Assembly (NCBI RefSeq): GCF_001044255.1
Contig: NZ_JYNX01000030.1
Coordinates: 1 to 52,317, forward strand
Reading direction: 5' to 3'
DNA from: Mycolicibacterium chubuense
GTDB taxonomy: Bacteria; Actinomycetota; Actinomycetes; Mycobacteriales; Mycobacteriaceae
DNA: 52,317 bases
Part shown: positions 1-52,317 of the stretch, piece by piece
How positions within the stretch are numbered: position 1 is the first letter of the stretch
Layout of the letters: the number at the start of each line of letters is the position of its first letter
Program-made: the position numbers and the translations under genes
Notes under the pieces: generated by a model
Seen by the model: only the letters and a program-made list of their open reading frames with translations
What the model was told of the DNA's origin: nothing
Databases searched by the model: none

Positions 1-37
1 ACGCCGGCATCCGCGACCGCAACGGCACGCGACCCAT
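1..37 (-). CDS. IS30-like transposase, N-terminal fragment (12 codons visible)
   Basis: ATG at 37-35 lies 7 nt after a good ribosome-binding site (TGAGGAG on the minus strand). It encodes MGRVPLRSRMPA and continues past the window start. The basic N-terminus directly inside a terminal repeat is what an IS30-family transposase would show. Too little is visible to identify it from the protein alone; the call depends on the shared terminal repeat. Confidence 0.45.
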   Translation of the reverse strand, partial: MGRVPLRSRMPA

Positions 38-62
38 CGCAACACTCCTCAATCACACGGGG

Positions 63-82
63 TGTTGCATCGACCCCTTGAA
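63..82 (-). repeat. 20-bp IS30-like terminal repeat, left copy
   Basis: On the plus strand it reads TGTTGCATCGACCCCTTGAA. The exact reverse complement occurs at 52234-52253, and the match stops on both sides after 20 bp. One copy sits just outside a transposase start and the other overlaps a transposase stop, as expected for the left and right terminal repeats of one IS type. Confidence 0.7.
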
Positions 83-136
83 ACCGCCCGAGTGCAGCCG
101 TCAACACTGCACACTCGATGCGTCGTGAGAGGAAAG

Positions 137-209
137 CGCCCCCGGCAGGGATCGAACCTGCGACCAACCGCTTAGAAGGCGGTTGCTCTATCCACTGAGC
201 TACGGGGGC
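137..209 (-). tRNA. tRNA-Arg (anticodon TCT)
   Basis: The minus strand folds as a 73-nt cloverleaf. The acceptor stem is GCCCCCG/CGGGGGC, the anticodon loop is CTTCTAA with anticodon TCT (reads AGA), and the T-loop is GGTTCGATCC. CCA is not encoded. It lies between the IS30-like end and a small nuclease gene. I saw no second copy of its 3' end in the window, so there is no sign here of an integrated element using it as an attachment site. Confidence 0.96.
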
Positions 210-262
210 AACGCCCGAGGAGTCTAGCCCAATCGGTGTAAACCACGGGTTGCGTCGTCACC

Positions 263-268
263 TAATGT
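263..268 (+). promoter_or_regulatory. -10 hexamer TAATGT, leaderless start
   Basis: TAATGT ends 7 nt before the ATG at 276, the spacing seen for leaderless mycobacterial genes. This favours ATG 276 over the upstream GTG at 267, which lies inside the hexamer. Confidence 0.5.
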
Positions 269-275
269 GAAAGCA

Positions 276-710
276 ATGGCTAGCCACCACACGAAAGACA
301 AGGGCGACTTGGGGATCGCCAAGGCTCATGCAGATTTGGTGGCCAAGGGCTACACAGTCCTCTTCCCTGCGACGGAGCACGCTCCGTTTGATCTTGTCGC
401 GTACGAAACGGGCAACTTCCATCGCCTACAAGTGAAGTACCGCTCCGCTCGAGCGGGCGCCGTCACCGTGAAGTTTCGGTCGATCTGGGCGGACCGCGCA
501 GGGACTCATACGACGCCGACGGACAAGACCGCGATCGATGCGCTGTGCGTCTATTGCCCGGAAACAGATGAGTGTTACTACATCGATCCGGCGGCTCATG
601 GTTCGTCTGTGACGCTGCGTATCACCCCGAGCAAGAACGGGCAGCTTGCCGGAATTTTGGAGGCTGCGGCGTTTCGCGAATTGCCGCCGCCCGCGGTTGG
701 CACGCCATGA
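276..710 (+). CDS. Small PD-(D/E)XK-type endonuclease-like protein (group I intron endonuclease-like)
   Basis: The protein has 144 aa and begins MASHHTKDKGDLGIAKA. The order KGDLG...PATEHAPFDLVA...HRLQVKY matches the small PD-(D/E)XK nuclease family related to group I intron endonuclease (PDDEXK_5-like): an acidic residue in the first helix, the D of PFDLV, and a QVK core supplying the catalytic lysine. The family is expected to cut or nick DNA with Mg2+; the substrate of this one is unknown. It stands alone between tRNA-Arg and the lipid operon, close to an IS end, and no intron or partner methylase is visible. The codons look less GC3-biased than the neighbours, which suggests recent acquisition. 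A role in restriction or DNA repair is possible. The family call rests on motifs only. Confidence 0.65.
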   Translation: MASHHTKDKGDLGIAKAHADLVAKGYTVLFPATEHAPFDLVAYETGNFHRLQVKYRSARAGAVTVKFRSIWADRAGTHTTPTDKTAIDALCVYCPETDECYYIDPAAHGSSVTLRITPSKNGQLAGILEAAAFRELPPPAVGTP

Positions 711-790
711 GGTCGCGGACAGCGTGATTTGTGTCGCGAAGGCTATCGCGCGCAGGCCCTAAAGCCGCTCCGCGTCTCAGGGCGGCCGAC

Positions 791-796
791 TAGCGT
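791..796 (+). promoter_or_regulatory. -10 hexamer TAGCGT for the wax-ester synthase operon
   Basis: TAGCGT ends 7 nt before ATG 804, a classic leaderless arrangement. It supports ATG 804 over the upstream in-frame TTG at 729. Confidence 0.6.
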
Positions 797-803
797 GGTG
801 CCC

Positions 804-2345
804 ATGAGCAATGCGCCGGAAGTGGACGCGGCCGGACTCCCGGAGGAACTCAGTCCGCTCGACCAGATCCTGCACCGTGGCGAAGCCAACCCGCGCACCC
901 GCTCCGGCATTCTCACGGTCGAACTGCTCGACACCACTCCCGACTGGAACGTCTTCCGCGCCCGCTTCGAGAACGCCTCCCGCAAAGTCCTGCGGCTGCG
1001 GCAGAAGGTCGTCACCCCGACGCTGCCGACGGCTGCGCCGCGCTGGGTGGTCGACCCGGACTTCAACCTCGACTTCCACCTGCGCCGCGTGCGCGTCCCG
1101 CAACCGGGCACCCTGCGCCAGGTGATGGATCTGGCCGAGGTGGCCGCCCAGTCGCCGCTCGACATATCCCGTCCGCTGTGGACCGCCACGCTGATCGAAG
1201 GGGTGCACGACGGACAGGCCGCGTTGATGGTCCATCTCAGCCACGCCGTCACCGATGGCGTGGGCGGGGTCGAGATGTTCGCCAACCTGTACGACCTGGA
1301 ACGCGACCCCCCGCCGCAGGACACCGCGCCGCTGCCCATCCCGGCCGACCTGTCACCGAATGATCTGATGCGCCAGGGGTTCAACCGGCTGCCCGGCACC
1401 ATCGCCGGCGGGGTCCGCGACGCGCTCTTCGGCGCTGCGCAGGCGGTCGGGCACGTCGTGCGCGACCCGGTCTCACGGCTGGGCAGCGTCATCGACTACG
1501 CGATGTCGGGCGCCCGCGTCATCGGTCCGGTGGCCCCGCCCTCGCCGCTGCTGCGCCGGCGCAGCCTGTCGAGTCGCAGCGAGGCCATCGACATCGAGTT
1601 CGGTGCCCTGCACCGCGCCGCCAAGGCCGCGGGCGGCTCGATCAACGACGCCTACCTGGCGGGGCTGTGCGGCGCGCTGCGGCGCTACCACCAGGCCAAG
1701 GGGGTTCCGGTGGACACGCTGCCGATGGCGGTGCCGGTGAACTTGCGGTCCGAGGCGGACCCGGCGGGCGGCAACCGGTTCGCGGGGGTGAACCTCGCCG
1801 CGCCGATCGGGCTGAGCGACCCGGCGGTACGCATCCGCAACATCAGGACGCAGATGACGCGCAAGCGCGACGAGCGCGCGCTCGACATGGTCGGCGCGAT
1901 CGCCCCGGTCGTCTCCCTGCTCCCCGACAGCGTGCTGGAGTCGATGGCCGGTTCCATCGTGAACTCCGACGTGCAGGCCAGCAACGTGCCCGTGTACGCG
2001 GGGGACACCTTCATCGCCGGAGCGAAGGTGTTGCGGCAGTACGGGCTCGGGCCGCTGCCCGGGGTCGCGATGATGGTCGTGCTGATCTCGCGGTCCGGCT
2101 ACTGCACGATCACCACCCGCTACGACCGCGCGGCCATCACCGATCCGGCGCTGCTGGCCCAGTGTCTGCTCTCCGGTTTCGACGAAGTCCTCGCCCTGGG
2201 CGGTGACGGCCGGGCCGTGCCCGCGACCTTCGCCGACGAGTCGTCCACTCTGTCCTCCACCACCTCGACGTCCTCCACCACCTCGACGTCCTCCACCACC
2301 TCGACGTCCCCTGCCCCCTCGACGAATGGAAGTGCCGCACAGTGA
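804..2345 (+). CDS. Wax ester synthase/diacylglycerol acyltransferase (WS/DGAT), Rv2484c-like
   Basis: This 513-aa enzyme is expected to esterify diacylglycerol or fatty alcohols with acyl-CoA, making storage triacylglycerol or wax ester at the membrane. The N-terminal condensation-like domain carries SHAVTDG at about residues 146-152. The family motif is HHxxxDG; here the first His is Ser, while the second His, generally regarded as catalytic, is kept. The C-terminal half has the usual WS/DGAT blocks (PVNLR, GNRFAGVNL, SNVPVYAG). The last 30 residues are a Ser/Thr-rich tail built from three 18-bp repeats. The stop overlaps the plsC start (GTGA). The order WS/DGAT-plsC-plsB2 matches Rv2484c-Rv2482c, so it probably works with the two acyltransferases behind it. 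Lipid substrate is not predictable. Confidence 0.9.
   Translation: MSNAPEVDAAGLPEELSPLDQILHRGEANPRTRSGILTVELLDTTPDWNVFRARFENASRKVLRLRQKVVTPTLPTAAPRWVVDPDFNLDFHLRRVRVPQPGTLRQVMDLAEVAAQSPLDISRPLWTATLIEGVHDGQAALMVHLSHAVTDGVGGVEMFANLYDLERDPPPQDTAPLPIPADLSPNDLMRQGFNRLPGTIAGGVRDALFGAAQAVGHVVRDPVSRLGSVIDYAMSGARVIGPVAPPSPLLRRRSLSSRSEAIDIEFGALHRAAKAAGGSINDAYLAGLCGALRRYHQAKGVPVDTLPMAVPVNLRSEADPAGGNRFAGVNLAAPIGLSDPAVRIRNIRTQMTRKRDERALDMVGAIAPVVSLLPDSVLESMAGSIVNSDVQASNVPVYAGDTFIAGAKVLRQYGLGPLPGVAMMVVLISRSGYCTITTRYDRAAITDPALLAQCLLSGFDEVLALGGDGRAVPATFADESSTLSSTTSTSSTTSTSSTTSTSPAPSTNGSAAQ
2253..2306 (+). repeat. Three perfect 18-bp tandem repeats in the WS/DGAT C-terminus
   Basis: The unit TCCTCCACCACCTCGACG occurs three times without mismatch and is followed by a degraded fourth copy. 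Being a multiple of three, the array can gain or lose copies without a frameshift and only changes the length of the Ser/Thr tail. Confidence 0.9.
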
Positions 2346-3979
2346 CACCGAATACGGCCGGCAGCCCTCAGATGCGTCTCCCCGGGTCGGTCGCCGAGAT
2401 CGAAGCCAGCCCGGAGGGTCCTCAGGTCGGGGCGTTCTTCGACCTCGACGGCACTCTGGTCGCCGGATTCACCGGCGTCGTCATGACGCAGGACCGGTTG
2501 CGGCGCCGGCAGATGTCGGTCGGTGAGTTCATCGGCATGGTGCAGGCCGGCCTCAACCATCAGCTGGGGCGCTCGGAGTTCGAGGACCTCATCGGCAAGG
2601 GCGCCCGGATGCTGCGCGGCAACTCCGTGGACGACATCGACGAACTCGCCGAGCGGCTGTTCGTGCAGAAGATCGTCGGCCGCATCTATCCGGAGATGCG
2701 CCAACTGGTCCGCGCGCACATGGCCCGCGGCCACACCGTCGTCCTCAGTTCCTCCGCGCTGACCGTGCAGGTCGAACCCGTCGCTCGCTTCCTCGGGATC
2801 GACAACGTGCTGAGCAACAAGTTCGAGACCGATGAGAACGGACTGATCACCGGCGAAGTGGAGCGGCCCATCATCTGGGGGCCGGGCAAGGCCCGCGCGG
2901 TGCAGGAGTTCGCCGCGGCCAACAGCGTCGACCTCTCGCAGAGCTACTTCTACGCCGACGGCGACGAGGACGTCGCGCTGATGTACCTCGTCGGCAATCC
3001 CCGGCCGACCAATCCCGCGGGCAAGATGGCCGCCGTCGCCGCCAAGCGCGGCTGGCCCATCCTGCGCTTCAGCAGTCGCAGCGGGGCGAGCCCGGTGTCG
3101 CAACTGCGCACCGCGGCCGGGATCGCGACGATGGTGCCGGTGGCGTGGGGAGCACTCGGGGTGGGGCTGCTCGCGCGCAACCGGCGCAGCGGGGTGAACT
3201 TCTTCACCTCGGTGTTCGGCAGAACCCTGCTCAACACCATCGGGATCAACCTGAACGTGCTCGGCGAGGAGAACCTGACCGCGCAGCGCCCCGCGGTGTT
3301 CATCTTCAACCACCGCAACCAGGCCGACCCGCTCATCGCCGGCAGGCTCGTCAGTGACAACTTCACCTCGGTCGGCAAGAAGGAACTCGAGAACGACCCC
3401 ATCGTCGGCACGATGGGCAAGATCATGGACGCCGCCTTCATCGACCGTGACGATCCGCGCAAGGCCGTCGAGGGGTTGAAGAAGGTCGAGGACCTGGCGC
3501 GCAAAGGCCTGTCGATCCTGATCGCCCCCGAAGGCACCCGGCTGGACACCACCGAGGTCGGCGAGTTCAAGAAGGGCCCGTTCCGGATCGCGATGTCGGT
3601 GGGCATCCCGATCGTGCCGATCGTCATCCGCAACGCGGAGGTGATCGCCGCGCGCGACTCCAGCACGTTCAATCCCGGGACCGTGGATGTCGTTGTCTTC
3701 CCGCCGATTCCGGTCGACGACTGGACGCACGACACCCTCGACGAGCGCATCGCCGAGGTGCGGCAGCTCTACCTCGACACCCTCAAGGACTGGCCGCAGG
3801 ACACCCTGCCGGAGCCCGACCTGTACAAGCGCACGAAGGCGGCCAAGGCCCCGGCCAAGAAGGCCGCGAAGAAGACACCGGCGAAGAAAGCCGCCGCCAA
3901 GAAGACCGCCGCCAAGAAGACGACCGCGGCCAAGAAGACGACCGGGGCCAAGAAGGCGCCCGCGAAGGGCCGGCCATGA
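2342..3979 (+). CDS. plsC: Bifunctional HAD-type phosphatase / 1-acylglycerol-3-phosphate acyltransferase (PlsC), Rv2483c-like
   Basis: The 545-aa protein has two domains. Residues about 30-230 form a HAD-IB phosphatase-like domain with DLDGT at 34-38 (D34 predicted nucleophile). Residues about 290-470 form an acyltransferase with NHRNQAD (H324, D329) and EGTR (397-400), which transfers the second acyl chain to lysophosphatidic acid. The HAD domain may dephosphorylate a lipid or serine-phosphate-like substrate; its true substrate is uncertain. The last 50 residues are almost only Lys, Ala, Pro and Thr in AAKK-type repeats, like the tail of mycobacterial HupB or histone H1. The GTG start overlaps the preceding stop and the end overlaps plsB2, so the genes are probably translationally coupled. 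Confidence 0.93.
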
Positions 3980-6324
3980 AAGTCCGCGCCGACGACATCA
4001 CGGCGTTCACCGCCGTCGACGACACCCTCGTGCTCGCCTCGGTGTCGTCACCGGCCGAGGAGGAGCTGCTCAGCGACTGGCTGCACCGGCAGCGGGACGA
4101 ACACCCCGATTCCAAGATCGAGGTCCTCAGACTGCCGGCCGACGATGACCCGCCGCCGGGGGTGCTGGCTCAGCTGGTGGAGATGCTCGACGCCGACGAC
4201 GACCGCTCCGTCGTCCCGGTGCGCGTGTTCTGGGTGCCCGGCGGACTGCCGACGCGCTCGAAGGTGGTCGCGCTCATCTCGGGGCGTGACACGTACTGCC
4301 CGCCGAAGATCCTGCAGCACAGCATCCTCAAACGTGACCCCTCACGTGCCCGTGTCGTCGCCGGCGAACCGGCCAAGGTGTCCGAACTACGGCAGTACTG
4401 GAGTGACAACACCACCGCCGAAAACCCCAGGGAATTCGCCCGATTCGTGCTGCGCCGGGCGATCCTGGCGATCGAGCGGGTGGAGCTGCGGCTGCTCGGG
4501 CCGGAGTACAAGTCCCCCCGGCTGATCAAACCCGAGGTGCTCTCCTCGGCCCGGTTCCGGGAGGGCCTGGAGAAGATCCCCGGCGCCACCGTCGAGCAGG
4601 CCGGCGAGATGCTCGACGAACTCGGCACCGGCTGGAGCCGGTTCTCCGTCGACCTGATCCCGTCGCTGGGCCGGGCCATCTTCAGCCGCGGCTTCGACCC
4701 CAACATCGACTACGACCGCACCGAGGTCGAGACGATGCGCCACGCGCTGGAAGCCCACCCGGCCGTCCTGCTGTTCTCCCACCGGTCCTACCTCGACGGG
4801 GTCATCGTGCCCGTCGCGATGCAGGAGAACCGCCTGCCGCCGGTGCACACGTTCGCCGGGATCAACCTGTCGTTCGGGGCCATGGGGCCGCTGATGCGCC
4901 GGTCCGGCGTGATCTTCCTGCGCCGCAAGCTCGACGACCCGTTGTACAAGTTCGTGCTGCGCCAGTTCGTCGGCTACATCGTCGAGAAGCGGTTCAACCT
5001 GTCGTGGGCGATCGAGGGCACCCGGTCGCGCACCGGAAAGATGTTGCCGCCCAAGCTCGGTCTGCTCGCCTACGTCGCCGACGCCTACCTCGACGGCCGT
5101 AGCGACGACATCCTGCTGCAGCCGGTGTCGATCAGCTTCGACCAGCTGCACGAGACCGCCGAGTACGCGTCGTACGCCCGGGGTGGCGAGAAGACCCCGG
5201 AGGGGTTGTCCTGGCTGGTCAACTACATCCGCGCCCAGGGGGAGCGCAACTACGGCAAGATCTACGTCCGGTTCCCGCAGGCGGTGTCGATGCGGGAGTA
5301 CCTCGGCGAGCCGCACGGCCCGATGACCACCGACGAGGCGGCCAAACGCCTTGCGCTGCAGAAGATGGCGTTCGAGGTGGCGTGGCGCATCGTGCAGGTG
5401 ACGCCGGTCAACGCGACGGGTCTCGTCTCGGCGCTGCTGCTGTCCACCCGCGGGGTCGCGCTGACACTGGACCAGTTGCACCACACCCTGCAGGACTCGC
5501 TGGACTACCTCGAGCGCAAGCAGACCCCGATGACCAACAGCGCGTTGCGGTTACGCACCCCCGACGGCGTCCGCGCCGCGCTGGACGCGCTGTCGGGTGG
5601 ACACCCGGTCACCCGCGTCGACGGCGGCCGCGAGACCGTCTGGTACATCGCGCCGCAGGACGAGCTCGAGGCGGCCTTCTACCGCAACTCACTGATCGAC
5701 GCGTTCCTGGAGACCTCGCTGGTCGAGCTCGCCCTCGCCTATGCCGCCCGCACGGACAGCGATCGGCTGGACGCGTTCTGGAGCCAGGTGATGCGGCTGC
5801 GCGATCTGCTCAAGTTCGAGTTCTACTTCGCCGACTCGGCGGCCTTCCGCGCGCACGTCGCCGAGGAGATGTCCTGGCACGAGGACTGGGAGAGCGACGT
5901 CGCCGCCGGCGGTGACCGCCTCGACGCGCTGCTGCGAGCCAAACGCCCGACGATCGCCGGCCCGCTGCTGCGGCCGTTCTTCGAGGCCTATCAGATCGTC
6001 GCGGACGCCCTTCTGGACGCACCGGCCGACATCTCCGAGAAGGACCTGACGGCCAAGGCGCTCGGGCTGGGCCGGCAGTACGTCGCGCAGGGTCGGGTGC
6101 AGAGCAACGAGTCGGTGTCGGCGCTGCTGTTCACCACCGCGCGGCAGGTCGCGGCCGACCAGCATCTGCTCGAACCCGCCGCGGACCTCGCCGACCGGCG
6201 CAGGAACTTCCGCGGCGAGCTGCGGGGCATCCTGACCGACATGAACACCGTCGACCGGACGGCCCGCAGGCAGTTCGTCGCGCGGGAGCGCAGCCGTCGC
6301 GAGCTGCGCAAGCCGACGGTCTGA
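3976..6324 (+). CDS. plsB2: Glycerol-3-phosphate 1-O-acyltransferase PlsB2
   Basis: The 782-aa protein is the usual size for PlsB and begins the phospholipid/TAG pathway by acylating glycerol-3-phosphate at the inner membrane. The acyltransferase core has SHRSYLD (H269, D274), [17 protein letters not shown] and EGTRSRTGK, the standard PlsB motif series. ATG 3976 overlaps the plsC stop as ATGA. Together with the upstream genes the operon supplies three acyl-transfer steps: G3P to LPA, LPA to PA, and DAG to TAG or wax ester. The HAD domain of PlsC could be a candidate for a phosphatase step, but that is only inference. Nothing in the sequence suggests damage. Confidence 0.95.
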
Positions 6325-6346
6325 GGAGCGCCGCCCGCAGAGGTCA

Positions 6347-6352
6347 TACGCT
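6347..6352 (+). promoter_or_regulatory. -10 hexamer TACGCT
   Basis: TACGCT ends 6 nt before ATG 6359. The intervening GGAGGG could also act as a ribosome-binding site, but transcription probably starts at or next to the ATG. Confidence 0.55.
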
Positions 6353-6358
6353 GGAGGG

Positions 6359-8413
6359 ATGACTCTCACCGGCCGACCCGCCACGGTAGGCGTGCGCAGG
6401 GCATCGGTGTGGCCAGTGCTCTACGGCGTCGCCGTGCTCGCCGGGCTGACCGCGGCCGGGCTGTCCGCGCTGTCGCTGGCCGAGGCGCTGACCGCGACCG
6501 GACTGCCCGACCCCGGACCGGTCACCACCTACGGGTTGCCGTTCGTCAAAGCCGCCGGTGAGTTGGCCGCGGTGATCGCCACCGGCTCGTTCCTCTTCGC
6601 GGCGTTCATGGTGCCGCCGCAGGCCAACGGCGTGCTCGACGTCGCGGGCTATCGGGCGCTGCGCACCGGCACGGCGGCCGCGGGGATCTGGACCGTCTGC
6701 GCTGTGCTGATGGTGCCGCTCACCGTCTCCGACATCAGCGGGCAGCCCCTGTCGTCGCGGCTGAGTCCCGGCGACATCTGGTCGGTCGCCGACCTCATCG
6801 ACATCGCGGGAGCCTGGCGGTGGACGGCGCTGTTCGCCGCGGTGGTGACCGTGGTGAGCATCCCGGTGCTGCGGTGGTCGTGGACGCCGGTGCTGTTCGC
6901 CGGGTCCCTGGCGACGCTGCTGCCGCTCGCGCTCACCGGTCACTCGTCCTCCGGCGGCGCGCACGACATCGCGACCAACAGCCTTCTCGTGCATCTGATC
7001 GCCGGTGCGGTGTGGGCCGGGGGACTGCTGGCCCTGCTGGCGCACGCGCTGCGGGGCGGATCCGGCGGGCAGGAGCGCAGCGACCGGGGGATGATCCAGC
7101 ACGGGTACCTGGCGGCGCGACGGTTCTCGGCGGTGGCGCTGTGGTGCTTCGTGGCGATGGTGCTCAGTGGCGTCCTCAACGCGCTCGTGCGGATGCGGCC
7201 GGAGGACCTGGTGCAGACGCGGTACGGGTGGCTGTTGCTCGCCAAGATCGTCGCCCTGGTCACGCTCGGATTCCTGGGGTGGCGGCAGCGGCGCAGCGGG
7301 ATCGCCGCGCTCGCCGAGGATGCGAACGCACGCGCAGCGCTGATCCGGTTGGCGCTCGTCGAGGCGGTCGTCTTCGGGTTGACCTTCGGCATCGCCGTCG
7401 CGCTCGGACGTACCCCGCCACCGCCCCCGCGTTCTGTCGACCTGTCGATCCCCGCCGTCGAGATCGGCTACGACCTGGACGGTCCGCCGACGGCGGCGCG
7501 GTTGCTCTTCGATTGGCGGTTCGACCTGGTGTTCGGGACCGCGGCACTGGTGTTCGCCGTCGTGTACCTCGCCGCGGTGCGCCGGTTGCGCCGTCGCGGC
7601 GACGCGTGGCCGATCGGGCGCGTCGTGGCGTGGCTGCTCGGGTGTCTGGTGCTGCTGCTGGCGACGTCGTCGGGGATCGGCCGCTACATGCCGGCGATGT
7701 TCAGCATGCACATGATCGCCCACATGCTGCTGTCGATGCTGGCGCCGATCCTGCTGGTGCTCGGCGCCCCGATGACGCTGGCGCTGCGCGCGTTGCCGAC
7801 CGCCGGCCGCAACGAGCCGCCCGGCCCCCGGGAATGGCTGCTGGCCGCGCTGCATTCGCGGTTCTCCCGGGTGCTGACCAATCCGTTCGTCGCCACCGCA
7901 CTGTTCATCGTCGGGTTCTACGGCCTGTACTTCGGCGGCATCTTCGACGCCGTGGTCGGCAGTCACGCCGCGCACCTCGCGATGAACCTGCACTTCCTGC
8001 TCAGCGGCTACCTCTTCTACTGGGTGGTGATCGGCATCGACCCGACGCCGCGGCCGCTGCCACCGATCGCCAAGCTGGGCATGGTGTTCGCGTCGCTTCC
8101 GCTGCACGCGTTCTTCGGTGTCGTGCTGATGGGCACCAATACCGCGATCGGCGGCGACTTCTACCGCTCGCTGGCCCTGCCCTGGCACACCGACCTGCTC
8201 GGGGATCAGCGCCTCGGCGGCGCGATCGCGTGGGCCGCGGGTGAGGTGCCGCTGGTCGTGGTGCTGATCGCGCTGTTCGTGCAGTGGCGCCGCAGCGACG
8301 ACCGGACCGCGCGCCGGCTCGACCGCGCCGCCGACCGCGACGACGACGCCGACCTGGCCGCCTACAACGCGATGCTCGCCGAGTTGGCGCGCCGGGACCG
8401 CGCCGACGGTTAG
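6359..8413 (+). CDS. CopD / CtaG fusion membrane protein (Rv0102-like)
   Basis: A 684-aa polytopic membrane protein with about 15 predicted hydrophobic segments. The N-terminal half resembles the copper-resistance CopD domain (GSFLFAAFMVPP, GHSSSGGAHDIATN, HLIAGAVWAGGL). The C-terminal half resembles CtaG of caa3-type oxidase assembly (MPAMFSMHMIAHMLLSMLAP, LHFLLSGYLFYW, PLHAFFGVVLMG). The many membrane His and Met residues fit copper handling. The likely role is copper delivery for cytochrome oxidase or periplasmic copper homeostasis, as proposed for Rv0102-type proteins; the direction of transport is not known from sequence. The gene converges on the next one, and their stop codons interlock in TTAG at 8410-8413. 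Confidence 0.85.
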   Translation: MTLTGRPATVGVRRASVWPVLYGVAVLAGLTAAGLSALSLAEALTATGLPDPGPVTTYGLPFVKAAGELAAVIATGSFLFAAFMVPPQANGVLDVAGYRALRTGTAAAGIWTVCAVLMVPLTVSDISGQPLSSRLSPGDIWSVADLIDIAGAWRWTALFAAVVTVVSIPVLRWSWTPVLFAGSLATLLPLALTGHSSSGGAHDIATNSLLVHLIAGAVWAGGLLALLAHALRGGSGGQERSDRGMIQHGYLAARRFSAVALWCFVAMVLSGVLNALVRMRPEDLVQTRYGWLLLAKIVALVTLGFLGWRQRRSGIAALAEDANARAALIRLALVEAVVFGLTFGIAVALGRTPPPPPRSVDLSIPAVEIGYDLDGPPTAARLLFDWRFDLVFGTAALVFAVVYLAAVRRLRRRGDAWPIGRVVAWLLGCLVLLLATSSGIGRYMPAMFSMHMIAHMLLSMLAPILLVLGAPMTLALRALPTAGRNEPPGPREWLLAALHSRFSRVLTNPFVATALFIVGFYGLYFGGIFDAVVGSHAAHLAMNLHFLLSGYLFYWVVIGIDPTPRPLPPIAKLGMVFASLPLHAFFGVVLMGTNTAIGGDFYRSLALPWHTDLLGDQRLGGAIAWAAGEVPLVVVLIALFVQWRRSDDRTARRLDRAADRDDDADLAAYNAMLAELARRDRADG

Positions 8414-9306
8414 CCGGACCCCGGCGCCGCGCCGGCCGCGATCGCGGCGGGCCAGCCGCCGTATCCGCTGATGTCGGTTCCGTCGGCCGCGGCCGCGTCG
8501 CAGCTGAATGCGGTCCGCCACGAGCCGTCGGCGAACTCGACCTTGCCCAGCTGCATCGGCGCCGGCAGCGCCGCGAGGAACCGCCCCAGCGCCGCCGCCG
8601 ACATCAGCCACCGCTGCCCGTAGAGCGCCGCTCCGGCCGAGCCGTCGGGGACACGGCAGACCGCCGGTTTGGCCGGCGTCGACGGCAGCACCGTCATCCG
8701 GTAGCGCGGGGCGGTCGTCACCTCGCCGGCCCAGCGGGCGCCCCGGTCGGTGAGCTGGTGGGTCAGCGGGCCGCCGAGCAGATGCGCGCCGAACACGACC
8801 AACTCCTGCGGATCGGCGACAGTGAGTGGCCAGACATCGTCGATCGTGCACCCGGTCAGCGCCGCGGCCACGTCCAGCGCGACCGCGTCGTCGTGCGGGC
8901 GGGCTAGCACCGCGAAGTGCGCGGTGTACACGGCAGCGCCGCCTGGGTCGCCGCAGGGCCGGCCGGTCGTCAGGACAGCGTCGACCCCGTCGGGAAGCCG
9001 CCCGCCGTCGTCCGGCGCCGCGACCACCGTGGCGTCGGGAATCGCCTGCCGCACGGCGTCGGACAGCGCGCCGGGCGCAGCGATCACGGGTCGCGGCGGC
9101 GCGGCGAACCGGACGTCGGCGGGCCAGCGCGTCGCCGCGGCCTGCGGGGCGAGCACGGCCATCGCGCGGTTGGCCGTGACGAGATCGGGCCCCAGGACGG
9201 TGATCCGATCGGCGGCCGTGGTGGGCGCGATGCCGACAGCGCCGGCCGGCACGTGCGTCCCCGTGAGGACGCGCACCCCGGGCAGCGAGGTCTGGTCGGC
9301 GGTCAC
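8410..9306 (-). CDS. Stand-alone allophanate hydrolase C-terminal-domain protein
   Basis: The 298-aa protein lacks the Ser-Ser-Lys amidase signature. Its C-terminal 130 residues match the allophanate hydrolase C-terminal domain: GAHLLGGPLTHQLTDRGARW, a YRMTVLP turn, LPAPMQLGKVEFADG and DISGYGGWPAA. In true AtzF/DUR1 enzymes this domain follows an amidase and helps decarboxylate the intermediate. Here the N-terminal 160 residues look like a remnant of the distal amidase fold without active-site residues. No urea carboxylase or amidase lies nearby, so the function is unknown. In M. tuberculosis this position holds IS6110 and a hypothetical gene (Rv2481c), possibly a disrupted homologue. GTG 9306 is 6 nt after TAGGTT. 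Confidence 0.72.
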   Translation of the reverse strand: MTADQTSLPGVRVLTGTHVPAGAVGIAPTTAADRITVLGPDLVTANRAMAVLAPQAAATRWPADVRFAAPPRPVIAAPGALSDAVRQAIPDATVVAAPDDGGRLPDGVDAVLTTGRPCGDPGGAAVYTAHFAVLARPHDDAVALDVAAALTGCTIDDVWPLTVADPQELVVFGAHLLGGPLTHQLTDRGARWAGEVTTAPRYRMTVLPSTPAKPAVCRVPDGSAGAALYGQRWLMSAAALGRFLAALPAPMQLGKVEFADGSWRTAFSCDAAAADGTDISGYGGWPAAIAAGAAPGSG

Positions 9307-9312
9307 CCGCTC

Positions 9313-9318
9313 AACCTA
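9313..9318 (-). promoter_or_regulatory. -10 hexamer TAGGTT (minus strand)
   Basis: On the minus strand TAGGTT ends 6 nt before GTG 9306, giving a leaderless start for the allophanate-hydrolase-like gene. Confidence 0.5.
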
Positions 9319-9475
9319 GGCGGCCGTCATCCCCAATGCGCGATTCATCCCCAGGGTCGCGGCCCGGCGGGCGCTGCCGGGGCCCCGCTGTCGGCGCCGC
9401 GGCGCTCAATGGCGGTGTCACCGACGGCTCGGGCGCCGTGCCCGGGCCGCAGCCACACGAGAAAGAGGAACCGTC

Positions 9476-9940
9476 ATGTTCGAGACCCCCATCGCCATCG
9501 TCGGCACGATCGTCACCGCTCCGGAGCGCCGCTGGGTCGGCGACCAGGAGCTGTTCAAGTTCCGCGTCGCGAGCAACTCGCGCAGGCGCACCGCGGACGG
9601 AAGCTGGGAGCCGGGCAATTCGCTGTACGCCACGGTCAACTGCTGGGGCCGCCTGGTCACCGGCGTCGGTGCGGGCCTCGGGAAGGGGGACGCGGTGATC
9701 GTCGTCGGCACCCTGTATACCAGCGAGTACGAGGACCGCGACGGCAACCGGCGGTCCTCGCTGGAGATCCGGGCCACCAACGTCGGGCCCGACCTCGCGC
9801 GGTGCATCGCCCGCATAGACAAGCGCAGGCATCTCGAACAGGCCGCGGGCGCCTCGACCGGGGACACCGCGGCCGCGGAGGACGAGCCGGACGAGCCCCA
9901 GGCCGGGGCCGAGACCGTCGGGCTGCCGCTGTCCGCCTAG
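9476..9940 (+). CDS. ssbB: Second single-stranded DNA-binding protein (SsbB), Rv2478c-like
   Basis: A 154-aa protein with an N-terminal OB-fold (residues about 3-110): a TIVGTIVTAP-type strand, FRVASNSRRR, LYATVNCWGRL and GDAVIVVGTLYTSEY. It binds single-stranded DNA, presumably as a tetramer. It lacks the acidic DDDIPF tip by which SsbA recruits repair and replication proteins, ending instead in GLPLSA. This marks it as the paralogue rather than the essential SSB of the rpsF-ssb-rpsR cluster. An AGAAAGAGGA ribosome-binding site precedes ATG 9476. The location next to ettA matches Rv2478c-Rv2477c. A role in recombination or stationary-phase DNA metabolism is inferred from paralogues. Confidence 0.9.
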   Translation: MFETPIAIVGTIVTAPERRWVGDQELFKFRVASNSRRRTADGSWEPGNSLYATVNCWGRLVTGVGAGLGKGDAVIVVGTLYTSEYEDRDGNRRSSLEIRATNVGPDLARCIARIDKRRHLEQAAGASTGDTAAAEDEPDEPQAGAETVGLPLSA

Positions 9941-9968
9941 CGCCGGGCAACGCCGGCGCGGCCACGCC

Positions 9969-9974
9969 TAGGAT
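9969..9974 (+). promoter_or_regulatory. -10 hexamer TAGGAT upstream of ettA
   Basis: TAGGAT lies about 54 nt before the ettA ATG, leaving room for a normal 5' leader. That leader contains a GGAGAAAGG ribosome-binding site at 10005-10013. Confidence 0.4.
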
Positions 9975-10027
9975 GGGCTCCGGACTATCGCAGATCGCGA
10001 AGACCGGAGAAAGGCGACATCACAGGC

Positions 10028-11701
<1,674 letters not shown>

Positions 11702-11724
11702 TCTCGTCGTGCGGACCAAGTGAC

Positions 11725-11747
11725 CGACCGCCGAACGCGGCCGGTCG
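11725..11747 (+). terminator. Weak hairpin after ettA
   Basis: CGACCG (11725-11730) pairs with CGGTCG (11742-11747). Two more C-G pairs extend the stem past a one-base bulge. There is no U-tract. It lies 24 nt after the ettA stop and before gdh, so it may end or attenuate transcription. Confidence 0.4.
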
Positions 11748-11793
11748 CAGCCAACGGCGGCCGGTACGCAGTGTGTGAGTGTAGGAGCGGCGC

Positions 11794-14700
11794 ATGTCGT
11801 TGAAACCCGGTGCGATCGGGGAAACCGAGCAGGACGTCACCCCCGAGGTGGTCGACCGCCTGCTTCCCGCATACCTGGAGACCTATCGGGGTCCGCACGG
11901 CGGAGCCCCGGGCTCCGAGGGCGCCGTGACCGGACCGCTGCGCCGGCCCGCGGAGAGCTCGCCGGCGGGCACGGCGCTGATCGAGGCGCAGTACCGGCTG
12001 GGCCGGCAACGGTCGGCGGGCGCGACCCTGGTCGCCGTCTACGGCGCCGACGAGCCGGGCGGGTTCGGTCCGGCGCTGCAGGTCATCACCGACAACGCGT
12101 CGATGCTGATGGACTCGGTGACGGTCCTGCTGCACCGGGTCGGTGTGGCCTACAAGGCGATCATGAACCCGATGTTCCGCGTGCGCCGCGGTGCGGGCGG
12201 GGAGCTGCTCGACATCGTCCCGTCATCACAGGCCACCTTCGGCGACGGCGTGGACGAGATCTGGGTCCACGTGCAGCTGTCCAGCGCGGTGGACCGGCGC
12301 GCGCTCGCCGAGGCCGAGCGGCTGCTGCCGCGGGTGCTCGCCGACGCGCGCCAGGTGGCGTTGGACTCGGAGAGCATGGCCGCGATGCTGCGCAGCCTGG
12401 CGGCCGAACTCGACAGCGACACCGGTCGCCGGTTCCCCAGTCCGGACCGCAAGGACGTCGCGGCGCTGCTGCGCTGGCTGGCCGACGGGCATTTCGTCCT
12501 GTTGGGTTATCAGCGCTGCCCGGTCCGTGACGGGGAGGCCACCGTGGACGCGGGCAGCCGGCTCGGCGTACTGCGCCTGCGCCAGGATGTGCTGCCGCAG
12601 CTGACCAACAAGGACGAGCTTCTCGCGCTCGCTCAGGCGACGATCCCGAGCTTCCTGCGGTACGGCGCGTACCCGCACATCGTGGTGGTGCGTGAGCAGC
12701 CCGGTGGCGGCGGCGACGACTCCGCGGCCATCGAGCACCGCTTCGTCGGCATGTTCACCGTGGCGGCGATGAACGCCAACGTGCAGGAGATCCCCTTGAT
12801 CTCCCGCCGGGTCAACGACGCGCTGGCGATGGCGCACCGCGATCCCAGCCATCCCGGCCAGCTGCTGCTCGACATCATCCAGACGATTCCGCGCTCGGAG
12901 CTGTTCGCGCTCAACGCCCGCGCACTCCTCGACATGGCGATGGCCGTCGTCGACCTGGGCTCGCGCCGGCGCACCCTGCTGTTCATGCGGGCCGACCCGC
13001 TGGCCCACTTCGTGTCCTGCCTGGTGTACCTGCCCCGTGATCGCTACACGACCGCCGTGCGCCTGGAGATGCAGGACATCCTGGTTCGCGAACTGGGCGG
13101 TCTCAGCATCGACTACTCCGCGCGGGTCAGCGAATCACCCTGGGCGCTGGTGCATTTCACGGTGCGGCTGCCCGAGGGTTCCCGCCCCCAGGGCGTCGAC
13201 GTGTCCGATGCGAACGAGTCCCGCATCCAGGATCTGCTCACCGAGGCCGCGCGCACGTGGGCCGACCGGATGCTCGGCGCGGTCCGCACGGCGTCGATCG
13301 ACCAGGGCATCGCGGAGCACTACGCGGCGGCCTTCCCCGAGGTGTACAAGCAGGCCGTCACGCCGCTGCACGCCCTCGCCGACATCGCGATCATCGAAGA
13401 ACTCGACGACAACACCGTCAAGCTGGTGCTCGACGACACCGAGAGCACCGCCGTCGACGGCATCTCCAACCTGATCTGGTATCTCGGCGGCCAGTCGGCG
13501 TCGCTGAGCCGGCTGCTGCCGATGCTGCAGTCGATGGGGGTGACGGTGCTCGAAGAGCGGCCGTTCACGGTGACCCGTCCCGACGGGCTGCCGGTGTGGA
13601 TCTACCAGTTCAAGGTGTCACCGCACCGCGGCATCCCGGTCACCCCGCCCGGCGCCGAGCGCGAGGCCACCGCGCAGCGCTTCGCCGACGCCGTGACCGC
13701 GATCTGGCACGGCAACTCCGAGATCGACCGCTTCAACGAACTCGTGCTGCGTGCGGGGCTGACCTGGCAGCAGGTCGCCGTCCTGCGCGCCTATGCCAAG
13801 TACCTCAAGCAGGCCGGGTTCTCCTACAGCCAGTCCCACATCGCCGACGTGCTCAACGACAACGCCGGAACGGCACGCTCGTTGGTCGAGCTGTTCGAGG
13901 CTTTGTTCGTTCCCACCTCCCGCCCGCCGTCCAGTCCCACCGATCAGGACCAGAGCGACGCGACCCGGCGCGACGCCCAGGCCGCGGCCGCCGCGGTAGC
14001 CGCCGACATCGACGCGCTGGTCAGCCTCGACACCGACCGGGTGCTGCGGGCGTTCGCCTCGATGATCCAGGCGACCCTGCGCACCAACTACTTCGTCACC
14101 CGGTCGGACTCGGCGCGCGCCCGCAACGTGCTGTCGCTCAAGCTCAATCCGGAGCTGATCGACGAATTGCCGCTGCCCCGGCCCAAATTCGAGATCTTCG
14201 TCTACTCGCCGCGCGTCGAGGGCGTGCATCTGCGATTCGGTTTCGTCGCGCGCGGCGGGCTGCGCTGGTCGGACCGCCGCGAGGACTTCCGCACCGAGAT
14301 CCTCGGACTGGTCAAGGCGCAGGCGGTCAAGAACGCCGTGATCGTCCCCGTCGGGGCGAAGGGCGGTTTCGTGGTGAAGAGGCCGCCGGCGCCGACGGGC
14401 GACCCCGCCGCGGACCGCGACGCCACCCGCGAGGAGGGCGTGGCCTGCTACCGGCTGTTCATCGCCGGCCTGCTCGATCTCACCGACAACGTCGACATGT
14501 CCACCGGCGCGATCGTGGTCCCCGAGGGCGTCGTGCGGCGCGACGGCGACGACGCCTACCTCGTCGTGGCCGCCGACAAGGGCACCGCCACGTTCTCCGA
14601 CATCGCCAACGACGTCGCCAAGTCCTACGGCTTCTGGCTCGGGGACGCGTTCGCCTCCGGCGGGTCGGTGGGCTACGACCACAAGGCGATGGGCATCACC

Positions 14701-16692
14701 GCCAAGGGCGCCTGGGAGTCGGTGAAGCGTCACTTCCGGGAGATGGGCATCGACACCCAGAGCGAGGAGTTCACCGTCGTCGGCGTCGGTGACATGAGCG
14801 GCGACGTCTTCGGCAACGGCATGCTGCTCTCGCAGCACATCCGCCTGCTCGCCGCGTTCGACCACCGGCACATCTTCATCGACCCCGATCCGGACGCCGC
14901 GACGTCCTGGCAGGAGCGTAAGCGGTTGTTCGACCTGCCGCGCTCCAGCTGGGAGGACTACGACACCTCGCTGATCAGCGCCGGCGGCGGCGTCTACAGC
15001 CGCGAGCAGAAGTCGATCCCGATCAGCGCCGAAGCGCGGAGCGCGCTGGGGATCGACGACGACGTCACCGAACTGACGCCGCCCGCCCTGATCCGGGCGA
15101 TCCTCAAGGCGCCGGCCGACCTGCTCTTCAACGGCGGCATCGGCACCTACGTAAAGGCCGAGACCGAGTCCGACGTCGGCGACCGCGCCAACGACGCGGT
15201 GCGGGTCAACGGAAACCAGGTGCGCGCCAAGGTGATCGGCGAGGGCGGCAACCTCGGCGTCACGTCGCTGGGGCGCATCGAGTTCGATCTGGTGGGCGGG
15301 CGCATCAACACCGACGCGCTGGACAACTCCGCCGGTGTCGACTGCTCCGACCACGAGGTCAACATCAAAATCCTGATCGACTCGCTGGTGACGGCGGGGA
15401 AGGTCACCACCGAGGACCGGACCGACCTGCTGCTGTCGATGACCGACGAGGTCGGCCGACTCGTGCTGGCGGACAACGAGAGTCAGAACGACCTGATGGG
15501 CACCAGCCGCGCGAACGCGGCAAGCATGCTGTCGGTGCACGCCCGGATGATCAAGGACTTCGTCGACGAGCGTGGCCTCAACCGCGAGCTCGAGGCGCTG
15601 CCCTCGGAGAAGGAGATCCGCCGCCGGACCGAGGCCGGGATCGGGCTGACCTCTCCGGAGCTGGCGACCCTGATGGCCCACGTGAAGCTGGCGCTCAAGG
15701 ACGATCTGCTGGCGGGGGATCTGCCCGATCAGGAGGTGTTCGCCTCCCGGCTGCCGTCGTACTTCCCGACCACACTGCGGGACCGGTTCGCCACCGAGAT
15801 CCGCTCGCACCAGCTGCGTCGCGAGATCGTGGCGACCATGCTCGTCAACGACGTCGTCGACACCGCGGGTATCTCCTACGCCTACCGGGTCGCCGAGGAC
15901 GTCGGTGTCTCGGCGGTCGACGCGGTGCGCAGCTTCGTGGCGGTCGACGCGATCTTCGGGGTGGGCGAGGTGTGGCGGCGCATCCGGGCCGCCGGCGTCG
16001 ACGGGGTGTCCGTCGCGGTCACCGACCGGATGACCCTCGACCTTCGCCGGCTGATCGACCGCGCATCGCGCTGGCTGCTCAACTACCGTCCTCAACCGTT
16101 GGCGGTGGGCGCCGAGATCAACCGGTTCGCCGAGAAGGTGACCGCACTGACCCCACGGATGTCGGAGTGGCTGCGCGGGGACGACCGGGCGATCGTGATG
16201 AAGGAGGCGGGGGAGTTCAGCGCCCAGGGCGCGTCGGACGACCTGGCGTACCAGGTCGCGACGGGGCTCTACCAGTTCAGCCTGCTCGATGTCATCGACA
16301 TCGCCGACATCGTCGACCGCGATCCCGCCGAGGTGGCCGACGCCTACTTCGCGCTGATGGATCACCTGGGTACCGACGGCCTGCTGACCGCCGTGTCGCG
16401 GCTCTCCCGGGAGGACCGGTGGCATTCGTTGGCGCGGTTGGCGATTCGTGACGACATCTACGGCTCGCTGCGGGCACTGAGCTTCGACGTGCTGGCCGTC
16501 GGTGAGCCCGACGAGAACGGCGAGGAGAAGATCTCCGAGTGGGAGATGACCAACACCAACCGGGTCACTCGCGCCCGCCGGACGTTGACCGAACTGTACG
16601 AAAGCGGCGAGCACGACCTGGCGACGCTGTCGGTGGCGGCCCGTCAGATCCGCAGCATGACCAGGACGAGTGGGACGGGAACATCCGGGTGA
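11794..16692 (+). CDS. gdh: NAD-dependent glutamate dehydrogenase, large (180-kDa class)
   Basis: At 1,632 aa this is the large NAD-specific class, which deaminates glutamate to 2-oxoglutarate and ammonium and links amino-acid nitrogen to the TCA cycle. The N-terminal ~700 residues are regulatory ACT-like segments. The catalytic core begins near residue 810 ([26 protein letters not shown]), continues through [24 protein letters not shown] and [12 protein letters not shown], and has a helical C-terminal region. M. tuberculosis Rv2476c is inhibited by the FHA protein GarA under PknG control; the same is likely here but no garA or pknG is in the window. ATG 11794 follows GTAGGAGCG. The end overlaps the thioesterase start (GTGA), so the genes are co-translated. 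Confidence 0.96.
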
Positions 16693-17105
16693 CGGTTCAG
16701 GGCTTCACGGCGCCGGTTCATGTGCGCTGGTCGGACATCGACATGTACCAGCACATCAACCACGCGACGATGGTCACGATCCTCGAAGAGGCCCGAATCC
16801 CGTTCCTGCGAGAGCCGTTCGGTGAGGAGATCACCACGATCGGGCTCCTGATCGCCGAGGTGCAGATCTCCTACAAGGCGCAGCTGCGGCTGATCGACTC
16901 GCCGTTGCAGGTGACGATGTGGTCCAAGCGGGTCCGGGCGGTGGACTTCACCATCGGCTACGAGGTGCGGTCGGTCGGCGCGCCGCCGGAGTCCCGCCCC
17001 GCGGTTGTCGCGGAAACACAGCTGGCCGCGGTGCACATCGAAGAACAACGGCTGCAACGACTTTCGGCGAAACAGCGGGATTACCTGCAGCACTGGGCAC
17101 GATGA
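16689..17105 (+). CDS. Hotdog-fold acyl-CoA thioesterase, Rv2475c-like
   Basis: A 138-aa single hotdog domain. The signature [24 protein letters not shown] at residues about 14-37 carries the catalytic-type Asp (D16) and the HIN turn of the 4-hydroxybenzoyl-CoA/YbgC-type thioesterases. Such enzymes hydrolyse acyl-CoA; the chain preference cannot be read from sequence. The true start is GTG 16689, overlapping the gdh stop; a longer upstream reading only duplicates the gdh 3' end in another frame. The stop overlaps the next gene (ATGA), giving a tight gdh-thioesterase-unknown operon conserved with Rv2476c-Rv2474c. Confidence 0.9.
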
Positions 17106-17743
17106 GCGAGCGCGGGATCTGGCTCGACGTCGACGGCGGCCACCGCGACGACCTCGCCGCGTTCACCGAACGCGCCCGTCGCGCCGACGAGTCCGCGGTG
17201 GTGCGGCTACGGGAGCGCGCCGGGGGACTGGTGGCGGCGTGGGTGTCCACCGGTTTCGACGTGCTCGCCAGCCGGGTGGTGCGCGGCCGGCTGCGGCCCG
17301 CCGACCTGTGCGCCGGGGCCGACGCCCTGCTGGCCGGGCTGGCGGCCATGGATGCCGACGGACACGTCGACCCCGGCTTCGCGATGGATTCCGCGTGGCG
17401 GGGTGCGCTGCCGCCGGAGGCCGGATTCGTCCACCTCGACGATGTGCCCGCCCGCGAGGTGTTCGCGCTCGCGCAGCGTGGCACCGCGCTGGTCCGTGAG
17501 CATTCCGGGGCACACGGACCGCCGCCGTCGCTGCTCGACCAGGACGTCGTCGACGTCGTCACCGATTCGGACACCGTCGGCATCCCGATGCGGTGTGTGT
17601 TCACGCTGACTGCGATGGGCTTCGTGCCCGACACCGCCGACGAGGTGGTGCGGGTGCGCACGACACCGGCGTGGCTGCGCATCGACGCGCGGTTCGGCAG
17701 CGTCTACCGCAGGCGCGGCAACCCCGCCGTGGTGCTGCACTGA
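17102..17743 (+). CDS. Conserved mycobacterial protein of unknown function, Rv2474c-like
   Basis: The 213-aa protein is soluble, with no signal peptide, membrane segment or motif I can name. It is acidic in the first half ([21 protein letters not shown]), has an Ala/Leu-rich helical middle, and ends in strand-like sequence (IPMRCVFTLTAMGFV, AWLRIDARFGSVYRRRG). It is translationally coupled to the thioesterase through ATGA at 17102-17105, and this coupling to gdh matches the Rv2476c-Rv2474c order. A role linked to glutamate or acyl-CoA metabolism is only guilt by association. Confidence 0.85.
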   Translation: MSERGIWLDVDGGHRDDLAAFTERARRADESAVVRLRERAGGLVAAWVSTGFDVLASRVVRGRLRPADLCAGADALLAGLAAMDADGHVDPGFAMDSAWRGALPPEAGFVHLDDVPAREVFALAQRGTALVREHSGAHGPPPSLLDQDVVDVVTDSDTVGIPMRCVFTLTAMGFVPDTADEVVRVRTTPAWLRIDARFGSVYRRRGNPAVVLH

Positions 17744-17759
17744 CCGTCGCTCGCGGCCC

Positions 17760-18149
17760 TCAGAACGGCGAGTTGACCATCGACTGCGCAGCCATCTCCA
17801 GGTAGGCGATCAACTCCTGGCGGTGCGCGTCGTCGAGGGTCTGGGCGTCGATCTCGGCCACCGCGGTGTGCATGCACCGCAGCCACGCGTCGCGCTCGAG
17901 GTAACCGATCCGGAACGGCGCGTGGCGCATCCGCAGCCGCGGGTGCCCGCGCTGCTCGGAGTAGGTGCGCGGACCGCCCCAGTACTGCTCGAGGAACAAC
18001 AGCAGACGCTCCTCGGCCGCGTCGAGTTCGTCCTCGGGATACAGCGGCCGCAGGATCTCGTCGTCACGCACCTGCTGATAGAACCGCGACACGATGGTGC
18101 GGAACGTTTCGTGGCCGCCGACCGCGTCATAGAACGATTGTTGATCCAT
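17760..18149 (-). CDS. glbO: Truncated haemoglobin O (trHbO, group II)
   Basis: A 129-aa 2-on-2 globin. Key residues are all present: Tyr24 (B10), Tyr37 (CD1), proximal His76 (F8) in [12 protein letters not shown], and Trp89 (G8), with the conserved YWGGP turn. Tyr-CD1 and Trp-G8 define group II. It binds O2 tightly and in mycobacteria is proposed to act in redox or peroxidase chemistry near the membrane rather than NO detoxification. ATG 18149 is preferred; GTG 18152 directly before it is the alternative. A CACAAT hexamer lies 8 nt upstream. It follows a LuxR-type regulator on the same strand, but a strong hairpin separates the two. Confidence 0.95.
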
Positions 18150-18174
18150 CACCGACCATTGTGGTCCATCACGC

Positions 18175-18194
18175 CCGCCGGGCTCACCCGGCGG
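18175..18194 (-). terminator. Hairpin terminator after the LuxR-type regulator
   Basis: CCGCCGGG (18175-18182) and CCCGGCGG (18187-18194) form a perfect 8-bp stem with a CTCA loop, directly abutting the regulator's stop codon. There is no U-tract. It separates the regulator from glbO. Confidence 0.65.
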
Positions 18195-20789
18195 TCACCT
18201 CTTCTTGCCGACCACCCTGGCGAGCTCGTCGCGGTCGGCGACGTCGAGCTTGAAGCATGCGCGGTAGACGTGCCCCTCGACCGTGCGCACCGACAGCGTG
18301 AGCTGCTCGGCGACCTCACGGTTGGACAGCCCCGCCGACACCAGTTCGGCGATCTCCCGTTCCCGCGGCGTCAGCGGCAGCGGCCGCGCCGCGGTCCTGA
18401 TCGCCGGGGTGGTCGCCCCACCGCACGCCTCGGCGAGCCGCAGCGCCGTGGCGCCCGACTCACTGGTCCGGCGGCGATCGCCGGCGGCGTCGTACAGCGG
18501 GGCCGCCTGCGCCGCCGCGTCTGCGGCGGACAGCAGCAGACCGGCGCGCTCGAACTCGGTGCTGACCGCGTCCAGGGCGGCGGCGTCCGCTGCGGCGACG
18601 GCCGCGGCATGCCGGGCGTACAGCGCGGCGAGGTTCCCGTGGACCATGCCGGCCAGTTCGGCGAGCCGGGGCGCGGTGGTGCGGTCGCCGAAGCGCGTCG
18701 CGTGGTGCAGCGCCTCGGCCTCCAGGGCGTACTGCCCGGACCGGTGGGCGTTGTCGGCCGCGGCGCGCGCCAGTTCGACGGCGTTGCGCTCCATCCCCTT
18801 GGCGGCCGCGTACCACGACCGGGCGATCAGTCGCTGAGGCTCGTGCAGCGCCATCGACGGACCCGAGTGCTCGGCGGCGTCGGTGAGGACGCGCTCGGCC
18901 TCACCGATCCGGCCCAGCGCGGCGTAGGCCCGCGCCAGCAGCAGCCGCCCCGGCAGTTGCCACGGCAGCGGGCTCTCCGCCGACAGCGCGGCGAGGGCCT
19001 GCTCGATGGACGAGACGACCTCGGGGAAGTCGCCGCGGGCGTTGGCGACCGCACCGGCCATGATCTTGGCGATGGCCCAGGCGAGGAACTGACCGACCGA
19101 CGAGAAGTCGGCGTAGGCGGCGGCCCGCTTGTCGGCCAGCTCGAACTGGCCGGTGTGCGTCAGCGCGAGCACGTCGCAGTACCGCACCATCACCCGGATC
19201 ATGCCGTCGGTGGTCTTCTGCTCGGCGCGACACCGCGCGGCGATCGGTTCGAACTCGTCGCCGCGGCCGGCGACGGGCATCGCCAGACCGGCGGCGAATG
19301 CGGCGAATTCGACGGCCTGATCGGGAGCCTGCGGATCGGCGAGCACCCGCAGCGCTTCGGCGATGCCCTCCTCGATGCGGTTCTCGTGCACGGCCATCGC
19401 GGCCTCGGTGGCGTCCAGGATGAGCCGCAGCGCAGGATGCCGGACCCGTTCGTTGGCCAGCGCGAGCACCTCGTGCGCGGCGGCCACCTCGCTCATCGAC
19501 CAGAACAGCGTCGACGCCCTCGGCACCCCCCACTGCACCAGTTGCACCTCGTCGAGGTCAGCCGGGGCGAACTGCGCCAGAATCGCGTCGGCGGCGGCGG
19601 GTTTGCCCTGCCACAGCAGCGCCCGGGACAGCAGGGCACCGTCGGCGAGGCTGCCCGTCCGCTCGAATGCCCTGCGCGCCAAGCGTTCTCCGAGCGGCAG
19701 GTTGGACAGGTAGATCGCGTCCTTGGCCGCCGAGGTGAGCAGTTCGGTGTCGACGGGCTGATCGCTGTCGATCGACAACTGCGCCATCCGGATCCGGCTG
19801 GCCGCCGTGTCGAGTCCGCGCCGGCGCAGGATCTGCACCACCTGGCCCTTGAGCCGTCGTTCGGCCGCGCGGCCCACCTTGCTGCGCACCACGTCGCCGA
19901 CCAACGGGTGGCTGAAGCGGGCGTTGAGCACGGGCCCGTCCTGCTGGAAGCGGATCAGGCCGCGCATCTCGGCGTCGTCGACGGCGGCGTCGCCCGCGAG
20001 TTCGGTGAGCGCGTCGATGTCGAGAGGCTCGCAGAGCGCCAGCAGTTTGAGTGCGGTCAGGACGGTGTCGCCGGCGTGCTCGAGCCGGCTCTCCAGCAGC
20101 GCCACCAACCCCGACGGCACGGCCGTGGGACCGCGCAGCTGCCAGACGTCGTCGACCCGCTTGAGGGTGCCCGCGTCGATGGACCCCTCCACCAGGTGCC
20201 GCAGAAACAGGGGATTACCGCCGGAGGACTCCCACATCAGGTCGGCCGACAGACCCTCGAGGCGGCCGCCGATCACCGACTCGACCAACTGGACGCTCTG
20301 CTGCTTGGTGAACGGCTGGAGTTCTATCCGGCGCAGGTAGCCGTCCTTCCACAGTGACGTCACCGCGTCGGGCACCGGTTCCCCGCTGCGCACCGTGGCC
20401 AGGATGCGGCCTGTCTGATCGACGGCCATCTGGTGCAGCAGCGTGGCCGACAACTCGTCGAGCAGGTGGGCGTCGTCCACTCCGACGATGCTGTTGCCCT
20501 GCGAGACAAGCGATTCGCGTGCCGACGCCAGCAGTGCCGTCGCATCGCGCGAGGAGCTGCCGCCGACCAGGTGGGCGAACACCCCGAGCGGGATGCTGCG
20601 CGACGATTCGGTGGAGGCCACCCAGTGCACTTGGGAGCGCAGGGATTCGGTGACCGAGCGCGCCAGCGTCGTCTTGCCGACGCCGGCATCCCCGACCAGC
20701 ACCACGCCGTAGGAGCCGGCGCCGGTCAGCGCAGAACGGACCGCGTCGAATTCTCGGGGGCGGTCGAGCAACTGCCAACCGTGCGGCAT
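18195..20789 (-). CDS. Large ATPase-LuxR transcriptional regulator (LAL family)
   Basis: An 864-aa regulator. The N-terminal STAND-type ATPase has Walker A GDAGVGKT at 33-40 and a Walker B-like IVGVDDAHLLDE near residue 100. A long helical, Ala-rich, TPR-like middle (about 330-780) follows. The C-terminal LuxR helix-turn-helix (about 800-855) contains LTPREREIAELVSAGLSNREVAEQL and SVRTVEGHVYRACFKL. MalT-like proteins of this build switch on catabolic or stress operons when ATP and a ligand bind. The inducer and targets are unknown. It is downstream of and co-oriented with the catalase-like gene, and a perfect inverted repeat sits just upstream of its own -10 hexamer, so autoregulation is plausible. 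Absent at this place in M. tuberculosis. Confidence 0.9.
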   Translation of the reverse strand: MPHGWQLLDRPREFDAVRSALTGAGSYGVVLVGDAGVGKTTLARSVTESLRSQVHWVASTESSRSIPLGVFAHLVGGSSSRDATALLASARESLVSQGNSIVGVDDAHLLDELSATLLHQMAVDQTGRILATVRSGEPVPDAVTSLWKDGYLRRIELQPFTKQQSVQLVESVIGGRLEGLSADLMWESSGGNPLFLRHLVEGSIDAGTLKRVDDVWQLRGPTAVPSGLVALLESRLEHAGDTVLTALKLLALCEPLDIDALTELAGDAAVDDAEMRGLIRFQQDGPVLNARFSHPLVGDVVRSKVGRAAERRLKGQVVQILRRRGLDTAASRIRMAQLSIDSDQPVDTELLTSAAKDAIYLSNLPLGERLARRAFERTGSLADGALLSRALLWQGKPAAADAILAQFAPADLDEVQLVQWGVPRASTLFWSMSEVAAAHEVLALANERVRHPALRLILDATEAAMAVHENRIEEGIAEALRVLADPQAPDQAVEFAAFAAGLAMPVAGRGDEFEPIAARCRAEQKTTDGMIRVMVRYCDVLALTHTGQFELADKRAAAYADFSSVGQFLAWAIAKIMAGAVANARGDFPEVVSSIEQALAALSAESPLPWQLPGRLLLARAYAALGRIGEAERVLTDAAEHSGPSMALHEPQRLIARSWYAAAKGMERNAVELARAAADNAHRSGQYALEAEALHHATRFGDRTTAPRLAELAGMVHGNLAALYARHAAAVAAADAAALDAVSTEFERAGLLLSAADAAAQAAPLYDAAGDRRRTSESGATALRLAEACGGATTPAIRTAARPLPLTPREREIAELVSAGLSNREVAEQLTLSVRTVEGHVYRACFKLDVADRDELARVVGKKR

Positions 20790-20797
20790 GTCACGGG

Positions 20798-20820
20798 AGT
20801 CTAATGGCGGGGGACCGCCA
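20798..20820 (-). promoter_or_regulatory. Promoter with inverted-repeat operator for the LAL regulator
   Basis: On the minus strand TAGACT (20798-20803) ends 8 nt before ATG 20789. Immediately upstream, TGGCGG (20805-20810) and CCGCCA (20815-20820) form a perfect 6-bp palindrome with a 4-nt spacer. Its position in the promoter spacer suits an operator, perhaps bound by the regulator itself. Confidence 0.45.
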
Positions 20821-20867
20821 ATTCTCGCTAATGGCCGGGGGTTAGCCGCGGCGGACAGCCGGTGACC

Positions 20868-22025
20868 TCACTTCGGGAACGTCGACAGGTCCGTGGGCTC
20901 GACGTAGGGGGTGCCGTTGCGGGAGTGCCGGAATTCGCTCGACGCCTCGTACACCCGCAGCTTGAGCCGGTTGATGGAGCCCAGCGGCCGGTGCTCGGCG
21001 ATGCCCCGCCACGAATTGAACGTGAGCCCGTCGTCGGCGAAGTCGCGAAGCGCCTCCCCGTATCCCGTTTGCTCAGGAAAGCGGAGAGTCGCCACCGGCC
21101 GGTACGGTGACCGCTCCTCGGGCCACTCGACGGTGGCGTCCTCGATCGGCATGCCCTCGGTGCACAGCTGGGCCGACACCTCGTACTCGGCGGAGCCGGC
21201 GGCGAAGTAGGCGACGACGGCCCGCGAGGCGGCGTCGTACGGGCCGTCCTCGATCGTCGCCGGAACCGCCGCGGCAACGGTCTGCGTCGTCGGCGCCACT
21301 CGCAGCTTCGCCACGTAGTCGCCGAAGCGCACCGGCGCGGCGGTGTAGAACGTCTGACGAAGCGGATGGTGGTTGGGTTCGGCGAACACCCGCAGCTTGG
21401 CCGGCAGGTCGCGGCCGGACCGCTGCCTGGCCCGGCGCGCGGCCCGCAGCATCCGGTTGATCAGCAGCATCCCGCCGTCGGGCAGCGCAGTCAGCGCCCT
21501 GGCGGTGCGCATCCCGGCCTTGGCGTAGTCCGCGGCGTCGCGGAACAGGAACGCCGGCTCGGTGACGAACACGAAGTCCTGGTTCGCGTCGGCGAAGCGC
21601 GCGTCGGCGCGTTCCCCGCTGGCACCGGTCACCCCGAGAACCTTCAGGCCGAGGCCGCGCACGCCGCGCACCTGATCCGAGCGGATCGCCCCCGAGGTCT
21701 GTGAGATCCGGGCGATCACCGGGAACGTGGCGCCCGGCCGCGCGAACATGCCCTGCCGCAGCAGCGGGTCGAGGGCGTCGTGCACGGTCAGCTCGCCGTG
21801 CAGTACGGCGCAACTCTTGGCGTGCGCGTCGCGGATCGCGTGGGGTCGGCCGTGCCTGCGGTACTTCTCGAACATGCGGCTCTTCGCGTACTGGTACCGG
21901 TTGTTCGTGCGCAGATCGCGGACCAGCTTGGAGATCAGCTCCTCCTCGCCGGGTGGGACGACGGCCAGAGCCGGCCGATACCGCACGTAGTCGCTGTCGT
22001 CGATGCTCGTTCCCCCGGCGGTCAT
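20868..22025 (-). CDS. Catalase-like haem protein (mini-catalase / allene-oxide-synthase-like)
   Basis: A 385-aa protein with the catalase fold core but shorter than true catalases (480+ aa) and without the NADPH-binding flavodoxin domain. DAHAKSCAVLHGEL near residue 67 holds the likely distal His. NSWRGIAEHRPLGSINRLKLRVYEASSEFRH near the C-terminus contains the R...Y haem-ligand motif. Similar mycobacterial proteins include MAP-2744c, described as a small catalase relative of coral allene oxide synthase with peroxidase activity. It may reduce organic or lipid peroxides; classical catalase activity is doubtful. ATG 22025 sits 6 nt after CAGACT; GTG 22031 is an alternative. It is followed by the LuxR-type regulator on the same strand. 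Confidence 0.85.
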   Translation of the reverse strand: MTAGGTSIDDSDYVRYRPALAVVPPGEEELISKLVRDLRTNNRYQYAKSRMFEKYRRHGRPHAIRDAHAKSCAVLHGELTVHDALDPLLRQGMFARPGATFPVIARISQTSGAIRSDQVRGVRGLGLKVLGVTGASGERADARFADANQDFVFVTEPAFLFRDAADYAKAGMRTARALTALPDGGMLLINRMLRAARRARQRSGRDLPAKLRVFAEPNHHPLRQTFYTAAPVRFGDYVAKLRVAPTTQTVAAAVPATIEDGPYDAASRAVVAYFAAGSAEYEVSAQLCTEGMPIEDATVEWPEERSPYRPVATLRFPEQTGYGEALRDFADDGLTFNSWRGIAEHRPLGSINRLKLRVYEASSEFRHSRNGTPYVEPTDLSTFPK

Positions 22026-22031
22026 GGGCAC

Positions 22032-22037
22032 AGTCTG
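22032..22037 (-). promoter_or_regulatory. -10 hexamer CAGACT (minus strand)
   Basis: CAGACT ends 6 nt before ATG 22025 on the minus strand, suggesting a leaderless transcript for the catalase-like gene. Confidence 0.4.
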
Positions 22038-22183
22038 ACGGCGTCGCGCCGGGTCGGCATGAGTAATCGGCTACCTGTCCCCGGCGCCCGGTCACGAGAT
22101 GTTCATCGGACTGACCTGCGAACACGACGAGAATTGTCGTGCGATCGGACGGGATCCATGGTGGACTGTCGGTCGGAGGACGT

Positions 22184-22849
22184 ATGGCGCAGCGCAAGAA
22201 CGGACGCGGCCACCGGCACCACCGGACCGCGACGGGCTCTCCCGGGCCGACAGCCAGTACGACGGCGCGTGCGCTGCACAGCGTGGTGCCCGCGCCCGAC
22301 ACCCGCCCCGCCGCGACGGCCGAGCCCTCGATCTGGGGGCGCCGACGGGTGCTCCTGCTCAATTCGACGTTCGAACCGCTGACCGCGCTGCCGATGCGCC
22401 GGGCCGTGATCATGGTGATGTGCGGCAAGGCCGACGTCGTTCACGACGACCCGATGGGGCCGGTGATCCACTCGGCGAGCCGGACGATCGTGGTGCCGTC
22501 GGTGATCCGGCTGCGCACCTACGTCCGGGTTCCTTACCGGGCGCGGGTGCCGATGACGCGGGCGGCGCTCATGCACCGCGACCGCTTCCGGTGCGCCTAC
22601 TGCGGAGCCAAGGCCGACACCGTCGACCACGTCATTCCCCGCAGCCGGGGCGGCGACCACTCGTGGGAGAACTGCGTGGCGGCGTGTTCGCCCTGCAACC
22701 ACCGCAAGGCCGACCGGCTGCTGAGCGAACTGGGCTGGAGTCTGCGCGCGACCCCGATGCCGCCCAAGGGGCAGCACTGGCGGCTGCTCTCGAGCGTCAA
22801 AGAACTCGATCCCGCGTGGGTCAGATACCTGGGTGAGGGCGCGGCCTGA
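22184..22849 (+). CDS. HNH endonuclease domain protein, Rv2469c-like
   Basis: The 221-aa protein has a basic, disordered N-terminus ([14 protein letters not shown]) and a C-terminal HNH nuclease domain. The zinc knuckle and active site are [21 protein letters not shown] and [16 protein letters not shown], in the order C..C, DH, N, C..C, H. This class cleaves DNA, with the DH His as general base. GGAGGA at 22175-22180 places the start at ATG 22184, not at the longer upstream reading. It is a conserved mycobacterial gene in this position; target and role are unknown. It precedes a small membrane-protein gene, which seems to have its own promoter. Confidence 0.88.
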
Positions 22850-22862
22850 ACGGCCCGTGCGT

Positions 22863-22868
22863 TACGGT
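22863..22868 (+). promoter_or_regulatory. -10 hexamer TACGGT
   Basis: TACGGT ends 6 nt before GTG 22875, so the small membrane-protein gene is probably transcribed leaderless from its own promoter just after the HNH gene. Confidence 0.5.
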
Positions 22869-22874
22869 TTGCCC

Positions 22875-23108
22875 GTGAACAACACTGCTCTGGTGCACGC
22901 GAGTTTCTTGGTGATACCGCTGGCTCTGGCCGGTGTCCTGTCGCTGCTCATCTACCGCAAGAAGAGCCCGCATCCCGCGACGTACAACATCGCGGAGACG
23001 TGGACCCACGACCCCATCCTGTGGGCGGCCGACGAGCCGGCAGATCACGGCCACGGTGGCCACGGTTCACACCTGACGATCGGAGGCGGCGCAAGTGGCA
23101 AGTGGTGA
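22875..23108 (+). CDS. ctaJ: Small single-pass membrane protein, probable aa3 oxidase accessory subunit CtaJ
   Basis: A 77-aa protein. Residues about 6-26 ([21 protein letters not shown]) form one membrane helix, followed by a basic IYRKK stop-transfer and a cytoplasmic tail with [12 protein letters not shown], a His/Gly stretch ([10 protein letters not shown]) and GGGASGKW. I recall that M. smegmatis products of this small locus beside pepN were found in the cryo-EM cytochrome bcc-aa3 supercomplex (CtaJ); that link is from memory and is the basis of the symbol. GTG 22875 is chosen by the TACGGT spacing. Its end overlaps the next start by 14 nt, so the two are coupled. Confidence 0.6.
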
Positions 23109-23571
23109 GATCACCCGGGCAGGCGCTTACGACCTCGCCGAGCTGCCGTACGGCTCGGTGGTCACCGCGAGCGGACGCATCTCCGGGGTCACCGAGCCCG
23201 GCGAGCTGTCGGTGCACTACCCGTTCCCGACCAAGCAGCTCGTGGTCCTCGACAACGCGCTGAAGTACGGGTCGCGGTCGGCCCAGGCGCGCTTCGCGGT
23301 GTACATCGGCGATCTGGGGGAGGACACCGCGGCGTCGGCGCGCGCGATCCTGGGCCGGGTCCCGACACCGGACAACGCGGTGCTGCTCGCCGTGTCACCG
23401 AACCAGCGCGCGATCGAGGTGGTCTACGGCTCGCAGGTCAAGGGCCGCGGCATCGAGGAGGCGGCCCCGCTGGGGGTGTCGGCCGCGGCGGCGTCGTTCC
23501 GTGAGGGCAACCTGATCGACGGGCTGATCAGCGGCATCCGCGTGCTGTCGGCCGGCGTCTCACCTCGCTGA
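23095..23571 (+). CDS. DUF5130-type conserved protein, Rv2468c-like
   Basis: A 158-aa soluble-looking protein with mixed alpha/beta pattern: [75 protein letters not shown] and an Ala-rich C-terminal helix. The layout recalls TPM-type domains, but catalytic residues are not obvious. GTG 23095 follows GGAGG by 8 nt and overlaps the preceding small membrane-protein gene, arguing for joint expression. A place in the respiratory supercomplex is possible from that pairing; I cannot confirm it. It converges on an HNH gene across a shared hairpin. Confidence 0.8.
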
Positions 23572-23596
23572 TCTTCGCCACTTCTAGCGCGGAATA

Positions 23597-23639
23597 GCAT
23601 TCCGGGCTGCGCTTGGGCAGAAATCACAGCCCGGAATGC
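23597..23639. terminator. 13-bp perfect inverted repeat, bidirectional terminator
   Basis: GCATTCCGGGCTG (23597-23609) and CAGCCCGGAATGC (23627-23639) are exact reverse complements with a 17-nt loop. It lies between convergent genes; the right arm runs into the 3' end of the minus-strand HNH gene. Confidence 0.7.
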
Positions 23640-23983
23640 GCTTCCGCGGCGATCAGGTCGGCGCGGATCTTCACGTAGCGCTCCAGGAACAGCCGCTCGT
23701 CGAGACGCTTGCGGCGCAGCCAGCCGGTGACCTCGTCATTGCATTTGCTGGCATTGCACGCCCCGCACGCGGGCACCACATTGTCGATGGTGTAGCGCCC
23801 GCCGCGCGAGATGGCCATCACGCAGTCGCGCTGCAGCGTTCCGGTGTTTGCTCCGCAGTAGGCGCACCCGTTCCAGGCGTCCTTGATCGCTGTCCACTGC
23901 GCGTCGGTGAGGTCGTTGACGACGGCCGCGACCCGGCGTTTGCGTCTGCGCGCCGCTCTGGCCCTGCGACTGTTGACCGCCAC
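23624..23983 (-). CDS. Small HNH endonuclease domain protein
   Basis: A 119-aa protein. The very basic N-terminus (SRRARAARRRKRR) is followed by an HNH core with two zinc-type CxxC pairs: CAYCG and, about 30 residues on, PACGACNASK. The central segment reads DCVMAISRGG where the canonical motif has DH, so the usual catalytic His seems replaced by Cys; nuclease activity may be altered or lost. GTG 23983 sits 6 nt after TAAGCT. It is unrelated in sequence detail to the HNH gene at 22184. Function unknown; a DNA-binding or defence role is conceivable. Confidence 0.78.
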   Translation of the reverse strand: MAVNSRRARAARRRKRRVAAVVNDLTDAQWTAIKDAWNGCAYCGANTGTLQRDCVMAISRGGRYTIDNVVPACGACNASKCNDEVTGWLRRKRLDERLFLERYVKIRADLIAAEAHSGL

Positions 23984-23989
23984 CGCGGT

Positions 23990-23995
23990 AGCTTA
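23990..23995 (-). promoter_or_regulatory. -10 hexamer TAAGCT (minus strand)
   Basis: TAAGCT ends 6 nt before GTG 23983, giving a leaderless start for the small HNH gene. Confidence 0.45.
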
Positions 23996-24032
23996 AGCGC
24001 GCTCGGGCACCGCGAGCGTGCGCGAACTGCCG

Positions 24033-24074
24033 CCCGCGAGCAGCGTGTCGCGTGCAGACACGCCCGCTCGCGGG
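24033..24074 (-). terminator. Long hairpin downstream of pepN
   Basis: CCCGCGAGC (24033-24041) pairs with GCTCGCGGG (24066-24074) and GCGTGTC (24043-24049) with GACACGC (24057-24063). Only an A/CC internal mismatch interrupts the 16-bp stem, and the loop is 7 nt. It starts 6 nt past the pepN stop codon; no U-tract. Confidence 0.7.
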
Positions 24075-24080
24075 AGAAGG

Positions 24081-26666
24081 TCAGCGGGCGTCGAACTCCC
24101 GCGCCCGCAGCGAGCGCTCCACTCCGGCGCGGCCCTCGAGCACCAGCCGCCGCAGCGCCGGCGGCACCTCTGGGTCGGACAAGAACCGGTCGGCCGCCTC
24201 GAGCGCGTCGGCGCTGATGTCCCACGACGGGTACAGCCCGACCACCACGGTCTGGGCGACCTCGCTGGACCGTCGCTCCCACACCCCCGAGATCGCGCCG
24301 AAGAAGCGGTCCCGGAACGGAGCCAGCAGCTCACCCTGGCCGGGCTGCACGAAGCCGCCGATGATCGCCCGCGCGGTGATATTGGCCAGCGTGTCGTCCT
24401 CGACCACCTGCTGCCAGGCCGACTCCTTCACCGCTGCCTGCGGACGCGCCGCGGCCGCTGCCGTGGCATGCCGCCGCCCGGCCGCGGTCGGGTCGTTCTG
24501 AGCTTCCGCGTCGATCAGCGGCGTCTCGGGGCCGTCGGCGTCGAGCACACCCGCGCGCGCCAGCGCCGTCACCACCCGCCAGCGCAGGTCGGTGTCGACC
24601 ACCAGTCCCTCCAGGTTCACCGCGGCCGGCTCGTTGTCGAGGAGTGTCGACAGCACCGCGACGTGATTCGGGGAGAGCACCGAGGTGCACAGCGCGTTGA
24701 CGAACGCCAGCTGATGGTCCGACCCGGGTGCGGCCTCGCCGGCGAGGTCGAGCAGCTTGTCCCCGAAGGCGGGCCAACCGTTCTCGGCGGCCCACTGCGG
24801 ATCGGCGTACGACCCCAGCGCGGTCTGCGCCTGCAGCAGCAGGCGCTGCGCCACACCGACTTCCGACTCCGCGTGCAGGCCGCTCATCACCAGGGCGACG
24901 AAGTCACGGGCACGCAGTTCGGCGTCGCGGGTCATCTCCCAGGCTGCCGACCACGCGAGCGTGCGGGGGAGCGGTTCGGCGATGTCGGCGATCCGCGCGA
25001 GCACCGTCTGCAGTGAGTCGGGGTCCAGGCGCAGCGAGCAGTACGTGAAATCGTCGTCGTTGACCAGGATCAGCTTGCCGCGCGACACTCCGCGCAGCCC
25101 CGGCACCTCCGTCGTCGCGCCCTCGACGTCGAGCTCCTCGCGGTGCACCCGCACCAACTTGCCCGACGCGTCCTCGTCGTAGATGCCGACGGCCAGTCGG
25201 TGCACGCGGGTCTCGCCGGCCCCGGGCTTCGCGCCGCCCTGCTCGATCGCGAACCGGGTGAACGCGCCGTCACCGTCGACGTCGAAGTCGGGCCGAAGCG
25301 TGTTCAGCCCGGTGGTCTTGAGCCACTGCCGGCCCCAGCCCGACAGGTCGCGGCCCGACGACTTCTCCAGCGCGCCAAGCAGATCGCCGAAGGTCGCGTT
25401 GCCGAAGGCGTGGTCGCGGAAGTAGTCGCGCAGGCCGGCGAGGAACGCGTCGAGCCCGACGTAGGCCACCAGTTGCTTGAGCACGCTGGCACCCTTGGCG
25501 TAGGTGATGCCGTCGAAGTTCACCTCCACGGCGTGCAGGTCGGGGATGTCGGCGGCCACCGGGTGGGTCGACGGCAGTTGGTCCTGCCGGTAGGCCCACG
25601 ACTTCTCCACGTTGGCGAACGTCGTCCACGCCTGGGTGTACTCGGTGGCCTCGGCCTGACAGAGCACCGACGCAAAAGTCGCGAACGACTCGTTGAGCCA
25701 CAGGTCATCCCACCACTGCATGGTGACGAGGTCGCCGAACCACATGTGGGCCATCTCGTGCAGCACGGTCTCGGCGCGGCGCTCGTAGGAGTACCGGGTG
25801 ACCTTGGAGCGGAACACGTAGTCCTCGAGGAACGTCACCGCTCCCGCGTTCTCCATCGCGCCAGCGTTGAACTCCGGGACGAACAGCTGGTCGTACTTGC
25901 CGAACGCGTACGGCGTGCCGAAGTTGTTGTGGTAGAAGGAGAATCCCTGCTTGGTCTCGGTGAACAGCCGGTCGGCGTCCATGAATTCCTCGAGGGACTT
26001 GCGGCAGAAGATCCCCAGGGGGATGTCGCCGTGGTCGTCGGAGTACACGTCGTCCCAGCGGGCGTACGGCCCGGCGATCAGCGCGACCAGGTAGGTGCTC
26101 ATCCGCGGGGTGGCCTTGAAGATGTGCTGCTTGGCCTTGCCGTCCCACGTGACGTCCGCGGTGGCGCCGTTGGAGATCACCTCCCAGTGCCCGGGCGCGG
26201 TGACCGTGATGTCGAACGCCGCCTTCAGGTCGGGCTGGTCGAAGCAGGCGAACATCCGCTTGGCGTCAGCCGTCTCGAACTGCGAGTACAGGTACACCTC
26301 GTCATCGACCGGGTCGACGAAGCGGTGCAGTCCCTCACCGGTGTTGGAGTAGCGGCAGTCCGCGTCGACGACGACGACGTTGTGCGCGGCCAGTCCGGTC
26401 AACGGGATGCCGGTCGACTCGTCGTAGCCCGACACGTCGATGTCGGCGCCGTTGAGCGTCGCGCTGCGGATCGTGTCCGCGGCGAGGTCGAGGTAGGTGT
26501 CGGAGCCGGCGAGCGCGTCGAACTCGACGGTCGTCACCGACCGGAACGTCTTCTCGCTCGGCGCACCGGCGCCGTCGGTCAGATCGAGGGCGACGCGGTA
26601 GCTGTCGACGGTGATCAGGGCGGCGCGTTCGGCGGCTTGGTCGCGCGTCAGATTAGGAAGGGCCAC
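24081..26666 (-). CDS. pepN: Aminopeptidase N (M1 family)
   Basis: An 861-aa zinc metalloprotease that removes N-terminal residues from peptides in the cytosol, completing breakdown of products released by Clp and other proteases. It carries the M1 substrate motif GAMEN at about residue 270 and the zinc site HEMAH (303-307) with the third ligand Glu326 in WLNESFA. A C-terminal helical domain follows (about 540-861). No signal peptide is present. The start is set at GTG 26666, 8 nt after TAATGT; an ATG a few codons upstream would fall in the promoter. It is divergent from the nitroreductase gene, as Rv2467 is from Rv2466c. Confidence 0.95.
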   Translation of the reverse strand: MALPNLTRDQAAERAALITVDSYRVALDLTDGAGAPSEKTFRSVTTVEFDALAGSDTYLDLAADTIRSATLNGADIDVSGYDESTGIPLTGLAAHNVVVVDADCRYSNTGEGLHRFVDPVDDEVYLYSQFETADAKRMFACFDQPDLKAAFDITVTAPGHWEVISNGATADVTWDGKAKQHIFKATPRMSTYLVALIAGPYARWDDVYSDDHGDIPLGIFCRKSLEEFMDADRLFTETKQGFSFYHNNFGTPYAFGKYDQLFVPEFNAGAMENAGAVTFLEDYVFRSKVTRYSYERRAETVLHEMAHMWFGDLVTMQWWDDLWLNESFATFASVLCQAEATEYTQAWTTFANVEKSWAYRQDQLPSTHPVAADIPDLHAVEVNFDGITYAKGASVLKQLVAYVGLDAFLAGLRDYFRDHAFGNATFGDLLGALEKSSGRDLSGWGRQWLKTTGLNTLRPDFDVDGDGAFTRFAIEQGGAKPGAGETRVHRLAVGIYDEDASGKLVRVHREELDVEGATTEVPGLRGVSRGKLILVNDDDFTYCSLRLDPDSLQTVLARIADIAEPLPRTLAWSAAWEMTRDAELRARDFVALVMSGLHAESEVGVAQRLLLQAQTALGSYADPQWAAENGWPAFGDKLLDLAGEAAPGSDHQLAFVNALCTSVLSPNHVAVLSTLLDNEPAAVNLEGLVVDTDLRWRVVTALARAGVLDADGPETPLIDAEAQNDPTAAGRRHATAAAAARPQAAVKESAWQQVVEDDTLANITARAIIGGFVQPGQGELLAPFRDRFFGAISGVWERRSSEVAQTVVVGLYPSWDISADALEAADRFLSDPEVPPALRRLVLEGRAGVERSLRAREFDAR

Positions 26667-26674
26667 GCCCGTCA

Positions 26675-26680
26675 ACATTA
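26675..26680 (-). promoter_or_regulatory. -10 hexamer TAATGT for pepN (minus strand)
   Basis: TAATGT ends 8 nt before GTG 26666 on the minus strand and fixes the likely pepN start. Confidence 0.45.
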
Positions 26681-26690
26681 GTCTCAACCC

Positions 26691-26717
26691 GGGAAGACAG
26701 GACGGGCGTCGTGGGTT
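26691..26717 (+). promoter_or_regulatory. SigH-type promoter candidate for the nitroreductase
   Basis: GGGAAGA (26691-26697), a 16-nt spacer and GGTT (26714-26717) fit the mycobacterial SigH pattern GGAA-N16-19-GTT. Rv2466c is a known member of the thiol-oxidative-stress SigH regulon, which supports the reading. Confidence 0.55.
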
Positions 26718-26759
26718 GAGCCGTATTGACGTCTGTCACCGACTCGACAAGGAGATCCC

Positions 26760-27368
26760 ATGACCGAGAAGTCCCGCGCCGATTTCTGGTTCGACCCACT
26801 GTGCCCGTGGTGCTGGATCACCTCACGCTGGATCCTCGAAGTGGAGAAGGTCCGCGACATCGAGGTCAACTTCCACGTCATGAGCCTCGCGGTGCTCAAC
26901 GAGGGCAGGGACCTGCCCGAGGAGTACCTGGAGATGATGAAGAAGGCGTGGGGACCGGTGCGGGTCGCCATCGCCGCCGAGCAGAGCAAGGGCTCCGAGG
27001 TGCTGGCCCCGCTGTACACGGCTATGGGCACGCGCATCCACAACCAGGACAACAAGGACTTCACCCAGGTGATCGCGGAGTCGCTCGCCGAGGTCGGCCT
27101 GCCCGCCGAACTCGCCGACGCCGCCGAGTCGGACGCCTACGACGAGGCGCTGCGCAAGAGCCACCACGAGGGCATGGACGCCGTCGGCGACGACGTGGGC
27201 ACCCCGACCATCCACGTCAACGGTGTGGCGTTCTTCGGGCCCGTGCTGTCGAAGATCCCGCGGGGCGAGGAGGCCGGCAAGCTGTGGGACGCGTCGGTGA
27301 TCTTCGCGTCGTACCCGCACTTCTGGGAGTTGAAGCGCTCCCGCACCGAGCCGCCCACCTTCGACTGA
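26760..27368 (+). CDS. Mycothiol-dependent nitroreductase, DsbA-like thioredoxin fold (Rv2466c-like)
   Basis: A 202-aa protein with a thioredoxin fold and helical insertion. The active site is C15-P-W-C18 in [10 protein letters not shown], and a cis-Pro loop appears as [10 protein letters not shown]. Rv2466c uses mycothiol or mycoredoxin to reduce its dithiol and is the enzyme that activates the thienopyrimidine prodrug TP053; its natural role is in the oxidative-stress response. AAGGAG before ATG 26760 is a clear ribosome-binding site, so this transcript has a leader, unlike many neighbours. The sequence is intact and of normal length. Confidence 0.93.
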
Positions 27369-27373
27369 CACGC

Positions 27374-27429
27374 CGAGCGTGAAGCCATCGTCACGTTCGC
27401 GCCCGATGGTGAAGGTGGCTTCACACTCG
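27374..27429 (+). terminator. Hairpin after the nitroreductase gene
   Basis: CGAGCGTGAAGCCA (27374-27387) pairs with TGGCTTCACACTCG (27416-27429), 13 of 14 bases, across a 28-nt loop. It begins 5 nt past the stop and separates this gene from the permease operon. Confidence 0.6.
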
Positions 27430-27489
27430 TTTGTTTCGGGCAGGTTGCCTCCGGTTGCGCGTTGACCGCGGCGCCTCCACCGTAGATCG

Positions 27490-28881
27490 GTGACAGTCAC
27501 CGAACGCAGCACCGACGGCACCTACCGGGACCGCGTCGTCGCCGTCGAACCCGGCGGCAACGAGTACATCGCCGAAGCGGACCGCCACGGCAGGCCCAGC
27601 CAGCTGTTCTGGACGTGGACCTCGCCGAACCTCGAGTTCGCGACGATCTTCGTCGGCATGCTCGCGGTCCTCGCGTTCGGGATGACGTTCTGGCAGGCGG
27701 TCGCCGGCGTGGTGATCGGCACCGGGCTGGGCGCGATCGCGCACTACGTGCTGTCCGCCCGCGGGCCGTTGCACGGTGTGCCGCAGATGGTGTTGGCGCG
27801 CTTGGCTTTCGGGTTCAAGGGCAACGCCGTTCCGGCGGTGCTGATGTCGGTCACCGCCGGCGTCGGCTGGTTCGCCACCAACAGCGTCAGCGGAGCGTTC
27901 GCCCTGTCGACGTTGTTCGGTTTCGGGCCGCTGGCCGGCCTGGTGATCATCGTGGCCGCGCAGACGGTGCTGGCCTTCTTCGGGCACAACCTGGTTCAGG
28001 CGTTCGAGAAGTACTCCTTCCCGGTGCTGGCGGTGATCTTCATCGCGGCGTCGGTGGCGATCTTCGCCCATGCCGACCTCGGCAACGCCGCCCCCGCCGC
28101 CGGCGGCGTGGGCGGTCTCGGTGGGTTCCTGCTGACGGTCGGTACGTCGTTCGGCTACGCCGCGGGCTGGACGCCGTACGCCGCGGACTTCACCCGGTAT
28201 CTGCCGAAGACCGTGTCACCCGCGCGCACCGGATTCTTCGCCGCCGCAGGGCTGTTCACCGCGTGCGTGGTGCTCGAAGTGGTGGGCGCGGCGTCGGTGA
28301 CGACGGGCGAGGCCTCGCTCGCCGACCCGACGGGGTCGTTCACCGCCGAACTCGCCTCGCCGCTGGCCAAGGCGACCCTGCTCGCCATCGCAGTCGGCGC
28401 GATCGCGGCCAACGCCATCAACGTCTACTCCGGGGCGATGGCGTTCGTGACCATCGGCATCAAGCTGCCCGCGCACGTCGCCCGCGCGCTGGTGACGGTG
28501 TTCTTCGGCATCGCCGGCTTCCTCGTCGCATGGTGGGCGCTGCCCGACGCCGCCCATAGTTACGAAGCATTCCTGCTGATCATCGCCTACTGGGTGGGGC
28601 CGTGGCTCGGGGTGATGTTCGCCGATCAGTACCTGCGCCGCGGGCGACCCGTCGCGCATCTGCTCTACGACCGCTCGTACACCAACTGGGGCGGGCTGGC
28701 CGCGTTCGGGATCGGCCTGGTGGTGTCTGTGCTGCTGTTCGCCAATCAGGAGAAGTTCGTCGGCTTCGTCGCGGCCGCGGTGCCCGCGCTCGGCGACATC
28801 ACGTTCTTCGTCGGGTTCGTGCTGGCCGGGGCCGCATACTGGGTGCTGTGCCGCCCCGCGATCGTCACGCAGAGTCGATGA
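27490..28881 (+). CDS. NCS1-family nucleobase permease (cytosine/purine type)
   Basis: A 463-aa protein with about 12 membrane helices. It belongs to the nucleobase-cation symport-1 family of CodB, importing cytosine, purines, allantoin or similar bases with H+ or Na+. Visible features include the cytosolic N-terminus ending SQLFWTWTSPNLEFATIFVGML, the GPLHGVPQMVLARLAFGFKGN loop and GWTPYAADFTRYLP. GTG 27490 is 6 nt after CACCGT, a possible -10 hexamer. The stop overlaps a cytosine deaminase gene (ATGA), which points to cytosine or a methylated derivative as cargo. This three-gene operon is not present between Rv2466c and Rv2465c in M. tuberculosis as I recall it, so it looks like an insertion. 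Confidence 0.85.
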   Translation: MTVTERSTDGTYRDRVVAVEPGGNEYIAEADRHGRPSQLFWTWTSPNLEFATIFVGMLAVLAFGMTFWQAVAGVVIGTGLGAIAHYVLSARGPLHGVPQMVLARLAFGFKGNAVPAVLMSVTAGVGWFATNSVSGAFALSTLFGFGPLAGLVIIVAAQTVLAFFGHNLVQAFEKYSFPVLAVIFIAASVAIFAHADLGNAAPAAGGVGGLGGFLLTVGTSFGYAAGWTPYAADFTRYLPKTVSPARTGFFAAAGLFTACVVLEVVGAASVTTGEASLADPTGSFTAELASPLAKATLLAIAVGAIAANAINVYSGAMAFVTIGIKLPAHVARALVTVFFGIAGFLVAWWALPDAAHSYEAFLLIIAYWVGPWLGVMFADQYLRRGRPVAHLLYDRSYTNWGGLAAFGIGLVVSVLLFANQEKFVGFVAAAVPALGDITFFVGFVLAGAAYWVLCRPAIVTQSR

Positions 28882-29321
28882 CCTCACCGCAGTCCATGCT
28901 CGACGTCGCCGTCGACGAAGCCCGAAAAGGGTTGGCCGAAGGCGGTATTCCGATCGGAGCGGCGCTGTTCTCCGCCGACGGCACACTGTTGGGCAGCGGG
29001 CACAACCAACGGGTGCAGCGCGACGACCCGTCGATCCACGCCGAGACCGACGCGTTCCGCAACGCGGGCCGTCAGCGGGGCTACCGGTCGACGGTCATGG
29101 TGACCACGCTGTCGCCGTGCTGGTACTGCAGTGGCCTGGTGCGCCAGTTCAACATCGGGGCGGTGGTGATCGGGGAGAGCACGACGTTCACCGGCGGGCA
29201 CGAGTGGCTGGCCGAGCACGGCGTCGAGGTCACCGTCCTCGACGACGAGCGCTGCGTGGCGATGATGACCGACTTCATCGCCGCGCATCCGGACCTGTGG
29301 GCGGAGGACATCGGCGAATGA
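28878..29321 (+). CDS. Yeast-type cytosine deaminase
   Basis: The 147-aa zinc enzyme is of the small cytidine-deaminase-like fold, not the large amidohydrolase CodA. Zinc ligands and the proton shuttle are H54-A-E56 and P80-C81..C84 (SPCWYC). It closely resembles yeast Fcy1: TTLSPCxxC, the VGES..F loop, VxVLDDERC and the terminal WAEDIGE. Fcy1 converts cytosine to uracil and also accepts 5-methylcytosine and 5-fluorocytosine; this is known for the yeast enzyme and inferred here. ATG 28878 overlaps the permease stop and its own stop overlaps the oxygenase start, so all three genes are coupled. Guanine deaminase is a less likely alternative. Confidence 0.85.
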   Translation: MTSPQSMLDVAVDEARKGLAEGGIPIGAALFSADGTLLGSGHNQRVQRDDPSIHAETDAFRNAGRQRGYRSTVMVTTLSPCWYCSGLVRQFNIGAVVIGESTTFTGGHEWLAEHGVEVTVLDDERCVAMMTDFIAAHPDLWAEDIGE

Positions 29322-30277
29322 GTGTGATTGCCAGCATCGATCTTTCGCGGTGGCGCCAGGGCGGGGCGGCCGCCGACGCCGTCGCGGCCAATGTGGACGC
29401 CGGGCTGCAGCGCGCCGGTTTCATCCTGGTGACCGGGCACGGCGTGGACCCCGCGCTCGCGCGCGATGTGCGGGCCGCCGCCCGGGAGTTCTTCGCGCTG
29501 CCCGGGTCGGTCAAGGACCGCTACGCGGTGCCGGTCGGCGGTCACGGGTGGATCGGGCCCGGTGCCGAGGCCAACGGGTACGCCGAGGGGACCGAGACCC
29601 CGCCGGATCTGAAGGAGAGCTTCAGCCTGGGCGCCGAAACCGCCACGGGTGACCCCGATGTCGACCGGATCTGGTTCGCGCCGAACGTGTGGCCGGCGGA
29701 GGTGCCCGCGCTGCAGCGGCTGGTCGACCGGTACACCGCGCAGATGCGACGCGTTGCCGACGAGCTGCTGGCTCTGTTCGCCCACGCGCTGCACCTGCCG
29801 GCGAATCCGTTCGCGGCGCTGGCGAGCCGCCCGACGTGGACGATGAACATCAACCACTATCCGCCCGTCAGCGTCGTCGGCGTCCCCGAGCCCGGGCAGT
29901 TCCGGATCGGTCCGCACACCGACTTCGGCACGGTGACGATCCTGGACCGCGAACCCGGCGCCGGCGGCCTGCAGGTGTACTCCGACGCCGCGGGCTGGGA
30001 GGACGCCCCGTACGACCCGGAGGCGCTGACGGTCAACATCGGCGACCTGCTGGAGTACTGGAGCGGACGGCGCTGGCCGTCGGGCCGGCATCGGGTGCTC
30101 CCGCCGCAGCCGCACGCCCCCGAAGAGGACCTCGTCTCGCTCATCTACTTCTACGAGGCCAACCACGACGCCGTGGTGACGCCGCTGCAGCCGCCGGTGG
30201 GGAAGGTGGCCGGGCTGGCGCCGGTCACGTCGTCGGAGTTCATCAAGGAACGGCTGGACGCGATCACCGTGGCCTGA
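29318..30277 (+). CDS. Isopenicillin-N-synthase-like 2OG/Fe(II)-type oxygenase
   Basis: A 319-aa double-stranded beta-helix oxygenase. The N-terminal DIOX_N-type domain contains GFILVTGHGVD. The core has the iron triad H200-x-D202 (GPHTDFGT) and H258 (SGRHRV). The arginine of the usual RxS motif, which anchors 2-oxoglutarate, is not evident: the aligned segment reads L272-V-S, in EEDLVSLIYFYEANHD. The cosubstrate is therefore uncertain. Fungal thymine 7-hydroxylase belongs to this superfamily, and the coupling to a base permease and cytosine deaminase suggests a pyrimidine substrate such as thymine made from 5-methylcytosine. That is a hypothesis. ATG 29318 overlaps the deaminase stop after GGAGGA. 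Confidence 0.82.
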   Translation: MSVIASIDLSRWRQGGAAADAVAANVDAGLQRAGFILVTGHGVDPALARDVRAAAREFFALPGSVKDRYAVPVGGHGWIGPGAEANGYAEGTETPPDLKESFSLGAETATGDPDVDRIWFAPNVWPAEVPALQRLVDRYTAQMRRVADELLALFAHALHLPANPFAALASRPTWTMNINHYPPVSVVGVPEPGQFRIGPHTDFGTVTILDREPGAGGLQVYSDAAGWEDAPYDPEALTVNIGDLLEYWSGRRWPSGRHRVLPPQPHAPEEDLVSLIYFYEANHDAVVTPLQPPVGKVAGLAPVTSSEFIKERLDAITVA

Positions 30278-30279
30278 GC

Positions 30280-30285
30280 TACCGT
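30280..30285 (+). promoter_or_regulatory. -10 hexamer TACCGT for rpiB
   Basis: TACCGT ends 7 nt before ATG 30293, so rpiB has its own leaderless promoter and need not depend on the upstream accessory operon. Confidence 0.55.
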
Positions 30286-30292
30286 ATCGGCC

Positions 30293-30766
30293 ATGCGCGT
30301 CTACCTCGGGGCCGACCACGCCGGATACGAGCTCAAGCAGGCCGTCATCGAGCATCTGACGGCGGCCGGGCACGAGCCCGTCGACTGCGGGGCGTTCGGC
30401 TATGACGCCGAGGACGACTACCCGGCGTTCTGCATAGCGGCGGCCGAGCGCACCGTCGCCGACCCGGGCAGCCTGGGCATCGTGCTGGGCGGATCCGGCA
30501 ACGGCGAGCAGATCGCCGCCAACAAGGTGCCCGGGGCCCGGTGCGCACTCGCGTGGAGCACCGAGACCGCCGCGCTGGCCCGCGAACACAACGACGCCCA
30601 GCTGATCGGCATCGGCGGACGGATGCACACCACCGAAGAGGCGCTCGCGATCGTCGACGCGTTCCTGTCCACGGCGTGGTCGCAGGCCCCACGCCACCAA
30701 CGGCGCATCGACATCCTGTCCGAGTTCGAGAAGACGCACATCGCCCCAGCGGTGCCCGGCGCCTAG
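30293..30766 (+). CDS. rpiB: Ribose-5-phosphate isomerase B
   Basis: A 157-aa RpiB/LacAB-family enzyme that interconverts ribose-5-phosphate and ribulose-5-phosphate in the non-oxidative pentose phosphate pathway. Active-site residues D8-H9 (GADHAGYELK) and E72 in GGSGNGEQIAANK are in place; the mycobacterial form uses Glu as catalytic base rather than the Cys of E. coli RpiB. R-rich C-terminus (RHQRRIDILSEFE) is typical of mycobacterial RpiB. The nei2 start is 2 nt past its stop, so the two form an operon, as Rv2465c-Rv2464c do. Confidence 0.95.
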   Translation: MRVYLGADHAGYELKQAVIEHLTAAGHEPVDCGAFGYDAEDDYPAFCIAAAERTVADPGSLGIVLGGSGNGEQIAANKVPGARCALAWSTETAALAREHNDAQLIGIGGRMHTTEEALAIVDAFLSTAWSQAPRHQRRIDILSEFEKTHIAPAVPGA

Positions 30767-30768
30767 GG

Positions 30769-31569
30769 ATGCCCGAAGGTCACACGATCCATCGACTGGC
30801 GCGGCAACATCAGCGGATGTTCCGCGGCCAGCGGGTGGCCGTGAGTAGTCCGCAAGGCCGGTTCGTCGACGGTGCCGACGCCGTCAACGGGCGCGGCTTC
30901 GAGAAGGCCAGCGCCTACGGAAAGCACCTGTTCCATCACTATGGCGGTGGCCGCATCGTCCATGTGCATCTCGGCCTCTACGGCAAGTTCACCGACTTCA
31001 CCGTCGACGCGGGCGTCCCCGAACCGGTCGGGCAGGTTCGCATGCGCATCATCGGCACCGAACGCGGCACCGATCTGCGCGGCCCGACCGCGTGCGAGAT
31101 CGTCACTGAGGCGGAGGTGTCGGAGATCTTGGCCCGGCTGGGCCCCGATCCGTTGCGCAAGGACGCCGACCCGGATGCGGCGTGGACCCGGATCACCAAG
31201 TCGCGCCGCGTGATCGGCGCGCTGCTGATGGACCAGAGCGTGATCGCCGGGGTCGGCAACGTGTACCGCAACGAGCTGCTCTACCGGCACCGCATCGACC
31301 CGCACCGGCCCGGAACGCAGATGGCCCACGGCGAGTTCGGTGACGCGTGGACCGACCTGGTCGAGCTGATGAACGTCGGGGTGCGCAAGGGCCGCATCAT
31401 CACCATCCGGCCCGAGGACGACCACGGCATGCCGTCCTACGGACGGCGGCGCCCGCGCACCTACGTCTACCGTCGCGCCGGCGATCCGTGCCGGATCTGC
31501 GACACCCCCATCCGGACCGAGGTGCTCGAGGGACGCAATCTGTTCTGGTGTCCCACCTGCCAGAGCTGA
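30769..31569 (+). CDS. nei2: Endonuclease VIII-type DNA glycosylase Nei2 (Fpg/Nei family)
   Basis: A 266-aa base-excision repair enzyme. It starts MPEGHTIHRLA, with P2 the Schiff-base nucleophile and E3 the general acid. The helix-two-turn-helix region has GVGNVYRNELLYRHRIDP, and the C-terminal zinc finger is CRICDTPI...CPTC. Fpg/Nei enzymes remove oxidised bases (Nei mainly pyrimidines) and nick the abasic site. The ATG 2 nt after rpiB is chosen because the family needs Pro at position 2; longer upstream readings are spurious. It corresponds to Rv2464c. Confidence 0.93.
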   Translation: MPEGHTIHRLARQHQRMFRGQRVAVSSPQGRFVDGADAVNGRGFEKASAYGKHLFHHYGGGRIVHVHLGLYGKFTDFTVDAGVPEPVGQVRMRIIGTERGTDLRGPTACEIVTEAEVSEILARLGPDPLRKDADPDAAWTRITKSRRVIGALLMDQSVIAGVGNVYRNELLYRHRIDPHRPGTQMAHGEFGDAWTDLVELMNVGVRKGRIITIRPEDDHGMPSYGRRRPRTYVYRRAGDPCRICDTPIRTEVLEGRNLFWCPTCQS

Positions 31570-31611
31570 GTCCAGCGGGCGATTCGGCACCGCAGCCGGG
31601 AGAATCGCCGG

Positions 31612-33300
31612 GTGGAACTGATCCTGGTCGTCGTCGGAGCGATCGTCGTCACCGCGGTGGCGCATCGGCGTGGACTCGAGCCCGCGCTGATCATCGTGGT
31701 CGTCGGTATCGCGGTGTCCTTCCTGCCGGGCTTCGAGGCGCCTGAGCTCGACTCGCACATCCTGCTGTCGGTGGTGCTGCCGCCGCTGCTGTACTCCGCA
31801 GCGCTGGACTTCTCGTTCCCGACGTTCCTGCGCAACATCAAACCGATCCTCGGCCTCGGCGTCGGTCTGGTCGTCGTCACCGCGTTCACGGTCGCGCTGG
31901 TGTCCTCGTGGCTGGTCGTGGTGCCGTTGACCTTCGGCACCGCGCTGGTGCTGGGCGCGATCGTGGCGCCGCCGGACGCGGTGACCGCCGTCGCGGTCGG
32001 GCGCAAGCTGGGCCTGCCCAAGAGGGTGATGTCGATCCTGACCGGGGAGAGCCTGATCAACGACGCGGCCGCGCTGGCGTTGTTCTCGGTGGCGGTCGCA
32101 CAGGTCGCGGGCAGCCACACCTTCATCGAGAACCCGGTGCTGCTGTTCGGGTACAGCGCCGTGCTGGGCCCTCTGATCGGTGCCGCGCTCGGGTACGTGA
32201 CGCTGTGGATCCGGCGCCGGCTGGCCAATCCGGCGCTGGAGACCGTGCAGGGCCTGATGGTGCCGTTCGCGGCGTTCATCGTCGCCGAGGAGGTGCACGC
32301 CTCGGGAGTGCTGGCCGTCGTGGTCGCCGGCTTCGTCGTCGGCAGCGGCACGGTCGACGCGGGATATCAGACCCGCCTGCAGGAACGGTACGTGTGGAAC
32401 TCGGTCGACGTGCTGCTCGAGGCGTTCGTGTTCGCCTACATCGGTCTGCATCTGCGTTTCGTCCTCGAGGATCTGCGCGAGGCCCACGAATCGTTGGTCG
32501 AGGTGGCTGTGGCATCCGTCGTCGTCCTGGTGATCGTGCTCGTCATCCGGCCGCTGTCGGTGTTCGCGATGTTCGGCAGGGGAGTGCTGTCCCGTCAGGT
32601 CGAAAAACGGCTCAGCGTACCGATTCCCGATCAGGGCGGTCGCGGCGCTCTGGGCACGCGACGCCGCGCCGCCGTTCCGCCGCGGTGGCGTTCCCGCATC
32701 GACACCCGCGCGTTGAGTTGGCAGGAGAACGTCGTGGTGTCGTGGACCGGCATGCGCGGCGTGGTGACTCTGGCTGCGGCGGCGGCGATCCCGGCGACGA
32801 CCTCGGTGGGGGAGCCGTTCCCCGAGCGGGCGACGATCCAGGCGATCGCGTTCGTGGTGAGTGTGGGAACGCTTCTGCTGCAGGGGGCCTCGCTGCCGCT
32901 GCTGATCCGCCGGCTCGATCTGTCGTCGGACGACGAGCAGGCCTACACCGTCGCCGAGACCGAGAAGGCCGAGAGGCTGGTGCACGCCGCCGCCGAGGAG
33001 GTGCTCGCCGCATTCCGCGCGAATCCACCTGCGGGACTGGACCCGCGGGTGCTCGCGGAGATCCGCGGCATCGTCGCGCGGCACTCCCAGGACGCCGACG
33101 AGATGCCCGACCCGGACACGCACACGCCCCGCGCCGAGGTGTTCGCCCAGCTGTACCGCGACGTGCTCTCGGCCCAGCGGGCCGCACTCATCGCCGAGCG
33201 TGACGACGGAACGATCGACGACGAGGCGGTGCGGGCCATGCTGGAGCGCCTCGATCTGCAGGAGGCCGGTGTGTCCGCCCGACTGGAGAGCCGGTTCTAG
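31612..33300 (+). CDS. CPA1-family Na+(or K+)/H+ antiporter
   Basis: A 562-aa protein with 12-13 membrane helices in the first ~400 residues and a cytoplasmic tail of ~130 residues. Typical cation/proton antiporter-1 motifs are VLPPLLYSAALDFS, GAIVAPPDAVTAVAVGRKLG and LTGESLINDAAALALF, the last holding the Asp expected to bind the cation. It would export Na+ or K+ in exchange for H+ for pH and salt control. The GTG start lies 6 nt after GAGAAT, a possible leaderless promoter. Its stop interlocks with that of the convergent DUF1542-like gene in CTAG at 33297-33300. It replaces lipP, which follows nei2 in M. tuberculosis. Confidence 0.88.
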   Translation: MELILVVVGAIVVTAVAHRRGLEPALIIVVVGIAVSFLPGFEAPELDSHILLSVVLPPLLYSAALDFSFPTFLRNIKPILGLGVGLVVVTAFTVALVSSWLVVVPLTFGTALVLGAIVAPPDAVTAVAVGRKLGLPKRVMSILTGESLINDAAALALFSVAVAQVAGSHTFIENPVLLFGYSAVLGPLIGAALGYVTLWIRRRLANPALETVQGLMVPFAAFIVAEEVHASGVLAVVVAGFVVGSGTVDAGYQTRLQERYVWNSVDVLLEAFVFAYIGLHLRFVLEDLREAHESLVEVAVASVVVLVIVLVIRPLSVFAMFGRGVLSRQVEKRLSVPIPDQGGRGALGTRRRAAVPPRWRSRIDTRALSWQENVVVSWTGMRGVVTLAAAAAIPATTSVGEPFPERATIQAIAFVVSVGTLLLQGASLPLLIRRLDLSSDDEQAYTVAETEKAERLVHAAAEEVLAAFRANPPAGLDPRVLAEIRGIVARHSQDADEMPDPDTHTPRAEVFAQLYRDVLSAQRAALIAERDDGTIDDEAVRAMLERLDLQEAGVSARLESRF

Positions 33301-34103
33301 AACCCGCCGAAATCTCCGCCGCCGAAGTCGCCACCGCCGAAGTCGCCGCCGTTGTCCCAGCCACCGCCGTCCCAGCCGCCACCGGCGTCCCCGCCGCCGT
33401 CATAGCCGCCGCCGTCGAGCTGCCCCTGCTCGAATCCCTCGGAGAAACCGTCTCCGTAGCCGTTCTCGAAAGCCTGTGCGTCGTAACCGACTCCGGACAT
33501 CCCCGAGAACATCGCGCTGAACAGCAGGGCTGAGCCGACGCCCCAGGCGCCCGCCACCAGTGCCGGTTTCCACCAGGGTTCGGAATACCATCCCGCCGGC
33601 ACGGGTCGCCCGGCGACGCGCCCGCCCGGGTAGTAGTTGGGGGTGCGTGGCGAGGGCGTCGGGGACGCCTCGATCTGCCGACCTTCGAACTCGACCCTGC
33701 GGTCCTCGGTCACCGCCCCCGCCGTGCGCTGCCCGGCCAGCGACTCCAGCTCCGGCCCCGGATCCATGCCCAGCGCCGTGCGGGCCGCGCGGACGTAGTA
33801 GAGCCCCTCGATGGCACTCTCCTTGGCGAGCGCGGCCTGACGCACGGTCGTCGCCTGCTCGATCTGCGACGACGCCGCGGTGTAGCGCTCCGAGGCGTCG
33901 GCGAGCGCCTGCTTGGACGCGTCGTCGGTTCCGCTCAACGCGAACACCTGACCGCCGAGCCGTTCGATGAGCCGGCGCGCGTCGGCCTTCGCGTCGGCCA
34001 GCGACGCGGCGTTGCGCTGACCGGAGGCCTTCGACGACGCATACACGGCGATACCGATGGCCGCGACGACGATCACGATGAGGACGAGAAGTACGCCTTC
34101 CAT
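33297..34103 (-). CDS. Membrane-anchored DUF1542-like protein with Gly/Asp/Phe-rich tail
   Basis: The 268-aa protein has an N-terminal membrane anchor (VLLVLIVIVVAAIGIAVYAS), then a helical segment of Ala/Asp/Gln-rich sequence (about 30-110) similar to actinobacterial DUF1542-annotated proteins. A Pro-rich linker, a second short hydrophobic stretch (PALVAGAWGVGSALLFSAMF) and a C-terminal low-complexity region follow. That region repeats GGGDF and GGGWD blocks to the last residue (GGDFGGF). The sequence resembles prion-like or phase-separating tails. ATG 34103 is 7 nt after TACGCT (34111-34116, minus strand). Function unknown; the topology suggests a membrane-attached scaffold. Confidence 0.75.
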   Translation of the reverse strand: MEGVLLVLIVIVVAAIGIAVYASSKASGQRNAASLADAKADARRLIERLGGQVFALSGTDDASKQALADASERYTAASSQIEQATTVRQAALAKESAIEGLYYVRAARTALGMDPGPELESLAGQRTAGAVTEDRRVEFEGRQIEASPTPSPRTPNYYPGGRVAGRPVPAGWYSEPWWKPALVAGAWGVGSALLFSAMFSGMSGVGYDAQAFENGYGDGFSEGFEQGQLDGGGYDGGGDAGGGWDGGGWDNGGDFGGGDFGGGDFGGF

Positions 34104-34110
34104 GGCTCAC

Positions 34111-34116
34111 AGCGTA
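34111..34116 (-). promoter_or_regulatory. -10 hexamer TACGCT (minus strand)
   Basis: TACGCT ends 7 nt before ATG 34103, a leaderless start for the DUF1542-like gene. Confidence 0.5.
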
Positions 34117-34382
34117 CCGACAGCAACCGGCTGCTCCCGGATACGTTTGCGGGAGTCGGTGGTCGCGGGGCCTGTTCCCGGCGTTCGGTCGCACGGTCAT
34201 GGTCTGGCCCCGCTCACCCATCGCCGTCGTGACATCAGCAAGCGGCGCGGCAAAGACGCCCTGATCGTGCGAAATGCACCGGGATCTCGGCGAGTTCGTC
34301 GATGAGCACGGTGTCCAACTCCTGGGCGCCATGGAAACCTCTGCTGTGCAAGCGTTGTGCAGCGGCAAAGGCTCCTCGACGG
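34117..34382 (-). pseudogene. Intergenic stretch with broken coding-like segments
   Basis: No intact gene is visible. On the minus strand, 34267-34357 reads as coding-like sequence (QRLHSRGFHGAQELDTVLID, then ELAEIPVHFARSG) before a stop, and a different frame then gives DQGVFAAPLADVTTAMGERG. Both use G/C-ending codons like real genes here. This could be a gene decayed by frameshift, but I do not recognise the protein and chance open frames are common at this GC content. Confidence 0.25.
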
Positions 34383-34490
34383 TCAGCGCCGGGGGGTGTG
34401 CATGGGGTCGGTCGGTACGGCGATGTCGCCGCACCGGATGAAGGTGGGGGCGTTGCCGACGACGGTGAGGTGAGCGTCCACCGTCGTCAC
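34383..34490 (-). CDS. Possible 35-aa small protein coupled to the Crp-type regulator
   Basis: The GTG at 34490 overlaps the regulator's stop codon as GTGA, the same coupling used by real operon pairs elsewhere in the window. The peptide (VTTVDAHLTVVGNAPTFIRC, then GDIAVPTDPMHTPRR) has strongly G/C-ending codons. It could be a genuine small protein, or the intact start of a gene whose remainder has decayed downstream. It is not a family I recognise. Confidence 0.4.
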   Translation of the reverse strand: MTTVDAHLTVVGNAPTFIRCGDIAVPTDPMHTPRR

Positions 34491-35194
34491 CGCGCCGGGT
34501 GGGGCCGGTGGTTGACGCGCCGTCGCGCCCCGTGCATTCGGGCGGCCAGCGGTTCGGACTCGCGGATGAGGAGGGTGTCCCTGCCGACGGCGATCCACCC
34601 ACGGGAGGCGAAGTCGCACAGCACCTTGTTGACCGACTCCCGCGAGGAGCCGACCAGATGGGCGAACTGCTCCTGGGTGAGGTCCATCGGCACCCGCATC
34701 GCGCCGTCGTGCTGCACGCCGAAGCGCTGGGCCAACCCGAGCAGGTGCTTGGCGACGCGGGCGGCGACGTCGGCGTAGACGGTGTCGGTGATGTTGCTCG
34801 ACGTGGACCGGATGCGGCGGGCCAAGATCCGCATGAAGCGCTGCGACATCTCCGGCCGGGCGATCAACAGCGGCATCAAACCCGCGCGTCGGAGCGAGAC
34901 CGCCTCGACGTCGGTCATGGCGATCGCGTTCGAGCTGCGCGGTCCGGGGTCGAACACCGATTCTTCGCCGAATATCTCGCCTGGGCCGAGCACTGTGAAC
35001 AGGCATTCCCGGTCGATGCCGTCGTGGCGACCGACGCGCACCTTGCCCCTCTCGATGAGGTAGAGGCAGGCGTCGCGGTCGCCTTCGGCGAAGATCGCCT
35101 CACCCGCCACGCATCGCAGCCGATCGGCGTGCCCGGTCGACATCAGTTCCGGCATCGCCGTCTCCAGAAGCTGTGGCCCACCTGCGCTTTCCAC
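34487..35194 (-). CDS. Crp/Fnr-family transcriptional regulator
   Basis: A 235-aa protein: an N-terminal cyclic-nucleotide-binding-like beta-roll (AGEAIFAEGDRDACLYLIERGKVRV, LGPGEIFGEESVFDPGPRSSNAIA), the dimer helix, and a C-terminal winged helix (LTQEQFAHLVGSSRESVNKVLCDFASRGWIAV). GEIFGEESVFDPGPRSS differs from the consensus cAMP pocket but keeps its Glu-x-Ser/Arg-Ser layout, so nucleotide binding is possible. No Fe-S Cys cluster is present, so it is not Fnr. GTG 35194 follows GGGGAGG; the TTG one codon earlier is less likely. Targets unknown. A 35-aa ORF overlaps its stop. Confidence 0.9.
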   Translation of the reverse strand: MESAGGPQLLETAMPELMSTGHADRLRCVAGEAIFAEGDRDACLYLIERGKVRVGRHDGIDRECLFTVLGPGEIFGEESVFDPGPRSSNAIAMTDVEAVSLRRAGLMPLLIARPEMSQRFMRILARRIRSTSSNITDTVYADVAARVAKHLLGLAQRFGVQHDGAMRVPMDLTQEQFAHLVGSSRESVNKVLCDFASRGWIAVGRDTLLIRESEPLAARMHGARRRVNHRPHPAR

Positions 35195-35280
35195 CAAAAC
35201 CTCCCCGGTTGTGCGGTTCTCGTCAGATCGACTGCTACCCGGTGGGCGCCCGTCTACGCATTGTGCGGGGGAACTGATCG

Positions 35281-36729
35281 TCAGTCTCGCGGCACCGAAC
35301 CGGGACTTTTCAACGCCCGGATGGCCAGCCAGGCCGCGGCTCGATCGTCGGGACTGGACATCGACAGGCCCGTCAGCGCCTCGGCGCGCCGGATCCGCGC
35401 GGCCAACGTCTGCCGGTGGATCTGCAGCCGGGCGGCGGTGGCCCCCCAGGCGCCGTGCTCGGACAGATACACCTCGAGGGTGCGGGTAAGCGGCCCGTGC
35501 CGGCCGGCGTCGTCGCGCAGCGGGTCGAGTACCGCCGCGATGCGCGCGGTCGCGCTCTCGTCGAGCTGGTCGAGAACGTTGGAAACCGTCGTCAGAGACC
35601 GGTACCAGACGACCGGCCGCGAATCGACGACGGCGATCTCGAGGGCCTGCCTGGCCTCGGCCGCCGAGTTCGCCAGCCTCTCCACCTTGGCCGGTGAGCC
35701 CAGACCCAGGCGCAACGGCATGCCTGCCTCCGTGGCGAGGCCTTCGACCAGAACGGCGAGCTCGTCGGCGCGCTCGTCGCCGATGAACCCGACCACGCGA
35801 CCCTTCTCGGCGGACAGCACGTGGACGGCGCCGAGTTCATCGAGCCAACGGATGGCCAGCCGCTCGGCATCGATTGCCCGTGACCGGGAGGCGACCGCGA
35901 ACGCCGTCAGCGAGGGTTCGTGAACTCCCCAGCGCCGCAACAGGTTCCTCGCGTCGGGGCCGCCGCGCAACAGGGTCGACATCATCACCTCGCGGCCCAG
36001 CCGCTCCGTTGTGGGGTGGTCGGCGGTGTGCAGCACCAGGTCCAACAGCGCGGCCACCTGCGACGCGAGATCCCGGCTTCGGCTGGTCGACCCGCGGGCG
36101 CCGATCACCAGATGGGCACTGACGTCCTCGCCCTGCCCGACGGGGTGGATCTGCAGCCCGGGATGACGAATCCGGACCCGTCGGCCGAGGGCGGCCGCGA
36201 CGGCGTCGCGCACGTGCAGGCCGCCCGCTCCGGCTGTCGTGATCACCTCGCCGCGAGCATCGAGTAGCACCGCCCACCCGTCGATGCGATGGGCGAGTTC
36301 GGCGACCACCGCCACGACCCCGCCGCGGCGGGCAACCTGGGTGAGCACCTTGATGCCGGTGGTCACCCGTCGGTCCTCGGCGGCCTGATCCCCGGCGATC
36401 AGCGCGGTCAACCTCGGGTACACCACCTCGCTGAGTTGGCCGGGCACGTGCACGGCCGTCACGCGATCGGTCAATGCGTCGCGGGTGGCCCCATCGACAG
36501 ATCCGTCCGCGATCACCGCGACGCAACCGGCAAGAGGTTGCCGGCCGTGGGCGACCGCCTCGATCCACCTTGACGACGGCCCGACCGTCAGCGTGGCGTG
36601 ACCCGGTGAACTGGGCACGACCAGGTCGTCGAGCACGATCACCGACTCCACCGGCGCGGCGGCGTCGATGCTCCCGACGGCCAGGTCCCCGCCCAGGTAT
36701 TCGGCGACTGCTCGCACGTCATAGACCAC
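35281..36729 (-). CDS. PucR-family transcriptional regulator
   Basis: A 482-aa regulator with the N-terminal PucR sensor-like domain (YDVRAVAEYLGGDLAVGS onward), a GGDEF-like/CdaR-type central region, and the C-terminal PucR helix-turn-helix (TLEVYLSEHGAWGATAARLQ, then IHRQTLAARIRRAEALTGL). Such regulators commonly control catabolism of purines, amino acids or amines and are activated by the substrate or an intermediate. GTG 36729 is set by TACACT 6 nt upstream. It is divergent from the alcohol dehydrogenase and amino-acid permease, with 113 nt between the starts, so it very likely controls them. Confidence 0.88.
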   Translation of the reverse strand: MVYDVRAVAEYLGGDLAVGSIDAAAPVESVIVLDDLVVPSSPGHATLTVGPSSRWIEAVAHGRQPLAGCVAVIADGSVDGATRDALTDRVTAVHVPGQLSEVVYPRLTALIAGDQAAEDRRVTTGIKVLTQVARRGGVVAVVAELAHRIDGWAVLLDARGEVITTAGAGGLHVRDAVAAALGRRVRIRHPGLQIHPVGQGEDVSAHLVIGARGSTSRSRDLASQVAALLDLVLHTADHPTTERLGREVMMSTLLRGGPDARNLLRRWGVHEPSLTAFAVASRSRAIDAERLAIRWLDELGAVHVLSAEKGRVVGFIGDERADELAVLVEGLATEAGMPLRLGLGSPAKVERLANSAAEARQALEIAVVDSRPVVWYRSLTTVSNVLDQLDESATARIAAVLDPLRDDAGRHGPLTRTLEVYLSEHGAWGATAARLQIHRQTLAARIRRAEALTGLSMSSPDDRAAAWLAIRALKSPGSVPRD

Positions 36730-36735
36730 CCGCGA

Positions 36736-36741
36736 AGTGTA
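36736..36741 (-). promoter_or_regulatory. -10 hexamer TACACT for the PucR gene (minus strand)
   Basis: TACACT ends 6 nt before GTG 36729, in the divergent regulatory region shared with the alcohol dehydrogenase. Confidence 0.5.
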
Positions 36742-36806
36742 CGAGTTGATGGTTTTTCCACTCAGATCCACAACTATTGCGACTGCCGCCGCCGGTTGCC
36801 GGTTCA

Positions 36807-36812
36807 TACGAT
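36807..36812 (+). promoter_or_regulatory. -10 hexamer TACGAT for the alcohol dehydrogenase
   Basis: TACGAT lies 30 nt before GTG 36843, leaving a short leader with CGAGGAGT as ribosome-binding site. With TACACT on the other strand it makes a compact divergent promoter. Confidence 0.4.
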
Positions 36813-36842
36813 TCGTGGCGTTCGCTACGTCCGAGGAGTGCT

Positions 36843-37940
36843 GTGAAAGCCGTCGTTTTTCGTGATCCCGCCACCGCCATCGAGTTCGCAGACGTCGATC
36901 TCGACGGCCCTAAGGCCGGCGAGGTCCGGGTCCGGATCGCCGCGGCCGGGGTGTGCCATTCCGACCTGCACGTCAAGCGCGGAGAGTGGGACGCCCCCGC
37001 TCCTCTGGTGATGGGCCACGAAGGCTCCGGGGTGGTCACCGAACTGGGTGAAGGCGTCACCACCCTCGCCGTCGGAGACCACGTCGTGCTGTCCTGGGTG
37101 CCGCCGTGCGGCGAATGCCGCTACTGCCGGTCTGGTCACGAGGCCAGGTGCCAGAAGGTGGCGACCGTCGTCGCCCCCAAGGGAACGCTGTTCGACGGCA
37201 CCTCGCGCCTGTCGATGCGTGGCGAGCCGCTGCATCACTACCTCGGTGTGTCCTCGTTCGCCGAGGAGGTCATCGTGCCCGCATCCGGGGCTGTCAAGGT
37301 CCGCGAGGATGCGCCGCTGGACATCATCGCGGTCGTCGGCTGCGCAGTGGCCACCGGCGTCGGCGCGGTGCTGAACACCGCCGCGGTCGAACCCGGGGCG
37401 ACCGTCGCCGTCATCGGTTGCGGCGGAGTCGGACTCAATGTCATCCAAGGCGCCAAGCTCGCCGGGGCCGAACGCATCGTCGCGATCGACGTGCGCGATG
37501 ACAAGACCCGGTTGGCGACCCAGTTCGGGGCGACCGATCGCATCAACGCAGCACACGGTGACGCCGAAGAGCAACTGCGCGAACTGATCCCAGATGGTGT
37601 CGACTACGCGTTCGACGCCTTCGGGCACACCGGCACCACCGAGCAGGCGATCCGGATGCTGGGTCTGGGCGGCGCCGCCGTCGTCGTCGGGCTCCCCCCG
37701 ACCGGAGCCAAGGCGTCGTTCGAACCGCTCGTTCTCGCAGAAGCCGACCAGCGCATCCTCGGGTCCAATTACGGATCGGTGCGGCCGTCGATCGACATCC
37801 CGGCACTGGTCGACCGGTACATGGACGGTCAGCTCAAGCTCGACGCGCTCATCTGGGCGCGCCGACCGCTCGACGAGGCTGCGGCCGCCTTCGCGGACCT
37901 GGAGTCGGGCGAAGCGCTGCGCACCCTGCTCGTCCCCTGA
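36843..37940 (+). CDS. Zinc-dependent alcohol dehydrogenase (MDR family)
   Basis: A 365-aa NAD(P)-dependent enzyme. Catalytic zinc residues C38, H59-E60 and a later Cys in VVGCAVATG are present, and the structural zinc loop has C89, C92, C95 and C103. The Rossmann nucleotide site is VIGCGGVGLN. Long-chain or class-III-like alcohol dehydrogenases of this build oxidise primary alcohols or aldehyde adducts. The substrate is open. It sits 40 nt before an APC-type permease and divergent from a PucR regulator, suggesting inducible use of an imported amino acid, amine or amino-alcohol. GTG 36843 is chosen by its GAGGAG site; the longer upstream reading lacks one. Confidence 0.9.
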   Translation: MKAVVFRDPATAIEFADVDLDGPKAGEVRVRIAAAGVCHSDLHVKRGEWDAPAPLVMGHEGSGVVTELGEGVTTLAVGDHVVLSWVPPCGECRYCRSGHEARCQKVATVVAPKGTLFDGTSRLSMRGEPLHHYLGVSSFAEEVIVPASGAVKVREDAPLDIIAVVGCAVATGVGAVLNTAAVEPGATVAVIGCGGVGLNVIQGAKLAGAERIVAIDVRDDKTRLATQFGATDRINAAHGDAEEQLRELIPDGVDYAFDAFGHTGTTEQAIRMLGLGGAAVVVGLPPTGAKASFEPLVLAEADQRILGSNYGSVRPSIDIPALVDRYMDGQLKLDALIWARRPLDEAAAAFADLESGEALRTLLVP

Positions 37941-37980
37941 AAAGCATTCACCAGCAACCACTTTCGAGCCGGAGTCCTTC

Positions 37981-39417
37981 ATGACCGCTTCACCCAACAC
38001 ATCGACGAGCACCACCCGGGATGCCGGCCTACGCCACGGCGTGATGTCGGGACCCGAGTTGGCGGCCCAGGCTATCGCCAACATCGCCCCGAGTGCCGTC
38101 ATCGCGTTCACCGCGGCGGCCATCTACCTGTCCGCGGGCAAGGGCACCATCCTGTCGTTCGCGCTGGCGACGGTGGCGATCCTGGCCGTCGGTTACTGCG
38201 TGGTGGTCTTCGCCCGGCGCAACGCCTCGGCGGGATCGTTGTACACCTATGTCGCCAAAGGCCTCGGCCCGTTCGGTGCGTACCTCGCGGGAGTGGCGCT
38301 GCTGGTCGGGTGTTGGGGGATCACCGCCGGATCGCTGGGCGGTGCGGTCTCCTACATGAACGACTTCCTCAACCTGCTCGGCGTTCCGGCAACCGGCGTG
38401 GTCTGGCAGATCGTGCTGGCAATCGTGCTCGGCGGGCTGGCCACCCTGTTCACCATTCGCGGCATCCGGCTCTCGGCGCGCGTGTCACTGACACTGGAGC
38501 TGATCTCGGTGTCGATCATCACCGTGCTGCTCGTCCTCGCCCTGGTGTGGGCCGGCCCGGCGGCGTGGGACCCGGCGCAGTTCTCCCTGACCGACGTTCC
38601 GCTGCAAGGGGTCGCGACCGGCATGGTGCTCGGCATCCTCGGTTTCGTCGGCTTCTCGTCGGCTGACGCGCTGGGCCGGGAGGCCCGCAACCCGTACACC
38701 GCGATTCCGCGGGCGATCATGTGGAGCGCGCTGGTCGTCGGCGTGCTGTACGTCTTCGCCGCCTACACCCAGATCGCGGTGCTGCAGGACAAGCTGGCCG
38801 AGAGCGCGAACCCTCTGCAGGACATCTCGGAGATGATCGGGATGCCCTCCTGGTTCACGCCCATCCTGATCTTCGGCGTCGGCGCGTCGTTCTTCGCGGT
38901 GGTCGTCGCGCCGCTGAACGTGGTCGGCCGGATCGTGTATGTGATGGGGAAGGAGGGTGTGGTTCCGGACCGGTTCGGCCGCACTCACGAAAGTCACCTC
39001 ACGCCACACCGGGTGCTGCTCATCGCCGGGCCCGCCGCCATCGTGCTGGACATCATCCTGCTCGCCGCAGGCGTGGCGCCGATGAACATCGTGGTGTGGG
39101 TGGACACCTACGGCACCTACGGCTACATGGTCGCCTACGCGCTCGTCGCCATCGCCTGCGTCGTCTACACCCGGCGCACCGCTGAGCCGAATCGACTGGT
39201 GTGGGTGGCCGCGATCGTGGCCGTGGTGGCCATGGCGTACACGTTCTTCGCCAATGTCTATCCGCAGCCGGCCTTCCCCCTCAACGTGATCCCGTACCTG
39301 TTCCTGGTCACGATCGCCGCCGCCCTGGCGTGGTACCTGGTGCTGGCGCGTCGGCGGCCCGAGGTCATCGGCAGGATCGGCAAGACCGAGACGGACGCGC
39401 TCGACGGTGTCGGTTAG
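37981..39417 (+). CDS. APC-superfamily amino acid/amine permease
   Basis: A 478-aa protein with about 12 membrane helices. The first helix begins SGPELAAQAIANIAPSAVIAFTAAAIYLSAGKGT, and FGFSSADALGREARNPYTAIPRAI matches the APC helix-6 glycine/Glu region. It should import an amino acid or amine by proton symport; the substrate is not predictable. ATG 37981 follows a weak GCCGGAG site. It is downstream of the alcohol dehydrogenase, so the pair probably shares one transcript under the PucR regulator. Its stop interlocks with that of the convergent RibD-like gene in TTAG at 39414-39417. Confidence 0.87.
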   Translation: MTASPNTSTSTTRDAGLRHGVMSGPELAAQAIANIAPSAVIAFTAAAIYLSAGKGTILSFALATVAILAVGYCVVVFARRNASAGSLYTYVAKGLGPFGAYLAGVALLVGCWGITAGSLGGAVSYMNDFLNLLGVPATGVVWQIVLAIVLGGLATLFTIRGIRLSARVSLTLELISVSIITVLLVLALVWAGPAAWDPAQFSLTDVPLQGVATGMVLGILGFVGFSSADALGREARNPYTAIPRAIMWSALVVGVLYVFAAYTQIAVLQDKLAESANPLQDISEMIGMPSWFTPILIFGVGASFFAVVVAPLNVVGRIVYVMGKEGVVPDRFGRTHESHLTPHRVLLIAGPAAIVLDIILLAAGVAPMNIVVWVDTYGTYGYMVAYALVAIACVVYTRRTAEPNRLVWVAAIVAVVAMAYTFFANVYPQPAFPLNVIPYLFLVTIAAALAWYLVLARRRPEVIGRIGKTETDALDGVG

Positions 39418-40166
39418 GCCCGCGCCCACCGGACGATGACGGTGCCGTCGTCGCCGGTCAGGATGCCGCGGCGCACCATGGGCACCTGGATGTGGCTCTC
39501 GGATGCCGCGATGCGACGGGCCGGGCCCACCACCATCATCGGGCTGGTGGTCAGGCACAGTTCGTCGATCTCACCGTCGGCCACCAACCGCGAGAACAGC
39601 GTCGGACCGCCCTCGACGAGCACCCGCAGCAGTCCCATTTCACCCAGTGTCGCGCGGATGGCGGCGGAACTCACCCGTGGCCCCGGGAGTTCGACGACGC
39701 GTGCCTCCGACTGCCGAAGTGCCTCTCGGGCATCCCGATCCGCCGCGGAGGAGAGCAGCACGATCGGCGGCACGGTCGCGTGGAGCAGGGCCGGCGGCAC
39801 CACCCCGCGACTCGACACGACCGCAACAGGTTGAATCGGCGGCAGCCCGTGGGTCAGCCGCCAGGCCTGGGCCTCGATGCTCATGCTCATGTCGACATAG
39901 GGCGCCGCCGTGGCGGTCGAGGCGCCGACGAGCACGACATCCGCGACTTCACGTAGGCGTCGGAACACCCGCCGATCCGTGGCCGTGCCCAGCTTGCGTC
40001 CCGAGCCGTCGAACGTGACCGCGCCGTCGATGCTGGCGATGAAGTTCGCCCGCATCAGCGGGGTGCGCAGGCCTTCGGGATAGGCGAGCAGGGTGCGCAG
40101 CGCGTCGTCGTCGAGTGACTCCGCTGCGTGCAGCGTCGGCCCCGGAGTGCTGGCAACGGCGGTCAT
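39414..40166 (-). CDS. RibD C-terminal-domain reductase (pyrimidine reductase-like)
   Basis: A 250-aa protein of the dihydrofolate-reductase-like RibD_C fold. Visible motifs are MRANFIASIDGAVTFDG, TDRRVFRRLREVADVVLVGASTA and VLVEGGPTLFSRLV. The deaminase half of bifunctional RibD is absent. Mycobacterial relatives (Rv2671-like) use NADPH; Rv2671 can substitute weakly for dihydrofolate reductase and is linked to antifolate resistance. Whether this copy works in riboflavin synthesis or another reduction is unclear, since no rib genes are near. ATG 40166 overlaps the stop of the MFS exporter upstream (ATGA), so the two are coupled. Confidence 0.85.
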   Translation of the reverse strand: MTAVASTPGPTLHAAESLDDDALRTLLAYPEGLRTPLMRANFIASIDGAVTFDGSGRKLGTATDRRVFRRLREVADVVLVGASTATAAPYVDMSMSIEAQAWRLTHGLPPIQPVAVVSSRGVVPPALLHATVPPIVLLSSAADRDAREALRQSEARVVELPGPRVSSAAIRATLGEMGLLRVLVEGGPTLFSRLVADGEIDELCLTTSPMMVVGPARRIAASESHIQVPMVRRGILTGDDGTVIVRWARA

Positions 40167-41632
40167 GGTGCGACGCTCACATCCCCTCGGAATCGGTGGC
40201 CCGTATCGGATCGCGCTCGGCCGGTCAAGAACAGCGCCGTCGCCGCACCCAACGCCGCGGCCGTTGCCGGCAACAGCATCGACTCGGCCATCGCGGTGGC
40301 CAACGACGCGCGCGCCGGGCCCGACAGTGGCGCCGCGCCGCCGGTCGGTCCGGCGATCGCCGCCGGCTCGCTGCCCAGCAGTGCGGTCATCAACGCCGCG
40401 ACGCCTGCGCTGCTAAGTGCCGCACCGATCTGCCGCGAGGTGTTGCACATCGCCGACCCCGCGCCCGCCAGCTCGGGCGGCAGAGTGCGAGAGGCGATGA
40501 CCGACAACGGTTCCCACGTCAACGCCCCGGCGGCGCCCATCACGGTGAGCGGGAGCAGTAACCGCCAGACCGGGGTGGCCGGGGTCATCTCCTTCGAGAG
40601 CCAGAGCAGTCCGACGGCCAACGCCAGGAAACCCGCGGCGACGATGGGCCGCGCCTGCGTCCGATCGACCATCCTGCCGACCACGGGGGCCAGCAACCCG
40701 GTGGCGATCGCCATCGGGGCGATCAGCAGCGCGGCGCGCGTCGGCGGCAGTCCGCAGACCTCCTGCAGGTAGAACATCAGGGGAACCGCGAACGCGACGA
40801 AGGCGACGCTCACCAATACGATCCCGGCATTGGACAGGACGAAGTCGCGGTGCCGGAACAGGCTCATCGGGATGAGTGGCTCGTCGCGCTGCACCGCCTG
40901 CCAGGACACGAACGCGGCGATCAGCAGCGTGCCGCCGGCGATCATTCCCCAGATCGGGACAGACCAGCCCTCGTGCTGCCCTTCCTGGAGACCGAACACC
41001 AGCAGACCGATGCCGACCGCGGACAGCAGCGCACCCGGCAGGTCCAGGTGATGCCGCCGGCCGGGGGTGGCGGGGATGAGAACCGCGGCCACGACCAACC
41101 CGGCCGCGCCGACCGGAGCGTTGACGAAGAAGATCCACGGCCACCCCCACGTGTCGACGAGCACGCCGCCGACCAGCGGTCCCGCGAACATGCCCACGCC
41201 GGCCGTGGCGCCCCAGACCGCCATCGCGACACCGCGCCGCTCGGGCGGGAAGGTGCGGGTGATCGTGGTCAGGATCTGCGGCGTGATCAGCGCGGCGCCG
41301 GCACCCTGGACGAGACGGGCCACGATGAGCATGTCGATCGACGTGGACAGACCACACCAGACCGACGCCGCGCCGAATACGGCCAGCCCGAGCAGATAGA
41401 GGTTCCTGGGCCCGTACCGGTCACCGAGTCGGCCGCCGAGCAGCAGCAGCGCCGCGAACGCGAGCAGGTAGGCACTGCTCACCCAGATGACGGAGTGGTG
41501 ATCGACGCCGAAGGTCTCCCTGATGACCGGGCTGGCGACGGCGATGGCGGTGGCGTCGACGACGACCAGCAGGAAGCCCACCATCATCACCCACAACGGC
41601 AGGAACAGCTGACGTTCCCCGCCGGCGGTCAT
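40163..41632 (-). CDS. MFS drug exporter, DHA2 (EmrB/QacA) family
   Basis: The 489-aa protein has about 14 membrane helices, the number typical of DHA2 exporters. Motifs include LGGRLGDRYGPRNLYLLGLAVF (MFS motif A), ARLVQGAGAALITPQI (motif B region) and WGATAGVGMFAGPLVGGVLVDTWGWPWIFFVNAPVG (motif C region). It probably exports drugs or metabolites with proton antiport. ATG 41632 gives the usual short cytosolic N-terminus (MTAGGERQLFLPLW); GTG 41704 would add 24 residues and cannot be excluded. It is coupled to the RibD-like reductase through ATGA at 40163-40166, suggesting that exporter and reductase act on one compound. Confidence 0.88.
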   Translation of the reverse strand: MTAGGERQLFLPLWVMMVGFLLVVVDATAIAVASPVIRETFGVDHHSVIWVSSAYLLAFAALLLLGGRLGDRYGPRNLYLLGLAVFGAASVWCGLSTSIDMLIVARLVQGAGAALITPQILTTITRTFPPERRGVAMAVWGATAGVGMFAGPLVGGVLVDTWGWPWIFFVNAPVGAAGLVVAAVLIPATPGRRHHLDLPGALLSAVGIGLLVFGLQEGQHEGWSVPIWGMIAGGTLLIAAFVSWQAVQRDEPLIPMSLFRHRDFVLSNAGIVLVSVAFVAFAVPLMFYLQEVCGLPPTRAALLIAPMAIATGLLAPVVGRMVDRTQARPIVAAGFLALAVGLLWLSKEMTPATPVWRLLLPLTVMGAAGALTWEPLSVIASRTLPPELAGAGSAMCNTSRQIGAALSSAGVAALMTALLGSEPAAIAGPTGGAAPLSGPARASLATAMAESMLLPATAAALGAATALFLTGRARSDTGHRFRGDVSVAP

Positions 41633-41797
41633 CGCATCCCGCAGTCCACCGCGCGCCCCCTCCCGCACCGACGCAAGCAGTCGCGGAGGGGTCGTCGCAC
41701 GCACCGCGACGTCTTTCGTAGGCGAGTTAACGAATAGCAGAATTGTCGCCGCCGTGAATTGCTTTTCGTGCAGGTCGCAAGGGGGTATGCGGCAGAG

Positions 41798-42049
41798 ATG
41801 AGTACCCCTGAGGGCAATCCGCAGTCCGTCACGATCGAGGTGGAGCAGACCGATCGTGGCTGGATGGTCGTGCACGTCGTCGACGGCGAACGCAAACCCA
41901 TCGAACCGCCGTACGCCGACCGCGAGACCGCGGAAGCCAACGCCGCGATCCACACGGCGGCCAGCGACCGGTGGACGGGCGCCGCGGAGGTGGTGTCGGC
42001 CGAGGATCGGCCCACCGACATCGCGAAGGACGACCTCGGGGACACCTGA
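41798..42049 (+). CDS. Small conserved-looking hypothetical protein
   Basis: The 83-aa acidic protein begins MSTPEGNPQSVTIEVEQTDRG. The pattern of beta strands (VTIEVEQ, WMVVHVVDG) and an Ala/Glu-rich helix (RETAEANAAIHTAA) fits a small DUF2188-like fold, in which a short domain reads out a repeated strand-helix unit. There is no signal peptide or membrane segment. ATG 41798 is preferred; the upstream in-frame start at 41759 lies within the divergent promoter zone. It sits between the MFS exporter and a GH16-like gene with no clear partner. Function unknown. Confidence 0.65.
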   Translation: MSTPEGNPQSVTIEVEQTDRGWMVVHVVDGERKPIEPPYADRETAEANAAIHTAASDRWTGAAEVVSAEDRPTDIAKDDLGDT

Positions 42050-42068
42050 GCATGTCGGTGGCTGTGGT

Positions 42069-42074
42069 TAGTGT
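42069..42074 (+). promoter_or_regulatory. -10 hexamer TAGTGT
   Basis: TAGTGT ends 6 nt before ATG 42081, a leaderless start for the GH16-like gene. Confidence 0.55.
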
Positions 42075-42080
42075 CCGGCC

Positions 42081-42833
42081 ATGGCGGCAGCGGAATTCGA
42101 CGAACGCTTCACCGACCTCGACGTCGCTGTCTGGACGTCGTCGTATCTGCCGGCGTGGAGTTCACGCGCCGAGGCTTCGGCGACCTACGAGGTGGGGCCC
42201 GCCGGTCTCGATCTCTTCATCCCGTCCACGCAGGCGCTGTGGTGTGCCGATCTGCACGACGGACCGTTGCGGGTGTCGGCGATCCAGAGTGCGAACCGCT
42301 CGGGCCCTGTCGGCTCGACCGACGCACCCCAGCCGTTCCGGGAGGGTCTGCTCGTGCGCGAGGAGCAGCCGACCGTCCTCGGCTTCGTTCCGCACTTCGG
42401 CACACTCTCGGTCACCTGCTCGGCGCAGCTGAGCCCACGGTCGATGTTCTCGGCATGGATGGTCGGGCTCGAGGACGAGCCCGAGCGGTGTGGCGAGATC
42501 TGCGTGATGGAGGTCTTCGGCGATTCTGTGGCCGACGGCCGAGCCGCCGTCGGGCAGGGGATACACCGGTTCCGGGATCCGGCCCTGCGCGAAGACTTCT
42601 CCGCGGACCTGCAGGACATCGACATCGAGCGGGACCACACCTACTCCGTGCACTGGGTTCCCGATTCGGTGGAGTTCGCCATCGACGGCGTGACGACCCG
42701 GACGACCGATCAGTCGCCCGACTATCCGATGCTTCTGATCCTCGGGGTGTTCGACTTTCCCGACCGGCCGGGGCCTGCTGACCACGTGCCGCACCTGCGC
42801 GTCAGCCGGGTCGCGTACCGAGGATTGAGCTAG
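42081..42833 (+). CDS. GH16-like (concanavalin-fold) protein
   Basis: A 250-aa beta-sandwich protein with glycoside hydrolase family 16 features: FDERFTDLD and VWTSSYLPAWSS at the N-terminus, AWMVGLEDEPERCGEICVME around the active site, and HTYSVHWVPDSVEFAIDGV near the end. The catalytic motif is E139-I-C-V-M-E144, where the family usually shows ExDxxE; the two Glu are kept but the middle Asp is Cys. GH16 enzymes cut beta-1,3/1,4-glucans or galactans and are usually secreted, but there is no signal peptide here and the start is leaderless. Activity on an intracellular glycan, or a non-catalytic role, should be considered. Confidence 0.72.
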   Translation: MAAAEFDERFTDLDVAVWTSSYLPAWSSRAEASATYEVGPAGLDLFIPSTQALWCADLHDGPLRVSAIQSANRSGPVGSTDAPQPFREGLLVREEQPTVLGFVPHFGTLSVTCSAQLSPRSMFSAWMVGLEDEPERCGEICVMEVFGDSVADGRAAVGQGIHRFRDPALREDFSADLQDIDIERDHTYSVHWVPDSVEFAIDGVTTRTTDQSPDYPMLLILGVFDFPDRPGPADHVPHLRVSRVAYRGLS

Positions 42834-42834
42834 T

Positions 42835-42862
42835 CCGGCGCCGACGATTCGGCCCTTGCCGG
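42835..42862. terminator. Two-part hairpin between convergent genes
   Basis: CCGGC (42835-42839) pairs with GCCGG (42858-42862), and GCCGA (42840-42844) with TCGGC (42849-42853) around a CGAT loop. A 4-nt bulge lies on one side. It fills the 30-nt gap between the GH16-like gene and the methyltransferase stop and can serve both strands. Confidence 0.55.
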
Positions 42863-42863
42863 T

Positions 42864-43988
42864 CTAGATGGCCGGCATCGCTTCGACGATGCTGAACGGC
42901 GACGGGGTTGAAATAACCCGTCTCATCGCCCATCCGGCTCGGGCGAGGAGGTCACGGTATTCATTGGCTGTCCGTTCCCGTGCCGACGTGGCGACCAGCA
43001 TCTCCAGATCGAGCCACTTGCCGACGGATTCCCGCTCGTGCCGGGGGATGACGGATTCGACCAGCAGCAGCGACGCCGTGTCGCCGGCCACCGTCCGGAT
43101 GTTGCGCAGGATCGCGAGGGCCTGATCGTCGGCCCAGTCGTGGACCACGTTCTTCAGCACGTAGGCGTCGCCGCCCGCGGGAACCCCGTCGAAGAACGAA
43201 CCGGCGGCGATCCGCACGCGGGAGTCGACGGCGTGTGCCCGCAGCAGATCCCCGGCTCCCGCGACGACATGGGGCAGGTCGTACAGGACACCTCGGGCAC
43301 CCGGCGTGGCCGCGAGGACTGCCGCCAACAATCGGCCGTGGCCACCGCCGACGTCCACGATCGTCGGGTACGCGCTGAAGTCGTAGGCAGCGACCACCGG
43401 TCCCACCGCCAGTTCCGAAAAGCTCGTCATGGCTTGGTTGAAGTCGTCGGCGAGTTCCGGCTCGCTCGCGAGATAGTCGAAGCCGTCCTGGCCGCGCAGC
43501 ATCGGAATGGTCGACTTACCGGTGCGCACCGCCTCCTCGAGCAGGCTCCAATGCTCGCGGTGCTGACGGGAGCCCTTGAAGCGCGCCAGACCCGCCATCG
43601 ACCCGGGCACGTCGCTCTGCAACGTTCGGCCCAGGGCGTTGAGTTCGTAGCGGCCGTCGCCGCGACGGCGGAAAACGCCACGGCTGACCAGCGCCCTCAA
43701 CATCCTGTGGAGTGCGTCCGGGTCTGCGTCGACCCGGGTCGCCAACGCGTCGACGGCCAAGGGGCCAGCGGCCAGGGTATCGGCGATGCGGAGCCGGGCC
43801 GCCACCGTGATGGCCTGCGAGAGCCAGGAGTCGCTGATCATCTCCGCCATCACGGCGGGCGGCGGTGCCATTCGCTGGTGAAGCCGGTACAGATGGTGGC
43901 GAGCGAACTCGACGGCACGAACCAGTGTCGTCGGCGGCATCGGCGGTCGGGAGGGCAACGGTTCGTCTCCTGTGCTCACAGCGTGCAT
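42864..43988 (-). CDS. SAM-dependent O-methyltransferase (plant/hydroxyneurosporene-type)
   Basis: A 374-aa two-domain methyltransferase. The N-terminal winged-helix dimerisation domain (about 40-130: MISDSWLSQAITVAARLRIADTLAAGP) is followed by a Rossmann SAM domain with motif I VDVGGGHGRLLAAVLAA, the VRIAAGSFFDGVPAGGDAYVLKNVVHDW segment and the C-terminal LLVESVIP. Family members methylate phenolic or polyketide hydroxyls, as in hydroxyneurosporene or anthracycline pathways. No polyketide or carotenoid cluster is in the window, so the acceptor is unknown. ATG 43988 is used; a GTG three codons later is an alternative. Confidence 0.86.
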   Translation of the reverse strand: MHAVSTGDEPLPSRPPMPPTTLVRAVEFARHHLYRLHQRMAPPPAVMAEMISDSWLSQAITVAARLRIADTLAAGPLAVDALATRVDADPDALHRMLRALVSRGVFRRRGDGRYELNALGRTLQSDVPGSMAGLARFKGSRQHREHWSLLEEAVRTGKSTIPMLRGQDGFDYLASEPELADDFNQAMTSFSELAVGPVVAAYDFSAYPTIVDVGGGHGRLLAAVLAATPGARGVLYDLPHVVAGAGDLLRAHAVDSRVRIAAGSFFDGVPAGGDAYVLKNVVHDWADDQALAILRNIRTVAGDTASLLLVESVIPRHERESVGKWLDLEMLVATSARERTANEYRDLLARAGWAMRRVISTPSPFSIVEAMPAI

Positions 43989-44202
43989 GTTCGGGCACGG
44001 TCCGACGGCGACGGATCGGTTGTCACCGCATTCACGTCAACGAGACAGCCACTGGTGAGGTTCACGTCGAGGTCCGAACAGTCATTGCGAGCGCACCGCG
44101 GGCAAAGGGCACGGCCCACGGACAGGCGGGACGGAACAGGGCGATCGAGCCTCGAAAGGGGCCTGCGAACAGCCGACACGCCCCTACCGGGACGCTTGTG
44201 AG

Positions 44203-44273
44203 AGCGGGCGACGGGAATCGAACCCGCGTAGCTAGTTTGGAAGACTAGGGCTCTACCATTGAGCTACGCCCGC
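44203..44273 (-). tRNA. tRNA-Gly (anticodon TCC)
   Basis: A 71-nt minus-strand cloverleaf with acceptor GCGGGCG/CGCCCGC, anticodon loop CTTCCAA (anticodon TCC, reads GGA) and T-loop GGTTCGATTCC. CCA is not encoded. It is divergent from tRNA-Pro 149 nt away, the usual pair upstream of tig in mycobacteria. Confidence 0.96.
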
Positions 44274-44421
44274 ATGTGCTGCACGGCTGACAGTACCGGC
44301 AGAGGATACCGGCCCCGCCCGTTCCGAATCCAATCGACATCTGGATGTGGCTTCGGTGAGGTCAGGACGTAGGATCGCCGGTGGTCTGGCGCTGCGCGCA
44401 TACGTGAGTGGCTGCGACGAC

Positions 44422-44498
44422 CGGGGTGTAGCGCAGCTTGGTAGCGCATCCGCTTTGGGAGCGGAAGGCCGCAGGTTCAAATCCTGTCACCCCGACCA
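44422..44498 (+). tRNA. tRNA-Pro (anticodon TGG)
   Basis: A 77-nt cloverleaf with acceptor CGGGGTG/CACCCCG, anticodon loop TTTGGGA (anticodon TGG, reads CCA) and an encoded 3' ACCA. It ends 41 nt before the tig start, so the two may share a transcript. Confidence 0.96.
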
Positions 44499-44539
44499 GC
44501 TCCACCCCATCACACGAAAGCAATAAGAGGAGTACCAAC

Positions 44540-45982
44540 GTGAAGAGCACCGTCGAGAAGTTGAGCCCGACCCGGGTGCGCATCAACGTGGAGGTGCCCT
44601 TCGCCGAGCTCGAACCGGACATCGACCGCGCCTTCAAGCAGCTGGCCAAGCAGATCCGGCTGCCCGGGTTCCGTCCCGGCAAGGCGCCCCGCAAGTTGCT
44701 CGAGGCCCGCGTCGGCCGCGGCGCCGTGCTCGAGCAGGTCGTCAATGACGCGCTGCCGGCCCGGTACAGCGAGGCCATCACCTCCGAGTCGCTGCAGCCC
44801 ATCGGCCAGCCCGAGATCGAGGTGACCAAGCTCGAGGACAACGAGGAGCTGGTCTTCACCGCCGAGGTGGACGTCCGCCCCGAGATCGACCTGCCCGACC
44901 TGTCGGCGCTGACGATCACCGTCGACCCCGTCAGCGTCACCGACGAGGACGTCGACGCCGAGATCGAGGCGCTGCAGAAGCGGTTCGGCACCCTGACCGG
45001 CGTGGACCGGCCGGCCGAGGAGGGCGACTTCGTCTCCATCGACCTGTCGGCCACCGTCGACGGCGAGGACGTGCCCGAGGCGAAGACCGAGGGCCTCTCG
45101 CACGAGATCGGATCCGGCCAGCTGATCGAGGGTCTCGACGAGGCGATCATCGGCCTGAAGGAGGACGAGTCGAAGTCCTTCACCACCACCCTGGTCGCCG
45201 GCGAGCACGCCGGTCAGGAGGCCGAGGTGACCGTCACCGTCAAGTCGATCAAGGTGCGCGAGCTGCCCGAGCTCGACGATGAATTCGCGCAGCTGGCAAG
45301 TGAATTCGACACCATCGACGAGCTGAAGGCGGACCTGCGCGAAAAGGTCGAGCGCGTCAAGCGAGTCCAGCAGGCCGAGGCCATCCGCGACAAGGCCATC
45401 GAGGAGCTGCTGACCCAGGTCGAGGTTCCGCTGCCCGAGGCAGTGGTGCAGGCCCAGGTCGACGACACGCTGCACAACGCCATCCACGGCCTCGACCACG
45501 ACGAGGACCGGTTCGCGGAGTCGCTCACCGAGCAGGGCAGCAGCCGCGAGGAGTTCGACGCCGACAACCGCAGCAATGCGGAGAAGGCCATCAAGACCCA
45601 GCTGCTGATGGACGCGATCGCCGACAAGCTCGACATCCAGGTCGGCCAGAACGACCTGACCGAGCGGCTGGTGCTGATGTCGCGCCAGTACGGCCTCGAG
45701 CCGCAGCAGCTGCTGCAGATGCTGCAGCAGAACAACCAGCTGCCGGCGATGTTCGCCGACGTCCGCCGCGGCCTCACCGTGGCCGCCGTCGTGCACGGCG
45801 CCACCGTCAAGGACACCGACGGCACCGAGATCGACACCGCCGAGTTCTTCGGTCCCTCCGGGGAGCAGGCGGCCGACGACGATCAGATCGCCGCCGACGA
45901 CGCTGACGACGACACCGCCGAGGACGTCACCGAGGACGCTGACGACGACGCCGCGGCCGCCGAGGACGACGACGCCAAGTGA
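44540..45982 (+). CDS. tig: Trigger factor (ribosome-associated chaperone and PPIase)
   Basis: A 480-aa chaperone that binds nascent chains at the ribosome exit. The N-terminal ribosome-docking domain has the signature [15 protein letters not shown] (about 40-55). The FKBP-like PPIase domain is about 165-240 ([17 protein letters not shown]...). The C-terminal chaperone domain runs from about 250 to 430, ending in a long Asp/Glu/Ala-rich acidic tail ([15 protein letters not shown]), as usual in actinobacteria. GTG 44540 has a clean AAGAGGAG 7 nt upstream; longer readings run into tRNA-Pro. It matches Rv2462c and precedes clpP1P2, but a strong hairpin separates them. Confidence 0.96.
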
Positions 45983-45993
45983 TGCTGTGAGCG

Positions 45994-46031
45994 AACGCGC
46001 GTCGTCTGGGGACTCCCCGGCGGCGCGCGTT
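45994..46031 (+). terminator. Strong hairpin between tig and clpP1
   Basis: AACGCGCGTCGTC pairs with the 3' GGCGGCGCGCGTT (two G-T wobbles), then one bulged T, then GGGG/CCCC around an ACT loop. That is 17 bp in 38 nt, starting 12 nt after the tig stop. No U-tract follows. It likely ends tig transcription ahead of the clpP promoter. Confidence 0.75.
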
Positions 46032-46034
46032 GGT

Positions 46035-46040
46035 TAGTGT
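46035..46040 (+). promoter_or_regulatory. -10 hexamer TAGTGT candidate for clpP1P2
   Basis: TAGTGT starts 4 nt after the tig hairpin and 58 nt before the clpP1 start; the leader holds AAGAAAGCAGG as ribosome-binding site. In other mycobacteria the ClgR activator acts here; I could not identify its site with confidence. Confidence 0.4.
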
Positions 46041-46097
46041 CGTTCGTAAGACCGGTCACCGCGTCGGAAGTACACAGAAGAAAGCAGGTATCCAGTC

Positions 46098-46709
46098 GTG
46101 ACTGACATGCGTGGCGCCTCATCGGGCCTCAACCTTGTCGACTCGGTCTATGAGCGCTTGCTGTCCGAGCGCATCATCTTCCTCGGATCCCAGGTCGACG
46201 ACGACATCGCCAACCGGCTGTGCGCGCAGATCCTGCTGCTCTCGGCCGAGGACCCGACCAAGGACATCCACCTCTACATCAACTCGCCCGGCGGCTCGAT
46301 CAGCGCCGGCATGGCGATCTACGACACCATGGTGCTCGCGCCCTGCGATGTGGCGACCTATGCGATGGGCATGGCCGCCTCGATGGGCGAGTTCCTGCTC
46401 GCCGCCGGCACCAAGGGCAAGCGCTATGCACTGCCGCACGCCCGCATCCTGATGCACCAGCCGCTCGGCGGCATCACCGGTGGCGCCGCGGACATCGCCA
46501 TCCAGGCCGAGCAGTTCGCCTCGATCAAGAAGGAGATGTTCCGTCTGAACGCGGAATTCACCGGGCAGACGATCGAACGCATCGAGGCCGACTCGGACCG
46601 CGACCGCTGGTTCACCGCTCAGGAGGCTCTCGAGTACGGCTTCGTCGATCACATCATCACCAGCGTGACCATCAACGGCGACGGACCGGGAGCAGGAATC
46701 GACAAATGA
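46098..46709 (+). CDS. clpP1: ATP-dependent Clp protease proteolytic subunit 1
   Basis: The 203-aa serine peptidase forms one heptameric ring of the mixed ClpP1P2 tetradecamer, essential in mycobacteria and fed by ClpX or ClpC1. The catalytic triad is S95 (MAASMGEF), H120 (LMHQPLGG) and D169 (DSDRDRW). The substrate and oligomer signature is [21 protein letters not shown] 46098 is used, giving [19 protein letters not shown]; the first residues are removed in the mature protein in relatives. Its stop overlaps the clpP2 start (ATGA), so the rings are made in step. Confidence 0.97.
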
Positions 46710-47365
46710 CCGACAACATTCATCCGTCCCTGGACCCCCGCGTGCAGCCTCAGGCGCGCTACATCCTGCCGTCGTTCATCGAGCACTCGAGCTTCGGCGT
46801 CAAGGAATCCAACCCGTACAACAAGCTGTTCGAGGAACGCATCATCTTCCTCGGCGTGCAGGTCGACGACGCGTCGGCCAACGACATCATGGCCCAGCTG
46901 CTGGTCCTCGAGTCGTTGGATCCCGACCGCGACATCACCATGTACATCAACTCGCCGGGCGGATCGTTCACCAGCCTGATGGCGATCTACGACACCATGC
47001 AGTACGTGCGGGCCGACATCCAGACCGTCTGCCTCGGTCAGGCCGCCTCGGCCGCAGCGGTGCTGCTGGCCGCCGGCACGCCCGGCAAGCGCCTCGCGCT
47101 GCCCAACGCCCGCGTGCTGATCCACCAGCCCGCCCTCGGCGGCGTGATCCAGGGGCAGTTCTCCGATCTGGAGATCCAGGCCGCGGAGATCGAGCGCATG
47201 CGCACGCTGATGGAGGAGACCCTCGCGCGGCACACCGGTAAGCCGGCCGAGGTGATCCGCAAGGACACCGACCGCGACAAGATCCTGACCGCCGAGGCGG
47301 CCAAGGAGTACGGCATCATCGACACGGTGCTGGAGTACCGGAAGCTCTCGGCGCAGAAGGTCTGA
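46706..47365 (+). CDS. clpP2: ATP-dependent Clp protease proteolytic subunit 2
   Basis: The 219-aa subunit makes the second ring of ClpP1P2, the face that in mycobacteria docks the Clp ATPases. The triad is S115 (GQAASAAAV), H140 (LIHQPALGG) and D191 (DTDRDK). [18 protein letters not shown] is conserved. ATG 46706 overlaps the clpP1 stop. The N-terminal propeptide region ([20 protein letters not shown]) is expected to be cleaved. An 18-bp hairpin lies 20 nt after the stop. Confidence 0.97.
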
Positions 47366-47384
47366 TCACTTCACGAGTACCTGT

Positions 47385-47435
47385 CCGCAGCGCGTAGTGC
47401 GAGCCTGAAAAGAGGTATCGCACTACGCGTTGCGG
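47385..47435 (+). terminator. 18-bp hairpin terminator after clpP2
   Basis: CCGCAGCGCGTAGTGCGA (47385-47402) pairs with TCGCACTACGCGTTGCGG (47418-47435), with a single G-T wobble and a 15-nt loop. No U-tract follows. This is one of the strongest stems in the window and probably ends the clpP1P2 transcript. Confidence 0.8.
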
Positions 47436-47460
47436 CGTCTCTGCGCGTCCATAACGTCCT

Positions 47461-47497
47461 CCCTGAGTGACGCATCCGCGTCACCACCCACTCAGGG
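47461..47497 (+). promoter_or_regulatory. Nested hairpin in the haloperoxidase leader
   Basis: CCCTGAG (47461-47467) pairs with CTCAGGG (47491-47497), enclosing an inner TGACGC/GCGTCA stem with an ATCC loop. The outer stem takes up part of the GGGGAGG ribosome-binding site (47495-47501), so it could mask translation. A TAACGT hexamer lies just upstream at 47452-47457. Confidence 0.5.
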
Positions 47498-47507
47498 GAG
47501 GTTTCTC

Positions 47508-48884
47508 ATGAACAGCGTTCTGTATTGGAACTCGGTTCTTCTCGAAGCGTCGAGGCGCGATTTCACCAAGGGGTATGTCAACAATCAGCAGCCCGGCCCG
47601 ATCCGCACGTCGCGGGCGATGGCCATGGTGCATCTGGCCATCCACGACGCGATGGCGTTCCACCCCACGGGGAACCCGGCGGCCGCCTACCTGACCAAAA
47701 AGGGGCAGCCTGCGGTCGCTGTGAGCGGACCGCTGGATGATGTCGTCGCGGGAGCTGCGGTCACCATGCTCACGCATCTCTACCCGGCCTACGCGCCGAT
47801 GTTCGACGATGCGCTGGGCTCCTACAACACCGGGGCGTTCGGCAGCGGGACGAAGGTGGCCGACGCACTCATCACCCTGCGCACCGGGGACGGTTCGGAC
47901 GTCGCGATCAGCGCGCCGCAGCTGCCGATGCCCGTCTACGGTCAGCACCGCGCCGACCCCTACACGCCGGGTCAGGGGCGACTCGGGTCGGTGTGGGGGA
48001 ATGTCACGCGCTTCGCCGGAGGAGCGCACCAACCCCTCGACAAGTTCCCCGGCAACGGTCAGACCAACTACCTCACCGATCCCGACTACAAGGACGACTT
48101 CGAGGAGGTTCGGGACTTCGGCTCGGCGCAGCGACGGTCTCGCACGGCGGAGCAGGAACGGATCGGTGTCTACTGGGGCTACGACGGTGCCAACAATCTC
48201 GGGGTGCCGCCGCGGCTGTACAACCAGATCGCCCGCGAGATCGTGGCGATGAAGATGCTGCCCTTGCGCCGGACTGCAGAGCTGTTCGCCGTGCTGAACG
48301 TCGCGATGGCCGACGCAGGCATCGACGCGTGGCATCACAAGTACGTCAACAACCTGTGGCGTCCCGTGGTCGGCATCCGTGCCGAGGCCGCGCCGCACCG
48401 CGACCCGTTCTGGGCGCCGCTGGGCGCGCCGCAGACCAATTCTGCGCGCGGTACCACGACGCCACCGTTCCCCGCGTACCCGTCCGGTCACGCCACCTTC
48501 GGAGCGGCGGTCATGCAGGTTCTGCGTTTGGGTCTGTCCACCGCGCCGGGCCCGATCACGGTCGCCGACGTGCTCGACGTCGAAACAGGGAATTCGGCTC
48601 CCATCCCGGCCGAGACGTTCACGTTCGTGTCCGACGAATTGAACGGGATCTCCACAGACCCCGACGGCTCGGTGCGGGCGTACACGCCGGTCACGTTCCG
48701 GAACTTCGTCGAACCGGTGTGGGAGAACTCGGTGAGTCGCGTCTACCTCGGCGTTCACTGGCGGTTCGACGGAATCCCCCGCAACCCCGCCCACAACATC
48801 GGCGGGGTGCCGCTGGGTCTCGCGGTCGGCCGAGAGGTCCACGACCTCTTCAATGACGGAGCGTCGCTCGGAGGCAGCGTCTGA
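47508..48884 (+). CDS. Vanadium-dependent haloperoxidase-like (PAP2 superfamily)
   Basis: A 458-aa protein of the vanadium chloroperoxidase/PAP2 fold. The vanadate-binding set is complete: K278 and R285 (WHHKYVNNLWRP), S326-G327-H328 (YPSGHATFG) and R411 with H417 (SRVYLGVHWRFDG). The spacings match fungal vanadium chloroperoxidase (Lys353, Arg360, Ser402-His404, Arg490, His496). It could oxidise halide with H2O2 or act as a phosphatase; fold alone cannot decide. No signal peptide is visible, although relatives are often exported. ATG 47508 has a GGGGAGG site that can be folded into a leader hairpin. It interrupts the conserved clpP2-to-mmuM interval and looks accessory. Confidence 0.88.
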   Translation: MNSVLYWNSVLLEASRRDFTKGYVNNQQPGPIRTSRAMAMVHLAIHDAMAFHPTGNPAAAYLTKKGQPAVAVSGPLDDVVAGAAVTMLTHLYPAYAPMFDDALGSYNTGAFGSGTKVADALITLRTGDGSDVAISAPQLPMPVYGQHRADPYTPGQGRLGSVWGNVTRFAGGAHQPLDKFPGNGQTNYLTDPDYKDDFEEVRDFGSAQRRSRTAEQERIGVYWGYDGANNLGVPPRLYNQIAREIVAMKMLPLRRTAELFAVLNVAMADAGIDAWHHKYVNNLWRPVVGIRAEAAPHRDPFWAPLGAPQTNSARGTTTPPFPAYPSGHATFGAAVMQVLRLGLSTAPGPITVADVLDVETGNSAPIPAETFTFVSDELNGISTDPDGSVRAYTPVTFRNFVEPVWENSVSRVYLGVHWRFDGIPRNPAHNIGGVPLGLAVGREVHDLFNDGASLGGSV

Positions 48885-48890
48885 CGGGGC

Positions 48891-49334
48891 TCAGCCGTTG
48901 CCGTAGATCCGCGTCGGGGCCACCAGGACGGCGACGCGGCGCTGCTCGCGCATCGTCGCGTCGTAGGCGTCCCAGTCGTCGTGGGTGCCGCCTGCGGCGG
49001 TGAAGACATCCCGCAACAGGCGCCCCAGCGCCTGCTCGGAAGCGAGCCACGGCTGCGGGTCGTCGGGGCCGGCCAGTTCGGCCCGTCCCTCCACGGTGGC
49101 CCACTGCCAACCCCGCCGGAACGTTGCCGCCGTCTGCGGGCGCGCCCGCAGGTTGGCCAGCTTGACCCTGCCGTAGGTGACGTAGGCCAGGACCGGTTCA
49201 CCGGTCGCGGGATGCGCGAGAACGCCGGCATTGATCAACGACGACTGGATGGTGCCGTCCGCCCTGAGCGTCGACACGACGGCCAGGCCGTTGTCCTCCC
49301 GGGCGAGCGCGACGGCGTCGGTCAGTGTGGTCAT
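48891..49334 (-). CDS. PPOX-class (probably F420-dependent) oxidoreductase
   Basis: The 147-aa split-barrel protein has the pyridoxamine-phosphate-oxidase-like fold: GLAVVSTLRADGTIQSSLINAGVL, VLAYVTYGRVKLANLRARP and WATVEGRAEL. In mycobacteria many of these small proteins bind the deazaflavin F420, sometimes FMN, and reduce quinones or heterocycles. The natural substrate is unknown. ATG 49334 lies 6 nt after TACCCT; longer upstream readings have no support. It lies opposite the haloperoxidase, converging 6 nt after its stop. Confidence 0.82.
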   Translation of the reverse strand: MTTLTDAVALAREDNGLAVVSTLRADGTIQSSLINAGVLAHPATGEPVLAYVTYGRVKLANLRARPQTAATFRRGWQWATVEGRAELAGPDDPQPWLASEQALGRLLRDVFTAAGGTHDDWDAYDATMREQRRVAVLVAPTRIYGNG

Positions 49335-49340
49335 GGTCGC

Positions 49341-49346
49341 AGGGTA
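49341..49346 (-). promoter_or_regulatory. -10 hexamer TACCCT (minus strand)
   Basis: TACCCT ends 6 nt before ATG 49334, a leaderless start for the PPOX-class gene. Confidence 0.5.
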
Positions 49347-49469
49347 CGGCGCAGCGCCGCCGGGCAAACCGCAGCAAAAGGCCGCGCAACCCCATCCGTG
49401 CGTGTCACGCTGGAGATCGACACCGTTGTCAAGACGGCGAGCGATCATCTTCACGGCAAGGGGAGTGTC

Positions 49470-49754
49470 ATGACGGGGAAGGTCAGATCCGGCGCGGTCG
49501 CCGCGATCGCTGTGGCAGCCGCAGCGCTGTCGGCGCCGGCGGTCGCGCAGGCGCAGGACCCGGTGTGCCCCGAGGGCACCTACTGGGAAGCCGCGATCCA
49601 TCAGTGCGCCCCCGTGACGGTGTACGTCAACCCGCCGAATCCCGTTGTGGGACCGGTCGGTCCGGTCGGCGTGGGCGGCGTGGTCGGCCCGGTCGGTCCC
49701 GGACCCATCGGACCGGGACCGGTGGGACCCGGTCCCCTCGGACCCGGCCGCTGA
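49470..49754 (+). CDS. Small secreted Gly/Pro-rich protein
   Basis: The 94-aa precursor has a Sec signal peptide (MTGKVRSGAVAAIAVAAAAL, then cleavage near VAQAQ-D). The mature part has two Cys (VCPEGTYWEAAIHQCAP), likely a disulfide, and a collagen-like C-terminus of GPVGP, GPIGP and GPLGP units. GGGGAG before ATG 49470 marks the start. Mycobacteria make several such small exported Pro/Gly-rich proteins of unknown role, probably in the cell envelope. The gene has no clear partner; it ends 6 nt before the convergent mmuM stop. Confidence 0.78.
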   Translation: MTGKVRSGAVAAIAVAAAALSAPAVAQAQDPVCPEGTYWEAAIHQCAPVTVYVNPPNPVVGPVGPVGVGGVVGPVGPGPIGPGPVGPGPLGPGR

Positions 49755-49760
49755 CCGTCG

Positions 49761-50642
49761 CTAGCCGACGTCGTCGGCGATGTGGGCGATGTCTGAAGGC
49801 CGCACCCGGCAGCACCCACCGATGATGCGGGCGCCGGCATCGACCCACTGCGGCACCAGCCCGGGCTGCCAGCGCGACGAGCCGGTCCACACCCGGCGCG
49901 GTCCGTCCCACACCTCACCGCTGTTGGGGTACACGACGACGGGTTTGCCGGTCACCTCAGCCGCGATGCTCACCGCGGGCAGGACGTCCTCGGGTGCACA
50001 GCAGTTGACGCCGACCGCGACGATCTCGGGGCTGTCGGCGGCTACGGCGAACGCGTCGGCCAGCGGTTGGCCGGCGCGGGTGGCGTCCCCCGCGATCGTG
50101 TACGACAGCCACGCCGGCAGTCCCACGTCCCGCAGCAGAGCGGTGACGGCCTCGGCCTCGTCGACGTCGGGGATGGTCTCGACCGCCAGCAGATCCGGAC
50201 CGGCGTCGGCGATGATCTCCAGTCTCTCCCGGTGCCAGTCGCGCAGCTGCGCCACCGTCAGGCCGTAGCGGCCCTGATACTCCTCGCCGTTGGCCAGTGC
50301 GGCGCCATACGGGCCGACCGATGCGGCCACCCACCCTCGGCCGACCGCGTCGCGCGCCGACCGGGCCAACTCCACGCCGCGGCGCAGCAGCATCCGCGCG
50401 GTCGGTCGGTCGATGCCGCGGGACGCGAAACCGTCGAACGACGCCTGATAGGTCGCCGTCGTCGCGATCTGAGCGCCCGCGCGCAAGAACGCGGTGTGCA
50501 CCGCGACGATCTCCCCGGGGGCATCGAGGAGCAGCCGCGCCGACCACAGATCGTCAGAGAGATCGTGCCCGCGCGCCTCGAGTTCCGTGGCCAGGCCACC
50601 GTCGCTGACCAGCACCGCGTTGTGCAGCGGGGGGAGATTCAC
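49761..50642 (-). CDS. mmuM: Homocysteine S-methyltransferase (MmuM)
   Basis: A 293-aa zinc enzyme that makes methionine from homocysteine with S-methylmethionine as donor. Signature segments are VSDGGLATELEARGHDL at the N-terminus, GVNCCAPEDV with the first zinc Cys, and GGCCRVRPSDI with the Cys pair near the C-terminus. GTG 50642 is chosen because TACGGT ends 6 nt upstream; the longer upstream reading would run into the clpX promoter region. The gene is Rv2458-like and lies beside clpX as in M. tuberculosis. Confidence 0.92.
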   Translation of the reverse strand: MNLPPLHNAVLVSDGGLATELEARGHDLSDDLWSARLLLDAPGEIVAVHTAFLRAGAQIATTATYQASFDGFASRGIDRPTARMLLRRGVELARSARDAVGRGWVAASVGPYGAALANGEEYQGRYGLTVAQLRDWHRERLEIIADAGPDLLAVETIPDVDEAEAVTALLRDVGLPAWLSYTIAGDATRAGQPLADAFAVAADSPEIVAVGVNCCAPEDVLPAVSIAAEVTGKPVVVYPNSGEVWDGPRRVWTGSSRWQPGLVPQWVDAGARIIGGCCRVRPSDIAHIADDVG

Positions 50643-50648
50643 GACGTC

Positions 50649-50654
50649 ACCGTA
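50649..50654 (-). promoter_or_regulatory. -10 hexamer TACGGT for mmuM (minus strand)
   Basis: TACGGT ends 6 nt before GTG 50642, a leaderless start. Confidence 0.55.
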
Positions 50655-50828
50655 CGTCCCCGGCGCAGGTGGGTACTCTCGTTCGGGTAACGGCGGCGAC
50701 ACGCCAGAGACACGGTGGTGCGTTCCAGGACCGTCGGCACGAGAACAGGCGATATGTTGTCGCCACCACACATGAATATCAGCGACGCTATTCGACCTCA
50801 TCGGTCGCACGGCGCCGGAATATGCGGG

Positions 50829-50834
50829 TAGCGT
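50829..50834 (+). promoter_or_regulatory. -10 hexamer TAGCGT upstream of clpX
   Basis: TAGCGT lies 71 nt before the clpX ATG. The leader ends with AGGAAGTAGGA as a ribosome-binding region. Between this and mmuM I saw no further gene. Confidence 0.4.
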
Positions 50835-50905
50835 CGGGAATGTTGCGGTGCGACCCACCGAATCGATCGATCAGCGACAGCAACAGGAAGTAGGACCCCA
50901 GCACC

Positions 50906-52186
50906 ATGGCACGCATTGGAGACGGCGGTGACCTGCTGAAGTGCTCGTTCTGCGGAAAGAGCCAGAAGCAGGTGAAGAAGCTCATTGCGGGACCGGGCGT
51001 CTACATCTGCGACGAGTGCATCGACCTGTGCAACGAGATCATCGAGGAGGAACTGGCCGACGCCGACGACGTCAAACTCGACGAGCTGCCGAAGCCGGCG
51101 GAGATCCGCGACTTCCTCGAGGGTTACGTCATCGGTCAGGACACCGCCAAGCGCACGCTGGCCGTGGCGGTCTACAACCACTACAAGCGAATCCAGGCGG
51201 GGGAGAAGAGCCGCGACTCGCGCTCGGAGCCCGTCGAGCTGGCCAAGTCCAACATCCTGATGCTCGGCCCCACCGGGTGCGGCAAGACCTACCTGGCGCA
51301 GACGCTGGCCAAGATGCTCAACGTCCCGTTCGCCATCGCCGACGCGACCGCACTCACCGAAGCCGGCTACGTCGGTGAGGACGTCGAGAACATTCTGCTC
51401 AAGCTGATCCAGGCGGCCGACTACGACGTCAAGCGCGCCGAGACCGGCATCATCTACATCGACGAAGTCGACAAGATCGCCCGCAAGAGCGAGAACCCGT
51501 CGATCACCCGCGACGTGTCCGGCGAGGGCGTGCAGCAGGCGCTGCTGAAGATCCTCGAGGGCACGCAGGCGTCGGTGCCGCCGCAGGGCGGCCGCAAGCA
51601 CCCGCATCAGGAGTTCATCCAGATCGACACGACGAACGTGCTGTTCATCGTGGCCGGGGCCTTCGCCGGGCTGGAGAAGATCGTCTCCGACCGCGTCGGC
51701 AAGCGCGGCCTGGGCTTCGGCGCCGAGGTGCACTCCAAGGCCGAGATCGACACGCAGGACCACTTCGCGGAGGTCATGCCCGAAGACCTGATCAAGTTCG
51801 GGCTGATCCCGGAGTTCATCGGCCGCCTGCCGGTCGTGGCCTCGGTGACCAACCTGGACAAGGAATCTCTGGTGCAGATCCTGTCCAAGCCGAAGAACGC
51901 GTTGGTCAAGCAGTACACGCGGCTGTTCGACATGGACGGCGTGGAGCTCGAGTTCACCGGGGACGCCCTGGAGGCCATCGCCGATCAGGCGATCCACCGT
52001 GGCACCGGTGCTCGCGGTCTGCGCGCCATCATGGAGGAAGTCCTGCTGCCGGTGATGTACGACATCCCCAGCCGCGACGACGTCGCCAAGGTGGTCGTCA
52101 CCAAGGAGACCGTCGAGGACAACGTCCTGCCGACGATCGTGCCGCGTAAGCCGCAGCGCCCGGAGCGCCGCGACAAGACCGCGTAG
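50906..52186 (+). CDS. clpX: ATP-dependent Clp protease ATP-binding subunit ClpX
   Basis: A 426-aa AAA+ unfoldase that feeds tagged proteins into ClpP1P2. The N-terminal zinc domain uses C13, C16, C35 and C38 (CSFCG...CDEC). Walker A is GPTGCGKT (121-128), Walker B lies in [11 protein letters not shown], and the ClpP-docking loop region contains the conserved GF-type motif (KRGLGFG). The sensor-2 region [13 protein letters not shown] is intact. It is Rv2457c-like; separation from clpP1P2 by several genes is normal in mycobacteria, although here a haloperoxidase, a PPOX gene and a secreted-protein gene lie in between. Confidence 0.97.
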
Positions 52187-52233
52187 TTTTCTCGCCGCGA
52201 GAGTGCACTGGCGGTCGTTCAGTCAGCCTTGAG

Positions 52234-52253
52234 TTCAAGGGGTCGATGCAACA
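52234..52253 (+). repeat. 20-bp IS30-like terminal repeat, right copy
   Basis: TTCAAGGGGTCGATGCAACA, the exact reverse complement of 63-82. It overlaps the transposase stop codon, a common arrangement at the 3' end of IS30-family elements. Confidence 0.75.
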
Positions 52254-52317
52254 GTTGGCGGTTTTGACAGTAGTTCGTTGAGGGCTTCGGCTGGGGTTTT
52301 CCAGTCGAGGGTTTTGC
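52235..52317 (-). CDS. IS30-family transposase, C-terminal fragment
   Basis: The last 26 codons read KTLDWKTPAEALNELLSKPP, then TVASTP and a TGA stop (52237-52235). The KTLxWKTPAEAL block is the typical C-terminal motif of IS30-family DDE transposases, following the catalytic Glu. The rest of the gene lies beyond the window. This is the strongest evidence for the IS30 call at both ends. Confidence 0.85.
   Translation of the reverse strand, partial: KTLDWKTPAEALNELLSKPPTVASTP

Follow-up and report, generated by a model that had tools for sequence, protein, structure and literature searches.

A conserved permease, deaminase and oxygenase operon in Mycolicibacterium chubuense, probably for pyrimidine-base uptake and conversion

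The turnover of DNA and RNA frees modified bases that need to be broken down, and little is known of the enzymes with which bacteria oxidise free pyrimidines. In the window, the whole stretch of 52,317 nucleotides from Mycolicibacterium chubuense analysed here, genes for a nucleobase permease, a small deaminase and an iron-dependent oxygenase follow one another on the forward strand (Table 1), which raises the question of whether they form a single route for a free base, and for which base. The initial annotation had proposed import, deamination and methyl-group oxidation of 5-methylcytosine or another pyrimidine, encoded by genes coupled through ATGA overlaps; the overlaps are present at both junctions.

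Table 1. Features of the locus and its flanks, numbered from the first letter of the window.
Feature	Position	Strand	Details
Rv2466c-like nitroreductase (flank, outside the module)	26760..27368	+	PF22234
NCS1-type nucleobase permease	27490..28881	+	463 aa, GTG start; PF02133 129.7 bits; CodB model 28.8 bits of 326
ATGA overlap, permease stop / deaminase start	28878..28881	+	sequence
Fcy1-type cytosine deaminase (predicted)	28878..29321	+	147 aa; PF00383
Deaminase zinc motif H54-A-E56	29037..29045	+	H and E in 120/120 relatives
Deaminase zinc motif C81-x-x-C84	29118..29129	+	120/120 relatives
ATGA overlap, deaminase stop / oxygenase start	29318..29321	+	sequence
Fe(II) oxygenase, isopenicillin-N-synthase-like superfamily, LxS clade	29318..30277	+	319 aa; DIOX_N + 2OG-FeII_Oxy
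Oxygenase iron motif H200-T-D202	29915..29923	+	105/105 in clade
Oxygenase Arg211, clade-invariant, possible relocated cosubstrate Arg	29948..29950	+	105/105; absent in 23/23 other PF03171 proteins
Oxygenase iron ligand His258	30089..30091	+	104/105 in clade
Oxygenase L272-V-S274 replacing RxS motif	30131..30139	+	Leu and Ser in 105/105
rpiB (flank, outside the module)	30293..30766	+	PF02502

The trio is a real conserved module and not an oddity of one strain: a check across relatives found the cluster in related species and in other families, as the initial annotation would have it. The deaminase gene lies directly upstream of the oxygenase gene in all 80 of the nearest named loci, with a 4-base overlap in 63, and the permease gene is present in 75 and overlaps by 4 bases in 71, these loci being nearly all from Mycobacterium and Mycolicibacterium and non-independent. 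Among 151 genomes of the family, we identified 23 orthologous loci, in 20 of which the deaminase adjoins the oxygenase. Outside the family, the trio is complete at four loci spread over three more families of the order (f76, f79 and f86), and three of these loci read deaminase-oxygenase-permease. When 104 loci were compared, 90 read permease-deaminase-oxygenase and seven deaminase-oxygenase, with the oxygenase placed after the deaminase in 99. We saw no further pathway enzyme conserved in the cluster beyond the three. A PucR-type regulator adjoins it in each of the three loci scanned for one (L047, L265 and L266); the additional co-directional genes at L265 and L266 encode PAS/STAS and anti-sigma proteins. 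Genes for agmatine-deiminase-like, aldehyde-dehydrogenase and amine-oxidase proteins beside the permease in one genus were set aside as resembling a neighbouring polyamine operon.

Seven genomes of the same genus that lack the operon were examined, and in all seven the nitroreductase and rpiB genes adjoin each other, so the site occurs both empty and filled; the same two genes presumably stand side by side in M. tuberculosis. The operon occupies the same site in many species, and is therefore an old presence/absence module. The many filled sites make the suggestion that the operon was acquired weaker than first stated, and gain and loss are both possible. We found no Rfam match in 26600-31000 and no sigma-70-like promoter in 27300-30400; the latter interval contains two terminator-like sites, against 1.2 expected.

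Sequence and gene context together make cytosine deaminase the very probable identity of the second gene product. In a PDB search, each of the best 13 of 40 matches carries the name cytosine deaminase (E 1.6e-34 to 4.3e-33), and yeast Fcy1 (1uaq and others) matches over nearly its full length (E about 1e-34) with zinc ligands and base contacts kept. The zinc site, H54, E56, C81 and C84, is intact, as had been annotated; the intervening pair is W82-Y83 (in 111 of the 120 relatives), unlike the Asp-Met of yeast. The base contacts reported for the yeast enzyme, Asn51, Glu64, Phe114, Trp152 and Asp155 (PMC11000218), map to N43, E56, F104, W141 and D144, of which F104 is kept in 119 of 120 relatives and the other four in every one. 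This pattern gives no hint of a preference for guanine. Genomic context also points to the cytosine deaminase first proposed: the genes of two relatives overlap genes for CodB equivalogs (390.6 and 394.6 bits; cut-off 326), and next to the gene of another, downstream of it on a plasmid from an alphaproteobacterium, stands an annotated codB. A relative on plasmid pADP-1 precedes a ring-opening amidohydrolase. For an amidohydrolase beside the deaminase at one further locus (L171), assignment as iso-orotate decarboxylase was rejected, since its PDB match is a single uncharacterised protein.

The permease belongs to the NCS1 family, as annotated, scoring 129.7 bits against Transp_cyt_pur (PF02133; gathering score 23.5) while lying under the NCBIfam TIGR00800 cut-off (123.2 of 353.1). 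It was rejected as CodB, with 28.8 bits against the NF008241 equivalog model (cut-off 326) and 22% identity to CodB equivalogs. Of the TM3 pair Gln105 and Trp108 of CodB, the tryptophan is kept as Trp127 in 93 of 93 sequences and the glutamine position holds Ala or Cys; CodB Phe33 was aligned to Thr44 in one alignment, and a larger alignment placed that helix differently. The operon resembles bacterial codBA in joining a permease and a deaminase in one overlapping operon for the same kind of route, but differs in its other type of NCS1 permease, in its small Fcy1-type deaminase in place of CodA, which is an amidohydrolase, and in its added oxygenase. CodB reportedly does not bind methylcytosine (PMC9379551), and since this permease is not CodB, 5-methylcytosine is a possible substrate.

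The type of permease goes with the presence or absence of the oxygenase. Among 103 loci with both deaminase and oxygenase, we identified the window-type permease in 93 and CodB in none, whereas of 21 deaminase loci without the oxygenase, seven have CodB and none the window-type permease, which suggests that the oxygenase loci handle a substrate other than plain cytosine. One genome (G006) is an exception, with the window-type permease and the deaminase together and no oxygenase in the stretch examined. Two counts also speak against a shared route. Of the 36 genomes of the phylum that encode the deaminase, only six yield an oxygenase at E <= 1e-42, and four genomes with the oxygenase (G110, G028, G492 and G259) lack a deaminase match at E <= 1e-15, which shows that prior deamination is not a necessity for the oxygenase.

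The oxygenase, on sequence grounds, is a distinct clade without the RxS arginine of its superfamily. Its DIOX_N and 2OG-FeII_Oxy domains, and fungal thymine-7-hydroxylase (5c3p) as its fourth PDB match, bear out the earlier placement in the isopenicillin-N-synthase-like superfamily shared with that enzyme. The HxD...H iron triad is present as H200, D202 and H258. Among PF03171 proteins, LxS occurs in all 105 members of the clade and the RxS arginine in 23 of 23 from outside it. Apart from this oxygenase, the source genome yielded a single PF03171 protein, whose gene ends an allantoin-type operon. Mapped by hand onto thymine-7-hydroxylase, the 2-oxoglutarate site keeps Tyr194 (Y181) and Ser288 (S274) but loses both arginines (Arg286 to L272, Arg190 to N177); likewise, four of the six thymine contacts are changed (Asn87 to G75, Glu122 to S103, Arg190 to N177, Asn294 to E280) and the two aromatic, base-stacking ones are kept (Tyr217 as F203, Phe292 as F278). 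A thymine-7-hydroxylase-like recognition, as the initial annotation implied, is thus not borne out. The closest solved sequence is 9ovh, described by its depositors as a 2-oxoglutarate-dependent ethylene/succinate-forming enzyme (135.9 bits with the window oxygenase by itself and 175.7 bits with the profile of the clade), which has R-L-S where the window oxygenase has L-V-S in the alignment. Arg211 might, tentatively, replace the lost arginine in holding 2-oxoglutarate.

Several other readings must be weighed against uptake and conversion of a pyrimidine base with oxidation in the same route. A genuine bacterial thymine-7-hydroxylase is a very unlikely identity for the oxygenase: thymine-7-hydroxylase ranks second among the solved proteins matched by the clade profile (147.4 bits) and the aromatic stacking positions persist, but the arginine and contact changes above speak against this identity, and a different oxygenase family in related genomes is nearer to thymine-7-hydroxylase (166.9 bits). 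We also consider it rather improbable that the substrate is not a base at all and that the oxygenase owes its place in the operon to something else, such as common regulation. The breadth of the superfamily, the two loci where the oxygenase stands alone (L040 and L043) and the loss of most base contacts would fit, yet the linkage to deaminase and permease persists despite shuffled order and different families, and clade members also adjoin other base permeases, in one case an NCS2 permease passing the xanthine-permease model and in another (L051) a different NCS1 permease. That the oxygenase acts first, stripping a substituent such as the methyl of N4-methylcytosine so that the deaminase converts the freed cytosine, seems a slim prospect. 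E. coli CodA reportedly does not convert N4-methylcytosine directly, and a demethylase ahead of deamination has been proposed (PMC11898903); oxygenase with permease and no adjacent deaminase at L051 and L262, together with the four deaminase-free genomes, is in keeping with this. Against it stand the prevailing gene order, although order proves little, and the lack of any sequence feature indicating N-demethylation.

Plain nitrogen scavenging from cytosine, in which cytosine enters through the permease, the deaminase splits off ammonia to leave uracil, and the oxygenase then hydroxylates the ring of that uracil (for example towards barbiturate or 5-hydroxyuracil) with no methyl group involved, is an unlikely alternative with more in its favour: deaminase relatives stand with CodB, a cytosine carrier, or on pADP-1 before the ring-opening enzyme, and another uracil breakdown would be useful because the RutA, barbiturase and dihydropyrimidinase models find nothing over cut-off in the source genome. 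The complete absence of CodB from the oxygenase loci argues otherwise. We compared two hand-picked sets of 19 genomes, one drawn from the 23 that have an oxygenase ortholog and the other from the 128 that have none; six genomes of the second set have paralogs only, at 31-37%. Barbiturase (PF09663) occurs in three of 19 positive and four of 19 negative genomes, and the oxygenase is therefore not linked to barbiturate breakdown. RutA (TIGR03612) occurs in two of 19 and none of 19. Dihydropyrimidinase (TIGR02033) exceeds its cut-off in 10 of 19 and two of 19 (Fisher p 0.013), an excess that may reflect shared ancestry because six of the 10 genomes are from one genus; the best match in the source genome reaches 188 of 393 bits.

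We return to uptake and conversion of a pyrimidine base, which we consider the probable function of the three genes. The permease would import a 4-amino-pyrimidine base, the zinc deaminase would convert its 4-amino to a 4-oxo group with release of ammonia (giving uracil from cytosine, or thymine from 5-methylcytosine), and the oxygenase, with iron on His200, Asp202 and His258, would oxidise one of the bases in that route, the deamination product being the likeliest. There are strong grounds for a cytosine-type deaminase substrate, and equally for one shared route; that the oxygenase acts on a pyrimidine base we hold with moderate confidence. A 5-substituted base such as 5-methylcytosine is the leading candidate for a special substrate, if a weak one, and would explain the pairing of this permease with this oxygenase. 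According to the initial annotation, yeast Fcy1 accepts 5-methylcytosine. From the route first proposed, the permease, the cytosine deaminase and the conserved coupling stand and 5-methylcytosine is possible, while the thymine-7-hydroxylase-like recognition falls. The most specific form, a salvage or nitrogen pathway that actinobacteria devote to free 5-methylcytosine or a comparable cytosine with a 5-substituent, with an NCS1 permease admitting the 5-substituent that CodB excludes, an Fcy1-type deaminase and a new oxygenase clade oxidising that substituent with a cosubstrate held by a relocated arginine, Arg211, in place of the RxS one, is a doubtful proposition. In the open-access literature searched, no paper joins an isopenicillin N synthase, a cytosine deaminase and a permease, and four candidate M. 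smegmatis locus tags are not mentioned; PMC12299217, PMC8467076 and PMC7278167 contribute nothing decisive on the operon.

We thus read the operon as a new version of the cytosine permease/deaminase arrangement, with a 5-methylcytosine pathway as a possibility. An assayable deaminase within a conserved three-gene unit makes the substrate of the whole oxygenase clade testable, and the uniform loss of the cosubstrate arginine in the clade raises the question of how, or whether, 2-oxoglutarate is used. Were 5-methylcytosine the substrate, fungal thymine oxidation would have a counterpart in bacteria.

The operon is real and conserved. Both of its junctions, permease/deaminase and deaminase/oxygenase, overlap by ATGA in the window, as the initial annotation had claimed, and the three genes are bracketed by an Rv2466c-like nitroreductase gene and rpiB.

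Genes of the operon in the window
Feature	Position	Strand
NCS1 permease	27490-28881	+
Fcy1-type deaminase	28878-29321	+
Iron oxygenase, isopenicillin-N-synthase-like superfamily	29318-30277	+

The closest named locus among the matches listed was that of Mycolicibacterium chlorophenolicum DSM 43826 (three proteins 99-100% identical). We identified oxygenase orthologues in 23 of 151 family genomes (53-100% identity, one split in two pieces), at a cut-off (E <= 1e-97) well separated from oxygenase paralogues of 31-38% identity, and the deaminase adjoins the oxygenase in 20 of these 23 loci. A scan of named genomes returned at least 536 relatives, of which the best 80 were retained, all except two named Mycobacterium or Mycolicibacterium. 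Among these best 80 of at least 536, the deaminase lies upstream of the oxygenase on the same strand in every case, overlapping by 4 bases in 63; 75 loci have the permease, overlapping by 4 bases in 71, and both flanking genes fall inside the fetched stretch in 58. The flanks are adjacent in all seven operon-free genomes of the genus examined. Outside the family but within the order, four of five genomes (families f76, f79 and, twice, f86) keep all three genes, three of them arranged as deaminase-oxygenase-permease; the remaining genome, of family f78, carries a permease and an oxygenase. Conservation of the cluster beyond the window strain holds in family genomes, named loci and other families of the order, and its survival through changes in gene order is good evidence for a shared function.

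Individual loci varied. Five of the 80, all mycobacterial (L055, L058, L064, L070 and L082), have deaminase and oxygenase between the usual flanks with the permease match absent. In Kribbella antibiotica JCM 13523 (L131), a non-mycobacterial locus without the usual flanks, oxygenase and deaminase are 82% and 79% identical to those of the window, and transfer is possible. The oxygenase match of genome G023 (L024/L050) lies in two pieces in different frames. At L047 (11076-16253), genes for an agmatine-deiminase-like protein, an aldehyde dehydrogenase and a primary-amine oxidase come after the permease, and similar neighbours occur at L042, L044, L046, L048 and L049, all from one genus. In the window, the gap that separates the permease from the nitroreductase gene contains a strong 56-base imperfect palindrome (27374-27429), with similar sequence at three other genome sites, one detected on both strands; its fold beats shuffles (z -3.3 as DNA; z -2.8 for a longer stretch as RNA).

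Of the 40 PDB matches to the deaminase, the top 13 all bear the name cytosine deaminase, and their alignments run from residue 5 to the C-terminal W-x-E-D-I-G-E. The ligand contacts described for the yeast enzyme, Asn51, Glu64, Phe114, Trp152 and Asp155 (PMC11000218), correspond to N43, E56, F104, W141 and D144; among 120 relatives drawn from 130 loci, F104 is conserved in 119 and the other four in all. Deaminase relatives were found in 36 of 396 phylum genomes (E <= 1e-25), six of which have an oxygenase match (E <= 1e-42). Among 21 oxygenase-free deaminase loci, seven have a permease nearby of the type of CodB, the cytosine permease of the bacterial codBA operon, three have another NCS1 permease and 11 have none; two of the seven were scored, both above the CodB equivalog cut-off. 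On a Palleronia plasmid, a deaminase relative is followed by an annotated codB. Judging from the retained yeast contacts and the CodB-type neighbours of relatives, the substrate is likely to be cytosine or a closely similar 4-aminopyrimidine. A 42% relative on plasmid pADP-1 of Pseudomonas sp. ADP (L272, 4977-6095), directly upstream of a ring-opening amidohydrolase, perhaps acts on another ring compound.

The window permease scores 28.8 bits against the CodB model, far under the cut-off of 326, ruling out CodB identity. Its type accompanies 93 of 103 deaminase-oxygenase loci (no recognised permease nearby in 10, CodB in none) and none of the 21 oxygenase-free deaminase loci, counts that are not independent and come mostly from close relatives. 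An exception outside this count is genome G006, where the fetched stretch has a window-type permease and a deaminase but no oxygenase; at another site this genome has an oxygenase accompanied by a different NCS1 permease. Methylcytosine is described as not binding CodB, presumably through a clash with Phe33 (PMC9379551). Phe33 aligns with permease Thr44 in one alignment, a larger one having placed this helix differently against CodB, and T, A, M or S occupies the position in 92 of 93 relatives (a gap in the other); the correspondence offers a hint only.

The contacts of fungal thymine-7-hydroxylase (T7H; 5c3p) were mapped by hand on the PDB alignment (chain number = paper number + 2). The window oxygenase keeps two 2-oxoglutarate residues (Tyr194 as Y181, Ser288 as S274) and loses two (Arg286 to L272, Arg190 to N177); Phe292 is kept as F278 and Tyr217 becomes F203, still aromatic, whereas Asn87, Glu122 and Asn294 are replaced by G75, S103 and E280. 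With Arg286, Arg190, Asn87, Glu122 and Asn294 all changed in this hand mapping, the enzyme is not a T7H as judged by residues, although it may oxidise a pyrimidine all the same.

Locus L213 of genome G131 carries two tandem oxygenase genes of the same superfamily (11024-13223), and L214, L215 and L216 are similar clusters. An NCS2 uracil-type permease, dihydropyrimidinase, carbamoylase-type amidase, aminotransferase and VOC protein lie beside the oxygenase in these clusters, with an F420-type oxidoreductase in L213 and L216. The first L213 oxygenase retains R-x-S, has a fungal thymine dioxygenase as best PDB match (166.9 bits) and is a better candidate than the window enzyme for a bacterial thymine hydroxylase.

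The iron ligands of the window-type oxygenases are conserved: H200 and D202 in 105 of 105 relatives and H258 in 104. The sole exception, in genome G076 (L022/L048), has Gln for His258 and may for this reason be inactive. In T7H, as in the superfamily, R-x-S (Arg286, Ser288) is reported to hold the C5 carboxylate of 2-oxoglutarate (PMC4787775); L-x-S replaces it in all 105 clade relatives, and all 105 have Arg211. Searching 41 genomes of the order gave 40 PF03171 matches, and 30 of these proteins were retrieved. Leu272 and Arg211 occur together in all seven clade members among the 30 (the window's included), and the 23 others have Arg at 272 in every case and at 211 in none, position 211 being mostly gap in these proteins and its loop alignment uncertain. 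In a 42-row tree, built with the 272 and 211 columns themselves included, the 14 LxS rows lay on one side of one branch (100/99). T7H Leu223, which touches 2-oxoglutarate, aligns with Leu209, and Arg211, being two residues further, could face the 2-oxoglutarate pocket.

One clade oxygenase adjoins an NCS2 permease scoring above the threshold of the xanthine-permease model, in a setting that also includes another oxygenase and a VOC protein; this context supports base chemistry. A different clade member adjoins an MFS transporter. Four oxygenase-bearing genomes (G110, G028, G492 and G259) have no deaminase at E <= 1e-15, which argues against the oxygenase always acting after the deaminase. The sole other PF03171 protein found in the window's genome ends an allantoin-type operon (L212, 3993-11699; C32:23993-31699) with isochorismatase-like, amidohydrolase, hydantoin racemase and allantoicase genes.

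Barbiturase and RutA models had no match in the window's genome at the limits used, the dihydropyrimidinase model had sub-cut-off matches only, and no decarboxylase or additional enzyme conserved in the cluster was seen among the part of the neighbours scanned. The product of the operon would be salvaged or take a novel route. Of the import, deamination and methyl oxidation route initially proposed, support is strong for the cytosine-type deaminase and for a route common to the three proteins, and moderate for a pyrimidine substrate of the oxygenase; T7H-like recognition was not supported, and a chain leading from 5-methylcytosine to oxidised thymine is an unproven possibility. What sets the system apart is its oxygenase clade, in which the RxS arginine is missing.
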